Of a stretch of 51,590 bases of DNA, positions 1 through 51,590 are shown in pieces. This DNA is from a virus. The DNA is taken from the IMG/VR virus record IMGVR_UViG_3300036859_000764, positions 1-51,590 of that record. One strand, 5' to 3'. The translations under genes and the position numbers were made by a program. How positions within the stretch are numbered: the stretch's first letter is position 1; each line of letters opens with the position of its first letter. A model generated the notes under the pieces. That model made no database searches. It saw only the letters and a program-made list of their open reading frames with translations, and had not been told where the DNA came from.

Positions 1-127
1 GGTAGCCCCACTCGGAGCGCAACACGTCCACCGCCTCCACGATTTTGTGGTCCTGATGCAGCATGCCTCCGGGCCGCGGCCATTCCGGGGTGCCGCTTGG
101 GTGGCCTGATCGAAACGGCGTCGTGGC
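1..127. repeat. Terminal direct repeat, left copy (assembly overlap)
   Basis: The first 127 bases are identical to the last 127 (51464-51590). A length of exactly 127 matches the largest k-mer of common short-read assemblers. I infer that the contig is a closed circle of about 51,463 bp, not a phage with biological 127-bp terminal repeats. A tail gene reads through it without interruption. Confidence 0.95.
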
Positions 128-331
128 CAGCCACCACTCCACCGTCTCGATCGCGTCGCCGTCGTCTTCCGCCAGGATTCGAGATGGACAAACCGTGACC
201 TCTATGCGGGGCCGCTTGTCTGGCCCTATTCCTGAGCGATAGACGACTGCGGCCCGGGCGGGATCTCCGTCGCAGTTGAGGGCTCGGTCCCAGCCTCGCG
301 CTCGATGGGCGGCGCAGGAGAGACGCCACCT
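1..331 (-). CDS. Frameshifted extension of tail assembly chaperone (GT-like), part 1
   Basis: A second minus-strand frame, -1 relative to the chaperone at 226-771, is open from about position 490 down through the artificial end to a stop at 51381-51383. From about position 260 downward it reads as real protein, with IEVTVCPSRILAEDDGDAIE, then VEWWLATTPF and HKIVEAVDVLRSEWGYL. It has no ATG or TTG and only a weak internal GTG (140-142) where one would be needed, so it is best explained as the product of a -1 ribosomal frameshift from the upstream gene. That is the arrangement known for lambda G/GT and most siphoviruses just before the tape measure gene, and the tape measure gene is indeed next. 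The exact slip point is uncertain. A fusion of about 284 residues would result if it is at 331-337. Confidence 0.7.
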
Positions 332-771
332 TCCCCCGTCACCAGACGCAGCGACGTGGAGCGCGAGGCGGAGGCGTTTCCCTCTGCCCGCGTCAGCTTC
401 GACTTGTCGAACAGCTTCATCAGGAGCCAGAAGAGCAGCGCGTCGTCGGCCTCCTCCAAGAGGGCTGGCCCCGTGGTGACCAACTCGCCATCAATCTCGA
501 GGTCCTCGACGTCCTTCACGCAGGACGAGAAAAAGGCCTTGAGCTGGTCCTCGGGGATCACCTCGTAGGCCTGCGTCATGATGGCGGCCTTCTGCGTGGG
601 GGTGAGCGTGTCCCCGCGCGCCTTCTCGAACTCGGAGAAGACGGCGATCAGGACCTTGGCCAGCGGCTTCGCCTCTGCTCGCTTCAGCCGTTTCAGCTTC
701 ATGTGGATGGTCACGCCGGGCCCGGCCTCGTAGGGTTCGCGTTCCCAGCGTTTCAGACTCAGGATCGCCAT
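226..771 (-). CDS. Tail assembly chaperone (G-like)
   Basis: This 181-aa protein starts MAILSLKRWEREPYEAG. I chose the ATG at 771 because GGAGAAAGG lies just upstream, rather than an ORF start 21 codons earlier. It has no signal peptide or membrane segment. The body is acidic and helical (residues 30-120), and the last 35 residues are a low-complexity Pro/Ser/Glu tail. No family motif is recognised. The call rests on position (after the major tail gene, before the tape measure gene), size, and the overlapping -1 frame downstream. Chaperones of this type bind the tape measure protein and recruit tail tube subunits. A plus-strand gene (966-1385) separates it from the preceding tail gene. Confidence 0.65.
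   Translation of the reverse strand: MAILSLKRWEREPYEAGPGVTIHMKLKRLKRAEAKPLAKVLIAVFSEFEKARGDTLTPTQKAAIMTQAYEVIPEDQLKAFFSSCVKDVEDLEIDGELVTTGPALLEEADDALLFWLLMKLFDKSKLTRAEGNASASRSTSLRLVTGEGGVSPAPPIEREAGTEPSTATEIPPGPQSSIAQE
331..337 (-). other. Candidate -1 slippery heptamer G GGG GAA
   Basis: Read on the minus strand in the frame of the 226-771 gene, codons 146-147 are GGG GAA preceded by G. A -1 slip re-pairs GGG perfectly and puts GAA on GGA, with one G-U mismatch at the middle position. It lies within the stretch where both frames are open (226-490). No better heptamer was seen between here and the zero-frame stop. It is a candidate only. Confidence 0.35.
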
Positions 772-965
772 CGGTACCGCCTTTCTCCCGTCACGTGGAA
801 TATGGGGCGGATCGGCAACCGGATATAGGTCCAAGCTGGAACCCTTTTCGGTTGGAAATTGGCACGGTCCTTGCTAGTCTCTCCCCGGCGGATAGGGTCG
901 CTCCCGAAGAGCCGGTTCCGCGCCGGCCTTCCGCCTTCACTCCTCGCGGGCCCTGCGGAGGGCGC

Positions 966-1385
966 ATGGTCGACTACGAGCCGTTCGTGGATGCCTTTCT
1001 CGTGTGCCGAGAGGTTCGGCATCCCACGCCGAACGAGACGGACCTGATCGGTATCATCGACACGCACCTGGTCGGCGCCACTGGCCATCGGCGATTCAAG
1101 ATCGAGACCCACCTCTACATCGACGTCAGGCACGATGGGCGAGGGCGAGACTGGCCGCTCACGATCCGAGTCCGAATCCCGAATGGGGAGGTCTTCGATG
1201 TCTCCGTGGTGCCGTTCCACCTTGGCGCCGGCGAACGATCCGTCGGGAAGGACGTGACGATCAGCCTCAATGCGGAGCAGTTCGGAGAGCACCTTATCTC
1301 GCTCGTCTCCGCGGCCGGCGCCGTCGTCGCGCGGACGATCGTCCTCGTCGAAGAGCAGCACGCGCAGGCAGCAGGTCTCCACTGA
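966..1385 (+). CDS. DUF6941-like protein, plus-strand cargo gene
   Basis: This 139-aa protein starts MVDYEPFVDAFLVCREV after a GGAGGG site four bases upstream. It has no signal peptide. Strand-rich sequence ends in a segment (FGEHLISLVSAAGAVVART) that resembles the C-terminal part of the bacterial DUF6941 family, whose function is unknown; the resemblance is from memory. It lies opposite to all tail genes, between a hypothetical gene ending at 1461 and the chaperone starting at 771, as a cargo gene (moron) with its own expression would. A weak promoter (TTGGAA, 17 bp, TAGTCT) is visible at 852-880. Coding quality is far better than in the overlapping minus-strand frames. Confidence 0.7.
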   Translation: MVDYEPFVDAFLVCREVRHPTPNETDLIGIIDTHLVGATGHRRFKIETHLYIDVRHDGRGRDWPLTIRVRIPNGEVFDVSVVPFHLGAGERSVGKDVTISLNAEQFGEHLISLVSAAGAVVARTIVLVEEQHAQAAGLH

Positions 1386-1460
1386 TGTGAATGCTCTGGA
1401 ATTGATGGCCGAGGCGAACCGACCTCACGCTGGCGGGATAGTCGACGTCGCGGGGCAGGT

Positions 1461-2039
1461 TCATCGCCCGACGTGGAACCGCGGCGGGATCGGCAGCCGC
1501 CGGAGGAGCTGCTCGCGGACCATGGTGGGGGTCCTGAACACGGCGCGGACGTAGCCCACATCGCCGGCTTGCAGCGGCTTCGCGCGGACCAAGGCGGCCA
1601 CGATCCCCAACAGTTCCCGCGCCTCGGCCTGGTGGACGCCGAGGGCGGCCAGGGCCAGCGTGGCCTCAGCGCGCCAGCCGGGAGGTCGGCCGCCGCGCGC
1701 AGGCGCCGGGAGCGGGAGCGAACGCGCCACGATCCTGACGGCCGACAGCGCCCCCCGGAGATAGCCGGGCATCTCCGCCGGGCCCGGGATCTCCATGGCC
1801 AGGACGGTCTGGAGCGCTTCCTCGAGTTTGGCCAGGGCCGTCTGCTGGTGCCGTAGCACCTCGCGGTGGCGGGCGGTGACACCGGCGACCGTTGAACGCT
1901 GCGCGCCCCAGTACGCGGCGCGCAGGGCCTCCTGGAGCCGGTCCTGGGGACAGCCACGCGCGAGGATCGGGTTGATCAGCCCGCGGACTCGCTCCGTGCC
2001 GACCGCGTGCGCCGGCAAGAGCCAGGCGAAGGGGTCCAC
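1461..2039 (-). CDS. Hypothetical tail-region protein
   Basis: This 192-aa protein begins at a GTG (MDPFAWLLPAHAVGTERV) nine bases after the major tail gene stop, with only a weak AAGG upstream. It is mostly helical and rich in Ala, Leu and Arg, with no recognised domain, signal peptide or membrane segment. Its place directly after the major tail gene is where many siphoviruses encode chaperones or other tail assembly factors, so a role there is possible but unproven. It converges with the plus-strand gene at 966-1385. The 75-bp gap between them (1386-1460) shows no clear terminator. Confidence 0.6.
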   Translation of the reverse strand: MDPFAWLLPAHAVGTERVRGLINPILARGCPQDRLQEALRAAYWGAQRSTVAGVTARHREVLRHQQTALAKLEEALQTVLAMEIPGPAEMPGYLRGALSAVRIVARSLPLPAPARGGRPPGWRAEATLALAALGVHQAEARELLGIVAALVRAKPLQAGDVGYVRAVFRTPTMVREQLLRRLPIPPRFHVGR

Positions 2040-2048
2040 GTTTGGGCC

Positions 2049-3242
2049 TTACAAGAAGCCCAAGGAAATTTCTGAGCCGGGAACCGTGAGCGCGTACGCG
2101 CGCCCGCTCATCTGAACCGAGACCTCGCCGTCCTGGTCTCCAGTCGGAACGGCCGGGATGAACTTCGGCGTCCGCCACGCGACGATCTTCCCGGGGAGTA
2201 CCCCGTTCTGGACGATCACGTCATACGCCGTCAGCGCGAACTGGGCATCGAAATAACCTTCCACTGTCCCCGACAGCAACAGCATGTCGAGGTTCTGCGT
2301 CACGACGATGTTGCTACCGTTCCCGGTGCGCTTGAGACCAGACGGCAGAAGCGAGCACGACTCGTTCTGGCGCAGCTCGGCCGCGTTGTCGCTCTGGAAC
2401 CCGGCCTTGACCAAACAGAGCACACCCGACGCCCCGATAAAGACCTTGGCCGCGCTGGGCAGGAGGGGCTCACCGGCCGTCACGGCCGTTGGGCGAGAGA
2501 CAGCGTGCGTTTCGATCCCCTTGCCCTCACCGGAGTATGCCCCCTCAAGAACTGGCGTGTCTGAAGAGAAGTCGGCGGAAATGTCCAGAGACTTGACACT
2601 GTTCCCGCCCGTCTTGTGGCGGAAATTGTTCCCCTCGACATAGCCCCATAGGTGGATGCTCTTGAGGGCCGGCAGCGGCGTACCGAATCGGTAAGTGGTA
2701 CCGAGGTAGACGTTGCGGCCGGACGCAGGAGCGGCCGAGAGCGCCCGATCAACGGTGATCGTGTCGGTGGCTACGATCGTAACCTGTCGCACTTCTACCC
2801 CGAAGGTGGCGTCCACATCGACGGCGATGAGATCGCCTACCGCGACACCGCTCGCCGCGCCACCGCCGGCCGTGAACACGAGAACAGTTGACGTGGACCC
2901 AGAGGTAAGCGTGGTGTTGGCCGTGGCCTTGTGCTTCGTCCCGAAGTGCGCCTCATAGAACACGTCCATATCCGGCTCGGTGGGCGTCGCAGCGTTGCCG
3001 CTCGGGATGACGTCGCTCGCGATCTGCCAGGTGGAATGCTCTTTGCCCTTCTGGGTGGAGAGGACGGAAGCTTCGTTGCCCTGGTCCTTGTCGCGATCGT
3101 AGCGAGCGATGACTGGCGTCCAAGGATTCCCGGCTCTTGCCTTGAAGGCATCGCCACCGACGAGCGCGCCGGGGGAGTTGCCGAAGACGCTTTCGAGCTG
3201 GACGAACAGCTCCCATTGCCGCGAACTGAAGGGCCCTGCCAT
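2049..3242 (-). CDS. Major tail (tube) protein
   Basis: This 397-aa protein starts MAGPFSSRQWELFVQLESVFG. It is long for a tail tube subunit but typical of those with added Ig-like or beta insertions. It alternates beta-rich segments with turns, including a Thr/Ser-rich stretch at about residues 105-130 (TLTSGSTSTVLVFTAGGG) and motifs such as FRHKTGGNSVKSLDISADF in the core. GGGAGAAG precedes the ATG, which follows the upstream stop directly. Neighbours are head-tail connector genes upstream and chaperone genes downstream, the standard siphovirus order. Subunits of this class stack as rings to form the tail tube. Confidence 0.8.
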   Translation of the reverse strand: MAGPFSSRQWELFVQLESVFGNSPGALVGGDAFKARAGNPWTPVIARYDRDKDQGNEASVLSTQKGKEHSTWQIASDVIPSGNAATPTEPDMDVFYEAHFGTKHKATANTTLTSGSTSTVLVFTAGGGAASGVAVGDLIAVDVDATFGVEVRQVTIVATDTITVDRALSAAPASGRNVYLGTTYRFGTPLPALKSIHLWGYVEGNNFRHKTGGNSVKSLDISADFSSDTPVLEGAYSGEGKGIETHAVSRPTAVTAGEPLLPSAAKVFIGASGVLCLVKAGFQSDNAAELRQNESCSLLPSGLKRTGNGSNIVVTQNLDMLLLSGTVEGYFDAQFALTAYDVIVQNGVLPGKIVAWRTPKFIPAVPTGDQDGEVSVQMSGRAYALTVPGSEISLGFL

Positions 3243-3437
3243 TTACTTCTCCCGCGCCTTCGCCGGCGCCTTCTTGGCGGGCTCGTCCCGCTCGACCTTG
3301 AAGCCTTCCTGTCCGTCGAACTCGGCGGCGACCTCTTCCGGCACGATGGCCGGCATGTCGTTCGACGCATCGCCGAAGCTGCCGATCCTGAGGACGGAGC
3401 CCGGAACGGTCGTAAAGACTTTCGCCTGTCCGCCCAT
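3243..3437 (-). CDS. Small conserved-looking tail-region protein
   Basis: This 64-aa protein is MGGQAKVFTTVPGSVLRIG at its start, with an acidic centre and a Lys/Ala tail. The ATG at 3437 has GGAGGG seven bases upstream, which decides the start over an upstream in-frame codon. The stop TAA sits directly against the ATG of the major tail gene, so the two are probably translationally coupled. No domain is recognised. Short genes here often encode small head-tail joining or tail completion proteins, but nothing in the sequence proves that. Confidence 0.65.
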   Translation of the reverse strand: MGGQAKVFTTVPGSVLRIGSFGDASNDMPAIVPEEVAAEFDGQEGFKVERDEPAKKAPAKAREK

Positions 3438-3509
3438 CACACCCTCCACGCCAGGCCCCGAGGCCCTGGCCGCCGGTTCCTCACCGCCCCCGCAACACAC
3501 GGGCGCGCC

Positions 3510-3992
3510 TCATGCGAGCTGCGTCTTCGCGGCGAACGATAGCCGCGCGTGGTGACACAGCACGCTCGACATCATCCGGTGGTCGAACTCCCCCACCGCC
3601 GGCCACTCGCCCTCGACCATCCGGACAGTCCCGCCGAGCGTCATGTCCGTCCGCAGCGCGTTGTGCAGCGCCTCGACTACCAGCAGGAACGCCTTCTCGC
3701 TGGGCATCGCTCCGCTCGGCGGCACGTCCTCGAGCGCATAGAAGCCGTGGATCTCGAAGCGATAGACGCCGTCCTGGCATCCCATCCGCTGGATGATCCG
3801 CAGCGTCTCGGTCTGCGCCGGCGAGACCCACCAGTAGTGCAGCCGGTTCTGGCCGGTGCCGACCATGACGTCCTTTATTTCCTGCTCGCTCTTCACGAGC
3901 CGGATGTAGTCGTAGACCGGGGCGATGCCGGAGATCCCCGTCACGCCTGCCACCTTGGCGCGGAGAGCGGTCCGGATCGTGGCGAGGCTCAC
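3510..3992 (-). CDS. Tail terminator / completion-like protein
   Basis: This 160-aa protein starts at GTG (MSLATIRTALRAKVAGVTGI), overlapping the preceding stop as GTGA. The layout resembles small tail terminator proteins (gpU or DUF3168-like): an N-terminal helix of the form TIRTALRAKV, then beta strands with YDYIRLVKSEQEI and VYRFEIHGFYALED, and a C-terminal helix. Such proteins cap the tail tube and join it to the head. The position between the gp10-like protein and the major tail protein fits. The assignment is by context and general pattern. Confidence 0.6.
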   Translation of the reverse strand: MSLATIRTALRAKVAGVTGISGIAPVYDYIRLVKSEQEIKDVMVGTGQNRLHYWWVSPAQTETLRIIQRMGCQDGVYRFEIHGFYALEDVPPSGAMPSEKAFLLVVEALHNALRTDMTLGGTVRMVEGEWPAVGEFDHRMMSSVLCHHARLSFAAKTQLA

Positions 3993-4486
3993 TCATGGCC
4001 CCCCAGCCGTTGCGTGACCCGGACGAGCGCCTGGGCATAGCGCGCCTCGATCGTGCCGCGTGTGGCCGCCAGCCCGTCCTTCGCCATGTTCCAGGCCCGC
4101 GTGCCTTCGCGGCTGATCTTGCGAGCCACCAGGAATCCGGTCGCGCGCGCTTCCTTGTCGCTGAGGCTGAACTTCCGCTTCGCCCAGAGGATCAGCGGCG
4201 CGATCGGTGGCCAGTGCGGACGGGACCCGGTCTCGACCGGGAGCGCGTAGCCGAGCAGGTTGAAGAGCCGCCCCAGGACCTCGTGCGATGTGCCGACTGC
4301 GTTGACCCGCGTCTGCCACGCCTGGCGCAGCAGCCCCAGGTTCGCCGGCGTGCGCGGGATGACGGCCCCGGCGAGCGCGTTGACCCCGTACTCCGTCGCG
4401 GCGACGAGCTCCTCCTGGACGACCCGCGAGCCCTCGCCGCGGAAGAGCGCCGTGTTGGGCACCGAGACCTCGATGGAGAGATCCAT
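3989..4486 (-). CDS. HK97 gp10-like head-tail joining protein
   Basis: This 165-aa protein overlaps its neighbours by four bases at both ends. Family-like features are an N-terminal strand, a long helix with VNALAGAVIPRTPANLG, and the segment VETGSRPHWPPIAPLILWAK, a layout typical of HK97 gp10-family proteins, which sit at the head-tail interface or help tail completion. It has no signal peptide. Its place between a neck protein and a tail terminator candidate matches the family's usual context. Confidence 0.75.
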   Translation of the reverse strand: MDLSIEVSVPNTALFRGEGSRVVQEELVAATEYGVNALAGAVIPRTPANLGLLRQAWQTRVNAVGTSHEVLGRLFNLLGYALPVETGSRPHWPPIAPLILWAKRKFSLSDKEARATGFLVARKISREGTRAWNMAKDGLAATRGTIEARYAQALVRVTQRLGGHE

Positions 4487-5223
4487 CAGTGCGTCCTCGA
4501 GCCGTGGGTGAAGTAGTCGATCATCCCGCGGTGCCCGAAGCCGGGACGGTCGACGTCGCTCATGGAGACCGCGGCCGCGCCTGCGCTCCCGGTCTGCATC
4601 TTGGCGTCCCAGAAACTACGGTAGCGGGCCGCCATCGACCGGTAGGTGTCCGACTTCGTGCGCCGGTCCACCGCGTCGGCCGAGATCGAGGAGTCGACGT
4701 CCTTGGCGTAGAGCGCCGCCAGCATGTCGCAGCAGTTCGCCGCCGCGAGGTCCTTGAAGGCCTCCTCGTCGGCGACCGGGATCGTGCACGTGGTCGAGTT
4801 GACCGTGTGCTGGGCCGTGAACGTGACCAGGAAGAACTCGCTCGCTAGCGGCTGGTGGACCAGGAACCGGAGGAAGAGACCGAGGTCCGTGCGATAGAGG
4901 GCGTACCACTCCGAGGGCAGCGGCGCGGGGACCTGGTCCGTGAGGAGGAACGGATACTGGACCGCGAGGATCGAGGACCCGCCGTCCACGAACCCGGTGA
5001 GGGCCGTGATCGCATAGTCGAAGCCATTGTTCCCGGCGATCTTGAGCGTGACCTCGCGCGGGCGGAGCTTCTCGTATTGCTCTTTCGCGGAAAGGATGGC
5101 TCGGTCGACGTCGCACGTGAGGTCGGGCGCGATCGTCAGCGCGTTGTTGATGTCCTGGATCCGGCCGTGCTTGCCGTCGGTCCCGATGATCCCGGCCCGG
5201 ATCTCGCCGATGTTGGCTGCCAT
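4486..5223 (-). CDS. Probable head-tail connector (neck) protein
   Basis: This 245-aa protein starts MAANIGEIRAGIIGTDGK. It is mixed alpha/beta with several conserved-looking hydrophobic patches (FDYAITALTGFVDGGSS, EWYALYRTDLGLFLRFLV) and a Cys pair in the C-terminal half. It lies between capsid-associated genes and the gp10-like gene and overlaps the latter as ATGA. No named domain is recognised; the neck or connector role is inferred from gene order alone. Confidence 0.55.
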   Translation of the reverse strand: MAANIGEIRAGIIGTDGKHGRIQDINNALTIAPDLTCDVDRAILSAKEQYEKLRPREVTLKIAGNNGFDYAITALTGFVDGGSSILAVQYPFLLTDQVPAPLPSEWYALYRTDLGLFLRFLVHQPLASEFFLVTFTAQHTVNSTTCTIPVADEEAFKDLAAANCCDMLAALYAKDVDSSISADAVDRRTKSDTYRSMAARYRSFWDAKMQTGSAGAAAVSMSDVDRPGFGHRGMIDYFTHGSRTH

Positions 5224-5232
5224 CGGCGGGGC

Positions 5233-5496
5233 CTACATCACGGCGGAGAAGAGGACGCCCGCCCCCCCGAGAGTGACGTGCGGATCCTGGATGAAGAACG
5301 GCCCCTCGACGACGACGGAGTTCCCGTTGGCAGCCGCCTGCAGCGCCATGACGGTGGTCCCACCGGAGCCGCCCTCCTTGATGACGGCCGTCGCAACGGC
5401 CGCGGCCGGGGTGAGGACGACACGGTGAAGCGTGGCCGGACCGACGCTGATGTCGCCCGTGGCCGTGAAGTGCTTCGGCCGTCCCGCCTCACCCAC
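5233..5496 (-). CDS. Small beta-rich head-region protein
   Basis: This 87-aa protein starts at GTG with GGAG eight bases upstream (MGEAGRPKHFTATGDISVG). It is beta-rich, Gly/Val/Ala-dominated and resembles half of the larger neighbour at 5518-5922. Both look like the surface domains of decoration or fibre proteins. It has no signal peptide. A role as capsid decoration or head fibre is a guess from composition and place next to the capsid gene. Confidence 0.6.
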   Translation of the reverse strand: MGEAGRPKHFTATGDISVGPATLHRVVLTPAAAVATAVIKEGGSGGTTVMALQAAANGNSVVVEGPFFIQDPHVTLGGAGVLFSAVM

Positions 5497-5517
5497 AATG
5501 CACTCTCCGCCGAGCCC

Positions 5518-5922
5518 TTAGATGGGCTCCCAGTCGATGGTGACCTGGCCGGATCCGATCGCCAGCCCGGTCCCGACCTTCACGAACTCGAGATTGAGCT
5601 GGTCGTCGAGCGCCATCGTGAAGGGCGCCGTCAGCGGGATCTCCTTCGGGTCGAAGGCCACGAAGTTGACGCCGGTCGTGACGACCAGCGTGCCGACGGT
5701 CGTGGTGCCGACGCCGGCCGCGCCCTTGTTCCGGATGCTGACGGTCGTGCTGTTCGTGGGGTCGCCCGTGACGGCGACGTCCGACGAGAGCAGAACCCGC
5801 CGCACGCGAAGGGGACACGGGGCAACGAAGATGCCGCGCTCCTCGGTCGCCGTGGCGGCGGCGTGCTGAACGAAGGCGACCTGGGTCGTGTTCTCTTGAG
5901 ACTCCCTGCGTCCTCCGGCCAT
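5518..5922 (-). CDS. Capsid decoration-like beta protein
   Basis: This 134-aa protein follows the capsid gene, with GAGGGAG upstream of the ATG. The sequence is a beta-sandwich type run with no charged clusters (VRRVLLSSDVAVTGDPTN, VSIRNKGAAGVGTTTVGTL, FTMALDDQLNLEFVKVG), like phage proteins that bind capsid surfaces or form short fibres. It resembles the C-terminal half of secreted proteins in the 15-18 kb region only in general style. The decoration role is inferred from position. Confidence 0.6.
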   Translation of the reverse strand: MAGGRRESQENTTQVAFVQHAAATATEERGIFVAPCPLRVRRVLLSSDVAVTGDPTNSTTVSIRNKGAAGVGTTTVGTLVVTTGVNFVAFDPKEIPLTAPFTMALDDQLNLEFVKVGTGLAIGSGQVTIDWEPI

Positions 5923-5979
5923 GTCGTTCTCCCTCGTCTGCGGGGGCGAGCTCGGCCCGCCCCCTGGTTCCGCTCAGGT

Positions 5980-8385
5980 CTAGGCGACTCCGATGCCGCC
6001 CTGGAAGCCGCGCCAGTCCACGACCTTGCCGCCGTACTCGTGGCGGACCTTCCAGGAGAGCTTGTCGGCCGAGAAGACGCTGCCGACGTTCTCCTGGTCC
6101 TGGGTGAAGAGTGCCGGCTCCTCCTGCCCGTCGACGAAGCCCATCTCGATCGTGTTGACGATGGTCGGGTCGGCCAGGATGTAGTAGTCGCTCGGGTCGG
6201 TGACGTGCTCCAGCACGATCAGCTCGTTCAGCCCGTACCGCTGCGGGATGATGGCTGGCTCGGTCGCGTTCTGGCCCGAGACGGGCGCGACCGGGATCGA
6301 GGTCAACCGCCAGCCGATCTCCTCGAGCTCGGGCGGGACGATCAGGATCTTCGGCGACAGTCCGAGCGGCGTGTTCACGTCCCGGTCGAGCACGCGCAGG
6401 AGACGCTGGCGGGCGATGCCGACCGTCGTGGTGGAGAGGACCGCGGTCTGGATGTTGCCGGCCGAGGAGAAGCCGCGGGTGATCGCCGCCGCGAAGACCG
6501 CGACGCCGTCGTCCAGCGTGGGGTTGGTGATGAACAGGTTGAACACGAACTTGTGGAGCGTGCGCGCCGCGGCGAGAGCCAGGCGCTTCGGCAACTCCTG
6601 CGTCAGGCCCACGTCGTCGTTCTTGATCGCTTCGCGGCTGATCTCCACGATCCCGCCGCGCTTCGAGGGCGCGTAGGTGACCTTCTCGTCCGTCGGGTTG
6701 GAGAGGAGCGGGTAGGGCTGGAGCTGGGCGACCGTCCCCAGGTCCGCGAACGAACCCCAGCGCAGCCGCTCCTGGGTCCGGAAGTCCGACAGCGACGTGA
6801 TGCGCGAGCAGATCCGACGCCACCGCTGCGAGAAGTCGGTGGCCCGGTACTCGGCCAGCATCCGGCGCGTGATCGAGTCGCCCAGGAGGTTCGCGAACGT
6901 GGTCGTCTGGATGGCCTCCAGGATCCGCTGGAACCGGCGCTTCGCCGCGGCGTTGGGGATGTAGCCGGTGACGTCGCGGTCCCCGGTCACGTCCTCATAG
7001 AGCCGCTTGATCGAACGGAAGCCGTCGCGGGGGGCGTCGTGGCCGGTCAGCTTCCTGTACTCGGCCCTGACCTCCTCGGAGGCGCCGCGCATGAAGTAGC
7101 CGTCGACGGCCTCGAGGATCTTGTCGGCCTCGTCCGGGCCGGCCTCGATGGTGGTGCCGAGCCCGGAGCCGATCCGCTGGGCCCCGGCGCTGATCTTGGC
7201 GTCCATCTTCACGGTGCGCTCGACCTCGGCGGAGATGTCCGCGTCGCTCGCGCCCAGGCGCGAGTAGAGGCTCTCGCGCAGGGTCTCGAGGACGCTCGGT
7301 CGCATCGTGCGGTTCTTCAGGAATCGCTCGACCTTGGCCTCGTGGAGCGTGCGCCGGTCGCTCTCGCTCATGGTCGCGGCAGCGGCTGCGGGCTGCGCCT
7401 GGCTGTTGACCATCGCGCGGAGGGCGATCTCGGCGATTGAAGCGTTCGCCGCCGGCGTCGGGGCCGGCGTGGGCGTCGGTGCCGGTGCCGGCTGCATCGC
7501 CTCGAGCAACAGCGCGTCGACCTCGGCCTCGGTCGGCTCGGCTCCGAGCTTGGCGAACAGGTCGGGCCGTGCTTCCTTCAGCTTCGCGATCTTCTTGTCC
7601 AGCATGACGAGGTCCTCCCCGGTCTCGGAGACCGGTGACTTGAGCCCGGCCACGAGCCGCATGACGCGGCCGCCAGCCGAAGGGAACGGCACGACGTCCA
7701 CCGACTCGACGGCCTGGATCTTCTTGACCTTCTTCGCGGCTCCGTCGGCCAGGCGCACGAGGTCGTATTCGCAGGCGGCGCAGTGCGACAGACCGAGCAG
7801 GTCGGGCTTGCCGGCGTCGAACGCCTCGATGAGCTGCTCGCGGAGCTGGGCAGAGGTCACGACCATCGTGGCCAGGACCATCGCCCGCGGCGTTCCCTTG
7901 GCTCCCTCCGGGGTGAGGGTCCCGAAGCGCGCGGCCTCGAGCTGGCCGGCCACATCGCGCGGGTCGCGCATGGACGTCTTCGAGTGGTTGTAGAAGACCT
8001 TCGCGCCCTCATACAGCGGCACGGCCTCGCGCAGGACGTCGGCGGAGTAGAAGGTCCGGTTCTTCGACATCCCCTCGGCGATGGCGCAGACGAGCCACTT
8101 CGCGCCGGGCTTCCCGGAGGCCTCCTCGACGACCGGTCCGAGGATCTGCCCGTGGGCGTTCTCGCGCGAGAGGGCCAGCAGCGGACCGGTCACTTGCTTC
8201 GGCTCGCCGAGCTGGATCTCGTCGCCGACCGTCTTGAGCGGGTAACTTTCCAGCAGCTCGCCGCGCTGGACGATGGCCTCGGTGTCGAAGGCGGCGCGGA
8301 GGCGCCAGCGGGTGTCGCTGCCGATGCCGGCGGAACCGAGCCGGCCACGAAGGAGGGCGTCGACCGCCTCGAGGAGCTTCTTCAC
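5980..8385 (-). CDS. Fused prohead protease and Mu gpT-like major capsid protein
   Basis: This single 801-aa reading frame carries two functions usually split between genes. Residues 1-260 look like a caudoviral prohead protease, with candidate catalytic His134 (FYNHSKTSMRDPRDVAG) and Ser200 (LLGLSHCAACEYD). Residues 260-400 are a scaffold-like helical stretch with a Pro/Ala/Thr linker near 300-316. Residues 400-801 resemble Mu gpT-type major capsid proteins (FSQRWRRICSRITSLSDFRT, then YAPSKRGGIVEISREAIKND). The start is a GTG with no clear Shine-Dalgarno. The frame stays open upstream into 8386-8477 without another start codon, so the exact N-terminus is uncertain. Self-cleavage after assembly is the expected maturation route. 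Confidence 0.8.
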   Translation of the reverse strand: MKKLLEAVDALLRGRLGSAGIGSDTRWRLRAAFDTEAIVQRGELLESYPLKTVGDEIQLGEPKQVTGPLLALSRENAHGQILGPVVEEASGKPGAKWLVCAIAEGMSKNRTFYSADVLREAVPLYEGAKVFYNHSKTSMRDPRDVAGQLEAARFGTLTPEGAKGTPRAMVLATMVVTSAQLREQLIEAFDAGKPDLLGLSHCAACEYDLVRLADGAAKKVKKIQAVESVDVVPFPSAGGRVMRLVAGLKSPVSETGEDLVMLDKKIAKLKEARPDLFAKLGAEPTEAEVDALLLEAMQPAPAPTPTPAPTPAANASIAEIALRAMVNSQAQPAAAAATMSESDRRTLHEAKVERFLKNRTMRPSVLETLRESLYSRLGASDADISAEVERTVKMDAKISAGAQRIGSGLGTTIEAGPDEADKILEAVDGYFMRGASEEVRAEYRKLTGHDAPRDGFRSIKRLYEDVTGDRDVTGYIPNAAAKRRFQRILEAIQTTTFANLLGDSITRRMLAEYRATDFSQRWRRICSRITSLSDFRTQERLRWGSFADLGTVAQLQPYPLLSNPTDEKVTYAPSKRGGIVEISREAIKNDDVGLTQELPKRLALAAARTLHKFVFNLFITNPTLDDGVAVFAAAITRGFSSAGNIQTAVLSTTTVGIARQRLLRVLDRDVNTPLGLSPKILIVPPELEEIGWRLTSIPVAPVSGQNATEPAIIPQRYGLNELIVLEHVTDPSDYYILADPTIVNTIEMGFVDGQEEPALFTQDQENVGSVFSADKLSWKVRHEYGGKVVDWRGFQGGIGVA

Positions 8386-8477
8386 GCGCTTGGAGCGTGC
8401 GCGCGTGGCCGAAGTCAGATCAAGGGCGTGCTGGCCGTTGGGGTACGTCGGGGCGCATCGTCCGCGACAGGGATCGC

Positions 8478-8693
8478 CTATTCCCGGAGGAACCCCGCCT
8501 CACGGGCGAACCGGACCGCCTCTTCCATCTCGACGCGGAAGTCGCGGCCGATCCGCCCGGCCCTCAGCAGGTCATTGTCGATGCACTTGTAGAGGTACTT
8601 TTTCGAGCACCCGAGGGCGGCCGCCACGTCCGAGAGAAAGAGGGGATGCTGCTCAGACTCTTGCAGGCGCGCGACGATCCTCCGCATCCCCAT
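8478..8693 (-). CDS. Small helix-turn-helix DNA-binding protein
   Basis: This 71-aa protein has an excisionase or MerR-like helix-turn-helix at residues 18-45 (LFLSDVAAALGCSKKYLYKC) followed by a basic wing and a helix. The ATG abuts the previous gene's TGA. A DNA-binding factor of this size between the portal-side head genes and the capsid gene is unusual. It could regulate late expression or assist packaging. Start M1 and M3 are both possible. No partner sites were identified. Confidence 0.65.
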   Translation of the reverse strand: MGMRRIVARLQESEQHPLFLSDVAAALGCSKKYLYKCIDNDLLRAGRIGRDFRVEMEEAVRFAREAGFLRE

Positions 8694-8697
8694 CTCG

Positions 8698-9279
8698 TCA
8701 GCCCTTGATGGCTCCCCCCCGAGGGGAGAGTCCGCCCGGAAAGAAACGGGGCGTCGGGATCCGCTGCTCGCCGTCCTTCTCCGCGTCCGTCAGTTTCGCC
8801 GCCTTCGCCTCGTCGCCGGGATAGTGGAGCTTGCGCCCGCCGCGGGTCACGAGCACGACGCTCTCGATCGTCTCGCCCTTCTTCTCGCCAGCCCGCGAGG
8901 AGACCTTGTAGTCGAGCACGTTGTCGCGCTTCAGGCCGAACACCACGATGGCCTGCTGCAGGATCTCCGGGAGGTCGCTGAGGTCCTCCTCCTCGGCTTC
9001 GTCCTCCTCGTCCTCGGCGCTCTTGAAGAGCTGCGGCACGCCGAACGATGCGCACGACTCCGAGGTGCACGAGAACCCGATCGCCTCGCCGGGCGCCATC
9101 ACGGTCGCGCCCGCGACCTTCTTCTCTTCCTGCTCCCGGATCGCCACGACCGGGCCCGCACAGGTCGGGCACGCCGCCGGCATCAGCGTCGCCGCCAGTT
9201 CCTTCTTCTCCACGGCGGCGGGTGCGGCTGGTGCGGCCTGCTTCTCCGCGGCCTTTACGGACTTGCCTCGCTTCGCCAT
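8698..9279 (-). CDS. Zinc-ribbon-containing head-region protein
   Basis: This 193-aa protein has a Lys/Ala-rich N-terminus, a CxxC pair (ACPTCAGP, residues 36-39) and a second Cys pair (CTSESC) about 30 residues later, consistent with one zinc ribbon. An acidic run of Glu/Asp (about residues 88-102) follows, then a mixed domain ending in FFPGGLSPRGG. It lies between the MuF-like gene and the small HTH gene. The acidic and charged character would suit a scaffold-like or packaging-associated protein, but no family was recognised. Confidence 0.6.
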   Translation of the reverse strand: MAKRGKSVKAAEKQAAPAAPAAVEKKELAATLMPAACPTCAGPVVAIREQEEKKVAGATVMAPGEAIGFSCTSESCASFGVPQLFKSAEDEEDEAEEEDLSDLPEILQQAIVVFGLKRDNVLDYKVSSRAGEKKGETIESVVLVTRGGRKLHYPGDEAKAAKLTDAEKDGEQRIPTPRFFPGGLSPRGGAIKG

Positions 9280-9288
9280 ACGTCCTCC

Positions 9289-10158
9289 CTATGAAGCCAG
9301 TCTGATCGGCGCTGGCAGCCGCACGAACAGCACGGAGGGCACGCTGCGGCACCGACACTGAATCGTCTGCTCCGCTGATCCATTGGGATCGAGCGGGTAC
9401 ATCAGCCGCTCACCGCCCACGATGAAGGCCTGGTCGACCGGGATGGGGTTGTCAGGCCCGTAGCGCCGCCCCGCCTCCGCGTGGTCCGGCCGCGTGCGGT
9501 CGTCGTCCACGGCGAGCCACCACTTCCCGAGTCCACCGCCGAGCCGCTCGTCCGATTGCTCGAGCCGGCTCTGGGTGGCGATCGAGAACGTCCGATTGAC
9601 CTCGGTCCGGATGATCACCTCGGCGCGGTTCATGGGCGTCCCGAAGACCTTCGGGTTCCTGATCATCCGCGCGATCTCGCCCATGGCCGCGAACGGGTCG
9701 GTGATCCCCAGCGCCGTCCGGCGCACGGTGGCCTTGAGGCTGGTCCCGAGCTCCGACCAGACGGACCGGATCTGGTCGTTCGTGACGTCGAGGAGCGCCG
9801 ACAGCAGCTCCGGCGAGACGTCGGCCAGTCCGCCCGCCGATGGCCCGACGGAGAAGATCGCCCCGTCCACCAGGTCGGCGCCGAGCCGGTAGGCGCGTGT
9901 CGTGGACCTCGAGGCGAGCTGCTGCGCGGCGGCGCGGCCGCGTTCGATCTCCCGGTCGATCGCCGCGAGGACTTGGCTCAGGTGGAAGAGTCGGAAGCCG
10001 GAGGCCTCGCCCAGAGCACTGAGCGTCGCGCGGCGCATCTCGGCTAGGAGCCGGAGCTGCTCGCGGATGGCCGCGTCCTCGAGGGCGTGCTGCGCGCGGA
10101 AGACCTTGAGGGCCGCCGACCGCTGCTGCGCCTTCGTGACCCGACGCTGTGGGCTCAT
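9289..10158 (-). CDS. MuF-like minor head protein
   Basis: This 289-aa protein has a helical N-terminal half and the C-terminal MuF signature: VDDDRTRPDHAEAGRRYG, then FIVGGERLMYPLDP and a closing TIQCRCRSVPS. This pattern (R-T-R-x-D-H, G-G-E, P-x-D-P and C-x-C) defines the phage Mu protein F / SPP1 gp7 family, minor head proteins linked to the portal and sometimes ejected with DNA. It follows the portal gene through two tiny genes, the expected order. Overlap with the preceding gene is GTGA/ATGA style. Confidence 0.85.
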   Translation of the reverse strand: MSPQRRVTKAQQRSAALKVFRAQHALEDAAIREQLRLLAEMRRATLSALGEASGFRLFHLSQVLAAIDREIERGRAAAQQLASRSTTRAYRLGADLVDGAIFSVGPSAGGLADVSPELLSALLDVTNDQIRSVWSELGTSLKATVRRTALGITDPFAAMGEIARMIRNPKVFGTPMNRAEVIIRTEVNRTFSIATQSRLEQSDERLGGGLGKWWLAVDDDRTRPDHAEAGRRYGPDNPIPVDQAFIVGGERLMYPLDPNGSAEQTIQCRCRSVPSVLFVRLPAPIRLAS

Positions 10159-10319
10159 GCGTCCTGTCGCGCCGGCCTCGGCTCGTCCCTGAAGTCGGTG
10201 ATCTCGACAGGGCGGATCTCCTGGTCCGGCCGGAGGTCTTTCTCGGCGGCTGCGCGGTCGAGATACACGGTGTCCATACCGTCATCGCCCTTGATCGCGA
10301 AGCACTGAAGGACCTTCAT
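10155..10319 (-). CDS. Small acidic protein between portal and MuF genes
   Basis: This 54-aa protein starts MKVLQCFAIKGDDGMDTVYL. The ATG at 10319 overlaps the stop of the preceding gene, and the stop overlaps the MuF-like start. It alternates charged residues and ends DEPRPARQDA. No family is recognised. The tight overlaps on both sides support a real, co-translated gene. Confidence 0.65.
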   Translation of the reverse strand: MKVLQCFAIKGDDGMDTVYLDRAAAEKDLRPDQEIRPVEITDFRDEPRPARQDA

Positions 10320-10549
10320 CAGTACACCCGCCCGCGCACTTCCATCTGCGCAAGAATCCTGAGCCGTGCTCGCTCGACCCGATCCTCCCGACGCTGGTCC
10401 TCGCGACGACACCCGAGGAGGTAGGCGCTCAGCCATACACCGGCCGCCACTTCGCTGGCGAAGCCGCCCACGAAGAAGCCGCTCGAGGCAACCAGACAGA
10501 ACGTGCCGCCCACGTCCTGCGTGATAGTCCAGCCGCTGGACATCTCCAT
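10319..10549 (-). CDS. Small hydrophobic protein after portal gene
   Basis: This 76-aa protein starts MEMSSGWTITQDVGGTFCLV. Its ATG overlaps the portal stop as ATGA. Residues 17-45 are hydrophobic and Gly-rich, possibly one weak membrane segment, followed by an Arg/Glu-rich helix (RREDQRREDRVERARLRIL). It sits inside a much longer open frame whose upstream part is only the shadow of the portal gene. Function is unknown. Confidence 0.65.
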   Translation of the reverse strand: MEMSSGWTITQDVGGTFCLVASSGFFVGGFASEVAAGVWLSAYLLGCRREDQRREDRVERARLRILAQMEVRGRVY

Positions 10550-12102
10550 CACGCCGCCGACGCTCCCGCCGGCTGGCGCGTCCCCGCGTCCGGCGTCCCG
10601 TCCACCGTCTGGGGCTTCCCGTTGCCGAGCGCCTTCTTCGTCTTCTCCAGTGCCGTCGCGTTGGCCGCCGCCATGGCCTTCCGCTCGCGGTCGGCCGTCT
10701 CCGCCTGGATCTCCTTCTGCTCGTCGTCGGGATCCACCGACGTCCCGCTGATCTTCTCGATCACCTGGAGGAACACCTTCCGGGCCGTCTTCTGGGAGAT
10801 CATCTCCGCCGCGACCGCCGCCTCGAGCGCCGGTTCCAGCTTCACGGCCGCCTCCGCCGCGCGCCCCATGTCGCGCTCGCGCACGGGCGACAGGTCCGCG
10901 GTGAGCGTCACCGCACCTTCGCTCCGCTTGGGGAGGCCCATGCCCTCCTGCTTCTCGACCAGGTTGTCGTAGGCGTACCAGAGGAGCTGATTGAACATGC
11001 AGCGCGTGAGCGTCTGCCAGGCCTCGAGGGTCTTGTAGGCGACGTCCGTCTGGTCGCCGGCGGTGGATCGGTTGGCGTCGCCTCCGTTGCCGTACCAGGT
11101 CTCGGGCAGCGACTTCCCGCCCCGGATGTGGTTCGCGATCACCCGCTGGAGGTCGCCCGCGTAGTTGGTCCCGAAGCCGGGTGTGGCCGCCGTGAGCTTG
11201 CCCTTCTCGTTGTGTCCGAAGATCCCGCCGGGCTTGGCGAGCTCGGTCCGCAGCTCCTGGACCCGCTTCTTGATCGCGCCGTCGTCTCCGCCCTCGAGCA
11301 GCAGGTCCCAGACGACCTGGTTCTGGAGAAGGGCGCGGTCTACCTGGGAGAACATGAACTGGTCGTGGGAGTCGAGGAAGTCGGCCGGCGCGAGCAATTC
11401 CGACTGCCCGCGCATGGCGTTCAGCATCAGCCCGTTCCGCCAGTAGAAGCACTCGCCCTCGAGGCGTTCGGTCTCGGGGTTGATCCGGATGATCACCTTG
11501 GGCGTCGGCGGGCCCATGTTCTTCGAGATGAGGACGGTCCCTGGCACCATCGAGGACTCGCCCAGAGGGAGGACGTTGGCCACGCGCATCGAGTCGATGT
11601 AGTCGAGGGTCGGGACGCCGGTGGTTTGGTTCTCGTCGGCGATGACGAGGCAGAGCTCGCCCGTCACCATGAACGTCGCCAGGTACTCGCGCCCGCGATA
11701 CCGGATGCTGTGAGCCGGGTGATCCCAGAAGCGATCGAGCTCAGTTTTCGCCTTTGCCGCGAGGTCCTTCGCCTGCTGGGGCGACGTGCCCTCCATCTTC
11801 TCGGGGTCGAACTCGATCGAATAGCCGACCTCGGCACCGACCACCAGATCAACGCGCACGTCGACCAGCCACTTCCCGAGCGGGTTCGTCGTGTGGAGGT
11901 AGTGCGCGACCTGGGCTTGGCTTTCCTGGCTCATCGGGCTGAGGTCGCGCATGAGCTGGCCATTCTTCGTGGTCCCGGTCAGGCGCCGGTAGCCTTGGAG
12001 CTGCGGCTCGGTGCCGGTGCCCCAGTCGCCGAGGGCCGTCCCGCTCAGGGCCTCGAAGATCCGCTTCGCGATCGACTTCCGAACCTCCGCGAGGCGTCCC
12101 AT
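10549..12102 (-). CDS. Portal protein
   Basis: This 517-aa protein is the size of siphovirus portals. It follows the terminase and precedes the MuF-like gene. Portal-like features include a helical N-terminus, the beta-rich wing segment (YGYSIEF-like strands near residues 90-105), the central region with MVTGELCLVIADENQTTG, the long stem region FMFSQVDRALLQNQVVWDLL, and a C-terminal helical crown tailing into low complexity (PDAGTRQPAG). The product forms the dodecameric ring through which DNA enters and leaves the head. Confidence 0.85.
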   Translation of the reverse strand: MGRLAEVRKSIAKRIFEALSGTALGDWGTGTEPQLQGYRRLTGTTKNGQLMRDLSPMSQESQAQVAHYLHTTNPLGKWLVDVRVDLVVGAEVGYSIEFDPEKMEGTSPQQAKDLAAKAKTELDRFWDHPAHSIRYRGREYLATFMVTGELCLVIADENQTTGVPTLDYIDSMRVANVLPLGESSMVPGTVLISKNMGPPTPKVIIRINPETERLEGECFYWRNGLMLNAMRGQSELLAPADFLDSHDQFMFSQVDRALLQNQVVWDLLLEGGDDGAIKKRVQELRTELAKPGGIFGHNEKGKLTAATPGFGTNYAGDLQRVIANHIRGGKSLPETWYGNGGDANRSTAGDQTDVAYKTLEAWQTLTRCMFNQLLWYAYDNLVEKQEGMGLPKRSEGAVTLTADLSPVRERDMGRAAEAAVKLEPALEAAVAAEMISQKTARKVFLQVIEKISGTSVDPDDEQKEIQAETADRERKAMAAANATALEKTKKALGNGKPQTVDGTPDAGTRQPAGASAA

Positions 12103-12287
12103 CAGATGCCCGCCGGCCGCGGGTCGATGACGACCTGGTGGTTCGGGCAGACCAGCTGCCGCCCGACCTGGGTCCAGCCCCCGGGAACGATGGGGCTCGA
12201 CGTGGCCATCCCGAACGCCACCTCGGCCTGGTCCTCATGCCGCCGATCGCAGATGTCACAGACGAACCGAAGGATCTGAACGATCAC
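12102..12287 (-). CDS. Small zinc-binding protein between terminase and portal
   Basis: This 61-aa protein has a CxxC pair near the N-terminus (FVCDICDRR) and a C-terminal Cys/His pair (LVCPNHQ), a plausible single zinc-ribbon site. ATGA overlaps with the large terminase gene and contact with the portal ATG show a coupled gene. Short zinc proteins of this kind recur between packaging genes in phages, with unknown role. Confidence 0.65.
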   Translation of the reverse strand: MIVQILRFVCDICDRRHEDQAEVAFGMATSSPIVPGGWTQVGRQLVCPNHQVVIDPRPAGI

Positions 12288-13777
12288 GACGCCCTCCCAT
12301 ACCGGGCCCGGAGCGGGCGCCCATAGTTGGCCCGCGTGTGGGCCACCGTCTCCGCCGATTCGGTCGCCGCGTCGATCTCTCCGGTGAGCTTGTTGAAGGC
12401 TCCGGACGCGCCGTCGATCTGATCCATGACCCCGTGCTCGCCGTCGAAGTTCTGGGCCTCGCGGAGGAACGCCTCGAGCGCCGTCACGCCCTGCGGGTCG
12501 GCTCCGAGAGGGTCGAGTAAATCGACGTTGCCGGCTTCAACCTGGGCGGACAGCGGGCCCGCGCGCGCGAGCTTCGTGCCGGTGACCCGCTCGGCGTGAA
12601 CCGTGAAGCCGGCGAGGCTGCGCACCGTGTTCTCGGCGCTCTCCTTCCCGCCGCTGCCAGGCTCCTGCTCCACCCAGATAGCCACATTCCCGCGGGGGCG
12701 GTCCGAGCGGGCCGTCTGCAGGATCACCGTCTCGCGGTTGCCGGCCGACCACTGGCCGCGGACGATGTCGGCTATCACGAACCGCCCGTTCGCGCGCTTC
12801 CCCATCAGGACGCCGGCGGAGAACTTGCCGCCGCCTTCGGTCCCGGCCTTGTCCCAATAGCGCACCCAGGACACGACATCGGACGGGATCGCACGGAGAA
12901 ACGACTTGAACCACGCCCGGTTGAAGACCTTCCCGGCGGTCGCCTTCACGTTCCAGTTTCCCCCGAGGAGCCGCTCGCGCTCGACGAGTGGCAGCGCCAT
13001 CAGCGAGGCGCGATAGCCGGGGTCGGCCAAGTCGAGCGCCGGGTTGTCCGCCAGCGTGGCCGGAATGAACGTCAGCGACTTCGGCATCGAGCCCGGATAC
13101 TGCTTCACCAGCTCGGCGCGGCTGTCACCCCAGAAGAGTTGCTCGCGCAGGCGCACGAACCACCGGATCACGCCGGATCGCTCGGGGATGGCGTAGCCTG
13201 TCCGTGGGTCGATCCACCACTGGATGAGCCGATGGAGCCAGCCCCCGATCGGATCGTCGTCGGGTACCGGGTTGCAAGTCGCGCGGATGTACGGGCGCAC
13301 GCCGGCGCGGGCCGAGCGGTTGCGGCTGAGCATGAACCAGAACTGCGGCTCCTCGAACTCCTCGAGCTGGTCGAAGCCGAGCATCGGGATCTGCGACCCG
13401 GACCAGGAGAAGCGGTCCTTCGCGTGCTGCATGTGGGAGAACTTGACTGTCATCCCACTGGGGAAGATGTATTCGAGCTCGTTCTCGCGCGGGTACGCTC
13501 CGAGGGGCGGATAGACCTCCTGGGCCTCGTCCCAGAGCCCGCCCTCGTTCGTGATCTGCGGATACGTGCGCCGGAAGATGACCGCGCCGAAGCGTGCGTT
13601 TCCGACGTGTCGGATCGGCTCGATCAGGAGGGACCACGTCTTCCCGGCGCCGGCTGCGCCTCCCCCGATCACGATGTCCGCCGTGGACGCGAGGATGGCT
13701 TCCTGCGGCCCGGGCTGCGGGCCCACGATGGTCGGCTCGGTCGCGACCTCGACCGGCTCCTCGAGGGCGGCGATCAC
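12284..13777 (-). CDS. terL: Terminase large subunit
   Basis: This 497-aa protein starts at GTG, overlapping the small subunit stop. The N-terminal ATPase has a Walker A at residues 38-47 (GGGAAGAGKT) and a Walker B-like segment at 130-141 (IPMLGFDQLEEF). The C-terminal nuclease half shows RNase H-type acidic residues, Asp309 in VRYWDKAGTE and Asp337 in VIADIVRGQW. It packages DNA into the prohead and cuts concatemers. The gene order small subunit, large subunit, portal is canonical. The packaging mode (cos or headful) cannot be read from the sequence. Confidence 0.92.
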   Translation of the reverse strand: MIAALEEPVEVATEPTIVGPQPGPQEAILASTADIVIGGGAAGAGKTWSLLIEPIRHVGNARFGAVIFRRTYPQITNEGGLWDEAQEVYPPLGAYPRENELEYIFPSGMTVKFSHMQHAKDRFSWSGSQIPMLGFDQLEEFEEPQFWFMLSRNRSARAGVRPYIRATCNPVPDDDPIGGWLHRLIQWWIDPRTGYAIPERSGVIRWFVRLREQLFWGDSRAELVKQYPGSMPKSLTFIPATLADNPALDLADPGYRASLMALPLVERERLLGGNWNVKATAGKVFNRAWFKSFLRAIPSDVVSWVRYWDKAGTEGGGKFSAGVLMGKRANGRFVIADIVRGQWSAGNRETVILQTARSDRPRGNVAIWVEQEPGSGGKESAENTVRSLAGFTVHAERVTGTKLARAGPLSAQVEAGNVDLLDPLGADPQGVTALEAFLREAQNFDGEHGVMDQIDGASGAFNKLTGEIDAATESAETVAHTRANYGRPLRARYGRAS

Positions 13778-14232
13778 TCAGTCTTCTCCCGGCCGTTCGA
13801 CGGGATCCGGTAGAGGGTCACCTGGGCCTTCACCGGCCCACCGTCCGGGCCCTCGTGAATGTGCCGGTCCTTCAGCTTCCCGAGGGCCTTGCCTTGGCGG
13901 TGCAGCGCGGCGTCTACGTCGTGGATCATGCGGAGGATCTTGCCCTTCCCGTCGGTCTCGATCCGCGACGGGAGCTCGTAGCGTGCGATGCTGGCGTTCC
14001 GTGCTTCCCACTCCTCGCCGGACATGGCCTCCTCGGCGTATTTCTTCACGAGCTCCCGATACTCCGGATTGCGCCGCCACTCCGCCACGTCGACCCCGCC
14101 CTCGGCTCGGCGCCCAGTCTTGCCGGCGCGTCGGGCGATCTCCTTATTCGACAGGCCGAGGGCGTCGGCCTTGGCCGCACGCCGCCTCATCGCCGGTGTC
14201 ATCTTTTCGTACTTGGTCCGCTTCGTTCGCAA
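13774..14232 (-). CDS. terS: Terminase small subunit-like DNA-binding protein
   Basis: This 152-aa basic protein lies immediately before the large terminase and overlaps it as GTGA. Residues 20-45 contain a helix-turn-helix (ALGLSNKEIARRAGKTGRR), the DNA recognition element expected of a small terminase subunit. The assigned TTG start has no good ribosome site; an ATG ten codons downstream (MTPAMRRRAAK) is an alternative. The assignment rests on motif and position. Confidence 0.75.
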   Translation of the reverse strand: MRTKRTKYEKMTPAMRRRAAKADALGLSNKEIARRAGKTGRRAEGGVDVAEWRRNPEYRELVKKYAEEAMSGEEWEARNASIARYELPSRIETDGKGKILRMIHDVDAALHRQGKALGKLKDRHIHEGPDGGPVKAQVTLYRIPSNGREKTE

Positions 14233-14235
14233 GGT

Positions 14236-14529
14236 TCAGTTCGCCAATATGTCCACGCCGAGGAGCATGACGAGACCGAGGACGTCCGCGCCGGGCGTCG
14301 ACGTGACGGCACAGCTCACGATGTAGCGCACGCCGTCCGTGCCGCTGCTGATCTGCACCGAGACGACGTTGCCCTCGAGCGTGGGCGAGCCGATCACCAG
14401 TCCGGACGTGAGAGATGTGACGCCGTTGATGGCGCCAACGGAGTCGCCGGGCTTGAGCTTCGTGGTGAAGTCGAAGGAGTAGGTCTGTTTCTCCGCCGGC
14501 TGCTTCACGCGCCGCGCCACTTCGCTCAT
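14236..14529 (-). CDS. Small beta-rich phage structural-type protein
   Basis: This 97-aa protein starts MSEVARRVKQPAEKQTYSFD. The ATG at 14529 has GAGAGGGAG upstream and overlaps the preceding stop as ATGA. It is predicted mostly beta, with hydrophobic strands and Gly/Ser turns (SLTSGLVIGSPTLEGNVVSV). Similar short proteins in phages carry receptor or decoration domains. It sits between the repeat-bearing protein and the terminase genes, so it may be a virion surface component. Function is not established. Confidence 0.65.
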   Translation of the reverse strand: MSEVARRVKQPAEKQTYSFDFTTKLKPGDSVGAINGVTSLTSGLVIGSPTLEGNVVSVQISSGTDGVRYIVSCAVTSTPGADVLGLVMLLGVDILAN

Positions 14530-15029
14530 AGCTCCCTCTCGATAGCTGGCCAGCCGGAGCCCTGGATGTTGCCCCACCCGGTTCCGAAGATCGCACCCGC
14601 GCGCGTCGCGACAATCGGGTCTGCGGCCGGGGTGACGTTGCCCTCGGAGACGTCGCTCGTAAGCAGGACCACCTCGGAGAGAACCCGGTCGACCGCCTTG
14701 CTCACGACGTCGTCGAGGACCAGCGCCTCCACGAGGACCCGCACTGCAGCGATCACCCGCGAGAGGCTGTCGACCATGGTCACGACCTCGGACAGCGGCT
14801 TGGTCATGACCTTCGAGACCGCGGCGGCCAGGGTCGTCACCTCGAGGAGCGGCGCCTTCGTCATCACCTTCGTCGCGTTGGCCACGAGCGCGACCACATC
14901 AGTGAGGATCCGGGTCATGGTCGCCGTCCGGACGTCGACGAGCGCCACCGTCTCCGTGAGCTCCTGGCTGAACGCCCCGCTCGAGAAGAAGAAGAAATAG
15001 CGCTCGGCCGTGACGTTGGCGTCGTTCAT
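14526..15029 (-). CDS. Protein with tandem ~20-residue repeats
   Basis: This 167-aa protein starts MNDANVTAERYFFFFSSGAF. Residues 20-140 are five or six imperfect repeats of about 18-21 residues with the pattern L-S/T-E-V-V-x-L-V-D-x-x-S-K-V-M (for example LLEVTTLAAAVSKVMTKP and LSEVVTMVDSLSRVIAAV). Such repeats suggest an extended fibrous or coiled structure. The C-terminus is IFGTGWGNIQGSGWPAIERE. No signal peptide is present, unlike the three genes upstream. It may be a fibre component; function is unknown. Confidence 0.65.
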   Translation of the reverse strand: MNDANVTAERYFFFFSSGAFSQELTETVALVDVRTATMTRILTDVVALVANATKVMTKAPLLEVTTLAAAVSKVMTKPLSEVVTMVDSLSRVIAAVRVLVEALVLDDVVSKAVDRVLSEVVLLTSDVSEGNVTPAADPIVATRAGAIFGTGWGNIQGSGWPAIEREL

Positions 15030-15829
15030 CGACAGCCGACCCCCATGAGGCTCTGCACCTGACACGCGACGTCACGGAGTGCGAGCATCGCCGAAGCACA
15101 GTCGGCGGCCGCGTGCGTTGGATCGCTCGCTGCGGAGGTCGCCTCCGTAGCGATGCGCGACTCGCCGCGCGCGCCCATGGACGTCGCCGCCGTGCCTGTG
15201 TTCGCCGTGCTCGTGGTGGTGCTGCCGCCGAAGCCCACATAATCGGCATCAGCGGTGTAGGTCGTGACGTTCGACTCGCAGGCCGTCCCGCGGACGAACA
15301 GGTACGGAGCAGAGAGTCCGGTCGCGTCGGTCATAGAGCCGGGATCCGCACCGTCATTGGCGAGCCCGTTACTCCCAGGAGCCAGGGAGACGCTGCCATT
15401 TACCGTGATCGTGAACTCGTCGCACGTACCGGCCTTGGCGGGGGTTCCCAAGAAGTCGACGGTAACTGTTCCTCCGGACGTGAGCTGGAAACGAGCTCGC
15501 GTGTACCAGATGCTGGCACAGGCACCGTTGCGAACGACGGAGGTCTGCATGTTGCAGAACTCCATGCCCTTCTCCCAAGTGTTCCCAGCGGAGTCCGTCA
15601 CGCTCGTGAGCTGACCGTTGTCCCCGTCCGTCGTACCGGTCCCGGTCTCGTCGTGGGCGATCACGCATACACCGACGTTCCCGGCCTCCAGCGTCGCGGT
15701 CGTGGTGAAGACGATCTGGCTGTCCTGGGTGGTCTCGTTGCCAACGGCGAACGTGCCGACACGGGCCCACGTAGCCCACGCCTGAAGTGGTAGCGAGACC
15801 AGAGCGAGCGCCAGAAGAAGGCGTCTCAC
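15026..15829 (-). CDS. Secreted Thr/Ser-rich beta protein
   Basis: This 267-aa protein begins at a GTG that overlaps the previous stop as GTGA. Residues 1-19 (MRRLLLALALVSLPLQAWA) form a classical signal peptide ending in AWA. The mature part is a Thr/Ser/Gly-rich beta protein with six or more Cys residues (for example EFCNMQTSVVRNGACASIWY and RDVACQVQSLMGVGC), so disulfides in the periplasm or outside the cell are likely. It belongs to a run of three exported genes upstream of terminase. A virion fibre or a host-surface protein are both possible. Confidence 0.7.
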   Translation of the reverse strand: MRRLLLALALVSLPLQAWATWARVGTFAVGNETTQDSQIVFTTTATLEAGNVGVCVIAHDETGTGTTDGDNGQLTSVTDSAGNTWEKGMEFCNMQTSVVRNGACASIWYTRARFQLTSGGTVTVDFLGTPAKAGTCDEFTITVNGSVSLAPGSNGLANDGADPGSMTDATGLSAPYLFVRGTACESNVTTYTADADYVGFGGSTTTSTANTGTAATSMGARGESRIATEATSAASDPTHAAADCASAMLALRDVACQVQSLMGVGCR

Positions 15830-17331
15830 GGGGTCTCGATTACGAAGCCGATGTTTCCTGAAAGCTGCGTCGCGGCTGACGTGATGATGCACAGGCTGTC
15901 CTGAACGGTCTCTGTGCGCCCGATCTCGAATCCGGCACCGCCGAGCACGATCCCTCCGCCCGCCGGGAAGTTGAATCCTTCTGCAGCAGTGACCCCGCCA
16001 AAGACGCCAGCCGAGGACGTTCCGCACGTAGCGCCGGTCCCGGCGATGAGGGTCACGTTGTTGGCCCCGGCCGTGAACAGGACCAGCGAACACACGTAAA
16101 CGTGCTGGCTCGCCACTCCCGTTGCGAGCAGCACCGTCGTAGCGGTGACGATGTCGATCGGGACGAATGTGATGTTCTCGTTGTTGCACTTGCTCCCAGC
16201 GTTCCGCACGACGAGGCCGCGGGCGGCAGTCGCTGGCGCAGAGATCGCCGAGTCGATCTTGTTCCCGGCGCTGTCTGTCAGATACGCGGACGAGACGTTC
16301 AGGCTGGCCAGAGGCGTCGACGTCGGCAGGATCTTCACCGTCAGGGTGGCGGCCCCGGTCAGGGCGGGATTCAGCCGGATCCGCACATGCGTGAGACCCG
16401 GCCAGGAGCCCAGGAAGAGCGCGTTGCCCGCGGCGACCGCGTAGTTGTTTCCGACCAACGGCTGAAGTGGCGCGGCGGCGCTATGCACGACGGCGATCAG
16501 GGCGTAGACGTAGGTGCTCCCACCGTCGTCGCTGCCCTCGAAGTTGATCGTACCGGCGGAGAAGGAGCCGCCGGTTACGTTTGCCGTCATCGTGACGTTG
16601 GAGTAGCCGAGCGCTCCGGTCGCCTGGACCAGCGTCGTGTTAGAGCCCGTGGCGCTCGTCCAGGCAGCAGAGGCCGACGTGGTGGGCCTAGCGTCGCCGG
16701 TCAGCAGGTTCCGCGAGCTATCCGTGCGGAGCGTCTGCACGTTTCCGGCGTCGTCCTTGCCGGCGATCATCACCGGCGCGGTGACTGCGGGCTGTCCGTC
16801 GGGGACCGGTCCGGCCACGGGGATCGGGTTGTTCATCACGATCACGCCCGGCGAGGTGCTCGCGGTCGTAGCCGCCATCGAGATGTTCGCTGTCCCGGAA
16901 CCAACGATCACGACACTGAGACGCAGCCGGAAATACGAGAACCCGCCGACCGGGACGTGCATCTCGAGTGGGTCCTGGTTCAGGTTGAAGCCAGTCGACA
17001 CCGTGTTGTAGAAGTCGAGCGAGCCGTGGCACGAAGCGAAGATCAGGTTGTCGTGGGCGCACTCGAAGAGCGTGGTGCCCTGCGTGATGTCCACGCCCGG
17101 GTTCGTGACTCGGAAGATGATCGCTACAGTCGAATATCCGCGTACGTCGAGATACGGGGTCGCCGCCGGCAGCGTCGTGTTCACGCCTGTCGCACTCGTC
17201 CAGGCCGCCGTCATGGAGTCCGTGGTCCGGTGAATCCCTTCTACGACTTGGTCCCCGTACCGGCCGAAGCGCTGGGCGTATGCTGGCCCGGCGACCAGGA
17301 GAGCGAGAGCGACGAGCAGAAACCTCTTCAT
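15826..17331 (-). CDS. Secreted fibre-like protein with duplicated domain
   Basis: This 501-aa protein starts MKRFLLVALALLVAGPAYAQ, a clear signal peptide with an AYA|Q cleavage site. A domain beginning AWTSATG-NTTL occurs twice (residues 43-53 and 223-233), each followed by beta-sandwich sequence. Between them lies DGQPAVTAPVMIAGKDDAGN, a motif style common in phage receptor-binding and structural proteins. GAGG precedes the ATG. A signal peptide on a virion-type protein is unusual, because tail fibres normally assemble in the cytoplasm. It may instead decorate the host envelope. Confidence 0.75.
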   Translation of the reverse strand: MKRFLLVALALLVAGPAYAQRFGRYGDQVVEGIHRTTDSMTAAWTSATGVNTTLPAATPYLDVRGYSTVAIIFRVTNPGVDITQGTTLFECAHDNLIFASCHGSLDFYNTVSTGFNLNQDPLEMHVPVGGFSYFRLRLSVVIVGSGTANISMAATTASTSPGVIVMNNPIPVAGPVPDGQPAVTAPVMIAGKDDAGNVQTLRTDSSRNLLTGDARPTTSASAAWTSATGSNTTLVQATGALGYSNVTMTANVTGGSFSAGTINFEGSDDGGSTYVYALIAVVHSAAAPLQPLVGNNYAVAAGNALFLGSWPGLTHVRIRLNPALTGAATLTVKILPTSTPLASLNVSSAYLTDSAGNKIDSAISAPATAARGLVVRNAGSKCNNENITFVPIDIVTATTVLLATGVASQHVYVCSLVLFTAGANNVTLIAGTGATCGTSSAGVFGGVTAAEGFNFPAGGGIVLGGAGFEIGRTETVQDSLCIITSAATQLSGNIGFVIETP

Positions 17332-17332
17332 C

Positions 17333-17677
17333 TCAGGGGACCTCGAAGTAAGAGCCCATGGCGCGCGGTGCGGTAGTGGTGTGCGCGCCATCGATCGCGA
17401 CCTGGTAGCTCTCGTCGGTCGTACCGAGCACGAACGGGTAGGTGATCGTCAGCCAGCCCTTCTCGCCCGCCGCAAGCACGAGGCCACCGGGGAGCGGAAT
17501 GTCGATCGACCCCGCCGTCTTGTGGAACCGATGCGAGAACGTGTGCAGGGCGGTGTCGAGGTTCTCGACCCAGCACGAGAGCACCTCGCGCTTGTTGCTG
17601 CCGGTCGGCGCGCCGACGACGTTGATGAACGTCGCGCCTGTCAACGTGATCGTGCCGCCATTCGCCAGCGTCGCCAT
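17333..17677 (-). CDS. Small beta-rich protein without signal peptide
   Basis: This 114-aa protein has GGAGGGCGGC immediately upstream of its ATG. It is all-beta by inspection (MATLANGGTITLTGATFINV), with strands separated by Gly/Thr turns and ending AMGSYFEVP. No Cys pair, signal peptide or membrane segment is seen. It lies between an exported lipoprotein and an exported fibre-like protein, so it may be a virion partner of those products. No family is recognised. Confidence 0.65.
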   Translation of the reverse strand: MATLANGGTITLTGATFINVVGAPTGSNKREVLSCWVENLDTALHTFSHRFHKTAGSIDIPLPGGLVLAAGEKGWLTITYPFVLGTTDESYQVAIDGAHTTTAPRAMGSYFEVP

Positions 17678-17689
17678 GCCGCCCTCCGA

Positions 17690-18280
17690 TCAGTCGACGT
17701 CCACTTTCCACCTGATGAGCAGCGAGTCCCCGTTGGCCACGTTTATCGCCGAGAACACCTGGCGCGCGCCCAGCGTCCCGGCCGACGACGCATTCAGCAG
17801 GCAGCTCTCGGTCACGGCGAAGGAACCGGTGAAGTTGTAGGTCACCTCGACCTGGGCCGTGTCGTTCGTGACGTCCGTCGTCACCCGCGTCGCTGAACCG
17901 TTGGCTCGCGCTCCGCCGTTCGTGGAGATTTCCGTCTGACAAGTAGTGTCCGCAACGTTCGCGGCGGTCACACCGGTCCCGATCGCGATCCACGTGAAGG
18001 CCGCCTCACCGCCCGATCCGTTGATGCGCGATGCCACGCCCGCGGCGCCGGCGTTCGTGACGAGGTTGTGGATGTGGCGCTCGGTCTTGATCCGGCCCGC
18101 GCGGTCCTTCGCGATCAGGTCGATGTGGCCGTGGAGCTTGACCGGCTCTCTTCCTGCCGACGGCGGCTGGTCCTTGACGACTTTCCCCCGGCCCCCACTG
18201 AGGATGCTCGGGTCATACGTGCAGCCGCCGCTGGCGAGCAGCAGGGCAGCAATGGCGACCAGGATCTTGAGACGCTTCAT
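17690..18280 (-). CDS. Lipoprotein with phage fibre-type domain
   Basis: This 196-aa protein starts MKRLKILVAIAALLLASGGC. The Cys at residue 20 follows a lipobox-like LASGG, so lipid anchoring is likely. The mature domain carries the motif HNLVTNAGAAGVASRI, then FTWIAIGTGVTAANVADTT and a closing MSLL-type strand region, a pattern seen in phage fibre and structural proteins that bind surfaces. GGAGG precedes the ATG. A lipoprotein form would place it at the host envelope, perhaps for superinfection exclusion or adhesion. Exclusion is inferred, not shown. Confidence 0.7.
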   Translation of the reverse strand: MKRLKILVAIAALLLASGGCTYDPSILSGGRGKVVKDQPPSAGREPVKLHGHIDLIAKDRAGRIKTERHIHNLVTNAGAAGVASRINGSGGEAAFTWIAIGTGVTAANVADTTCQTEISTNGGARANGSATRVTTDVTNDTAQVEVTYNFTGSFAVTESCLLNASSAGTLGARQVFSAINVANGDSLLIRWKVDVD

Positions 18281-18507
18281 TTCCCATCCTCCGTGCCGAC
18301 CGTTTCCTCGAGGGTCAGCTCGTGCTTCTTGCCCCCGGTTGGCGGGGTTGCCGGCGGGGTTGCCGGCGGGACCGTGACTTGATCGAGAGCGCGTCGGCGC
18401 AGCAGCTCGGCGATGAGCCGGAGGACGATCGTCGTCCGCCCGGGAGGGGCCTTCGCCAATTCCCGCTTCTGCAGGTCCTCGAGCTCGGCGTCGGTCAGAT
18501 CTCTCAT
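18277..18507 (-). CDS. Small helical protein before lipoprotein gene
   Basis: This 76-aa protein starts MRDLTDAELEDLQKRELAKA. The ATG overlaps the upstream stop as ATGA, with AAGG five bases upstream. It is an acidic and basic amphipathic helix followed by a Pro/Thr-rich linker (VTVPPATPPATPPTGGKK) and an acidic tail. No domain is recognised. The layout, helix then extended linker, would suit a tether or chaperone, but that is speculative. Confidence 0.6.
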   Translation of the reverse strand: MRDLTDAELEDLQKRELAKAPPGRTTIVLRLIAELLRRRALDQVTVPPATPPATPPTGGKKHELTLEETVGTEDGK

Positions 18508-19085
18508 CGTGGCCTTGTGGGTGACGGGAGAAGCAGCGCCATGGAGAGGGCGACGAGGGACGTCGGCGAGCCCTTCCGGAGCTTGGCGCCGGCCAGGAGC
18601 CTGATACCCTTGGCCACCGGCGTCGGCTTCTCGTTCAGCCAGTTCTGGAACACGACCGGGGTGGGAGTCGGGCCATCCTCGACCCACACGGTCGCGCAGA
18701 TCTCCACGCCGAGCGGTTCGCCGGGCTTGGCCCACCCGGCAGCGAAGCACCACACGGTGGCCCCGATCGGGATCAGCTGGCCTGGGCCTGGCAGAGCTAT
18801 CTCCTTGTGCATCTCCTTTGCCCCGCTGACGGACCCGTGGTAGTTGCCGATGACGACCCGGTGCGCGCCGTCGATGGTCGTCATGACGAGCTGGCAGAGG
18901 AGTTCATGGACCGACGCCTTCGCGGCGGATTGGAAAGAGAGGCCACGCGCGACCGCGCCGGCGGGGAAGGTGGCGGCCGAGATCCCGTTGCTCGCGGGCG
19001 CGGATGGCCCGGCGGAGATCCACGGGATCCGGCCTGGAATCGGGTGCCACTCGGCGTTCAGATGGACCGGCTTCAACGTGCTCAT
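18504..19085 (-). CDS. Hypothetical beta-rich protein
   Basis: This 193-aa protein starts MSTLKPVHLNAEWHPIPGRI. Mostly beta strands with two Cys, and sequences such as SAAKASVHELLCQLVMTTID and GATVWCFAAGWAKPGEPLG suggest a jelly-roll or similar fold. It overlaps its neighbours by four bases. No signal peptide or membrane segment is seen. It falls between the papain-like peptidase and the exported genes. Function unknown. Confidence 0.6.
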   Translation of the reverse strand: MSTLKPVHLNAEWHPIPGRIPWISAGPSAPASNGISAATFPAGAVARGLSFQSAAKASVHELLCQLVMTTIDGAHRVVIGNYHGSVSGAKEMHKEIALPGPGQLIPIGATVWCFAAGWAKPGEPLGVEICATVWVEDGPTPTPVVFQNWLNEKPTPVAKGIRLLAGAKLRKGSPTSLVALSMALLLPSPTRPR

Positions 19086-19822
19086 CGTGGCCTCTCGCCC
19101 GCCTTCTCAAGCGCGCTCACCGCGTCGCCGTCCTCGTTGAACAGCCGTTCGAGGGTGCCGAAGTCGATCAGGAAGTGGCCGGGCCGCACGTGCGCGCGGA
19201 CCCATCGACCGGTCGCGGCCGCATTCCAGTCCGGGCCCCAGGAGTTGACGGCCAAGGCAACGCCGCGCTTCATGTCGACCCCGCGCAGCAACCACTCGTG
19301 GCCGCCGGCGATCGGGCTCGTCGAGCCGATCTTCACGAAGCCCTCCGGCGTCGGCTTGAACATGGACCGATACCAGTTGGTCCCGATCATCACCGGCCCG
19401 CGCGTGAGGACCCACAGCAGCGCGTCGCGCATCTCGGCCGCCCAGAGGTACTCGCTGATCAGGCCGCGCTTCTCGATGGCCTTCGCGACGCCGGTCCCGC
19501 TCGAGCCGGCCTGGAGCTTCTGGTTATCGGCCTCCGTCGACTCGATGTCGTTCTCGAGGTACTCGTCAAAGAGCACGACCTCGCGGTAGAGCTGCCACGG
19601 GTTTAGGAAGCCGCGGTGCCGGATCGGCGCGGCGTGGATCATGTGTGCGCCGGCGTGCGCGGTGCACGTCGCGGTCTTGCCCTGGTCGAGCGGTTCGCCG
19701 AGGAAGTCCCACGTCTTCAGGTCCGGGACCGGGAGGGTCGGCGGGGGCTCGGCTAGTAGCCGCCGCATCGGGTGTGCGGAGTTGCGTCTGTCGATCGACG
19801 GGAGACGGCCGAGGCCTGGCAT
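19082..19822 (-). CDS. Papain-like (C1) cysteine peptidase
   Basis: This 246-aa protein starts at an ATG with GGAGGG upstream that overlaps the previous stop (ATGA). It carries the C1 peptidase signature in order: oxyanion Gln47 and Cys53 in LDQGKTATCTAHAGAHM, His175 in IAGGHEWLLRG and Asn193 in AVNSWGPDWN. There is no signal peptide or propeptide. Such peptidases are uncommon in phages. In this lysis-side cluster it could process a virion or secreted protein, or act on host proteins. The active-site order strongly supports the fold. Confidence 0.8.
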   Translation of the reverse strand: MPGLGRLPSIDRRNSAHPMRRLLAEPPPTLPVPDLKTWDFLGEPLDQGKTATCTAHAGAHMIHAAPIRHRGFLNPWQLYREVVLFDEYLENDIESTEADNQKLQAGSSGTGVAKAIEKRGLISEYLWAAEMRDALLWVLTRGPVMIGTNWYRSMFKPTPEGFVKIGSTSPIAGGHEWLLRGVDMKRGVALAVNSWGPDWNAAATGRWVRAHVRPGHFLIDFGTLERLFNEDGDAVSALEKAGERPR

Positions 19823-20064
19823 CAGCACTCCCTCCACACGCCGCGCTCGAGGTAGCCGTGCCAGACCGTCGTGCCGCCCTCATCCTCCGACGTGATCAGG
19901 ATCGACGGCGACACCGTGATCGTCCCGTCTTCGTGTTCGGTGACGGTGTGGTTCGCGAGGCCACCGAGATTTCCCTTCGGCGGGCGTGCATGCCAGATAC
20001 CGCGGACCTTTCCGTAGTCGCCCGGGGCGAAGCTGCTGTCGTCTGGCCGGCGACGGCCGATCAT
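19822..20064 (-). CDS. DUF6527-like small protein
   Basis: This 80-aa protein contains the segment ITVSPSILITSEDEGGTT and ends WHGYLERGVWREC. The SPSILI / WHGYLE pattern resembles DUF6527-type small phage and bacterial proteins, but the usual N-terminal cysteines are absent here. Overlaps of ATGA on both sides (with the papain-like gene and the 45-codon gene) show a coupled gene. Function unknown. Confidence 0.65.
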   Translation of the reverse strand: MIGRRRPDDSSFAPGDYGKVRGIWHARPPKGNLGGLANHTVTEHEDGTITVSPSILITSEDEGGTTVWHGYLERGVWREC

Positions 20065-20198
20065 CGGTTCTTCCTCCGGCTACGTCGGCTCCGCTTCGCA
20101 CGCTGAGCACGTCGGACATGCGCATTCCGTCTCTTCGACTCCCGCGGCCGGCTGTGCCGTACCGCACGCGGGATATCGATGGCGACCTCGACGGTCAC
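20061..20198 (-). CDS. 45-residue Arg-rich basic protein
   Basis: This very small gene overlaps the holin-like stop as GTGA and the next gene's start as ATGA, so the frame is fixed at both ends. The product begins MTVEVAIDIPRAVRHSRPRE and continues with about 15 Arg/Lys in the last 30 residues. No hydrophobic segment is present. It could be a nucleic-acid-binding or peptide-type factor; it does not look like an o-spanin, as it lacks a lipobox. The gene would be missed by length cut-offs. Confidence 0.6.
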   Translation of the reverse strand: MTVEVAIDIPRAVRHSRPRESKRRNAHVRRAQRAKRSRRSRRKNR

Positions 20199-20509
20199 GG
20201 CTTCTCCGTCGCATTGGAGCCCGCGCCTCCGCCGGGCGGCGCCTTCGCCGCGGTCACGGCAGCCGGTGCCGCCCTCGTGAACCCGAACACGCCCGCGGCC
20301 GACGTAGACACCGCGATCCAACCTGCGAAGTAGGCGAAGGCCTGGGTGCGCTCGAACGTCCCGACGGAGTAGCCCCAAAAGGCCACGCCGAAGAGCGCCA
20401 AGCCGAGGACGGCGACCGGGCCCCAGGTGTCCCGCAGGCCCGCCCATTTCAACAATTGCACGAGGGCAACGACGGCCGCCGATACGCTGATGATGGCCTG
20501 GCCGTCCAT
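20195..20509 (-). CDS. Holin-like membrane protein
   Basis: This 104-aa protein starts MDGQAIISVSAAVVALVQLL. Three hydrophobic segments are visible (about residues 4-22, 30-48 and 56-76), followed by an Ala/Gly/Pro-rich soluble tail. The size and topology match class I holins, which make membrane lesions that release or activate the endolysin. It lies in the lysis cluster with a spanin-like gene two genes upstream and a transglycosylase further on. The holin call is from topology and context. Confidence 0.6.
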   Translation of the reverse strand: MDGQAIISVSAAVVALVQLLKWAGLRDTWGPVAVLGLALFGVAFWGYSVGTFERTQAFAYFAGWIAVSTSAAGVFGFTRAAPAAVTAAKAPPGGGAGSNATEKP

Positions 20510-20727
20510 CAGTCCGTGTCCTCGGTGTAGCGACGGCCGAGCTCTGCCATGAGCGCGTCGGCCCAGGCAACGGCCGCCCGCGCGTTGCTTTGCGGATCCA
20601 TCTCCACGACCGAACCGCGGGTGGCCGTCGCGAATCCGGCCAGGATGTCGAGGGCGTAGCGTTCCCTGGTCAATGCCCGAGTGTCTCGTTTCGGCCGCGG
20701 CGGCGGCGGCATCAATGGGGCGCCCAT
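20509..20727 (-). CDS. Small helical protein in lysis cluster
   Basis: This 72-aa protein starts MGAPLMPPPPRPKRDTRALT, with a Pro-rich N-terminus followed by helices (ARAAVAWADALMAELGRRYT). ATGA overlaps on both sides with the holin-like and spanin-like genes. No hydrophobic segment is seen. Function unknown; position alone suggests a lysis accessory. Confidence 0.6.
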   Translation of the reverse strand: MGAPLMPPPPRPKRDTRALTRERYALDILAGFATATRGSVVEMDPQSNARAAVAWADALMAELGRRYTEDTD

Positions 20728-20978
20728 CAGGGCTTCCGCTCCGCGAGCATCTTGTCGACGCGCTCATCGCACGCCTTCCGGCCATCCGCCTCGGCTTGGT
20801 TGAGACTCCTGGCCATCGAATCCGTCGCGGCGCTTTCGGTGACGAGCTTCGCCTCGCACGCCGCGAGCTTCTCCGTCACCTCCACAGGCGTCGGCTCACG
20901 ACGCGCGAGAAAGACGCCGGCCCCCACCCCCAGGAGGCCGGCGAGGACCCAATGGACCCACGGTGCAAGCCGCTTCAT
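20727..20978 (-). CDS. Inner-membrane spanin-like protein
   Basis: This 83-aa protein has one N-terminal membrane helix (residues 7-24, VHWVLAGLLGVGAGVFLA) followed by a periplasmic helical domain with a Cys pair (AACEAKLVTESAATDSMARS). The architecture is that of an i-spanin (Rz): cytoplasmic N-terminus, one TM, coiled coil. It overlaps its neighbours by four bases. No separate o-spanin lipoprotein was found nested or adjacent, so it may act with the lipoprotein at 17690 or be a different membrane protein. Confidence 0.5.
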   Translation of the reverse strand: MKRLAPWVHWVLAGLLGVGAGVFLARREPTPVEVTEKLAACEAKLVTESAATDSMARSLNQAEADGRKACDERVDKMLAERKP

Positions 20979-21520
20979 CGTTTCTCCTCGCCTCCGACGG
21001 TCGCGTTCCACGCGGGGCCGCACTGAACGTCCGGCGTGTAGTCGCCGCCGAACACGACGCCGTAGGCCGCCGGTTCTCCGCCGACGCGGACGACTACCTC
21101 GTAGCGCCTGAGCAGCACGGCCAGCGCCACGCGCCAGCCCTTGGGTCGGATCGTCGAGCGAATGAACGGATCGTCGATCGTCTGCCCGGAGATTTTCGTG
21201 AGCGGGCCGTGGCGCCCCTGCATTCCTTCGCTGATCGTCACGTGGTACTGGCCGCAGTTGTCCTTTCTGGCCGTGTCCGCGATGGTCTCGGCGACCGACG
21301 GCAGCAACGGCTGGAGCGCCTGGTTGAAGGTGTACACCTGGAGGAAGACGTCGGCGCCGGAGCCGATCCGCTTCCGCTCTTCGGCGGTGAATCGCCAGCG
21401 CGTCATCACGCGGCCGTCGGCGTGCTTCAGCGAAGGCAGCGGCAGATACTCTGGCTGGTCCTTGGCATAGACCACCGGGGACCAGCCCTCGAGCTCGAGG
21501 TCGACTGCGACAGGCTCCAC
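20975..21520 (-). CDS. Hypothetical protein with QPEYLPLPSL motif
   Basis: This 181-aa protein has a first domain with the sequence VVYAKDQPEYLPLPSLKHAD, then VMTRWRFTAEERKRIGSGAD, a pattern I recognise as recurring in small phage proteins of unknown role. A second domain includes QYHVTISEGMQGRHGPLTK. The ATGA overlap with the spanin-like gene indicates co-translation. No catalytic residues stand out. Confidence 0.6.
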   Translation of the reverse strand: MEPVAVDLELEGWSPVVYAKDQPEYLPLPSLKHADGRVMTRWRFTAEERKRIGSGADVFLQVYTFNQALQPLLPSVAETIADTARKDNCGQYHVTISEGMQGRHGPLTKISGQTIDDPFIRSTIRPKGWRVALAVLLRRYEVVVRVGGEPAAYGVVFGGDYTPDVQCGPAWNATVGGEEKR

Positions 21521-21523
21521 GGC

Positions 21524-22435
21524 CTACGCCCCGCGACCCACGCGCAGGAACTCGATCGGCGTCCCGTCGCGCAGCGTGAGCGGGACGACGGCCGGGCCCT
21601 CGCCGTCATCGTAGTCGGGCCCGACGATCCGCGGATTCATGATCTTGATCCCCTGCCCCGGGTCGGTGCGTCCTCGGAAACGCGGGCTGCAGCCCTTGTT
21701 CGCCTTGCGGTACTCGCGCGAGATGTCGACGGACCACTCGCCGTGTCCCGCCTGGTCCGGATCGGGCCCGGCCTCGAAGAGTGGCGAGCAGGGCGCGATG
21801 TCGGGCTGGCCCTGGTCGTTGGCCGCGGCCGACTTCGCGGTGTCGTTGGGCGGCTCTTCCCACGACGGGTCGTTGGGGCCGAACGCCTTCCCGTTCTGAT
21901 CCTTCGGCGTGAAGTCGGTCTCGAAGCGGATGTCGTCGACCTGCTTCTGCTTCAGCGGCGTCCCGCTGTCGTCGCCGGCGAGCCACCGCAGGCTCGCCTC
22001 GCCCACGCGCGGGCCGAGCGGTCCGCCGACGGTCGCGCCGGTGAGGATGTAACGGCCGTCGCGGATGAACCGCAGTTCACTCGGCGGCTTCGGCGGTTTC
22101 ACCGGAGGCGCGGGCGGGACGGGCGGCGCGCCGGGCTCGGGAACGGGCACGGGTACCGGAGCGGGCGCGGGAGGCTTCGGTCCGAACTGCCCCATCACGA
22201 ACGCAATCAGCAGCGCCCACTGCTCGGGCGTCAGCGACAGGCCGCGGACTGGCGACGCGCCGCGCCGCTTGCGCTGCCGCTCGAGGATGTCCTCGACCAT
22301 GTCCTCCGCGCGATTTACGATCTTGCGCTGCGCTGGATCGCGGACGTCGAGTCCCATGAGCTTCGCGAAGTCGACGCCCTTCGTCGCCGGCGCTGCCGTC
22401 GCGCGATTCGTGCTGGCCTTGGCCTTCTTCTTCAT
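21524..22435 (-). CDS. Proline-linker protein of unknown function
   Basis: This 303-aa protein starts MKKKAKASTNRATAAPATKG with an ideal AAGGAGG site. Residues 1-90 are basic and helical (DFAKLMGLDVRDPAQRKIV, EQWALLIAFVMGQFG). Residues 95-130 are an extended Pro/Val linker. The C-terminal 170 residues form an acidic Gly/Asp-rich domain (RDGRYILTGATVGGPLG, FEAGPDPDQAGHGEWSVD). The modular build suggests a tethered binding domain. No family was identified. Confidence 0.65.
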   Translation of the reverse strand: MKKKAKASTNRATAAPATKGVDFAKLMGLDVRDPAQRKIVNRAEDMVEDILERQRKRRGASPVRGLSLTPEQWALLIAFVMGQFGPKPPAPAPVPVPVPEPGAPPVPPAPPVKPPKPPSELRFIRDGRYILTGATVGGPLGPRVGEASLRWLAGDDSGTPLKQKQVDDIRFETDFTPKDQNGKAFGPNDPSWEEPPNDTAKSAAANDQGQPDIAPCSPLFEAGPDPDQAGHGEWSVDISREYRKANKGCSPRFRGRTDPGQGIKIMNPRIVGPDYDDGEGPAVVPLTLRDGTPIEFLRVGRGA

Positions 22436-22445
22436 CACGCCTCCT

Positions 22446-22763
22446 TCAAGATTCGCGAATGAACTCGAACCTCGCCGCCGACGCCCCGTCCTTCCGGAAC
22501 TCGGCACCGAGCATCACGGACCACGTTCCCTTCCCGTCCTTGTCCAAGACGCGGAGCCCTACCGCCAGCGTGGCCACGTCCTTCTGGACCGTGACGTTGG
22601 CGCGGAAGCTGGTCCTGTCGGGCGGGAACTTCTCGATGTGCCGGTCGATAAGATCGGCTATCGACTCGCCGCTGCCGAGGAGCGTGCGGAAGAAGCCGGG
22701 GACCGGGCGGTGCAGCTCGTAGAGCTTCCCGGCGGCGTCGGCCCGGAAGTAGCGGTTACTCAC
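22446..22763 (-). CDS. Hypothetical structural-region protein
   Basis: This 105-aa protein begins at GTG in the GTGA overlap style (MSNRYFRADAAGKLYELHRP). Mixed charge, with strands at TSFRANVTVQKDVATLAVG and TWSVMLGAEFRKDG. No signal peptide. The following gene starts after it with its own strong ribosome site. Function unknown. Confidence 0.6.
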   Translation of the reverse strand: MSNRYFRADAAGKLYELHRPVPGFFRTLLGSGESIADLIDRHIEKFPPDRTSFRANVTVQKDVATLAVGLRVLDKDGKGTWSVMLGAEFRKDGASAARFEFIRES

Positions 22764-23137
22764 CGTTTGTTCTCCAGAATGTCGAGCCGCATACCGCTCA
22801 TCGCTGCGAGGTCCTCGACCCTGCCGAGCCGGACGTGGTCACTGTCGTACTTTGAAAAAAGAGTCTGTGTGTCGCGCGTCAGGACTGCGATGCGCTCGCT
22901 CAGATCGCTGATCCGACGGAGCTCGCGCGCCAGGTCATCGAGGGAATCCTGGGACGGGATCCTCCTGAGAGCCTCGTTCACGTCGCTAAACCATTTGGGT
23001 TCTGGGATTCGCTCGACACTGGCCAGGATTCGGTTCAGCTCACGCTTGCCGAGCATGGTCACGAGTCCCAAGAGCAGCACTCCGGCGACGAGCGCCGTGC
23101 CGTTGATCTGCTGGGTGGCTTCCGCGATCTTGTCCAT
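22760..23137 (-). CDS. Membrane-anchored coiled-coil protein
   Basis: This 125-aa protein starts MDKIAEATQQINGTALVAGV. One hydrophobic segment at residues 15-29 (ALVAGVLLLGLVTML) is followed by a long charged helix with heptad-like spacing (SLDDLARELRRISDLSERIA). The layout is that of an inner-membrane anchor with a coiled coil, similar to spanin or holin accessory proteins. The ATG overlaps the stop of the broken gene at 23137-23343. Confidence 0.6.
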   Translation of the reverse strand: MDKIAEATQQINGTALVAGVLLLGLVTMLGKRELNRILASVERIPEPKWFSDVNEALRRIPSQDSLDDLARELRRISDLSERIAVLTRDTQTLFSKYDSDHVRLGRVEDLAAMSGMRLDILENKR

Positions 23138-23343
23138 CAGACCGCCCACTCGTCGCTCGGTTCAGCGTCGGCGCAGGAGAGGCCCTCGACCACGCGCTCA
23201 GCGTTCTCGATCACGTCGGGGCTTTGCGCCGAGCTCGCGCAGGATCTCGATCTGGTGGACGACCGTCTCGATCCCTCGGGTCGAGGCGGTGCGGTATCGT
23301 GGTTGCACGGCGCGGGGTCGTGCCAATAACAAGAACGCTCCAT
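23137..23343 (-). pseudogene. Small gene with apparent compensating frameshifts
   Basis: The minus-strand frame starts MERSCYWHDPAPCNHDT and ends ENAERVVEGLSCADAEPSD, both protein-like. The middle of that frame is Arg/Ser shadow, while the -1 frame there reads GIETVVHQIEILRELG, clearly coding. A -1 then +1 change would restore a single protein of about 67 residues. It abuts a plus-strand HNH endonuclease gene. This may be real decay after insertion, a sequencing artefact, or a decoding event; reads across it would tell. Confidence 0.5.
23303..23330 (+). promoter_or_regulatory. Candidate promoter for HNH gene
   Basis: TTGCAC at 23303-23308 and AATAAC at 23325-23330 are separated by 16 bp, about 55 bp before the ATG of the plus-strand HNH gene. 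The gene is opposite to the operon, so it needs its own promoter. Confidence 0.4.
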
Positions 23344-23384
23344 CAGGCGGTCCCCACGCGCCCGGCTCTCGCGTATGCTTCGGC

Positions 23385-23852
23385 ATGCCGAATCCACGCC
23401 CACTGGTCGAGCGCTTCTGGGAGAAGGTCGACCGTCGCGGGCGGGACGAGTGCTGGCCGTGGAAGGCGTCGACGTGCGGCCTGGGTTATGGCCACATCGA
23501 CAACGGCGGCCGGGCCGTCCTGTCGCACCGGTTGGCGTGGAGATTCGCGAACGGTCCTATCCCGAAGGGCCTCCTGGTTTGCCACCACTGCGACAACCCG
23601 CCGTGCTGCAACCCGGCCCATCTGTTCCTTGGGACGAAGGTCGACAATGGACTGGACATGTCCCGGAAGGGACGACAGCACCGCGTCTCGCTCCCCGGCG
23701 AGATCAACCCGCGTGCCAAGCTTACCGAGGAGAAGGTGGCCAGCATCCGGCGTCTGGCCGGCGGGCTCTCGCATGTCGACATAGCCCACCTGTTCGGCGT
23801 GGACCGATCTACGATCTGGGGCATCGTGAACCGCGAATACTGGAGTTCCTGA
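23385..23852 (+). CDS. HNH homing-type endonuclease with C-terminal HTH
   Basis: This 155-aa protein starts MPNPRPLVERFWEKVDRRGR. The central HNH_3-type zinc domain contains LLVCHHCDNPPCCNPAHLFL, with the HH and NPAHL metal/catalytic core. The C-terminal 50 residues form an HTH (KLTEEKVASIRRLAGGLSHV, then HLFGVDRSTIWGIVNREYW) typical of intron/insert endonucleases for DNA recognition. It lies on the opposite strand to the operon, next to a broken gene, and has its own candidate promoter: signs of a mobile insertion. Confidence 0.85.
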   Translation: MPNPRPLVERFWEKVDRRGRDECWPWKASTCGLGYGHIDNGGRAVLSHRLAWRFANGPIPKGLLVCHHCDNPPCCNPAHLFLGTKVDNGLDMSRKGRQHRVSLPGEINPRAKLTEEKVASIRRLAGGLSHVDIAHLFGVDRSTIWGIVNREYWSS

Positions 23853-23860
23853 CCGCTCGA

Positions 23861-24448
23861 TCACGAGACGCCCCGTCGATCCGCCCGCGCGATCTCGCAG
23901 TGCTCCGCGACGCGGTCCACGTAGGCGCGGAGCCGGATGTCCCCGTTCACGATCGCGTCCCCGGTCGGCCCGCCGTTGTACCTGGCCAACGCGCGCACCA
24001 GCAGCTCCTGCTCGGTCTCGTGCGGGTGCTGGTGGTAGACCGCCGCCCGCTCCGCCGTGAGGATCCGCAGCCCGAGCGCGATGTTGATCTGCGGCAGGAA
24101 CAGGAACCCGAAGCGCATCGGCGTCCCGGGCGGGACCCCACAGAGGACGCGAGCATTCGTCCCCATGACCTGCATGACGCCGTATGAGGCGTCGTCCTCG
24201 AGCTCGCCGTCGTCCTGGTCCGCGACGTCTGGATCCTTCGCGGCGTCCGTCCTGGTCGCGCGGTCCTGGTGTGGCTCGTAGCGGCGCGCCCGCGGATTCC
24301 CGGCGCTCTCGCCGAGGATCAGGCCCTCGAGGAGCTCGCCCGGCGTGAAGCCGCGGCCGCGGTACTGGAAGGGAGGGAGCGCGACCATGCCAGCCGCGGC
24401 GTCGATGAAGGCGCGGAGGCGGGGCTCGGCGGTGCGCAGCTCGTTCAC
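23861..24448 (-). CDS. Lytic transglycosylase / endolysin-like muramidase
   Basis: This 195-aa protein starts at GTG with GAGGAA upstream. It shows the lysozyme-superfamily pattern: a catalytic Glu47 in LEGLILGESAGNP, a DDASYGVMQVMGTNAR segment (the G-x-M-Q motif of transglycosylases) and a later YNGG motif. It probably cleaves the glycan of peptidoglycan during lysis or entry. No signal peptide is visible, so it would rely on the holin. The exact class (endolysin or virion transglycosylase) is undetermined. Confidence 0.75.
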   Translation of the reverse strand: MNELRTAEPRLRAFIDAAAGMVALPPFQYRGRGFTPGELLEGLILGESAGNPRARRYEPHQDRATRTDAAKDPDVADQDDGELEDDASYGVMQVMGTNARVLCGVPPGTPMRFGFLFLPQINIALGLRILTAERAAVYHQHPHETEQELLVRALARYNGGPTGDAIVNGDIRLRAYVDRVAEHCEIARADRRGVS

Positions 24449-24507
24449 TCAGTTCCTCGAGGTGTCCGGAGGGCGGCCTGGTGCCACCCCCCGGACGGGT
24501 GAAGCAG

Positions 24508-24846
24508 TCAGCAGAGCAGCGGGAACCGGACAGCGGATGGCCGCGCGTTGTAGTCGAGCAGCAGCACGAGCGCGATCCGTCTACCGACACCGGAGCTGGC
24601 GCTCTCGTACCTCACGGGCTGGAAGGGCGTGGCGAAAAATTCGGGGGGCGCGAAGGCCTCGCCCGTGACTTCGATGGGCGCGAGCGTCGCCGGCGACAGG
24701 TCCGCCGGATGGCTCGTGAGCGCGATCGGAGGGCCGGTGTCGACGGCCATGATCACGGGCGCGAAGAGAGAGGCGAAGGCGATCAGCAGGCACAGGGCAC
24801 AGAGCGCGAGAACCAGGAGGTCCCTCGCGCGTCGAAAGTTCGTCAT
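24508..24846 (-). CDS. Small single-span membrane protein
   Basis: This 112-aa protein starts MTNFRRARDLLVLALCALCL with AAGGAG at an eight-base spacing. One N-terminal hydrophobic stretch of about 25 residues (LLVLALCALCLLIAFASL) precedes a Pro-rich soluble domain ending ARPSAVRFPLLC. Orientation Cys-in-TM suggests either a lipidated variant or simple membrane anchor. It follows a hairpin-rich stretch upstream, so its expression may be separately controlled. Confidence 0.6.
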   Translation of the reverse strand: MTNFRRARDLLVLALCALCLLIAFASLFAPVIMAVDTGPPIALTSHPADLSPATLAPIEVTGEAFAPPEFFATPFQPVRYESASSGVGRRIALVLLLDYNARPSAVRFPLLC

Positions 24847-24886
24847 GCGGTGAGCTCCTTTAGGCAAAAGAAAAAGCCCCGGGCGC

Positions 24887-25009
24887 CGCGAGTGGATCTG
24901 ATCTCGCGACATCCGAGGCTCTGAACTCTGGCCGGGGTCTCAGCCCGGCCTCAGGACCGCCCGCTTCGCTACCGTCCGCGGGCCCGAAAGCGTCTAAGCG
25001 TGCGCTTTC
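24887..25009 (-). other. Hairpin-rich stretch, possible structured RNA or attenuator
   Basis: Within the gene-free stretch 24847-25037, four perfect inverted repeats follow one another: 24887-24892/24903-24908 (CGCGAG, 6 bp), 24930-24936/24944-24950 (GGCCGGG, 7 bp), 24959-24964/24978-24983 (GCCCGC, 6 bp) and 24986-24992/25003-25009 (GAAAGCG, 7 bp). On the minus strand they precede a pyrimidine-rich run (GCTTTTTCTTTTG, 24866-24878) and the ribosome site of the 24846 gene. The last stem is not directly abutted by the T-run, so this is not a simple terminator. A structured leader, attenuator or small RNA is possible. Confidence 0.5.
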
Positions 25010-25037
25010 TAACCGCTACGTGTCAAGAATACTCCGT

Positions 25038-25250
25038 TCAGCCGTCCGACCAGTCGTAACGCCGCCAGACCTTGACGCCGAGGACGCAGCCCGTCAGCTC
25101 GTCCAGCTCGAGGACGATGTTGATCTCGCGCGGCGCGTGCTTTCCTGCCTTTGCGCGGCGTTTCAACTCCTCGATGACCGCGACCAGGTGCGCGAGCCCG
25201 GCCCGCGGGATCTCCTCGGCGACGCGGTCGGAGATGGTCGGCGCGCTCAG
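25038..25250 (-). CDS. 70-residue protein with apparent CTG start
   Basis: A minus-strand frame in 25038-25250 reads as protein throughout (SAPTISDRVAEEIPRAGLAH at the start, EINIVLELDELTGCVLGVKV near the end, closing WRRYDWSDG) but has no ATG, GTG or TTG at its start. The codon that overlaps the upstream TGA is CTG, in the sequence CTGAGCGC, preceded by GGAGG eight bases upstream. This mirrors the GTGAGCGC junctions seen elsewhere in this genome. I therefore call a CTG start. No family recognised. Confidence 0.6.
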   Translation of the reverse strand: MSAPTISDRVAEEIPRAGLAHLVAVIEELKRRAKAGKHAPREINIVLELDELTGCVLGVKVWRRYDWSDG

Positions 25251-25435
25251 CGGTGCGCCCTCCGCATCCAGAGCCCGCGCCGACGGTAGCGGCGTAGGTA
25301 CTCGAACCGGCGTATGGCGGCATCGAAGCCGCGGATCGCTGCGACGTAGTGCGCGGCCGCTTCCCCGAGACGTCGGAACGCGATCGCGAGCCGCCCCATC
25401 TGGGACACGATGAGCGCCGGCGGCAGGCTATCCAC
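25247..25435 (-). CDS. Small basic helical protein
   Basis: This 62-aa protein starts at GTG (MDSLPPALIVSQMGRLAIAF), eight bases inside the previous stop. A hydrophobic N-terminal stretch gives way to a helical Arg-rich C-terminus (FEYLRRYRRRGLWMRRAHR). Position between two other small genes suggests a middle-phage function. No family recognised. Confidence 0.55.
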   Translation of the reverse strand: MDSLPPALIVSQMGRLAIAFRRLGEAAAHYVAAIRGFDAAIRRFEYLRRYRRRGLWMRRAHR

Positions 25436-25727
25436 GCTCGGCCTCGGCCTTCAGTCGCTCGCGCACGTCGTCGTCGATCATGGACGAGCCTTCCGCCTCC
25501 TCGGCCCCATCTATCTCGCGGTAGGCGTCGCGCGCGAGCTGGCGCAGCCGTCGGACCTCGGCCACGAGGCGGTCGATCGCTGATGGCCACCGGTCGCCCT
25601 CAACCCCCAGCAGCCTCGCCTGCGAGATTAGCTTCGGGGCCGTGCGGCTGTAGTCGCGGTAGATCTCGAGGTCGCGCTCGATCTCGGCCAGTTCGTCGTC
25701 GGTGAGCGGCTTCGGCTCGTCGGTCAT
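25428..25727 (-). CDS. Helical hypothetical protein
   Basis: This 99-aa protein starts MTDEPKPLTDDELAEIERDL. It is almost entirely helical, acidic at the N-terminus and Arg-rich in the middle (PSAIDRLVAEVRRLRQLARD). The pattern LTDDELAEIERD recurs in short phage proteins of unknown role. It overlaps the next gene by eight bases. Confidence 0.6.
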   Translation of the reverse strand: MTDEPKPLTDDELAEIERDLEIYRDYSRTAPKLISQARLLGVEGDRWPSAIDRLVAEVRRLRQLARDAYREIDGAEEAEGSSMIDDDVRERLKAEAERG

Positions 25728-25963
25728 GGCTTCCCCTTCCAGTCCACCGGCGCCAGCGGCGGCTCACATATAGCACGCGCCGCGGCCAGGTTGTCGAGGC
25801 AGACGTCGAGGCGCACGTCCGTGTCCTCGCGCAGTTTCTTCTGGTCCCAGGAGTACAGCGCGGCAGGTCGCCAGCGCATCGCCGCTATCGTGTGACCGGC
25901 GGTGAAGGCGATCGCCGCGACGGTGGCCAGGAGGAAGAGCAGCGCGGCGAGGGAGAGCTTCAT
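25724..25963 (-). CDS. Membrane-anchored small protein
   Basis: This 79-aa protein starts MKLSLAALLFLLATVAAIAF, a single N-terminal membrane segment or uncleaved signal. The remaining 50 residues are soluble with Cys pairs (RLDVCLDNLAAARAICEPP). The start lacks a clear ribosome site; the ATG overlaps the preceding stop as ATGA. An alternative start at 26119, with a strong site, would add about 50 shadow-like residues and is less likely. Confidence 0.6.
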   Translation of the reverse strand: MKLSLAALLFLLATVAAIAFTAGHTIAAMRWRPAALYSWDQKKLREDTDVRLDVCLDNLAAARAICEPPLAPVDWKGKP

Positions 25964-26119
25964 CGCCGGTTGATGGCCGTCGTGGCGCCGATGCGTTCCT
26001 CGCTCTCCGCGCGAGCCTTCTTCGCACATTCCGGGCCACGCCGGCGAGGGCCAGCCGCGCCTGTCATGAGCTCGGCGGCAGAGAATGCCTCGCTGGGTGC
26101 CGTCCGGTCCTCGTCTCAT
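25960..26119 (-). pseudogene. Gene with +1 frameshift between start and body
   Basis: The ATG at 26119 has an ideal GGAGGG site, but its frame soon becomes Arg-rich shadow. The neighbouring frame reads SEAFSAAELMTGAAGPRRRG to the stop at 25960, which overlaps the next ATG. A +1 shift near position 26095 (ACC CAG) would give one protein of about 52 residues. Either a deletion has broken the gene or a +1 recoding event occurs. Internal ATG 26067 is an alternative, weak start. Confidence 0.45.
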
Positions 26120-26136
26120 CGCGACCCTCCACGGGT

Positions 26137-26346
26137 TTACGGGTTTTTACTGGTCAACGGTTCGCTCTGGGATAGAGCTCGGGTTCGCACCCACGCCTCC
26201 TCGCTCGGCCCCTCGGGACGCTCTCCCAACTCTGCCGTGACGTAGGGCCAATGCCCTTTCACGTTCAGGCCGCACGTGCCGCCTGCGCACGTCATGCATG
26301 ATCCGCTTGTATTCGACAGGCGAGCCCAACAGCATTGGCAGATCAT
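26137..26346 (-). CDS. Small zinc-ribbon protein
   Basis: This 69-aa protein starts MICQCCWARLSNTSGSCMTC and contains seven Cys in the first 30 residues, arranged as CxxC-type pairs. The remainder is charged (TAELGERPEGPSEEAWVRTR). ATGA overlap with the upstream gene. Many such small zinc-binding proteins occur in this region; roles unknown. Confidence 0.65.
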   Translation of the reverse strand: MICQCCWARLSNTSGSCMTCAGGTCGLNVKGHWPYVTAELGERPEGPSEEAWVRTRALSQSEPLTSKNP

Positions 26347-27065
26347 CCCCTCTCCCCCTTCGGCTTCGTGCTCAGCGCCCGGATTGCCTCGGCTGATTCG
26401 GTCAGTGCTGTCACGCGGTCGTTGAAGCCACACCGCTCGACCTCTCGCGCCGCCTCCTCCAGCCCCGCCTTCCTGCCCTCCTCGCGGGCCTGGGCCACTT
26501 TGGACAACAGATACCGCGCATGCTCCAACCACACGCCAGCCGCATAGGCTGGTCCCGGCCAGTCCCTCAGCGGCTTAGCGAGATCGTCAAATTCATAGTC
26601 ACACTCCGCACAGATGCAGCCCGATCCATGAAGCTCTTTGCCTACCGGCTGGCGGTTCCAGTGTGCTTGGTTGCATTGATCGCAGGCATGCATGTACGGT
26701 GCCTCATCGCTGTTGCTCACCGGGGGCTGGCTCACCGGCTCCCGATCCCACGGCGTCTTGCCATAACAGAGGCGCCCAACGCTCTTGCACGCTGGGCAGG
26801 GCTCGCTCTCGTCAGCCGCCGGAGGGGCCTCCCCCACCCTCGTCTCGATCAACCATCGCTCACAGGTGCACGTGCCGCAGAACATGGCTACTGGCGTCTT
26901 GTCCTCGCGCACGCGATAGAGCATCGAGCAGCGGCACGCTGGGCAAACGTCGTATTTGTCGATGAAACCACCAGTCGCAACGTAAATCCACGGAAGCATG
27001 GCCTCATAACCGGGCGTGCCCCCGCTCTTGGGCTGGTCCGCGCTCACCGGCTTGTCGTTGCTCAT
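26343..27065 (-). CDS. Multi-zinc-ribbon protein
   Basis: This 240-aa protein carries several CxxC pairs: CPACRC, CGTCTC, CPACKS, CDQC and CAEC, consistent with two or three zinc-ribbon modules in residues 40-160, followed by an alpha-helical C-terminus (YLLSKVAQAREEGRKAGLEE). No catalytic motif is recognised. Position in the early region suggests a nucleic-acid-binding or transcription factor role; that is inference. Confidence 0.65.
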   Translation of the reverse strand: MSNDKPVSADQPKSGGTPGYEAMLPWIYVATGGFIDKYDVCPACRCSMLYRVREDKTPVAMFCGTCTCERWLIETRVGEAPPAADESEPCPACKSVGRLCYGKTPWDREPVSQPPVSNSDEAPYMHACDQCNQAHWNRQPVGKELHGSGCICAECDYEFDDLAKPLRDWPGPAYAAGVWLEHARYLLSKVAQAREEGRKAGLEEAAREVERCGFNDRVTALTESAEAIRALSTKPKGERG

Positions 27066-27631
27066 CAGACCTCCTCCACCTCGAGCCCTTGGCAGGCCAG
27101 GACGAGGCGCTTCTTGATCGCGAACACTGGGGTCCGGTATCCCTTCGGGTCGTGGATGCGCTTCCGGCCGTGCTCGTCCAGGAACGTGTAGTCCGCGATG
27201 TAGTCGCAGACGTGGTGCCGCGCGCGGCGGAGATCCTTCACGAGCCGCTCGAGCCGAACGCGATCGCCGGCGCCGACGACCCAGCCTTCCGGATCGACCG
27301 ACATCTCGAACTCGATCCCGCCTTCGAGGAACTCCAACAACGCCTCCACCGCCTGGGTCGAGAACACGTCCAACCGGAACCGCTCCTGGTACTGGAGCTC
27401 CGACAGGAGTCCGGCGTTCCGCATCGCGAGGAGGACGGGCTCGTGCGCACGCTCGCGCTTCGACTGGAAGATTCGGCCGGTGCCGTGCTTGGACGCTTCA
27501 GGGACGTTCTTGAACTTCGATGCCGAGGGCTCTACTCGCTCCCGGCACACGAGGCATCGGGAGTGGCCGACCGGCCGGTCCTCGTTGCACTTCGTGCAGA
27601 AGGCGACGCGGATCTTCGCCTGGCGGTTCAT
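27065..27631 (-). CDS. DUF1064-like endonuclease with zinc ribbon
   Basis: This 188-aa protein starts MNRQAKIRVAFCTKCNEDRP. An N-terminal zinc ribbon (CTKC, CLVC) is followed by a nuclease-like domain with KRERAHEPVLLAMRNAGLLS and, near the end, CDYIADYTFLDEHGRKRIHD and PKGYRTPVFAIKKRLVLAC. The R-A-D-Y/F and D-x-K/PKG spacing matches DUF1064 proteins, phage nucleases with a restriction-endonuclease-like fold often near replication genes. Holliday junction resolution has been proposed for relatives; here it is a prediction. ATGA overlap fixes the start. Confidence 0.7.
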   Translation of the reverse strand: MNRQAKIRVAFCTKCNEDRPVGHSRCLVCRERVEPSASKFKNVPEASKHGTGRIFQSKRERAHEPVLLAMRNAGLLSELQYQERFRLDVFSTQAVEALLEFLEGGIEFEMSVDPEGWVVGAGDRVRLERLVKDLRRARHHVCDYIADYTFLDEHGRKRIHDPKGYRTPVFAIKKRLVLACQGLEVEEV

Positions 27632-27828
27632 GGGGTGCGCTTCCATCCGTGACCCCTTCGGGCCGTGGGTCCTCCCCCGAGGTGGTATCCAGCGCAGGCA
27701 CGGCAGGGGAACACGTCGAGTTTCGAGCCGTAGGGTAGGTGGGCGCGCGCCTTCATGGCCTGCTCGCGGGTCTCGTACCGGATCTTCCCGCCGCACCACG
27801 GGTGCGCCTTCGTGGCCGTCGTGCTCAC
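27628..27828 (-). CDS. Small zinc-binding protein (GTGA junction)
   Basis: This 66-aa protein starts at GTG overlapping the previous stop as GTGAGC (MSTTATKAHPWCGGKIRYET). Cys and His residues (WCGG, FPCRACAGYHLGGG) can form one zinc site. It resembles short phage proteins with a C-terminal PCxxC..H module. Function unknown. Confidence 0.65.
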   Translation of the reverse strand: MSTTATKAHPWCGGKIRYETREQAMKARAHLPYGSKLDVFPCRACAGYHLGGGPTARRGHGWKRTP

Positions 27829-28607
27829 CGGCGCCTCGGTGGGAGGGGGGCGATCGAGCGGCCTTCGGCCTTCATGGCGTCGAGCTCGGAGCGGATCCGG
27901 TCGATCTGGTACCCCATGAGTACCCACTGGCGCATCTCCCGGCGGTCGCGGCGGGTGGGTCGGAAGCCGATCTCGACGGCATAGACCCTGGCCGCCTCGG
28001 CTCTGGCGGTGACCTCCCGCCGTCCGTGGCCGTTGCCTCCCGGTCCGGTGTGTTCGAGGTCTGGAGGGAGATCGAATGGCCCCCCTGCGTCAGCAGGAGG
28101 GGTCGGGGGGGTATTCGTTACCGGAGGGATCCGCAGAACAGCAGGAACAGCAGAACAGGTACTTGGTATATGCCTATCTTTATGTATAGGCGTAGACCTA
28201 CCCTTAGACTTACGCGCCAGCATAGCCGTCTCGACGAACCGGCAACTCCTTCTGTGTGTATGGCTTGAGCCTGGAGAGTCCGGGCATCGGTGGTAGCGAC
28301 GCTGGGACTCTGCCGCCCCCATGTAGTTCGTCCACTCGGCCCAGACGGCGCCTTCCGCGAGGTAAAGCGTGAGCAACCCGTGCTTCTCGTACAGGGCCAG
28401 CCACCGGGAGACCATTTCCTCCGTCACTTCATTACGCTGCTCGTAGGCGTCGCCGAGGATGGCGCGGGGGCTCAACTTGAACCGGCCCCAGTCGTCCCCG
28501 ACGCCGGCCATGAGCCAGGCGTACTCGGCGACGGCCTGTGGGTTCTCATCGTGAACGGCCGCGAGCTTACCGCTCTGGTAGAGGCGCTTCCCCTTGACGA
28601 TGGCCAT
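27825..28607 (-). CDS. Replication initiation-like winged-helix protein
   Basis: This 260-aa protein starts MAIVKGKRLYQSGKLAAVHD. The first 110 residues resemble phage replication proteins and primosome helpers (EYAWLMAGVGDDWGRFKLSP, then VSRWLALYEKHGLLTLYLAE, a winged-helix-like segment), and the C-terminal third is basic (REMRQWVLMGYQIDRIRSEL). No DnaB or DnaC signature is seen. Early-region position supports a role in replication. No separate DNA polymerase was identified in the genome. Confidence 0.6.
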   Translation of the reverse strand: MAIVKGKRLYQSGKLAAVHDENPQAVAEYAWLMAGVGDDWGRFKLSPRAILGDAYEQRNEVTEEMVSRWLALYEKHGLLTLYLAEGAVWAEWTNYMGAAESQRRYHRCPDSPGSSHTHRRSCRFVETAMLARKSKGRSTPIHKDRHIPSTCSAVPAVLRIPPVTNTPPTPPADAGGPFDLPPDLEHTGPGGNGHGRREVTARAEAARVYAVEIGFRPTRRDRREMRQWVLMGYQIDRIRSELDAMKAEGRSIAPLPPRRR

Positions 28608-28703
28608 TCAGGCGGTCTCCTGTTGTGACACTCGAAAAAGCCGAACAACCGTCACGTCGTGGCGCGCGGTGGCGTTCAAGATGTGGGAAGCGTCGAGAGT
28701 CAT
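28608..28703 (-). CDS. 31-residue microprotein
   Basis: The ATG at 28703 overlaps the stop of the preceding gene as ATGA, and the frame stays open to 28608, just before the next gene with its own ribosome site (ACAGGAGACC). The product is MTLDASHILNATARHDVTVV plus a short basic tail. Overlap and in-frame linkage make it likely to be translated. Function unknown. Confidence 0.55.
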   Translation of the reverse strand: MTLDASHILNATARHDVTVVRLFRVSQQETA

Positions 28704-29050
28704 GTCCTGAGTGGCCGCACCTTGAAAAAGGGTGGCTCGCCGAGCTCCGGGACGTCGGCCATCAGGCGGCGAGAGAGTCGGCTCGTGATGTGGTCGTTGA
28801 TCTTGTAGCCGTCCGCGTCCGGGCCCACACGCACGCCGGCATCGAAGCGGATCGCGTGGCAGATAGCGTCGATGCTGTAGTGGTGGTACCCGCGCCCCTT
28901 CAGGAGTAGGGCGCGCCGTAGTGCCTCGCGGTAGACCGTCTTGCCATCGTCGGAGGTGAGCCACGCCTCGAACTCCTGCTGCGGATCGAGCGGGCGGCGC
29001 GGCCCGCAGGCGATCTCGGCCGGCGTGAAGTCGAGGGAACCCTGCTCCAT
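28700..29050 (-). CDS. Conserved-looking phage protein
   Basis: This 116-aa protein starts MEQGSLDFTPAEIACGPRRP. A helical segment EFEAWLTSDDGKTVYREALR is followed by YHHYSIDAICHAIRFDAGVR and DHITSRLSRRLMADVPELGE. The last motif style (SRLSRRLMAD.PEL) recurs in small phage proteins of unknown role, often near replication genes. It follows a 78-aa gene with a short gap. Confidence 0.6.
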   Translation of the reverse strand: MEQGSLDFTPAEIACGPRRPLDPQQEFEAWLTSDDGKTVYREALRRALLLKGRGYHHYSIDAICHAIRFDAGVRVGPDADGYKINDHITSRLSRRLMADVPELGEPPFFKVRPLRT

Positions 29051-29059
29051 GGCCTTGGG

Positions 29060-29296
29060 TCAGTGCGGGTCTTTGGGTCCGAATACGAATGGGGCGGGCG
29101 TAGCTCGGGCTAGGGCCATGCCCGCCCCACCGTCCGCGCATCGCCCAGGATTGGGCGGTCGCGTCTGTGCCGGTTCCTCCGGCCCGTCGTTGTACTTGTT
29201 GAGGCAGGACGTGCGCCCACAGAGAGGATGGCGCGGACCATCTCGGCCCGAGAAGAGGATCGGGCGCTCGCGCACGCCGGCCGGCGCGGTGCTCAC
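29060..29296 (-). CDS. Possible small protein overlapping HNH gene
   Basis: This 78-aa frame starts at GTG overlapping the HNH gene's stop as GTGAGC, the same junction as other genes here. It reads MSTAPAGVRERPILFSGRDG, then a Cys- and Pro-rich tail. The sequence is low in hydrophobic residues and may be real or a remnant. Coding evidence is weak outside the junction. Confidence 0.45.
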   Translation of the reverse strand: MSTAPAGVRERPILFSGRDGPRHPLCGRTSCLNKYNDGPEEPAQTRPPNPGRCADGGAGMALARATPAPFVFGPKDPH

Positions 29297-29724
29297 GCCG
29301 GTAACTCCATCGCGAATGACCCGTCCTCCTCGCGCACCCTGGTCATGGCGTGGTGGCGCCCGTGCTCCGACGCCGTCAACCGCTCAAGGTTCTCCAGCCG
29401 GTTGTCGGTCTTGTCCTCGTTCTTGTGGTGGACCAACTCGCCGGGACCGAGCGGTCCGTTGGCCGCGACCCATACGATGTCGTGCTCGTAGGCGTAGCCG
29501 TTCCCGAACGCTAGGGGGTGACCAGCTCCGACCCGGACGAGGACGTAGCCGTGAGACGAGAGCATCCGCCCCTCGTTCCACCGTCCGTTCGCCGCGCCTC
29601 GCGCGTGGTTTCCGTGCCGGCCGCGGAGATCCACTCCGATCGACTCCGGCCCATACTTCGCGGCCTTCATTCGCTCCCGGTGCCGCCTCTTTCGGGCGCG
29701 CGCCTTCTCGGGATCACGAGGCAT
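29293..29724 (-). CDS. HNH endonuclease
   Basis: This 143-aa protein starts MPRDPEKARARKRRHRERMK. A basic N-terminus leads to an HNH_3-type domain with LVHHKNEDKTDNRLENLERL and SEHGRHHAMTR, including the HH and N-x-x-x-NL signature. It overlaps the DUF5131 gene by 11 bases, so it is embedded in the operon rather than inserted between units. Homing or packaging-associated endonuclease roles are both known for such proteins. Confidence 0.8.
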   Translation of the reverse strand: MPRDPEKARARKRRHRERMKAAKYGPESIGVDLRGRHGNHARGAANGRWNEGRMLSSHGYVLVRVGAGHPLAFGNGYAYEHDIVWVAANGPLGPGELVHHKNEDKTDNRLENLERLTASEHGRHHAMTRVREEDGSFAMELPA

Positions 29725-30724
29725 CGGGAAACTCTCGAATCTGAAGATCAGGCGGAAAGCACTCGAAGTGTCCGCCCTTGGAGTTGTGGACGCAGCGGTT
29801 CGACGCGCCTCCCTGTTTGTAGAAGCACGCCACGCCGGCGGCCTTACACTGCCTGACCGTGGATCGCGCCCACGCCACGTCGAAGGGCCGCGCGCCGGGC
29901 CCGCTCTCGCCGCCGACGATGACCCAGTCGAGGATCGGCTCGTCGTGCGGTTCCTCCGGCCGAGAGCAGTCACAGTCGCAGCGGTAGAACCATCCGGTGA
30001 AGTCCACGCCAGCGAGCGCGGGCTCGTAGGACACGAAGCGCTTCGCGGCGGGCGTCTGTAGCAGGAGCGGGATCCGCGCGTCGGCCGTGGCCTGGTCCTC
30101 GACGGAGGTGCCGAGCCAGACGTTCGGAAGCGGCCACGGTTGGACGTGGCTCAGGTGTCTCTCGTCCTTCGTCCAGAAGCGGTCTTGGTCGCCCAGTGGG
30201 CCCGCGAGGATCTTCTCGGCCGCCATGAGCACCTGGTCCTGGCGGTCCTCGCCCTCCGTCTCCGCTGGCATGTCGACCTGTATCTCGTCCACCTTGAAGG
30301 TCTGCGCCGCTGCCGGTTGCCAGCGCTCGAGCATGTACGCCCGCATCCGCTCCGGGCGCTTCGTGAGCACCTGATACGTGTGCCATGGCGAGAGGGCCAT
30401 CACGGCGAAGACCTGGTCGATGGCCTCGTCTGGGAGCGACTCGTGGAAGAGGTCGCTCATGCTGTTGACGAAGATCCGGCGCGGCTTCTTCCAGCGCAGC
30501 GGGACGTCGAGCATCTTCGGGATCAACTCCGCCTTGCCGGTCCATCGCGGGCCGTGCGGCGTGGCTTGAGCGAACGCCTTGCCGGTGGTCGGCGAGCGCA
30601 TCTCCGGAAGGTTCCGCGCCGCCAGCCGCTCCGCGTAGCAGTTGCGGCAGCCTTCCGAGACGCGAGTACATCCCCGCGTCGGATTCCAAGTCGCGTTGGT
30701 CCACTCGATCGAGGTCTCGCTCAC
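29714..30724 (-). CDS. DUF5131 (phage Gp37/Gp68) family protein
   Basis: This 336-aa protein starts at a GTG that overlaps the previous stop as GTGA (SIEWTNATWNPTRGCTRVSE). The Cys motif GCTRVSEGCRNCYAERLA near the N-terminus is the family hallmark and resembles radical-SAM type iron-sulfur clusters. Later motifs include MSDLFHESLPDEAIDQVFAV and VIVGGESGPGARPFDVAWAR. Members occur in phages and in mobile islands; activity is not established. The family sits here with SLOG and zinc proteins, suggesting a linked module. Confidence 0.85.
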   Translation of the reverse strand: MSETSIEWTNATWNPTRGCTRVSEGCRNCYAERLAARNLPEMRSPTTGKAFAQATPHGPRWTGKAELIPKMLDVPLRWKKPRRIFVNSMSDLFHESLPDEAIDQVFAVMALSPWHTYQVLTKRPERMRAYMLERWQPAAAQTFKVDEIQVDMPAETEGEDRQDQVLMAAEKILAGPLGDQDRFWTKDERHLSHVQPWPLPNVWLGTSVEDQATADARIPLLLQTPAAKRFVSYEPALAGVDFTGWFYRCDCDCSRPEEPHDEPILDWVIVGGESGPGARPFDVAWARSTVRQCKAAGVACFYKQGGASNRCVHNSKGGHFECFPPDLQIREFPDAS

Positions 30725-30882
30725 CGCGTCCGCCTCTCGTATTCCTTGAGGCAGTCCGGACAAGTCGCCTCCCCGTTAATCCGCACCATGAGATTCAGCG
30801 CTGCCCGCGGACCCTTCTTCGCGCAGACGGGCGCTTCGCACAGCCATAACCACATGGCGGGCTCCATCTCCGCGAGCTTCAT
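30721..30882 (-). CDS. 53-residue zinc-ribbon protein
   Basis: This 53-aa protein starts MKLAEMEPAMWLWLCEAPVC and carries CxxxxC and CPDC pairs at both ends. The ATG overlaps the SLOG gene stop and the end overlaps the DUF5131 start, so it is co-translated in the middle of a cluster. It may be an accessory subunit; no family recognised. Confidence 0.65.
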   Translation of the reverse strand: MKLAEMEPAMWLWLCEAPVCAKKGPRAALNLMVRINGEATCPDCLKEYERRTR

Positions 30883-31232
30883 CCGTGCTTGACCGACCAC
30901 GGCTTGCCGTGGATGCGGGCCCACTGGAGGGCGTTGTCGGTCCCGTGCGTGATGTGGCGGCCGCGCTCCTCGGTGCACGCCTTCTTGTGGCAGTCGACGG
31001 CGAAGGCGGCAACGCGATCGCTGGCGGCCACGAGACGACCGTTCCGCTCGTAGGCGCGCTTGCCGAACTCCCGTCGTGACTCCTCGGTGCCGTACTCGGG
31101 GAGCCCGACCCGGTCGACGTTGAAGCTGGTCACCTTCCGGCCGGTCGCGAGGCAGTAGTTATAGGCGGTGCGGTCGACGCCGCCGGCGTCCCCCGTGAGG
31201 ACCTCGTCCTCGGGCGGGGCCACTCCCGACAC
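30879..31232 (-). CDS. SLOG-fold (DUF2493 / YspA-like) protein, N-terminally short
   Basis: This 117-aa protein contains VLTGDAGGVDRTAYNYCLAT and the closing RNGRLVAASDRVAAFAVDC. The G-G-x-D and ADxVxAF-like segments match DUF2493 SLOG proteins, which bind nucleotides or nucleotide-derived signals. The usual first strand is missing. A GTG start is used, and a neighbouring frame begins MTPERQKE with an ATG overlapping the upstream stop, so the N-terminus may be frameshifted or truncated. SLOG proteins occur in phage and anti-phage contexts. Confidence 0.7.
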   Translation of the reverse strand: MSGVAPPEDEVLTGDAGGVDRTAYNYCLATGRKVTSFNVDRVGLPEYGTEESRREFGKRAYERNGRLVAASDRVAAFAVDCHKKACTEERGRHITHGTDNALQWARIHGKPWSVKHG

Positions 31233-31254
31233 CGCTCCTTCTGCCGTTCGGGCG

Positions 31255-31518
31255 TCATGTCGTAGCCTTGCGCTCCGCCATCTCGGCCCCTACCGTGGCC
31301 CGATGTGGTCGGCAGTAGTCCTTCTCGACTCGTGGGCTCCACGTGCAGCGGTAGCACATGGGGACGTCGCACGTCTGGCCCGCCTTGGGGCCGGTGAGTG
31401 GGAAATCGCAGAGCCGGTTCGACGGGGCGCCGCAGTAGGCGCACTTCTTCGGCCGGCGGCTACCACTGCTGCAGACGATTCCGGTGAAACCGTCACCCTT
31501 GATCGGCGTGCAGGGCAT
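31255..31518 (-). CDS. Zinc-binding small protein
   Basis: This 87-aa protein starts MPCTPIKGDGFTGIVCSSGS. Two zinc sites are suggested by CAYCGAPSNRLC, then TCDVPMCYRCT and DYCRPH. No catalytic motif. ATGA overlap with the upstream 103-aa gene. Role unknown, but it belongs to the zinc-rich cluster with the SLOG and DUF5131 genes. Confidence 0.65.
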   Translation of the reverse strand: MPCTPIKGDGFTGIVCSSGSRRPKKCAYCGAPSNRLCDFPLTGPKAGQTCDVPMCYRCTWSPRVEKDYCRPHRATVGAEMAERKATT

Positions 31519-31829
31519 CAGCGCACCTTCCTGTACGGATCGTCGCTGTCCCCAACCTCTGGTCGGAAGCGGAATCCTCGCGAGAGGTTCTTCAGCAAGA
31601 CGCCGATGTCGGCCCCTGGCGAAATGAGGGCCTTGACTTCCGCGTCAGTCGCGTAGCCGATGACGACGTCGTGCAGCAGGCGAGCCTTCGCGATCTCGGA
31701 CGATGCTGCGATCTTGGTGACGACTACTTCGGCCGGGTCGTAAGCCTTCATCCGATCTAGGTTGTCCTCCTGCAAGATGACGAAGATGCTGTATTCGGTG
31801 GCGGAGATGGTGAATGGGATCACGAGCAT
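31518..31829 (-). CDS. Hypothetical protein after SbcC-like gene
   Basis: This 103-aa protein starts MLVIPFTISATEYSIFVILQ. A beta-rich N-terminus leads to helices (EVVVTKIAASSEIAKARLLH, then YATDAEVKALISPGADIGVL). It overlaps the SbcC-like stop as ATGA, so it is translated with the recombination genes. No family recognised. Confidence 0.6.
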   Translation of the reverse strand: MLVIPFTISATEYSIFVILQEDNLDRMKAYDPAEVVVTKIAASSEIAKARLLHDVVIGYATDAEVKALISPGADIGVLLKNLSRGFRFRPEVGDSDDPYRKVR

Positions 31830-34309
31830 CACGCGGCCTCCGGAGTGATGCGCCCGTCCGCCACCATCAGACGCACGTCCGCGCGCTCCCAGACCTCCGG
31901 TGAGTGCGCCACGAAGAGGCACTGCTCGAAGCCCCCGAGATCCATCGCCCGGCGCAGCATCTCGATGTAGTGCTGGGCGTTCTCGGGGTCGAGGGCGCCG
32001 GCGGTCTCGTCACGCCAGAGGGTTCGGTACTGGATGCTGTTCTTGCGTGCATTGAAAATGCTGAGACCCAGGCCGATGGCCTCGGCCACGATGACGCCCT
32101 CGCCACCGGACAGGCCCTCGATCTTCTGGTGGGCGATCCCGCGGTCGGCGTCGTACACCCGGATCTCGAACGTCTCTGCGAACTCCCCCGGCGCCGTCTT
32201 CTTCTCCCGGAGCGTCTCCAGGTGGACGCTGAACCGCGGCCCGTAGCAGGCCGTCAGGAGGTCGTTGCAGAGGCGGGAGACCTCGGGGCCGGCGGCGTCG
32301 ATTTCGAGGGCCTGCACGCCATCCCGGCCGAGGGCGCGCTCGAGGATCGTCCAGTCGGAGAGGTGGAGGGCGGCCTCGTCCAGGCCCTTACGCGCCTCCT
32401 CCAACTCCTTGCCCATGGTGGCGGCGTGCTCGACGGCGGCGGCCAGTTTCCCGCGGTTCTCGTCGGCGGTGCGCAGGCTGGCCTCGGCACTGCTGCGCTG
32501 TCTGGCCCAGTCATTGACCCTGGCGAACTCGATGCCGACGCTCAGTCCGCCGAGGCTCTCGGCCGCCTCGTGCTCCTTCGTCGCGTCCGCGAGCCGCTTC
32601 TGGGACTCCCGTAGGCGCTCCTTGGCGGCCTTCACCTTCTCGTCCGCGTCGAGTAGCGCCTCGGTGAGGTCCTGCTGGATGCTGGCCGTCTCGGCGTCGA
32701 TCTGCTTCCGCAACCCCTCGGCGGCCTGGACGTCCGCCTCGAGCGCGCGGTCGAGGGAGGTCCGCTCGGCGTCGGTCTCCCGCAGTTGCCGCGCCGCGGT
32801 GGCGAGGACTTCGGCCAGAGCCGCGGTCCGCTGCGCCGTGGGGATGCGGAACACGATCTGGCCGAGGCGGGCCGCGGCCTCGTCTTCCTCCGTGTGGATC
32901 CGCGCTACGCGGTCGTCGAGGGCGGCCGCCTTCTGCCGCGCCTCCTCCGTCTGGGCGATGGTGGCGGGGTCGACCCTCACGTCGGCGATCGCCAGCTTCG
33001 CGTCCCGGGCGCCCTTCAGGAGAGGGCATCTCGCCGACAGGTCAACGTTGATCTTGTGTGGTATGCCCGCGGAGGATCCGGCACCTGTCCACGTCAATGA
33101 CTCCGAGCACGGGGCTTGGTCGATGAGCCCGGCCTGCTTCCGCAGTTCCCGGATCCGCGCGAGGGCCGCGTTCTCCGCGTCTTCGAGGCGCCGCTCCGCC
33201 CCGGCGAGTTCCGCCGCCGCCACGTCCTTCTGCTGGTGGAGGGCGGTGTACCCCTGGATCCTGGCCTTGACGCTGGCCTCCTCGGCGCGGAGGTCGGTGA
33301 TCTCCTGCTCGGCGGCCTGGACCGCGGGGGCCTCGTCCATCGTCTTTCTCAGGTCGTCGACGCGCTTCGAGAGGGCCTTCGCCGCCTCGTCGTGGCGCTC
33401 CTGTGCCCGCTGCCGCATCACGTCGGGGTCCCGGCTCCCGATGGCCTGCCGGCGCTTCAGGGCGGTACCTTGGGCCACCGCGCCCAGGGACTCCGCGGCG
33501 CTCAGGGCGTCCCGGGCTGCGGCGTACTCGCGCGTGGCGGACTGGCGGGCCATCTCGAGCCGCACAAGCCGCTCCTGGGCGCCCTTGGCGCGCTCCAGTG
33601 CCGAGATGGCTGCGGCCTCTTCCTCACGGGCGGTCTGGAGGGCGCCGGCCGCCTTCTCGGCATCCTCCCGAGCGCGCTCGAGCTCGGCGGTCAGGGCCGG
33701 GAGTTGCCCCACCTCCTCCTCCCGGATAGACACCTCGCGGCGCAGGGCGGCCAGGGCGGTCTCAATCTTCTGGCGCCGCTCCTTCGCCCGGCCGGCCAGC
33801 GCTTCGAGGTGGCCGAGGCCCAGGAGTTCCGCGAACAGCTTCTTCCGCTCGGACGGCTTCGCCCCGATGAGGCTGCCAACTTTCGACTGAGCCGAAAAGA
33901 CGCTCGCGAGGAAGAGGTCCTCCGTGCCGAACAGCCGCCGAATCTCCTTCTCGTAGTCGTCCGCCTTCCCGTTGGTGACCGGCTCCCCGTTCCGGAACAC
34001 GTACCCTTCGGTCTTCTCGCGCGCGGCGTCCACCTGCAGGCGGACCTTCAGGAAGTCGGGGGGCGAGCCGCCGTCCACGAAGTCCGCCTCGATGAACGAG
34101 TCCCCGTGCGTCCAGTTGTAGAGGGACCCCGGGCGGGTCGGGAACGCCTTGTAGAGGAGTGCGGGGGTCGCTTCCAAGGCGGTGCTCTTGCCCGCGCCGT
34201 TGCGCCCCACGAGCGCGATGAGCCCCGGGCCGAGTTGGTCGAAGTCGATGCGGACCGGCTCCCCGTTGAAGCGCGTGAGCCCGGCGAACGCCAGCTTGCG
34301 GAGCCTCAC
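31829..34309 (-). CDS. SbcC/Rad50-like SMC ATPase subunit
   Basis: This 826-aa protein starts at a GTG overlapping the upstream stop (RLRKLAFAGLTRFNGEPVRI). It has the ABC/SMC layout: Walker A GRNGAGKS at residues 35-42, long paired coiled coils, an ABC signature LSGGEGVIVAEAIGLG and Walker B in TLWRDETAGALDPEN near the C-terminus. Two Cys in the hinge region are about 26 residues apart (APCSESL and SARCPLL) instead of a tight CxxC zinc hook, so the hook may be altered. With the SbcD-like gene it likely forms a nuclease that opens DNA ends for recombination. Confidence 0.85.
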   Translation of the reverse strand: MRLRKLAFAGLTRFNGEPVRIDFDQLGPGLIALVGRNGAGKSTALEATPALLYKAFPTRPGSLYNWTHGDSFIEADFVDGGSPPDFLKVRLQVDAAREKTEGYVFRNGEPVTNGKADDYEKEIRRLFGTEDLFLASVFSAQSKVGSLIGAKPSERKKLFAELLGLGHLEALAGRAKERRQKIETALAALRREVSIREEEVGQLPALTAELERAREDAEKAAGALQTAREEEAAAISALERAKGAQERLVRLEMARQSATREYAAARDALSAAESLGAVAQGTALKRRQAIGSRDPDVMRQRAQERHDEAAKALSKRVDDLRKTMDEAPAVQAAEQEITDLRAEEASVKARIQGYTALHQQKDVAAAELAGAERRLEDAENAALARIRELRKQAGLIDQAPCSESLTWTGAGSSAGIPHKINVDLSARCPLLKGARDAKLAIADVRVDPATIAQTEEARQKAAALDDRVARIHTEEDEAAARLGQIVFRIPTAQRTAALAEVLATAARQLRETDAERTSLDRALEADVQAAEGLRKQIDAETASIQQDLTEALLDADEKVKAAKERLRESQKRLADATKEHEAAESLGGLSVGIEFARVNDWARQRSSAEASLRTADENRGKLAAAVEHAATMGKELEEARKGLDEAALHLSDWTILERALGRDGVQALEIDAAGPEVSRLCNDLLTACYGPRFSVHLETLREKKTAPGEFAETFEIRVYDADRGIAHQKIEGLSGGEGVIVAEAIGLGLSIFNARKNSIQYRTLWRDETAGALDPENAQHYIEMLRRAMDLGGFEQCLFVAHSPEVWERADVRLMVADGRITPEAA

Positions 34310-34557
34310 GACCGGTTCTCGGTGAGCGGGATGCTGTGGCGGATCATGGGCGCGACGTGCGTGGGCGCCTCGGACTGGTACGTTCGGTAGCGCTCCTCGT
34401 GCCCTGATGCATCGCAGTCCGTGCGGCGGCACCGCACTGCTTCGAGCGTGCGCACCTCGTAGAGCCCAGGCTTGACCATCCGGTACTCGTGAGCCTGAGG
34501 CTCGTCCACCATGACGGCCCACGAGTGGAGACCGATGACACAGAGGGGGTTACGCAC
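34306..34557 (-). CDS. DUF1660-like small protein
   Basis: This 83-aa protein starts at GTG (MRNPLCVIGLHSWAVMVDEP), eight bases before the end of the SbcD-like gene. Two Cys (RCRRTDCDASG) may bind metal. The opening LCVIGLHSW resembles small phage proteins of the DUF1660 type. Coupled between the SbcC- and SbcD-like genes. Role unknown. Confidence 0.65.
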   Translation of the reverse strand: MRNPLCVIGLHSWAVMVDEPQAHEYRMVKPGLYEVRTLEAVRCRRTDCDASGHEERYRTYQSEAPTHVAPMIRHSIPLTENRS

Positions 34558-35719
34558 CTGACGCCTCCCGCTCGATCTCGTCGAGCTTCTCGTTCAGCCG
34601 CTCCACCGTCGCCGGCGGCAGGACCTCTCCCTTCGCCTCGAAGTACGAGGCGACCTTCTCCTGCGTGGTGCGGGCCTCGGCGATGCTCGCGCTTCGGACG
34701 TGCGCCTGGTGCTCGACGACGACCTCGAGCTTCACGTCGGCGGCGCCCGCCTCTTCCAGCAGTTTCCGGAGCGCGCCCTCGTCGATGCTCCCGAGGTCCT
34801 GCGATCGGACCTTGTAGCGGAGACGGACGAGGGCCCCCGCGAGGCTCAGCGCGCTCGTGTCAGTACCGAGCACGTCGGCCGTGTCGCCGGTGGTGAAGTC
34901 AGCTTCGAGGAGAACGATCGCGCGCGCGGGCAACTCGCGGAACTCGTTGCTCACGAACTTGCCCGCATCATCGAAGGTGACGAGCCGCCATCCCTTCTGC
35001 TCGGGCTCTCCGAAGTTGTGGCGGATCGGGCTCCCGGAGTAGGCCACGCGCCCGTCCATCCACTCCTGCGTCTTGTGGACGTGACCCAGAGCAGCGTACT
35101 CGGCACCGATCTCCTGAATGGCGTAGGGCGAGAGTTCCACCGTCGTTCCCTGGATCACCTGGCCCGTGCTCATGACGGAACCCTGGACCATCGCGTGGGA
35201 GACGAAGATGGGGATGAGCCCTGCGTTGCGGACGCTGGCGGCCTCGGTGCGGAAGCCGATCAGGAGGTCCTCGGCGGTCTCGATCGTGGCCCGGCGCGTC
35301 GTCTCCGTGTCGACCACGGCGTCGAGGCCGGCGACGAGGTGCGCCTTGTCGAACCACGGCAGGGCCAGCATGGCGAACGGGCCCATCCGCGTTGACGTGC
35401 CGGGCCGGGTGGGCCGGTCCACGATCACGATGGGCGAGTCCGTCTGCAGCATGTTGAAGAGCGAGAGGTCGCCCGCGATGTCGTGGTTGCCCTTCACGCC
35501 AAACACGGGGGCGATGTCTGATGCGCTCATGAGGAAGCTGGCCAGGGCGATGCGGTCCGCCGGCGTGGAACGGCGGTCGAAGAAGTCGCCCGCGTGGACG
35601 ATGGCGTTGACCTTCTCATCGGCGGCCTGCTCGATGAAGGCGTCGAGGACGCGGGCGAGGTCCTGCGGCCGGCGCTGGTCGCAGAAATGGGTGTCGGAGA
35701 TGTGGGCGAGGCGGATCAC
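34550..35719 (-). CDS. SbcD/Mre11-like nuclease subunit
   Basis: This 389-aa protein starts at a GTG overlapping the previous stop (MIRLAHISDTHFCDQRRPQD). It carries the metallophosphoesterase motifs in order: D-x-H in HISDTHF, GDFFDR, GVKGNHDI, a His in IFVSHAM and GHVHKT. Its C-terminal half would bind DNA and the SbcC-like partner. It is truncated relative to host SbcD by lack of the long capping domain. Together they make 3' ends or remove hairpins during recombination. Confidence 0.85.
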   Translation of the reverse strand: MIRLAHISDTHFCDQRRPQDLARVLDAFIEQAADEKVNAIVHAGDFFDRRSTPADRIALASFLMSASDIAPVFGVKGNHDIAGDLSLFNMLQTDSPIVIVDRPTRPGTSTRMGPFAMLALPWFDKAHLVAGLDAVVDTETTRRATIETAEDLLIGFRTEAASVRNAGLIPIFVSHAMVQGSVMSTGQVIQGTTVELSPYAIQEIGAEYAALGHVHKTQEWMDGRVAYSGSPIRHNFGEPEQKGWRLVTFDDAGKFVSNEFRELPARAIVLLEADFTTGDTADVLGTDTSALSLAGALVRLRYKVRSQDLGSIDEGALRKLLEEAGAADVKLEVVVEHQAHVRSASIAEARTTQEKVASYFEAKGEVLPPATVERLNEKLDEIEREASGA

Positions 35720-36861
35720 TTGGAGCCGCCCGGGGTTGCCGCCGCCCACTTCGCGCGTACCTCGTCCGCCGTGAGGGTGGGCCAGCGCGGGATGCCGAGG
35801 CTCTTCAGCGTCTTGTGCGCCTCGTAGTCGAACGTGCGGCTCGGATAGCAACTCTCCGGGCACCGGATCACGCCGCCGAGCTTCGCCTTCGACTTCTCGG
35901 CGTCGCCCGGGGTAACCTCACGCTGACAGCCGCAGGCGCAACCGCATACGACGAGGCTCGGCGTGTCGAAGTCGGGCAGTTCCTCGTCGAGCGGGGCACT
36001 AGTCTGTTGAATCTCGGCGTCCTTCTTGGGTGGCTCCGCTGCCTTGGTGGTGGTCGGCGGTGGCGGTGGCGTCTTGTCGCCGTTCGCTTCCGACAGTTCC
36101 GGCACCGTGACCATCGACCGCTCTGCCGGAGGGAGCGCACCGAAGAGGCGACCCTCGTTGGCGAGCGTCTGCTGGATGGCGGCGCGCTTCTGGTCGGGGT
36201 CGCTGATGTCCCACACCTGGACGAGCTTGGGGACGATGAAGGGCTTGCGCTTGAGGTCGCTGACGTTGTAGCTGCCCAGGATCGCGAACAGATTGCGCAC
36301 GGCGGCCTCGATCGCGAGCGTCTGCACCTTGGCGTTGAGGAAGTGCCGGTCGATGGCGAGCCGTGCCGGGCTCATCCCTTTGATCTCGTCGGAGCCCTCG
36401 GACAGGTCGAGGTCGCGGTGTCCCGGGTACTGGCGCATCGCGCCGTCGAAGTCCTGGTGGTACAGGATGGCTTCGTAGTCGCGGTAGTGCGGGCGCGACT
36501 GGTCATCCTGACGGCGCAAAACCGGATTCGCGCCCGCCGCGGCCAGCAGCGCCAGCAGACCGCCCTTGCCCAGGGAGACCACGCCCTTCTTGACGTCGCC
36601 GTGGTACTTCTTGCTGAAGTAGCAGTGCGGGCCGTGGCCGCTGTATTCGTCGACCATCGCAATGGTCGGGTCGATCCAGACCGACCGAAGGCTGATCTGG
36701 TGGAAGGGTTTGACGAAGTCGACGCGCGCCACGGGAGTGAGGACGAAAGCGGCGTCCTCTGTCCGGAGTCGCTCGAGGATTTGCGAGAGCTCGGCCAGGT
36801 CGCCGAGCGGCCGTGCTGGGACGATGTCCCCCGCGGCCTTGACTACGATGGACTGAGACAT
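35716..36861 (-). CDS. Recombination-associated phage protein with zinc motif
   Basis: This 381-aa protein starts MSQSIVVKAAGDIVPARPLG with AGGAGG eight bases upstream. The middle part, with SPARLAIDRHFLNAKVQTLA and AIEAAVRNLFAILGSYNVSD, has the look of RecT/Redbeta-like or DdrB-type single-strand annealing proteins, but no family is certain. The C-terminal region has CGCACGCQREVTPGD and CPESCYPSRTF, a Cys-rich zinc site. Its place before SbcD/SbcC-like genes suggests a recombination pathway. The zinc tail is unusual for a known annealing protein. Confidence 0.55.
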   Translation of the reverse strand: MSQSIVVKAAGDIVPARPLGDLAELSQILERLRTEDAAFVLTPVARVDFVKPFHQISLRSVWIDPTIAMVDEYSGHGPHCYFSKKYHGDVKKGVVSLGKGGLLALLAAAGANPVLRRQDDQSRPHYRDYEAILYHQDFDGAMRQYPGHRDLDLSEGSDEIKGMSPARLAIDRHFLNAKVQTLAIEAAVRNLFAILGSYNVSDLKRKPFIVPKLVQVWDISDPDQKRAAIQQTLANEGRLFGALPPAERSMVTVPELSEANGDKTPPPPPTTTKAAEPPKKDAEIQQTSAPLDEELPDFDTPSLVVCGCACGCQREVTPGDAEKSKAKLGGVIRCPESCYPSRTFDYEAHKTLKSLGIPRWPTLTADEVRAKWAAATPGGSK

Positions 36862-36872
36862 ACGTACGCCTC

Positions 36873-37031
36873 CTATCGCTCCGTGCGGAGCTCCTTGAAT
36901 TTCTCGGGGCTGACGTGTTCGCTCTTGGACGTGTGGTCGAGGTCGCCCTGGAAGACGCGCCAGACGATCCCGGCCGCGATCAGGATGAGGAACGCCACGA
37001 GCCGGTAGACGAACCACTCGAGCGCGCTCAT
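36873..37031 (-). CDS. 52-residue membrane protein
   Basis: This 52-aa protein starts MSALEWFVYRLVAFLILIAA. One membrane helix occupies residues 7-25, followed by a short charged tail. The ATG overlaps the next gene's stop as ATGA. Coupled with another membrane gene at 37028-37225, it may form a small complex. No family. Confidence 0.6.
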   Translation of the reverse strand: MSALEWFVYRLVAFLILIAAGIVWRVFQGDLDHTSKSEHVSPEKFKELRTER

Positions 37032-37225
37032 CGGCGCTCCCGGTCGAGGCGGTGCAGTTCTTCCGCGGCGTCCCACAGGATCAAGACGACGGCCACGGTG
37101 GCGCTCACGGCCAGCACGACCATTGCGGCGATTTGCAGCGGAGTGCACTTGCCGAGGTACCCGACCATGCCAAAGATCAGCGCGGCGGCGAAGGCCGCCA
37201 GCGAGAGCGTGAGTGGGCGGGTCAT
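37028..37225 (-). CDS. Small two-span membrane protein
   Basis: This 65-aa protein starts MTRPLTLSLAAFAAALIFGM with two hydrophobic segments (residues 5-24 and 30-50, AAMVVLAVSATVAVVLILWD) and a short Arg/Glu tail. The ATG overlaps the methyltransferase stop. Its size and topology fit a phage membrane factor such as an exclusion protein, but nothing specific points to that. Confidence 0.6.
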   Translation of the reverse strand: MTRPLTLSLAAFAAALIFGMVGYLGKCTPLQIAAMVVLAVSATVAVVLILWDAAEELHRLDRERR

Positions 37226-38580
37226 GCCGTCATCTCCAACCGCAGACGGCCCGCAAGAGTGCGGAATGCGAGGCCAGCCACGAGCGGAACGACCCCGTTT
37301 CCAGCGGCGCGCAGGCGCTCCACCCGGTGGGCCATCCCATCAGCCAGTCCACGAACGACGGATTCAGGCGCAGCGTGTCGCCCGGTTCGCGTACCTGTCT
37401 GATGAGGCCCCGGTTCGACGCGGGCGTCTGTTTGTCGCCCATGTCGCCCACCGTTGGCGTTTGCCACTGCTGGCGCGAGGTCGGGTCGGGCGGCGAGGAC
37501 GGCGGCCCATCCGGCGGCGTCTCCGGGCCCGGGCGGAAAAGGTGGGAGGTCTCGACCATCGCGTCGAGTTGCCTGCGCCGCTGGCCCGGACGTGCCGCGC
37601 CCTTCCAGTCGTTCGCGCCGGGCGTCGGGAAGAGGAGCGCCGCTTCCTGAAGCGAGGACGGCCCCTTCACCGTGTTCGTGTTCTTGTTCGGGGCTTGCGG
37701 ATTCGTGGCTGGAGTCGGCCAAGCGGTGCATTCCTTCGTGCCGTGCACCGAACCACCGGCAGACTGGAGTTGCGCACGGGCCACGGCCGATTGGAGCGTC
37801 GCGCCGCCCGGACCCTTGCAGCCCGCGGTCGGGGTCGGCCACTCCTTGATCGCACCCGATAGGTCGTGCGCCCGATGGTGCCGATCCGCGAGGGTCGCGC
37901 TCTCGCTCCGACCCGTGCCGTCCGCGTCGTGGGCGTTCGGTGTCGGCCACGCCGCCGCCGACGAGGAGAGATCGTCCGACAGCATCCCCGCCCGGTTGAC
38001 CGCTCCGCGCCCCACCTTCCGGCGCCACGCCTCCGTGACCGGCCGGGTCGGTGCTCTCCGCGGGTCGCCATCCCGCGCCGATACGGTGGGCCAGGATGAA
38101 GAGCCGCTCGCGCTTGTGCGGCGCTCCCACGTCGCTCGCTCGAAAACTGTCCCACTCCGCATCGAACCCGAGCGAGGCAAGGTCTTCCAGCACGAGGGCG
38201 AGGCCATGCCGGAGGAGCCCGGGGACGTTCTCGAGGAAGACGAGGGCGGGGTCGACCTCTCGGATGATCCGGGCGATGTCGGGCCACAGCCACCGGTCGT
38301 CGCTGGTCCCGCCGCGCTTTCCTGCGACCGACCACGGCTGACACGGGAAGCCCGCAGTGACGATATCCACGACTCCACGCCACGGCTCGCCTGCGAAGGT
38401 AAGCACGTCGTCCCAGACAGGAGCGAGATCCAGGGCCTTGTCTTCCATCCGCGCCACGAGGACGGCCGCTGCATAGGCTTCCCGCTCGACGTGCACCACG
38501 GTGCGATAGGACTCTCCGAGAGCGAGCCGGAGCCCCAGATCGAGCCCACCGACCCCCGAACAGAGAGCCAAGCCATTCAC
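37222..38580 (-). CDS. DNA cytosine-5 methyltransferase
   Basis: This 452-aa protein starts at GTG (MNGLALCSGVGGLDLGLRLA), overlapping the 39-aa gene's stop. Motif I is LCSGVGG, motif IV has catalytic Cys80 in TAGFPCQPWS, motif VI is FLENVPG (residues 115-121) and motif VIII is APHKRERLF (153-161). The variable middle has repeated VAD- and LAD-type segments (VADTERPRRG, VADPDRGLQG, LADSSHES). It ends with AGNGVVPLVAG, the motif X region. It probably methylates host or phage DNA to avoid restriction. A second overlapping frame over the C-terminal 60% carries its own methyltransferase-like motifs (see findings). Confidence 0.85.
   Translation of the reverse strand: MNGLALCSGVGGLDLGLRLALGESYRTVVHVEREAYAAAVLVARMEDKALDLAPVWDDVLTFAGEPWRGVVDIVTAGFPCQPWSVAGKRGGTSDDRWLWPDIARIIREVDPALVFLENVPGLLRHGLALVLEDLASLGFDAEWDSFRASDVGAPHKRERLFILAHRIGAGWRPAESTDPAGHGGVAPEGGARSGQPGGDAVGRSLLVGGGVADTERPRRGRHGSERERDPRGSAPSGARPIGCDQGVADPDRGLQGSGRRDAPIGRGPCATPVCRWFGARHEGMHRLADSSHESASPEQEHEHGEGAVLASGSGAPLPDARRERLEGRGTSGPAAQATRRDGRDLPPFPPGPGDAAGWAAVLAARPDLAPAVANANGGRHGRQTDARVEPGPHQTGTRTGRHAAPESVVRGLADGMAHRVERLRAAGNGVVPLVAGLAFRTLAGRLRLEMTA
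37230..38576 (-). other. Overlapping second open frame inside methyltransferase gene
   Basis: The same minus-strand region is open in a second frame, from an ATG at 38576 four bases after the methyltransferase GTG to a stop at 37230. Its N-terminal half is Ser/Arg shadow, but the second half has repeats of the form WPTP (AWPTPNAHDADGTG, EWPTPTAGCKG, AWPTPATNPQA) and ends LNPSFVDWLMGWPTGWSA. The WPTP and WLMG-WP patterns are typical of another type of phage cytosine methyltransferase tail. I report the dual coding signal without claiming two products. Confidence 0.5.
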
Positions 38581-38696
38581 CGCGCCAGTTCCGGCGGCGG
38601 AGGGTAGGGGCCCTCGTGGTAGCGGCGCCCCCCGCCGGAGGCCATCACGAGGGTCGCGAGGATCAGGAGGAGGAGGAACGTGAGAATCCGCCTCAT
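38577..38696 (-). CDS. 39-residue secreted or membrane microprotein
   Basis: This 39-aa frame starts at ATG 38696, overlapping the stop of the barrel-like gene as ATGA. It reads MRRILTFLLLLILATLVMAS, a signal-peptide or single-TM sequence, then a short Gly/Pro tail ending in PPPPELAR. Its TGA overlaps the methyltransferase GTG. The overlaps on both sides support translation. Proximity to the outer-membrane-like gene suggests an envelope role. Confidence 0.6.
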   Translation of the reverse strand: MRRILTFLLLLILATLVMASGGGRRYHEGPYPPPPELAR

Positions 38697-39274
38697 CGCG
38701 CCCTCCACGCCCGACCGAACGCGATCTGGCTGTACGTGCCGAAGCGCCGCTGCCCGGAGTAGTCCACCGACGACACCCCCGACAGCAGCGCCCGCACGAA
38801 GAACCCCGCCCCGATGTCCCGCCGCCCGATCAACTCAAGGGCGCGGACGCGGTTCGATTGCGCGGAGCGCGTGAAGAGTTCGTGGCGGTAGACGATGGCA
38901 CTCTGGCCCGCGGCGAGTCCGGCCCGCGCGAAGCCCACGTCCTTGACCCACGTCCCGCCGTTGCGGTGCCGGTAGTCGGCGCCCACGATCAGCCACGGCG
39001 TCGCGTGCAACTCCAGGTCGAGGCCGCCGATCCAGCCGCGGCCGTTCTCCACCTTGTGGGAGTAATCGAACGTGCCGGCCAGGAGGAGACGGCCGGTCGA
39101 ACCGGAGAGGCGCGCGAGGGGCGAGTACGCGCCCTCGCCGAGACCACTGGAGGCTGTCCCTCCCACGGATAGCGTGACCTCGTCGCTGCACGCGCGGTCG
39201 ATGAGGACGAGAGTCGTTACGCCCAGGAGGGCGACGATGAGCGCGGCCCGCAGGCTCCGGCCGTTGCGGGTCAC
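38693..39274 (-). CDS. Outer-membrane beta-barrel-like protein
   Basis: This 193-aa protein starts at GTG (MTRNGRSLRAALIVALLGVT), with an N-terminal hydrophobic export signal of about 27 residues. The rest alternates hydrophobic and polar residues in strand-like stretches (RLLLAGTFDYSHKVENGRGW, WLIVGADYRHRNGGTWVKDV, FFVRALLSGVSSVDYSG) and ends YSQIAFGRAWRAR, with an aromatic near the C-terminus. This is the pattern of an eight-stranded outer-membrane barrel. Phages rarely encode such proteins; superinfection exclusion or a change of the host surface is possible. Confidence 0.65.
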   Translation of the reverse strand: MTRNGRSLRAALIVALLGVTTLVLIDRACSDEVTLSVGGTASSGLGEGAYSPLARLSGSTGRLLLAGTFDYSHKVENGRGWIGGLDLELHATPWLIVGADYRHRNGGTWVKDVGFARAGLAAGQSAIVYRHELFTRSAQSNRVRALELIGRRDIGAGFFVRALLSGVSSVDYSGQRRFGTYSQIAFGRAWRAR

Positions 39275-39468
39275 TGGCGCACCGTGCGCAGGTCAGTCGC
39301 GCGAAAACCCCACAGCCCACCTGACGGCACGCGCACCATGACCTCGGCGTCCCCGTTGCCGGTGGGCGTGACCTCCTCCACTCGCCCCTTGATGACCTTG
39401 GCGCGAGGGCCGGCGAAGGCAGGGCCGGACACGACCTTGACGAAGTCACCAACCCGAGGGGCGCTCAC
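39271..39468 (-). CDS. Small beta-barrel (SH3/KOW-like) protein
   Basis: This 65-aa protein starts at GTG in the repeated GTGAGCGCCCC junction (MSAPRVGDFVKVVSGPAFAG). The sequence has the KOW/SH3 feel: GDFVKVVSGP.. and AKVIKGRVEEVTPTGNGDAE, then VRVPSGGLWGF. Such folds bind RNA, proteins or nucleic acids. No partner evident. Confidence 0.6.
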   Translation of the reverse strand: MSAPRVGDFVKVVSGPAFAGPRAKVIKGRVEEVTPTGNGDAEVMVRVPSGGLWGFRATDLRTVRQ

Positions 39469-39836
39469 TGGCGGGCCTCAGCCTTCTCGGCCCTGCCGAA
39501 TGCGGCTTCTTCGTCGGGGCTCAGGGTGGCGCACTGCTCGGGCGTGAGAAGTCGACGGCACGCCCGCGAGATCAGAGCGAGGTCGGCGGCCATCGTCGGC
39601 GCGGCGGCGATCAGGCGGGCGTTGGCGAAATGCTCATAACTGCGGGTGTAATCGTGGCCCCCTTCGGCGTTCGGGGCCCCGTTGTCCCGCCCATCCGGGG
39701 GCAGGATGTGCAAGTCGTGCGGCCGGTGCGGTTCCACGAGGTACGCGAGCGGCTCGCCGTTCCCTTCGGCGAAGATCCCGTAGTACGGGCCGTCGCCGTT
39801 GTCGCAGACCCACGGCCCCGGCGTGTGGGCGCTCAC
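39465..39836 (-). CDS. HTPGPW-type phage protein
   Basis: This 123-aa protein starts at GTG (MSAHTPGPWVCDNGDGPYYG). The opening HTPGPW and the closing ANARLIAAAP are the two motifs that mark a widespread group of small phage proteins of unknown function. Middle segments include PHRPHDLHILPPDGRDNGAP. GTGA overlap at both ends. Confidence 0.7.
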   Translation of the reverse strand: MSAHTPGPWVCDNGDGPYYGIFAEGNGEPLAYLVEPHRPHDLHILPPDGRDNGAPNAEGGHDYTRSYEHFANARLIAAAPTMAADLALISRACRRLLTPEQCATLSPDEEAAFGRAEKAEARQ

Positions 39837-40051
39837 TTGGCCTCGCGCAGCCCACCATTGCCGAGGCAGACGGGGCAGGGATTCATGTACTGCTCGCCCG
39901 GCACCTCCGACAACGTGCCGTCCTCGTGCTCGACGAATCGAGAGAGCGTCCAATTGATGGGCTGTTTCGGGTCGGCCCCGCTGCCACCGCAGGCTGAGCA
40001 GGCGTGGACGGTCAGCGCGTCCGTGACCGGCATGTACTGAGGGGCGCTCAC
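39833..40051 (-). CDS. DnaJ-type zinc-finger small protein
   Basis: This 72-aa protein starts at GTG (MSAPQYMPVTDALTVHACSA). It contains two CxxCxGxG motifs (CSACGGSG and CPVCLGNG) like one DnaJ zinc-finger repeat. GTGA overlaps at both ends. Possible chaperone-like or RNA-binding role; unproven. Confidence 0.7.
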   Translation of the reverse strand: MSAPQYMPVTDALTVHACSACGGSGADPKQPINWTLSRFVEHEDGTLSEVPGEQYMNPCPVCLGNGGLREAK

Positions 40052-40800
40052 TGGACCAACTCCGCCAGCGGCGAGTCCTCGGATAGAACCGTGTCGCCGT
40101 TCTCCTCCTCGGCGTCATAGACGGTGCCCTGATGGTCCTTGTCGTTGTCGGGGACAATGACCGGAGTCAGGCCACGCTTCGCCAGCTTGGCCATGTAGTC
40201 CCCCTCGTCTTTCGACTGACTCTCGGTGACGAGGACTTCGATGCGCTCGGGCTTGAACGCGCGGAAGATGCCAGGCGTCGGCTCGGGTCGCCCCTCGAGC
40301 GGATCCCTGCCCGTCTCAACGGTCACGATTTCGCGGACGGTCTGATTGGTCAGGACGCCCGGGGCCGTACCGGGGAGCATGGACCAGTGAGGCACCGCCT
40401 TCGGATGAGCCAGCAGCACCCACGTCTCCCCGATCTTCAGGTCCTTGGGGACGGTGGAGATGCGGCGGCTGATGCCGAGGTCGTGTGCCTCCTGGGCGAA
40501 GTCGGCGGGCGTCTTGTAGAACCGCTCGCCGATCCAGAGCAGCCCGGCCTTGTGGCTGTCGTCCTTGCCTGCACACATGACACAGCCGGGGTAATCGACA
40601 CAGGGTTCGTGCGGGCCGCCGGTCAATGCGGCGAGATCAACCCACGTCCATCCACGCGCCTGTTTGATGCCGGCGCTGCACGTCGGGCAGACCGTCAGCG
40701 GGAATGGCATCCGGTCGCACGGCAGGCCGATGCCGCTCGAAACGAGATAGATTCCGCCGACCTTCCGATAGCCGCATCCGCGGCGCGCTTCGACGCTCAC
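40048..40800 (-). CDS. Hypothetical protein with Cys pairs
   Basis: This 250-aa protein starts at GTG (MSVEARRGCGYRKVGGIYLV). Cys pairs (VCPTC, PGCVMCAG) suggest one zinc site. The C-terminal half (ERIEVLVTESQSKDEGDYMA, then LTPVIVPDNDKDHQGTVYDA) is acidic and strand-rich. GTGA overlaps link it to both neighbours. Function unknown. Confidence 0.6.
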   Translation of the reverse strand: MSVEARRGCGYRKVGGIYLVSSGIGLPCDRMPFPLTVCPTCSAGIKQARGWTWVDLAALTGGPHEPCVDYPGCVMCAGKDDSHKAGLLWIGERFYKTPADFAQEAHDLGISRRISTVPKDLKIGETWVLLAHPKAVPHWSMLPGTAPGVLTNQTVREIVTVETGRDPLEGRPEPTPGIFRAFKPERIEVLVTESQSKDEGDYMAKLAKRGLTPVIVPDNDKDHQGTVYDAEEENGDTVLSEDSPLAELVQ

Positions 40801-41006
40801 GGGCGGGCCTCGCGCAGGGCAGGGACGGCGCGGAAGGCGGCGTTGCGGGCCATCTCGGCGTATTCGGCCCAATACTCCGGCCATGCCAGCTTCAGCCGGT
40901 CGAGGTTCTGCGGATCAGCCTTGCCAGCAGCGGCGGCCAGAGCCTTCACGAAGCCGCCACCGAATCGCTCCATCGCTGCGATGATCTGGACGTCGCTCTC
41001 GCTCAC
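40797..41006 (-). CDS. Small helical protein (GTGA start)
   Basis: This 69-aa protein starts at GTG 41006 overlapping the upstream stop as GTGAGC (MSESDVQIIAAMERFGGGFV). An ATG four codons upstream (41018) is an alternative. Sequence is helical with Trp/Tyr (RLKLAWPEYWAEYAEMARNA). Start chosen from the shared junction pattern. No family. Confidence 0.6.
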   Translation of the reverse strand: MSESDVQIIAAMERFGGGFVKALAAAAGKADPQNLDRLKLAWPEYWAEYAEMARNAAFRAVPALREARP

Positions 41007-41422
41007 CTTAGCCTCCATGAAGCGCGCTCGGCCGTAGCGCAGGGCGCGCAGATTCCGTGGGTGGCTGGCTCGATGCCCTCGCTCATCACGGAGGGCGGCA
41101 CGCACCAGGAGCAGACGCGGCGGTGGGCCTTGAGCTCGAGCGGCCTGAAGAACTCGGCCGAGGGCCCGATGTGCCAGCCGGAGGCGGGGGCCTGCGCGAA
41201 GTCGTCCGGCTTGGGCCGGACTTCGCCCGACGAGGCGCGGGGGGCGCGAGCAATGCGCAGAACTTCCCGCGCCCAGGCGATCTGTGGCGCGGCTAAAGCG
41301 CTGGGAAGCCTATGGCGAGCCCGGCCCTTGTGAGGGGCTTGCGAAGCGAGTTGTCCTGCGGGGGTATCCGATGCGCTCCGTCGATCATGCGGGACCAGCG
41401 TCTTTGCGGCACGGGCTGCCAT
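41003..41422 (-). CDS. First gene of leftward early operon, zinc-finger protein
   Basis: This 139-aa protein starts MAARAAKTLVPHDRRSASDT with GGAG five bases upstream. A basic N-terminal half is followed by a zinc motif RVCSWCVPPSVMSEGIEPAT then HGICAPC. It is the first gene after the strong promoter at 41502-41530. Such C..C..HGIC..C modules occur in small phage regulators. Role in early control is possible. Confidence 0.65.
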   Translation of the reverse strand: MAARAAKTLVPHDRRSASDTPAGQLASQAPHKGRARHRLPSALAAPQIAWAREVLRIARAPRASSGEVRPKPDDFAQAPASGWHIGPSAEFFRPLELKAHRRVCSWCVPPSVMSEGIEPATHGICAPCATAERASWRLR

Positions 41423-41501
41423 CTGGCTCCACCCTCGACCCCCCGTGCTAGTTCATGACCTACTTGGCGCCGGCCTGGGGGTCCTGACGACCGACGCCGG
41501 G

Positions 41502-41530
41502 AATATAGGGCCGTTGTGCGTACATGTCAA
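41502..41530 (-). promoter_or_regulatory. Strong sigma-70-type leftward promoter
   Basis: On the minus strand TTGACA (41525-41530), a 17-bp spacer and TATATT (41502-41507) form a near-consensus promoter. It fires into the 41422 gene, which has a 70-80 nt leader with its own ribosome site, and so into the whole leftward early operon. The sequence after -10 is CCCGGCG. Confidence 0.85.
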
Positions 41531-41557
41531 GCCAAAAGTGGAGCCCTTGCTTTCCCC

Positions 41558-41586
41558 TTGTGCGTAGACGCCGAGGGGAGTATATT
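41558..41586 (+). promoter_or_regulatory. Rightward promoter, near-leaderless
   Basis: On the plus strand TTGTGC (41558-41563), a 17-bp spacer and TATATT (41581-41586) are followed after seven bases by ATG 41594. A start about seven bases after -10 falls at or next to the ATG, so the mRNA would have almost no leader. It faces away from the promoter at 41502-41530 and shares TATATTCCCG with it. Confidence 0.7.
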
Positions 41587-41593
41587 CCCGCCG

Positions 41594-41755
41594 ATGGCAC
41601 GCAAGGACCGCACCGCCCAGAACATGGCCCGGAAGCGCTGGAACAAGGCAACCGCCGAGCAGCGTCTGGAGACCGGGCGCCGGCTCGCGGAAGCGAGGGC
41701 GCTGGCGAAGCAGCGGCGTGAAGCCGCCGCTCAGGCCGAGGCCGAGGTCGCCTAG
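41594..41755 (+). CDS. 53-residue basic/Ala-rich protein from near-leaderless mRNA
   Basis: This 53-aa protein starts MARKDRTAQNMARKRWNKAT and ends with an Ala/Glu-rich helix (AKQRREAAAQAEAEVA). It is small, basic at the N-terminus and could bind DNA. No ribosome site precedes it. It ends tail-to-tail with the integrase (stops overlap at 41752-41755). Role in the lysis-lysogeny decision is possible by position but not shown. Confidence 0.6.
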   Translation: MARKDRTAQNMARKRWNKATAEQRLETGRRLAEARALAKQRREAAAQAEAEVA

Positions 41756-42936
41756 CCCTTCTTCAGTGGGACCACCTTCGGGATCTGGCCCTCCCGCTTC
41801 GCCCGATCCGCGTCCAGCCTCTCCGCGAATGCCTTCAACGAGTCCGGATCCCCGCCGATGTACCCGGCGTGCGTGGCCTGGTCGTCGTGGCCCGCGGCCG
41901 CCATCCGGACCGCGAGCGGCGCGCCGAGCGCATCCCACCGCCGGAGCACCGTGCGGCGGATATCGTGCGGGACCTTCGCCCCGGACCACGGCCCGGACCG
42001 ACCCTCGAGCTTTCCGAAGCCGGCCCGCCGGCAGGCCGAGGACCAGGCGCGCCGCATGTCCCCGAGCGGCGACCCGTTCATGCGGCAGAACACCCAGGGG
42101 ATGATCCTCCCCGCGTCCTGCTCGAGGACGTCGATCCATAGCCGCTGGTCGATGAGCAACGACCGGAGACGCTCCGTGAAAGGGAAGACCCGCGCCTTGC
42201 CGCTCTTCGAGTGTCCCGGGTCAAGGTGCAGCCACCCGCCCTCGAAGTCCACGTCCGTCCACTTCCGCGTCTTCAACTCCGACTGCGCGCGCCACCCGAC
42301 CTCATCGGCCACGAGGTAGAACTGGCACCACCACGTGGGGAGCTGCGCGAGGATCCCTTGCAGCTCGTCCGGCCGGATCGTCTGCTGGCGCCGCTCGACG
42401 TGGATCACGGGAAACTTCGGAATCGCCACGATAAGCCCCTGCTCGTGCGCAAGCCCCATCGCCCGGCGCAGACAGCGAAGGTCGAGCGCGATCGTCGAGT
42501 CTCGGTAGGGATGCGCGCGCTGATGCTCTACGTATTCGAGGATGCGCGAACGGTTGATTCTCCCGGCCAGGTCATCCTTCAGGAAGGGGCGCAGCCGGTC
42601 GAACGCCGTCTTGTAGACGAGTTGGGTGTGAGGCTTCAAGACGGCGCACTCCGCGATGGCGACGCGCTCCAAGACCGAGAACATGGTGCGCCGCGGGTCC
42701 TCCTCGAGTCCGGCCAGGACTTCGCCGCGTCGTTTGTCCCCGGCGTCTCGGGCCTCTCTCTGTGTCCTATAGCCGCCGGGCTTCTCGTGTGATCCGCTAC
42801 CGCTGTGCGTCTTGCCGCGGAACGTGAACCGCCAGCTCCAAGTGCCCGCCGTGCGCAGCCGACGCTTCCCGGGATTGTCCGGATCGGGCTCGGTCCAGGT
42901 GGCCCGGAAGACGTGCGTGATTCCTCGGTCGCTCAT
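41752..42936 (-). CDS. int: Tyrosine recombinase integrase
   Basis: This 394-aa protein has a typical phage integrase layout: a basic N-terminal arm-binding region, a core-binding domain and a catalytic domain with Arg216 (GWRAQSELKTRKW), His324 and Arg327 (PHDIRRTVLRRW), His350 (AAAGHDDQ) and the nucleophile Tyr359 (HAGYIGG). The Lys of the beta-hairpin is likely near residues 244-247 (SKSGK). It integrates the phage into the host chromosome. No attP core could be identified. Confidence 0.9.
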   Translation of the reverse strand: MSDRGITHVFRATWTEPDPDNPGKRRLRTAGTWSWRFTFRGKTHSGSGSHEKPGGYRTQREARDAGDKRRGEVLAGLEEDPRRTMFSVLERVAIAECAVLKPHTQLVYKTAFDRLRPFLKDDLAGRINRSRILEYVEHQRAHPYRDSTIALDLRCLRRAMGLAHEQGLIVAIPKFPVIHVERRQQTIRPDELQGILAQLPTWWCQFYLVADEVGWRAQSELKTRKWTDVDFEGGWLHLDPGHSKSGKARVFPFTERLRSLLIDQRLWIDVLEQDAGRIIPWVFCRMNGSPLGDMRRAWSSACRRAGFGKLEGRSGPWSGAKVPHDIRRTVLRRWDALGAPLAVRMAAAGHDDQATHAGYIGGDPDSLKAFAERLDADRAKREGQIPKVVPLKKG

Positions 42937-42947
42937 GGGCTGAGATT

Positions 42948-43403
42948 TCAGCGCACATCGTACTTGCGCCCACGGGCCCTTGTCATGGTACCGGCGCTGT
43001 CACATCCGCAGGCCCCCGTCATGTGCTCGCGGATCCCCGTGAGTGACACGCGGAAGCCGTGCCCGCTGATCTGAGGCTTGCAGAAGTGCAGCCCTCGCCA
43101 GTGCCGACCGAGCGTTCTGGCGCTCGTCTGGAGCATGGGCGCCGCCTCGCGGGCGGAGAGCCATCTCTCTTCTACTGGCGGGGCCATCGGCAGGCTGAGC
43201 TGCCGTAGCCCGAGCCGCCGGTCAATCTCATCGTCCGCCTCCCGCGCGTAGGACGCGCACACGCAGGACAGAGAGGCGAGCGCCCCCAGCCCCGGCGACG
43301 TCTTGGCCGCGCTCAACATCGCGCGGAGGATGCGGGCGAGTGGATCCTCGCCACGGTCATCTACGAGAGGGTCACGTGCCGGGCCCGTCAGCGTGGTGGA
43401 CAT
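42948..43403 (-). CDS. HTH protein, possible excisionase or regulator
   Basis: This 151-aa protein starts MSTTLTGPARDPLVDDRGED. Near the middle RWLSAREAAPMLQTSARTLG is a MerR/excisionase-like HTH, followed by HWRGLHFCKPQISGHGFRVS. The C-terminus has a CGC pair (TGACGCDSAG). It lies next to the integrase as excisionases often do, but it could also be a repressor. Its promoter is not clear; a perfect inverted repeat (43470-43485) sits about 65 bp upstream. Confidence 0.65.
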   Translation of the reverse strand: MSTTLTGPARDPLVDDRGEDPLARILRAMLSAAKTSPGLGALASLSCVCASYAREADDEIDRRLGLRQLSLPMAPPVEERWLSAREAAPMLQTSARTLGRHWRGLHFCKPQISGHGFRVSLTGIREHMTGACGCDSAGTMTRARGRKYDVR

Positions 43404-43469
43404 TGCCCTGGCCCCGGGTGACCCGAGCGTAGATATACGACGGCCGCAGCGGAAGGTTCCGACCGCCAA

Positions 43470-43485
43470 CCTACCGAGCGGTAGG
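43470..43485. promoter_or_regulatory. Inverted-repeat operator candidate
   Basis: CCTACC-GAGC-GGTAGG is a perfect 6-bp inverted repeat with a 4-bp spacer. It sits between the divergent HTH gene (43403) and the promoter at 43521-43549, a typical place for a repressor operator. No second copy was seen in the window, so it may be a single site. Confidence 0.4.
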
Positions 43486-43520
43486 AAGGAATTAAATGTA
43501 CGGTTGCCGTCGCTTTTCTC

Positions 43521-43549
43521 TTGACAATGCGCCGGAGTCCGCCTATATT
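43521..43549 (+). promoter_or_regulatory. Consensus rightward promoter, near-leaderless
   Basis: TTGACA (43521-43526), 17 bp, TATATT (43544-43549), then six bases to the ATG at 43556. Transcription would begin at about the ATG itself. No ribosome site is present. The same arrangement is seen at 41558-41594. Confidence 0.85.
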
Positions 43550-43555
43550 GGGTGC

Positions 43556-43789
43556 ATGAAGAATAGCTACTACGTAATCCAGCCGATCATGAGCCTCGAC
43601 CAGCCAGACTGGGCCGAGTCCGCCACGATCATCAGCCGCCACCGTAGCCAGGCAGCGGCCGATCTCAAGATCGCCCGGGCCACCGCTAGACTCCGCCGGC
43701 AGCCCGGTCAGGCTCAGTCCTGGCTCGACTGGCATGTTGTGGAGGCCGATCGGCTCAGCGCCAAGAAGCGCGCCCGATTCGCGGCCTAG
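43556..43789 (+). CDS. 77-residue protein from near-leaderless mRNA
   Basis: This 77-aa protein starts MKNSYYVIQPIMSLDQPDWA. It is helical and basic in the second half (SQAAADLKIARATARLRRQP, then WHVVEADRLSAKKRARFAA). The -10 box ends six bases before the ATG, so translation must start without a Shine-Dalgarno. It is first in a two-gene unit, next to the integrase and HTH gene. Possible lysogenic or superinfection function, not shown. Confidence 0.65.
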   Translation: MKNSYYVIQPIMSLDQPDWAESATIISRHRSQAAADLKIARATARLRRQPGQAQSWLDWHVVEADRLSAKKRARFAA

Positions 43790-43975
43790 ATGGCTACTCT
43801 GCTCTGTCCCGCCTGCGGAGTCTCCATCGAACCGCAGTTGCACCGCTGTCTCCGCTGCCGTGCGCGGTTTCGCGCGCTCGCCCCGCCCGCCCGTTGCCCT
43901 CGATGCGACTCCCGGTACTGGCGCGTCTCTCGAGGGACGCTGCGGCGCGGCCGGCCGCCGATCGCGCGCGGGTAG
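43790..43975 (+). CDS. Zinc-ribbon protein of the CPxC type
   Basis: This 61-aa protein starts MATLLCPACGVSIEPQLHRC directly after the previous stop. Three CxxC pairs (CPAC, CLRC, CPRC) suggest one or two zinc ribbons, and the ending RYWRVSRGTLRRGRPPIAR is a basic tail that resembles other small phage zinc-ribbon proteins (W-R-x-x-R-G-x-L-R-R-G-R-P-P). Coupled with the 43556 gene. Possibly a DNA-binding regulator. Confidence 0.65.
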   Translation: MATLLCPACGVSIEPQLHRCLRCRARFRALAPPARCPRCDSRYWRVSRGTLRRGRPPIARG

Positions 43976-44007
43976 CATCCGACTCGGGAGACCCGCTCTG
44001 AAACGCC

Positions 44008-46785
44008 TTACCAGCCGTCCGTGACGCCGACCAGGACCTCGGCCGCCTCGACCTCGCTCACCCAGGTGGACCAGTTGTCCCGCTTCCGGATGATCCGCGC
44101 CACCACCTGAGGCCCGCCGAGCATAGTCGTCCGGTTGAGGCGGACCTTGTCGCCGATGATCAGGTTCATGGCCGAGCCCTTCGCGGCGAACCGGAAGCGG
44201 TACCGCGGCGTCGTGCTGTTGACGATCAGCTCGTCGATGTAGGCGACGCCGCCGGGCAAATACGTGCGGAACGACTTGCTCTTGTCGCGGCCGAGACGTA
44301 GCTTGGCCGCCCCGCAGAGCGCGGCAAGGGTTGGGTTGGAATGGGTTTCACTCACCGTGCCGGAACGCATTTGCCCGGTGCTGGGATCCTGGTCGCCCTC
44401 GACCCGCACGATGCACGCAAGGTCGTCGTCCTCGACCCAGCCCTCGAAGCTCAGGAAGTCCCGGTCGTAAAGGTCGAGTATGTTGGCGGGAATCGAGTTG
44501 TCCCGCTTGCGAAAGAAGAACCGTTCGCCGTCGTGGAGCATCTCGATACCGTTGCTGTTCTCCACCCACTCCACGATCTGGCCGAACTCGTGCACCTCGT
44601 CCCCGATCACCCCGAGGTACATCGAGAGCTCGTCGGCGCCAGAGCGCACCGCCACGACGGAGGCCAGGTCGATGTCCGCGGCCGGGACGTTGAACACGCG
44701 CTGCAGGATGAAGTTCAGGATGTCGCCGGGCAGCACGATGGGGCTGAGCGGCGTACCCGTGTAGTCACCGCCGGCGCCGTCCACGTATCCCTGTGTGGAG
44801 CAGCGGACGACGTGGTCGGAGTCGACGTCCAGGAAGATCGGGTCGTCGGCGGTGTAGGCGAGGGCGCCCGTCCGGTCGGTGTTGCCCGTGAACCCCAGCA
44901 TCGGCCACAGCGAGCGGTCGCGGTTCGCGGCCGCCGAAGTGAGCCGGATGTTGAAGGTCGTGGCGGGCGCGGTCTGTGTCACCGTGATCTTGTGGGTGCT
45001 GTTGCTGTAGGTGACGGTATAGGTCCCCCCAGCCGCATCCAGCGCAGTTTTCACGGCCTCGACAAGATCGGTGATGTTGGCCCCGGTCGCCGGATATCGA
45101 CCCGCGGCCACGACCGCAAGGAGCGCCCCTCCACCCTCGTCGAAGTCGAGGAGGTTGTTTTCCCCGGTTACCACGACGCGCGGCTTGACGTCCTCAAGGA
45201 TCTCGAAAGAACCGGCGCTGAAGTCGACCGAGTCAATCGTGAGATCGACCTTGGCGGCAGGGTCCTCCTTCGCTGCCGACTGCTCGTCCACGTACGACTG
45301 CAACGTCAGGAAGAGGAAGCCAGCGTAGGTCGGGTCGAGCAGCTCGTAGATCCCGTAGCCGGTGGTTCCGTCCTTGTCCACCCTCGCCGGCCGGATGTGC
45401 TGCATGTCCGAGGAGAAGATGAGGGCCCGAGGCCGCCCCTCGTCTACGACCGCCATGTTTGTGAACTCGTCCGGATCGAGGGTCTTGTTGGGCAGTAACT
45501 CGTTGAAGATGGATCGCTGGTCGTCGAGATCGAGGAGCGCCTCGCCGTCGCGCACCGTGACGCGCCGGATCAGCCACCGCTTGACCTTCATCCCACCGGC
45601 CAGGATCTCGTTGCCGCCGCCGGCGAAGCGACCGCCCAGGCTCACGAACAGCTCGCGGCTCGTCCATTCGTAGGCGCCGAAAAGCTCCTCTGCCCAGCCC
45701 TCGCCGTTGAGGATCCGCAGGGCGCCATGACCGATGGCCCAGCGGTCGAAGAAGATCCCCAGCCGGCCCTCGTCGACGGTCGGCAGCGACTCGATGTCCA
45801 GGCGCGGCTCGTGGTACTCGTGGCGATAGACCCGCTGCAGCTTGATCCCGTCGAACCAGACCCGGCCGAATCCACCTCCCGCAGCGGCATCGCATCTCAC
45901 ATAGAGGCGCATCGCGAGGGTCGTGCTGGGCGCGATGGCGTAGAAGGCAAACCGCTGCCACTCGTCGTTGGTGTTGACTAGCAGCATCTGTTGGGCGGTG
46001 GCCACTACCGAGCGCCCGTCCTCGGCAAGGAACTCGCTGGCCCCGGTCCCCTTCAGGCCCAAGCGCGCCGTGATGCCAGGGGCATTGGCGTGCTCGGTCC
46101 GGTACCAGCCCGAGACGAGATACTCCGCCCCCGCGATCGTGGCCGGGGCATTCGCGTCGTTGTCGATTCGCAGCCTACCGCCCGGGTCGAAGAACCCCTC
46201 GAGACGCGCCGCGAATGCCCCCTCCGCGACTATCGTCGCATCCTTGTTCAGCGAGGCGCCCGTAGCCAGGGAGCTCGTCGTGGTCCAGTTCGTGAGGGCG
46301 GTCGGCGAGGACCAGACGTTGAGACCGCCGTCGGTGAGCTTGTCGGGCCCGAGTGTCGGCTGCACCACGCCGACGGTCCCGACGTAGAAGCCGAAGATCG
46401 CGAAGACCGGTTGATCGCCGGGGTCGCTGCTGTCGCCCAGGCGTACATAGAGCAGCGAGGCGGCGCCCGCCTGCGGATCGAAGAAGAACGTCCCGGCGAC
46501 GACATCGGCGATCGCTTCGACCCGGGTGAGCGTCTCGTTGCTGAGCCGGACCTGGACGACGTCGAGGCGCCGGCCGCGGAAGACCTCGTCGACCGCGAAC
46601 GAGGACTTGTAGACGCTCCCGCTGTGGACATCCCAGAACGCGATGAGCTTCGCCCCGCGCAGCTCGACGAAGGCGTGCTTCTGGCAGTCGGACTCGCGGG
46701 TGAGGACATCGAAGGTCCGGAGTCCGCTGCGCAGCCCGAGCTGGCCGTGCCCAATCTCGGAGGCTGTAGGCGCGAGGAGGGGCAT
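44008..46785 (-). CDS. Tail hub / baseplate protein with carbohydrate-binding-like domain
   Basis: This 925-aa protein starts MPLLAPTASEIGHGQLGLRS with TAGGAG upstream. The N-terminal 150 residues resemble distal tail or hub proteins. Residues about 155-320 look like a carbohydrate-binding beta-sandwich (NVWSSPTALTNWTTTSSLAT, then SGWYRTEHANAPGITARLGL, FGRVWFDGIKLQRVYRHEYH). The remainder is hub-like, with a late segment ILNFILQRVFNVPAADIDLA. It follows the distal tail gene, the canonical order. It would form the tail tip and contact the host surface. Confidence 0.7.
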   Translation of the reverse strand: MPLLAPTASEIGHGQLGLRSGLRTFDVLTRESDCQKHAFVELRGAKLIAFWDVHSGSVYKSSFAVDEVFRGRRLDVVQVRLSNETLTRVEAIADVVAGTFFFDPQAGAASLLYVRLGDSSDPGDQPVFAIFGFYVGTVGVVQPTLGPDKLTDGGLNVWSSPTALTNWTTTSSLATGASLNKDATIVAEGAFAARLEGFFDPGGRLRIDNDANAPATIAGAEYLVSGWYRTEHANAPGITARLGLKGTGASEFLAEDGRSVVATAQQMLLVNTNDEWQRFAFYAIAPSTTLAMRLYVRCDAAAGGGFGRVWFDGIKLQRVYRHEYHEPRLDIESLPTVDEGRLGIFFDRWAIGHGALRILNGEGWAEELFGAYEWTSRELFVSLGGRFAGGGNEILAGGMKVKRWLIRRVTVRDGEALLDLDDQRSIFNELLPNKTLDPDEFTNMAVVDEGRPRALIFSSDMQHIRPARVDKDGTTGYGIYELLDPTYAGFLFLTLQSYVDEQSAAKEDPAAKVDLTIDSVDFSAGSFEILEDVKPRVVVTGENNLLDFDEGGGALLAVVAAGRYPATGANITDLVEAVKTALDAAGGTYTVTYSNSTHKITVTQTAPATTFNIRLTSAAANRDRSLWPMLGFTGNTDRTGALAYTADDPIFLDVDSDHVVRCSTQGYVDGAGGDYTGTPLSPIVLPGDILNFILQRVFNVPAADIDLASVVAVRSGADELSMYLGVIGDEVHEFGQIVEWVENSNGIEMLHDGERFFFRKRDNSIPANILDLYDRDFLSFEGWVEDDDLACIVRVEGDQDPSTGQMRSGTVSETHSNPTLAALCGAAKLRLGRDKSKSFRTYLPGGVAYIDELIVNSTTPRYRFRFAAKGSAMNLIIGDKVRLNRTTMLGGPQVVARIIRKRDNWSTWVSEVEAAEVLVGVTDGW

Positions 46786-46789
46786 GCTC

Positions 46790-48631
46790 CTAGTCGAGTG
46801 CCTCTACGAGCTGCAGCGGGATGTCCCAATAGGGGAACCCTGTGGACATGTTGAAGCGAGCGGGCTCCCGCCGGAACACGAAGTTGATGTCGGTGGGCGC
46901 TCCGGTGGGATCCCAGGCGATGAAGAAATTGGCGCCGGCCTTCATGGACCTGGCGAGCGTTTCGAACAGCACTCGGTCGGCGTCGAGAACTTGGCTCCAC
47001 TCGAGTTGCCAGATCCAGCGCTGCGGGCGTTCGTCGCGGAAGTGGCTCCCGTGCGTCCCGTACGCGATCTCGCTCAGCTCGTCGAGCACCTTGCTGAAAG
47101 CATCGCTGTGACAAAATGCCGGCGCAACGTAGGTACCGAGGTCCCAGATTCCCACCTCGGAATAGCCGGCCTGGTTCGTGGGGTCGTCGATCACCAGCCT
47201 CCACCAGCGCTGCGACGAAGCGCTCCAGTATCCGAGCCTCTTCTCCGCATCCCCGGTGAGGACCTGGGTAAAGGCAGGCGCAATCCAGACATCGGCGGCA
47301 TTGCCCTGAACTTCCAGGACGCCCGCGGAAGCACCCGCGTTGTGATCGAGCGCAACGCCGAATGTCAGCGCCGCCGCCGCCCCCAGATCGACCGTCAGAG
47401 AGTGCGAACCCTGGTACACAGCGTTTTCGGCGAGATAGCTGGAGGCGCCGAGGTGGTCCGACGAAACGGTGAAGCCGAGATCCTTGAAGGCAGCATTGAC
47501 CTTGAGGATCCCCGTTGAGGTGTAGAGCGTGACGTTTCCGGCGCCGGAGGTCCGCGCGAGCGTGAACTGGTGGGTCGCGCCATCGTAGGTTGCGGTGACG
47601 ACGTCGGTCCACGTCGGGGCGGTCGTGGCGTCGTTCGCGGCCAGCGAGGGATAGCGCTGGCGAAGGTAGTAGGTCAGCTTCCGGCGTTGTGCCTCGGTCA
47701 GCGCAGTGGGCCAGACGATGGCCTCGACGATGTATCCCTTGAGTAAGTCTGTGGCGGTGGACCCAAGCCCAAATGGCGCGCCGAGAATGTCCGCATGGAG
47801 CGCTCCGGTCATCGCCGTGTTGGCTGCCGCGGCGTCGTCCGCGTCGTCGGCAAACGCGCTCAGGTTGGTCTGATCGTATCTCCACCAGCCGTGGTGCCAA
47901 TTCGCTACCGCCGCGCCCGGTGTCTTGTTCGCGAGCTTCTGCGATGAGTCGAACGCTTCGGCTCTCAGGTTCGCGGAGCCGGTCCAGTACAGGGCGGCGA
48001 AGTGCCCGCTCGATCCGGCACTGAACAACATGTCGTTGGCCGAAGCATCGGAGTCCAGCCGGAACACGATCACGACTGTCCCGACACCGTTCGCTCCGAG
48101 GAACGCGCTCATGTTCGCTGATGAGGGCAGGTTCTGACTCGCGGTGACGCCATCGAAATACATCCCCGGGCGACCATCGAGCGCGTTCGCCACCCAGAGA
48201 GGACGCAGCCCAGCAGTTGCCTGCGTGCGGTGGCGTCCGTTCCCGCTGAGATCGGTCAGCTGTGAGACCTTTCCATCCGCGTCGAGCACGACCGAATCGG
48301 CGCGCCACCAGCCGGTGGTGTTCAGGGGATTCAGCGGGCTCGCGCCGGCCGCGGCCATCGCCGTGGTGACGGCCGTCGCGTAAGCCGCGCCGGTGGCGTA
48401 GTAGCCGGGGGCGATGTGCGCGACCCGCGGGTTCAAGTCCGAGTTCGTGAGGAAGTGGATCTCGTCGCGGAAGCCGCGGACCACGGTCCAGCCCGTCTTG
48501 CTGCGCCAGACCTTGCTGCGGAGCTGGTCCTTCAGGTTCGCCGCGGGAAAGCCGACCTCTTCGCTGGAGGCTGAGATGATCGTCCCGCCAGCGCGAACGG
48601 AGCTTGGGTAAAGGAATCGCGGGATGGCCAT
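46790..48631 (-). CDS. Distal tail protein with LamG/jelly-roll domain
   Basis: This 613-aa protein starts MAIPRFLYPSSVRAGGTIIS and overlaps the tape measure stop as ATGA. Residues 110-330 form a concanavalin/LamG-like module (GWWRADSVVLDADGKVSQLT, then DGRPGMYFDGVTASQNLPSS, TVVIVFRLDSDASANDMLFS). The flanking N- and C-terminal parts (DELSEIAYGTHGSHFRDERP, ERPQRWIWQLEWSQVLDADR) look like distal tail or minor tail structure. The insertion probably binds a cell-surface polysaccharide. Confidence 0.7.
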   Translation of the reverse strand: MAIPRFLYPSSVRAGGTIISASSEEVGFPAANLKDQLRSKVWRSKTGWTVVRGFRDEIHFLTNSDLNPRVAHIAPGYYATGAAYATAVTTAMAAAGASPLNPLNTTGWWRADSVVLDADGKVSQLTDLSGNGRHRTQATAGLRPLWVANALDGRPGMYFDGVTASQNLPSSANMSAFLGANGVGTVVIVFRLDSDASANDMLFSAGSSGHFAALYWTGSANLRAEAFDSSQKLANKTPGAAVANWHHGWWRYDQTNLSAFADDADDAAAANTAMTGALHADILGAPFGLGSTATDLLKGYIVEAIVWPTALTEAQRRKLTYYLRQRYPSLAANDATTAPTWTDVVTATYDGATHQFTLARTSGAGNVTLYTSTGILKVNAAFKDLGFTVSSDHLGASSYLAENAVYQGSHSLTVDLGAAAALTFGVALDHNAGASAGVLEVQGNAADVWIAPAFTQVLTGDAEKRLGYWSASSQRWWRLVIDDPTNQAGYSEVGIWDLGTYVAPAFCHSDAFSKVLDELSEIAYGTHGSHFRDERPQRWIWQLEWSQVLDADRVLFETLARSMKAGANFFIAWDPTGAPTDINFVFRREPARFNMSTGFPYWDIPLQLVEALD

Positions 48632-51183
48632 CAGCGCCTCACCGATCCCGTCTTGATCGGCAGCCGGCCGGACTCGTTCATTCGAATGATGGCCTCGCCT
48701 ATGGAGCGGCCGTCGAGTAGCACGGTCGCTTGCATCTGGGATCCGCCGCCGGTGCTGGCCATGGCGAGGCCTACCGCCTTTCCGACCGCGGCATCGACGA
48801 TCGCGCCGAGCTGGTCTCCACGGAGGACGTACTCGGGGTTGGCCTGCGTCCCGTGCAGCATGGCCGGGACACCCCACTGCGTGATCTTTCCCCAGCCGGT
48901 GGCGAAGTCTTCGCCGCGTCGGCGACGTCGACCGCCTCCTTCCTGAACGCCCGGCTTGTTCTCGCCACCGCTCAGGATGTCGTCCGGATCGTTCACGTGG
49001 ACGTTCACGTTCACGTCCTTGTCTGGGATCCCCAGCAGCGCGTTCACCAGCCTCTCGATCTCTTTGATCAGCTTGCCGATCCCCTCGGTCAGCGTCTCCG
49101 CGAAGTGCAGCCCCTTGTATTCCTCCTCGGTGAACGCCTCGCCGTTCTCATGGACGAGCTTTCCCTGTTTGTAGAGTTCGTCGATGATCGGCCTCATCGC
49201 CTCCGGGATCGTGGCGCCGGCCTTGATCGCGGTGTTCACGTACTCGTTGATGGTCGGCCCCATGCGCTCGATGATGGCCAGGTGGTCGATGCCGGCGGCG
49301 TTCAGGAGCTGCCAGTCCTCGAAGAGCTGCCCGAACTGCTCGTCGAGCTTCTGCTGCGAGAGCCGCGGGCCCAGTTCGTCGATCGTGAACCCGTACCGCT
49401 CGATGGCTTCGTTGAGCTTCCTCTCCGCCTCGCCCTGGAGATCGAAGGCGGCGGTCAGCTCGTCGATCGCGGCCTGGTAGTCTTTGACGTTTTTCGCGTC
49501 GAGGAGGCGGTCGAGGGTGAGGCCGGCTTTCTGGGCCGCCTTGTCCAGCTCGGTGATCCCGCCCGCGGCGGCTACGAAGTCGTCGCGCAGGTCGTTGACC
49601 TTCTCCCACTCGCTGTCGGTGAACAGGCTCTTGAGGGTGCCGATCACGACTGACAGACCGGAGATGCCGGCGCGAATCATTCCAAAAAGATCCCTCTTCG
49701 CGAAGGCAGACATGAAGTCGCCGGCCGCGTTGGCGATGTTGGAGAAGCCGTCCGCGAGCTTCACGAAGAATGAGTCGGCGTCGCCACCGAGCTGGACGAA
49801 GATGTCGCCGACGGTCGTGAGGGAGGCGCCCAGGTCCTGTAAGCCCCGCGCGATTCTCTCGCGGTGTTCCTCCTGTTCCTTGGCCGTGTCCTCGAGGGCC
49901 TTCTGTCCGGACTTGATTCTCTCCAGCATCTGTTTGGCGCGATCGGACGCGATGCGCTCTTGGTTCTTGAAGAAGTCCTCGAGCGATTTGTCGGCTGCTT
50001 TGGTACTCGCTGCAATCAGCAGGATCAGCTTGGTCTCGTCCTGCGCGGCCTTCTTGGCCTGCTCCGCGATCTTCGCCAGGGCCTTGGCCTCGCTCTCGGC
50101 GTAATTCGTGGCCAACCTGGTGCCTGCGATGAACTCGTCGTGGTCGGCCTTCAGCGCCCTCAATGCGGCCTTGCGATCGATGAGCCCCCTATTCCCGGTG
50201 TCCAGACCGTTCGCAAACTTCTGTAGGTTGCCAGCAGCGACGGCAGCTTGGTCGCTCTGCTCTCTCATCTCGGCGGCCGCGGCGTTCAGGTTCGTAGCGT
50301 AGGACCGCAGGAATTCCGCCTGTTCCCGATACTGCTTCCCGACGATCGGCAGCTTTGCCAGCTGCTCGAAGAGTGCGGCCAAGAGATTTGCAGCCGACGC
50401 CGTGGTCTCGGCGAAGATGGCGCGCGCCTCACCAAGGGCGATCACCATGTCGACACCGAACAGCTTCGCGAGCGCAAACCCGACCTCGACCAATCCGGAG
50501 AAGGGCTTTTCCGCACCGACCACCTGACCGATCAGCTTCCCGAGTCCCTCCTCGGCCTCGTTCATCGCGTTGTGCATCTGCTGGAGAGAGCCTGTGTAGG
50601 TGTTCGTGGCCGCGGCAGCCGAACCACCGAACCGTTTCTCAAGCTGGGCGATAACCGCGTCGAACTTCTGGTGCTTGTCGAGGCTCTGGTCGACGATGAT
50701 CCCGTAGCGGCTCAACGCCGTCGTGTTCCCAGCGTAGGCTTTCCCGAGCAGGTCAATCGCTGATTGCAGGTCGCGTCCGGTGGCCGCGGCGAAGTCCGCC
50801 GCTGCGGCGGTCGTCTTCTTGATCTGCTCCTCGTTCATCCCGAACGAAGCGAGGGTGGCCATCCCAGCAACAACGACCTCGTCGCTGAATGTAGTGGTCT
50901 GCTGTAGCGCCGCGGCGTACTCCTGGAGTCGCTCGCTCGTCCCGCCGACGAGATGGCCCTGGTTCGCCAGCGCCAGGTTGAGCTTGTTGATGGCCGCCTC
51001 CTGCTCGGCCTGGGCCTTCAGCGCATCCGTTACGACGTCGAAGACCTTTGTCGCGACCTCGTAGGCCACCGCCAGAGAGAGGACCTGCGTCTTCGTCTTC
51101 TCGATCGAGTCGGTGACTTGCTTGAAACCGGCGGCGGTCTCATTGCGGGCCCGCAGCAGGATTTCGAGGGCTTGGTCGGCCAT
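48631..51183 (-). CDS. Tape measure protein
   Basis: This 850-aa protein starts MADQALEILLRARNETAAGF with GGGAGC 14 bases upstream. Long helices with heptad-like spacing fill most of its length, with hydrophobic patches in the middle (MIRAGISGLSVVIGTLKSLF) and a basic linker (GGGRRRRRGEDF) near residue 755. The closing region (WGVPAMLHGTQANPEYVLRG) resembles the C-terminal end of other phage tape measure proteins. It sets tail length; 850 aa corresponds to roughly 130 nm by the usual 0.15 nm per residue rule. It follows the frameshifted chaperone. Confidence 0.85.
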   Translation of the reverse strand: MADQALEILLRARNETAAGFKQVTDSIEKTKTQVLSLAVAYEVATKVFDVVTDALKAQAEQEAAINKLNLALANQGHLVGGTSERLQEYAAALQQTTTFSDEVVVAGMATLASFGMNEEQIKKTTAAAADFAAATGRDLQSAIDLLGKAYAGNTTALSRYGIIVDQSLDKHQKFDAVIAQLEKRFGGSAAAATNTYTGSLQQMHNAMNEAEEGLGKLIGQVVGAEKPFSGLVEVGFALAKLFGVDMVIALGEARAIFAETTASAANLLAALFEQLAKLPIVGKQYREQAEFLRSYATNLNAAAAEMREQSDQAAVAAGNLQKFANGLDTGNRGLIDRKAALRALKADHDEFIAGTRLATNYAESEAKALAKIAEQAKKAAQDETKLILLIAASTKAADKSLEDFFKNQERIASDRAKQMLERIKSGQKALEDTAKEQEEHRERIARGLQDLGASLTTVGDIFVQLGGDADSFFVKLADGFSNIANAAGDFMSAFAKRDLFGMIRAGISGLSVVIGTLKSLFTDSEWEKVNDLRDDFVAAAGGITELDKAAQKAGLTLDRLLDAKNVKDYQAAIDELTAAFDLQGEAERKLNEAIERYGFTIDELGPRLSQQKLDEQFGQLFEDWQLLNAAGIDHLAIIERMGPTINEYVNTAIKAGATIPEAMRPIIDELYKQGKLVHENGEAFTEEEYKGLHFAETLTEGIGKLIKEIERLVNALLGIPDKDVNVNVHVNDPDDILSGGENKPGVQEGGGRRRRRGEDFATGWGKITQWGVPAMLHGTQANPEYVLRGDQLGAIVDAAVGKAVGLAMASTGGGSQMQATVLLDGRSIGEAIIRMNESGRLPIKTGSVRR

Positions 51184-51256
51184 GGCTTAGGACGCTCCCG
51201 AGAGCATCACAGATCGGGTGGCCTGGGGATTCAGGCGGCGGTAGACTCGTTGCCTT

Positions 51257-51454
51257 ATGAGCCTGACCAAGCCGGCCGGATGCGCGCTGCAAGTCCTCGG
51301 ATTGGCGCTCCTCTGTGGGGGCTGCCTCATGGTGAGCAGCGCCCTACATCCAGGCAGCGATTCAAGCTCCATTCCGGGGTTCATCGTCCTGCTGGTCGGC
51401 GCCGCGATGATGGCGTCGGGCGGGATGCGGGCGCGGCAGAAGCCTCCGGCCTGA
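51257..51454 (+). CDS. Two-span membrane protein, plus-strand cargo gene
   Basis: This 65-aa protein starts MSLTKPAGCALQVLGLALLC, with two hydrophobic segments (residues 10-30 and 41-55, IPGFIVLLVGAAMMASGGM). It lies on the opposite strand between the tape measure gene and the chaperone. No ribosome site is visible; a weak TAGACT -10-like element at 51242-51247 would again place the transcript start near the ATG. Its 3' end overlaps the chaperone extension's 3' end antisense. Possible superinfection or lysogenic conversion gene. Confidence 0.5.
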   Translation: MSLTKPAGCALQVLGLALLCGGCLMVSSALHPGSDSSSIPGFIVLLVGAAMMASGGMRARQKPPA

Positions 51455-51463
51455 CGCGCGGGA
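51381..51463 (-). CDS. Frameshifted extension of tail assembly chaperone, part 2 (C-terminus)
   Basis: The frame described at 1-331 continues here after the artificial junction (position 1 joins 51463) and ends at a TGA at 51381-51383. The last 26 or so residues (PRVRPEASAAPASRPTPS and a short basic tail) are low-complexity, so the functional end of the domain is probably near the junction. They overlap, antisense, the 3' end of the plus-strand membrane gene at 51257-51454. Confidence 0.5.
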
Positions 51464-51590
51464 GGTAGCCCCACTCGGAGCGCAACACGTCCACCGCCTC
51501 CACGATTTTGTGGTCCTGATGCAGCATGCCTCCGGGCCGCGGCCATTCCGGGGTGCCGCTTGGGTGGCCTGATCGAAACGGCGTCGTGGC
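51464..51590. repeat. Terminal direct repeat, right copy (assembly overlap)
   Basis: Identical to positions 1-127. Removing this copy closes the circle. On the minus strand it encodes the same part of the chaperone extension as the left copy. Confidence 0.95.

Follow-up and report, generated by a model that had tools for sequence, protein, structure and literature searches.

The G/GT frameshift mechanism has been known since phage lambda, in which the Z base of the slippery heptamer is G. The lambda chaperones are considered here as described in PMC5009743 from the work of Levin et al. (1993) and of Xu, Hendrix and Duda (2004, 2013, 2014): the tape measure protein is bound by gpG and, through its G part, by gpGT, the tail tube subunit is the partner of T, and a gpG:gpGT ratio of about 30:1 (molar) is essential. 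The same source describes G_GGA_AAG as highly shift-prone in E. coli and, citing Sencilo et al. (2013), gives G_GGA_AAC as the g-t frameshift site of the haloarchaeal siphovirus HCTV-1 (PMC5009743).

The window, that is, the whole stretch of 51,590 nucleotides of viral DNA analysed here, very probably carries a tail assembly chaperone gene of the lambda G/GT type, in which the slip would take place on G_GGA_AAC (382-376) and GT extends to 51381. As in lambda, the pair lies upstream of the tape measure gene, consists of two overlapping reading frames, has a -1 heptamer of the GGGAAA type, and its T has no start. Unlike in lambda, the Z base of the heptamer is C in the window and A in most of the relatives, and neither G nor T has a family-level match to Pfam or PHROGs. 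The heptamer of HCTV-1 is identical to that of the window and the gene position is the same.

Because of the position and the architecture of the pair, we infer for it the role that is known from lambda. Translation of G would begin at 771; most ribosomes would stay in the zero frame as far as the TAG at 226, yielding the 181-aa G, and a minority would slip back one base on the heptamer and read the -1 frame to 51381, yielding the 284-aa GT. By analogy with lambda, G may coat the tape measure protein, the scarce GT may recruit the major tail protein through its T part, and the G:GT ratio set by the slip may govern the assembly of the tail.

The two reading frames and their surroundings

The window is a viral entry of IMG/VR; its first 127 bases recur at its end (1-127 are identical to 51464-51590), thus the contig is a circular assembly of 51,463 bp with an arbitrary cut point, and the direct repeat at 51464-51590 is the mark of this circular assembly and not a second copy. 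G, the 181-aa zero-frame product, is encoded at 226-771 on the minus strand and has homologues in the relatives described below. T is read in the -1 frame on the same strand; its first part occupies 1-376, as delimited by alignment A3 and by a nine-sequence alignment, and its last part, across the artificial contig end, 51381-51463, with the stop codon at 51383-51381. T thus comprises 152 aa and the GT fusion 284 aa. The end of G and the beginning of T overlap at 226-375 (minus strand), where frame comparisons indicate dual coding, and the tail of G on the 3' side of the slip site is rich in Ser, Thr and Pro.

The sequence-only reading had described a -1 frame relative to 226-771 whose open stretch starts at 490 and crosses the contig end, but which lacks a usable start at its beginning. 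On the rotated circle this frame indeed runs uninterrupted for 190 codons, from 490 to its stop codon at 51383-51381; it contains the peptides quoted in that reading, and no ATG, GTG or TTG occurs in it before 142. The openness alone is no evidence here, since long stop-free -1 runs are common in this GC-rich genome: in 16 other genes, 16 of 61 such runs reach at least 184 codons.

In the rotated minus-strand order the head genes (terminase, a portal-sized protein, prohead protease/major head protein and small head-tail genes) are followed by 2049-3242, 1461-2039, G, T, the tape measure gene and probable tail-tip genes. The G-T pair sits between the gene of the probable major tail protein (2049-3242, minus strand, 397 aa), which is named by its length and position and is homologous and syntenic in the relatives, and that of the tape measure protein (48631-51183, minus strand), located downstream of T and recognised by its similarity to families and genes of tape measure proteins. 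When the 397-aa product was compared with PHROGs and Pfam, no match was obtained. The same gene position is kept by G/GT in lambda-like phages.

The slip site

The heptamer G_GGA_AAC (376-382, minus strand) is a classical X_XXY_YYZ sequence in the frame of G, its zero-frame codons being GAG GGA AAC, and it stands inside the G/T overlap, ahead of the conserved part of T, which begins directly after 376. Sequences of the type XXX(A/T)3Z that stand in frame are rare, only 4 being present in 7957 codons of 17 genes. From the shift position to the stop of G the distance is 49 codons in the window and 32-54 codons in the relatives. At the homologous position G_GGA_AAA is found in seven contigs and G_ACU_UUU in three. 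In every relative the homology of T starts right after the heptamer, and on its 5' side only G is conserved.

In the 100 nt that precede the slip site, the window and all but one of the eight distinct relatives have no start codon of the T frame. Only L015 has one, a GTG 48 nt ahead of the site, which lacks a Shine-Dalgarno sequence. In L003/L012 and L020/L021 the nearest T-frame starts lie at least 378 nt upstream and would precede the conserved T by more than 100 codons of unconserved sequence. Homologues with a separate standard start for T, named beforehand as evidence against frameshifting, were looked for among the relatives, and what was found there leaves the frameshift standing. Ordinary gene callers miss T because it has no start codon and, in this contig, also because the cut falls inside it.

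Relatives of the G-T pair

L003, the first relative, was reached via the 397-aa tail protein (46% identity). Its G is 28% identical to that of the window over 188 aligned positions, and its -1 frame matches that of the window with 51% identity over 41 aa (E 4e-7), the match beginning at GAG GGA AAC in the window and at GAG GGA AAA in L003. A DNA pattern composed of the heptamer and degenerate codons for the start of T retrieved seven contigs from IMG/VR, all of them encoding a zero-frame G that is followed by T in the -1 frame; as a control, about 85,000 cellular genomes gave eight chance matches, none with G or T. Searching with the T alignment, by patterns within T that make no use of the heptamer, returned the same seven contigs together with L020, L021 and L022. 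The ten contigs represent eight distinct loci, L011/L013 and L021/L022 being near-identical pairs (the latter two are identical at the locus). Their T proteins are 44-57% identical to that of the window over the matched stretches, T being truncated in L003/L012 and L011, where the contig ends, and the order major tail protein, G, T, tape measure protein is kept wherever the contig is long enough. The alignments give the conserved core of T as LxLALHV...C..HR.RGW..ALNC.GDP...CPSR...EWW...GxPxGxPxWPxxGGxxxQ...EW.

Close-relative searches with G alone, or with T counted only from ATA, gave no match. These early searches were empty in part because T had been taken from the wrong start; the pattern built on the corrected junction found the family. 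Among phage records, including isolated phages, and among plasmids, nothing related to T was found. Two further contigs, L004 and L005, are related by the tape measure protein only and have different, unrelated G/GT pairs in the corresponding position (4382-5103 in L004, 4998-5815 in L005); L004 has A_AAA_AAC at 4762, just before the stop of G, and L005 has only GGAAAAA.

Coding evidence for T and alternative readings

In order to judge the similarity of the -1 frames of the window and L003, the amino acids of G were held and synonymous codons were drawn at random 5000 times. The observed similarity score was 88, against -1.7 +/- 15.8 in the null model, and was reached in none of the 5000 draws, nor in any of 5000 when the identical codons were kept fixed. 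Since no random-synonymous draw matched the observed score, chance similarity of the -1 frame can be rejected. The recurrence of a slip site at one aligned position likewise goes beyond chance. In the close pair L017/L009, the part of T beyond the overlap has a dN/dS of 0.28, and the other two frames have 1.6 and 2.7; the counts from close pairs are small, and individual dN/dS values inside the overlap are not to be pressed. In the overlap, taking all pairs, variability is lowest at the third position of the zero frame (the first of T) and highest at the third position of T, a pattern that agrees with the prediction for T coding. Scored for codon usage, the part of T beyond the overlap ranks first among the six frames, yet its value is negative. 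While the frequency of long -1 open runs in this genome (16 of 61 with at least 184 codons) would suit the view that in such GC-rich DNA the frame is open by chance, the conservation of T as a protein among the relatives refutes such a reading, and we give it practically no credence.

An error of sequencing or a pseudogene, with G and T really forming one continuous gene, could be suspected in a single metagenomic contig where T adjoins G. The same frame break, with a slip site, recurs, however, in ten further contigs from other assemblies; the zero frame stays open for about 100-160 nt past the slip and keeps the S.S.STS motif, and no relative with G and T in one frame was seen, so that this explanation is equally close to negligible. 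Only slightly greater probability, and still very little, can be granted to the two readings that place the origin of T elsewhere. The candidate site named earlier for the slip was GGGGGAA (331-337), which offers a run of five G inside the overlap; this sequence is not of the X_XXY_YYZ form, its run is not conserved in the relatives, and it lies downstream of the start of the conserved T (RLRLALHV...), which is in the -1 frame from 376, and a shift there would lose the conserved LxLALHV segment. Separate synthesis of T, by reinitiation or from a rare start, had likewise been suggested, as a remote alternative, for the ATA at 229, which overlaps the stop of G (ATAG), and the GTG at 142 could be considered in the same way. 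The conserved T begins 49 codons upstream of the ATA, so either start would drop at least the first 49 residues of T, including its most conserved segment, and the relatives have no usable T start; reinitiation at ATA was therefore rejected. The part of the sequence-only reading that stands is its principal claim, a G/GT -1 programmed frameshift split by the artificial linearisation, which, judged by sequence comparison, is supported by the presence of G, a slip site and a -1-frame T in ten other contigs.

Protein families and structure models

The G/GT pair is an unannotated protein family that uses an ordinary, known mechanism. T is without a match in the PDB as well, and its structure prediction (pLDDT 49) was too poor for use. 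The AlphaFold model of G has a pLDDT of 66 and is usable only to about residue 130. Compared with BFVD, this model retrieved several phage proteins named tail assembly chaperone with modest scores, the best at rank 2 (E 3.4e-3), while the Foldseek comparison with the PDB gave nothing significant. The HK97 tail assembly chaperone (2ob9) could be superposed on the G model with a Z of 3.4 and an rmsd of 4.5 over 83 residues at 11% identity, a Z too low for the claim of a shared fold. The resemblance of the modelled G to known tail assembly chaperones is thus suggestive only. For annotators the T family is a hidden family of tail genes, and the G/GT pair anchors the tail module of a group of uncultured long-tailed phages.

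RNA signals and a possible exchange of the slip site

A candidate 3' stimulatory stem can be drawn at 289-373 (minus strand), starting 6 nt after the heptamer with 11 perfect pairs (369-359/303-293). Its z is -2.6 and 2 of 200 shuffled sequences fold as well; it is significantly stable in the window only and poorly conserved, and a conserved 3' RNA structure sought in the relatives was not convincingly found. The sequence at 373-353 (minus strand; columns 12-32 of alignment A5), 21 nt on the 3' side of the slip site, is nearly invariant (CTCC..CTCGC.CTCCACGTC), even at the third codon positions of T. Five T codons (CTC, CTC, CTC, CAC and GTC) are identical in all seven lineages tested, which exceeds the prediction from codon usage, although the p value, which presupposes a star phylogeny, is too optimistic. 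This invariance can be read in two ways: either the G tail has to keep S.S.STS, or the RNA itself matters.

In a sister group, comprising L020 (1039-1045), L021 and L022 (3492-3498), GACTTTT replaces GGGAAAA at the aligned slip position and T is still in the -1 frame. G_ACU_UUU leaves only the tetramer U_UUU to slip on, which satisfies Z_ZZN, the minimum tetranucleotide for nearly all -1 shifts (PMC5009743). We therefore put forward, quite tentatively and as the less probable case, that the slip site has been exchanged within one G/GT family, the site being G_GGA_AAA/C in most members and G_ACU_UUU in L020, L021 and L022. It is the only aspect of the locus that goes beyond routine. The cassette would perhaps have survived such a change through the 3' stretch acting as an RNA stimulator, or through the need of both frames. 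If true, the exchange would be a natural experiment in which one frameshift cassette outlived its changed slippery sequence, and the pair would add a recorded change of slip site.

Other genes of the window

Two open reading frames lie on the opposite (plus) strand among the tail genes. The one at 966-1385 (139 aa) is moron-like, with no Pfam match and no homologue in the related loci; the other, at 51257-51454, lies between T and the tape measure gene, encodes 65 aa with two hydrophobic stretches, overlaps the 3' end of T and was not found in the relatives. Among the head genes, the single reading frame at 5980-8385 (minus strand) matches families of head maturation proteases as well as of major head proteins, and its product is probably a protease-capsid fusion. 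At 31829-35749 (minus strand) an SbcC-like ATPase adjoins an SbcD-like phosphoesterase.

What the first reader, a model, noticed from the sequence alone, without database searches (positions are those of the whole stretch)
37222..38580. Methyltransferase gene open in two frames, each with methyltransferase-like motifs
The main frame holds motifs I, IV, VI, VIII and X. The overlapping frame (37230-38576) is open almost end to end. Its second half carries WPTP repeats and LNPSFVDWLMGWPTGWSA, typical of the C-terminus of another group of phage C5 methyltransferases, while the same DNA in the main frame reads VAD/LAD repeats and LADGMAHRVERLRAAGNGVV. One DNA stretch therefore encodes two family-like C-termini. 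This could mark an ancient frameshift that created one methyltransferase group from another, or dual coding.
Basis: partly seen in the sequence, partly recalled or inferred. Interest (0 to 1): 0.75.

Follow-up and report, generated by a model that had tools for sequence, protein, structure and literature searches.

The report
Two-frame, two-subunit phage DNA methyltransferase gene
One stretch of this phage's DNA is read in two overlapping frames, one giving the catalytic part of a cytosine-methylating enzyme and the other most likely its DNA-recognition part; the same arrangement recurs in phages and plasmids of many bacteria, where databases list only one of the two proteins.

Summary
Frame A (37222-38580, -) is a C5-cytosine methyltransferase with motifs I, IV, VI, VIII and X. 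Frame B (37230-38576, -), +1 to A, is a real second gene. Evidence: (1) in 72 relatives fetched by frame A alone (GC 46-62%), B has 1 stop where synonymous codon shuffling predicts 180. (2) The fastest-varying codon position shows A selected in the N-terminal third, B in the middle, both at the C-terminus. (3) The window's own B scores 137 bits against a profile of distant B proteins; none of 4,000 A-synonymous versions exceeds 81. (4) In two other phage groups B opens inside A, in one of them behind its own ribosome-binding site, and A's synonymous changes fall 2-2.5-fold from that point. (5) In four contigs A's middle is full of stops while B is intact. Best explanation: one mRNA encodes two subunits, A with the catalytic motifs and X, B with the variable recognition region (WPTP repeats) and motif IX. 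This resembles M.EcoHK31I, a naturally split methyltransferase, but B spans nearly all of A and holds the whole selected middle. Activity, assembly and expression are inferred. Structure prediction of B failed.

The parts
37222..38580 (-). Frame A (alpha): C5 cytosine DNA methyltransferase, 452 aa, GTG start; motifs I, IV, VI, VIII and X
   Evidence: PF00145 2.6e-35; PHROG 363 9.8e-62; N-term and C-term exceed all B-synonymous versions
37230..38576 (-). Frame B (beta), +1 relative to A, 448 aa, ATG start 4 nt inside A: variable recognition region with WPTP repeats plus motif IX
   Evidence: PHROG 1008 1.2e-23; 137.4 bits vs at most 80.7 in 4,000 A-synonymous versions
38085..38580 (-). N-terminal third, frame A selected (motifs I-VIII); B open but weakly constrained in sequence in the window
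   Evidence: A 200.8 bits vs at most 64.2 when B codons are randomised; B N-part reached by 163 of 4,000 A-synonymous versions; family rates
37396..38085 (-). Middle, frame B selected: WPTP-like repeats; frame A here is open but its sequence is not conserved
   Evidence: B 22.7 bits, 0 of 4,000; A not above null (345 and 817 of 2,000); family rates
37222..37395 (-). C-terminal dual-coded segment: motif X in A and motif IX plus tail in B on overlapping bases
   Evidence: B 53.8 bits vs at most 27.6; A 34.3 bits vs at most 32.7
37317..37367 (-). Motif IX in frame B (LNPSFVDWLMGWPTGWS)
   Evidence: family profile matches in-frame motif IX of L116/L117/L120/L125, probability 97%
37285..37317 (-). 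Motif X in frame A (RLRAAGNGVVP)
38427..38456 (-). B patch WRGWKTRPWI inside A's motif I-IV region; third-position change is suppressed here in relatives
   Evidence: block 60-80
38573..38580 (-). Overlapping start codons GTGAATGG (A GTG at 38580, B ATG at 38576); ABMM1-like relatives have ATGAATGAG with the same 4-nt offset

Best explanation
This is a C5-cytosine DNA methyltransferase made of two polypeptides read from overlapping frames of one gene. Subunit alpha (frame A) holds the AdoMet-binding and catalytic motifs I-VIII and the closing motif X, joined by a stretch whose own sequence is not conserved. Subunit beta (frame B, +1, starting 4 nt inside alpha) holds the variable target-recognition region, a series of WPTP-type repeats, and motif IX. 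Ribosomes start at either of the two adjacent start codons. The two chains then assemble, beta supplying the small DNA-recognition domain that ordinary C5 methyltransferases carry in the same chain between motifs VIII and X. Shown here: both frames are open and conserved, selection moves from A to B to both along the gene, B starts inside A in two related groups (with its own SD-like site in one), and motif IX is in B while X is in A. Inferred: that both proteins are made in the window's phage, that they form one enzyme, and that the B middle recognises the target site.
For: Stops: 72 relatives fetched by frame A only, GC 46-62%: B-frame stops in the N region 1 observed, 180 expected by synonymous codon shuffling, 461 by random synonymous choice; the other frame has 665. 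Window family: 2 observed vs 93 and 540 expected over 93 genes. Selection: in 33 relatives A position 3 is fastest through most of codons 20-200, whereas in codons 200-340 A position 1 (B position 3) changes at 0.14-0.33 and A position 3 (B position 2) at 0.02-0.05; same pattern in the second group, motif IX block A1/A3 = 3.6. Window itself. Independent start: in C72C1-like phages B opens at codons 53-61 in all 40 genes with SD-like aaaggag/aaaggtg before ATG/GTG/TTG in most; fourfold sites of A differ at 0.357 before and 0.141 after that point, and 0.180 vs 0.085 in Lactobacillus prophages. B without intact A: L012-L015. Motif IX: hhalign 97%. B matches PHROG 1008 in every case tested. Controls: ordinary single-chain MTases L126 and L216 have 26 stops each in +1.
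Against: No expression, interaction or activity data. AlphaFold2 models of B had low confidence (mean pLDDT 52), so the small-domain fold is not shown. In the window, the N-terminal third of B is only weakly better than shadow translation (163 of 4,000), and no clear SD is seen before the window's starts. PMC3404938 places the predicted recognition domain of M.EcoHK31I in the large subunit, unlike here. L012-L015 separate motif X from motifs I-VIII by stops in frame A, which the simple two-chain model does not explain.
Confidence: 0.85

Rival explanations
1. Frame B is only a shadow: its openness and resemblance follow from the conserved A protein and high GC.
For: In this GC-rich record alternative frames are often long; B's N-terminal part in the window is close to what A implies.
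Against: B stays open in relatives of 44-56% GC; A-synonymous rewrites never reproduce the window's B; the middle evolves as frame B; B survives where A's middle has stops; A's synonymous rate drops where B begins.
Confidence: 0.03
2. A programmed +1 frameshift near the end of motif VIII joins A's catalytic half to B's recognition half, giving one chain.
For: B is always +1 of A; frame A stops soon after motif VIII in L012-L015 and in mycobacteriophage Twister.
Against: B is kept stop-free far upstream of motif VIII, has its own start in two groups and an SD-like site in one, and A is kept open to motif X in most genes, which a frameshift alone would not require. In the window the fused chain would lack motif X.
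Confidence: 0.06
3. B is a real overprinted protein with another job (for example a methylase regulator or an anti-restriction factor) and A alone is the methyltransferase.
For: B has no Pfam family and no confident fold.
Against: B carries the motif IX that other relatives carry in line with motif X; A lacks a conserved recognition region, and the bases under motif IX evolve as frame B; PHROG 1008 also covers the Twister second gene with LPTP repeats, IX and X (2.8e-87).
Confidence: 0.06

Closest known systems
M.EcoHK31I (and M.EaeI), two-polypeptide C5 methyltransferase
   Same: Large subunit with motifs I-VIII and X, small subunit with motif IX (PMC3404938). From my own memory, not checked here, the small subunit is encoded in an alternative frame inside the large one.
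   Different: Here B runs almost the whole length of A (448 vs 452 aa), B carries the whole selected variable region with six WPTP-like repeats, and A's middle is not conserved. PMC3404938 puts the predicted recognition domain of M.EcoHK31I in the large subunit. Sequence kinship with M.EcoHK31I was not tested (sequence not in hand).
M.AquI, split C5 methyltransferase
   Same: Catalytic motifs I-VIII and the recognition/IX part are separate polypeptides (PMC3404938). Mycobacteriophage Twister gp79/gp78 (L117) looks arranged like this.
   Different: In M.AquI motifs IX and X are both in the small subunit; in the window X stays in A and the two frames overlap throughout.
PHROG 1008 and PHROG 363 (both 'DNA methyltransferase')
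   Same: PHROG 1008 is the family of frame B (1.2e-23), PHROG 363 that of frame A (9.8e-62).
   Different: The library lists them as separate families; nothing returned says they are two frames of one gene.
Single-chain C5 methyltransferases (M.HhaI, Dcm type)
   Same: Frame A's catalytic core: M.HhaI chains matched at 1e-14 over residues 65-166.
   Different: Single-chain enzymes have recognition domain, IX and X in one frame; the +1 frames of two examples have 26 stops each.

Membership tests
C5 cytosine DNA methyltransferase (PF00145) | Motifs I, IV (PC), VI (ENV), VIII and X in one chain | tested here: met
   Frame A
C5 cytosine DNA methyltransferase (PF00145) | Motif IX and recognition domain between VIII and X in the same frame | tested here: not met
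   Both lie in frame B; so A alone is not a complete single-chain member
M.EcoHK31I-type two-polypeptide C5 methyltransferase | Large subunit with I-VIII and X but without IX | tested here: met
   definition from PMC3404938
M.EcoHK31I-type two-polypeptide C5 methyltransferase | Small subunit with motif IX, encoded in an overlapping frame | tested here: met
   that M.EcoHK31I itself uses an overlapping frame is from memory
M.EcoHK31I-type two-polypeptide C5 methyltransferase | Recognition domain in the large subunit (as predicted for M.EcoHK31I in PMC3404938) | tested here: not met
   A's middle is not conserved, B's is
M.EcoHK31I-type two-polypeptide C5 methyltransferase | Both polypeptides needed for methylation | not testable with these tools
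   Needs an enzyme assay
M.EcoHK31I-type two-polypeptide C5 methyltransferase | Sequence homology to M.EcoHK31I alpha and beta; YGGCCR specificity | not tested
   Reference paper and sequence not available in the tools
M.AquI-type split methyltransferase | Motifs IX and X both in the second subunit | tested here: not met
   X is in frame A in the window; met in L117 Twister
Programmed frameshift gene | Second frame expressed only as a fusion downstream of a shift site | tested here: inconclusive
   B open and with its own start upstream argues against it; fusion not excluded in Twister-like genes

The most novel reading that the evidence does not exclude
A large class of phage and plasmid methyltransferases keeps catalysis and DNA recognition in two overlapping frames of one gene. 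This would be one of the most widespread long same-strand overlapping gene pairs in DNA phages. The repeat-rich recognition subunit could change specificity while the catalytic frame stays fixed, and the low-complexity VADT/LAD stretches of annotated phage Dcm proteins would be shadows of its WPTP repeats.
Probability: 0.6. Interest if true: 0.85.

Novelty: new variant of a known kind. Interest (0 to 1): 0.75.

Why it matters
If right, many phage 'DNA cytosine methyltransferase' and 'hypothetical protein' entries are half an enzyme: of 18 related annotated loci looked at, 12 list only frame A, 6 only frame B and none lists both. Expressing the annotated protein alone would then give an inactive enzyme or lose specificity. 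It also offers a natural system for how two proteins share one stretch of DNA, with regions selected in one frame, the other, or both, across phages and plasmids of Pseudomonadota, Lactobacillus, cyanobacteria and others.

Tried and rejected
Shadow-frame explanation: tested by stop counts and synonymous rewriting, rejected. The count of A-frame stops in the middle was discarded because A was defined by its own stop codon. Pairwise codon-position test of the window against its nearest relatives: set aside, because the middle is too diverged and a script fault put some pairs out of frame. Structure of B alone, twice: low confidence, so no fold search was made. A genome-contig scan with a B protein found nothing; with an A protein it found three dual loci. 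Literature: no paper found on overlapping frames in phage C5 methyltransferases; a review of overlapping genes in viruses does not mention them among its passages on methyltransferases; the primary M.EcoHK31I paper is not held. Pfam, NCBIfam and PDB sequence searches with B gave nothing meaningful.

Full report
OBSERVATION. The window is an IMG/VR virus record of 51,590 bases. On the minus strand, 37222-38580 encodes a 452-aa C5 cytosine methyltransferase (frame A; PF00145 2.6e-35; motifs I, IV, VI, VIII and X located). The +1 frame (frame B, 37230-38576) is open for 448 codons from an ATG 4 nt inside A. Seventeen other large ORFs of the same record never have more than 196 open codons in +1. 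B has no Pfam family but matches PHROG 1008, 'DNA methyltransferase', at 1.2e-23.

RELATIVES. Viral contigs fetched with A or with B encode both: in all 113 loci held at that point the B match is the +1 frame of the A match. In the window family +1 has almost no stops while +2 mostly has 5-28. Because B-fetched loci are biased, a second group was fetched with a frame-A protein only (Acinetobacter phage ABMM1). In 72 usable genes of 46-62% GC, the first 160 codons hold one B stop, against 180 expected when synonymous A codons are shuffled and 461 with random synonymous choice; the +2 frame has 665 (two artefact rows contribute nothing). Nearly all begin ATGAATGAG(C/T)TGG, which reads MNEL in A and MSW in B, and B ends close to A's stop, mostly within 20 nt.

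SELECTION. In 33 close relatives of the window group, substitution rates by codon position change abruptly along the gene. In codons 20-200, A's third position is fastest in all but one block. In codons 200-340, A's first position, which is B's third, changes at 0.14-0.33 while A's third, which is B's second, changes at only 0.02-0.05, the mark of a B-coding region. At the C-terminus both are restrained. The ABMM1-like group behaves the same way, with the motif IX block at A1/A3 = 3.6. The short leader upstream of A's motif I also evolves as frame B.

THE WINDOW ITSELF. An HMM built only from the distant ABMM1-like B proteins gives the window's B 137.4 bits. Rewriting A with synonymous codons 4,000 times never exceeds 80.7. 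By segment, B's middle (22.7 bits) and C-terminus (53.8 bits) are never reached, while the N-terminal third is reached by 163 of 4,000. The reciprocal test keeps B and randomises its codons: A's N-terminus (200.8 bits) and C-terminus (34.3 bits) are never reached, A's middle often is. So the window shows A selected at the start, B in the middle and both at the end.

INDEPENDENT TRANSLATION OF B. Two further groups were fetched by A proteins: phage C72C1-like and Lactobacillus prophages. In all 62 genes B contains stops in the first 50-60 codons of A and is then open to near A's end. In most of the C72C1 group the opening carries an SD-like sequence (aaaggag, aaaggtg, aaggag) followed by ATG, GTG or TTG, mostly at codon 57. 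A's fourfold-degenerate sites differ at 0.357 before and 0.141 after that point (88 of 93 pairs lower); in the Lactobacillus group, where the first candidate start is a TTG, 0.180 and 0.085 (196 of 227). Pairs are not independent, so these are effect sizes rather than p-values. In the window family the two starts are 4 nt apart and probably share one ribosome-binding site; no clear SD is visible in the window itself.

B WITHOUT AN INTACT A. In L012 and L014, read in full, frame A's middle has many stops while B is continuous (509 aa in L012) and motif X is still conserved in frame A downstream; L013 and L015 show the same match pattern. How motif X reaches the enzyme there is not explained.

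WHAT B IS. B's C-terminal LNPxWVEWLMGWPxGWT matches motif IX of relatives that carry IX and X in one frame (hhalign probability 97%). Related loci show three partitions: IX in B and X in A (window, ABMM1, C72C1 and Lactobacillus groups); only the LPTP-type middle in B with IX and X in A (Gordonia phage SchottB L120, Megaera plasmid L125); and LPTP repeats, IX and X all in the +1 gene (Twister gp78, L117). Filuzino (L116) has repeats, IX and X in frame A plus a B-frame patch after motif VIII. PHROG 1008 covers the B protein of every type tested. Ordinary single-chain enzymes have 26 +1 stops each (L126; L216).

MECHANISM. The simplest reading is a two-subunit C5 methyltransferase: alpha = motifs I-VIII and X, beta = recognition region plus IX. 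Fragments of the C5 methyltransferase M.SssI split between motif VIII and the recognition domain reassemble into active enzyme (PMC3404938), and M.EcoHK31I is a natural enzyme with I-VIII and X in one subunit and IX in the other (PMC3404938). That M.EcoHK31I also uses an overlapping frame is from my own memory. The window differs in the extent of the overlap and in having the selected middle wholly in B. AlphaFold2 models of B were too poor to use.

BREADTH AND ANNOTATION. The arrangement was seen in phages or prophages of Acinetobacter, Salmonella, Vibrio, Stenotrophomonas, Pseudomonas, Klebsiella, Acidovorax, Microcystis, Synechococcus and Lactobacillus, on Leptospira, Roseicitreum, Citrobacter and Acinetobacter plasmids, and in Acinetobacter, Methylovulum and Verrucomicrobiota genome contigs. 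Six of 99 genomes sampled from the genus of the Acinetobacter locus hold a B of the ABMM1 type. In 18 annotated loci the record lists A only in 12 and B only in 6, never both (with frames).

Noticed in passing
L012, L013, L014, L015: Frame A is broken by stops between motif VIII and motif X while B is intact and motif X is still conserved; how motif X is supplied is unclear.
   Followed up: partly
L116 (Mycobacterium phage Filuzino) 1432-3042: A-frame gene with LPTP repeats, IX and X in one frame, but right after motif VIII frame B is open for about 130 codons with its own LPTP module; looks like an intermediate arrangement.
   Followed up: no
L120 (Gordonia phage SchottB) and L125 (Candidatus Megaera plasmid): Only the middle is in frame B; motifs IX and X are both in frame A. 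In L125 GC is only 44%.
   Followed up: partly
L124 (Leptospira interrogans plasmid pLiSL34) 1438-2124: Near the C-terminus the A frame runs into what is elsewhere the B tail (VEPLETHKFQQWLDLHG) and lacks motif X, while B stops early: a frameshift in the motif IX/X region, so this copy may be damaged or rearranged.
   Followed up: no
L101, L111, L078: Methyltransferase gene interrupted by inserted coding sequence that looks like an IS110-type transposase (from reading the translations of L101 and L111, not searched).
   Followed up: no
L122 (Roseicitreum antarcticum plasmid pRA03) 1928-2677: RefSeq annotates frame B, from an internal start, as 'DNA methyltransferase' (WP_223814412.1) and leaves the catalytic frame A unannotated.
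   Followed up: yes
window 31829-35863 (-): Phage-encoded SbcC-like and SbcD-like subunits (PHROG 77 2e-49, PHROG 100 1e-31) downstream of the methyltransferase on the same strand.
   Followed up: no
window 35815-37008 (+): 397-codon ORF antisense to the gene at 35716-37017; probably a GC-rich shadow frame.
   Followed up: no
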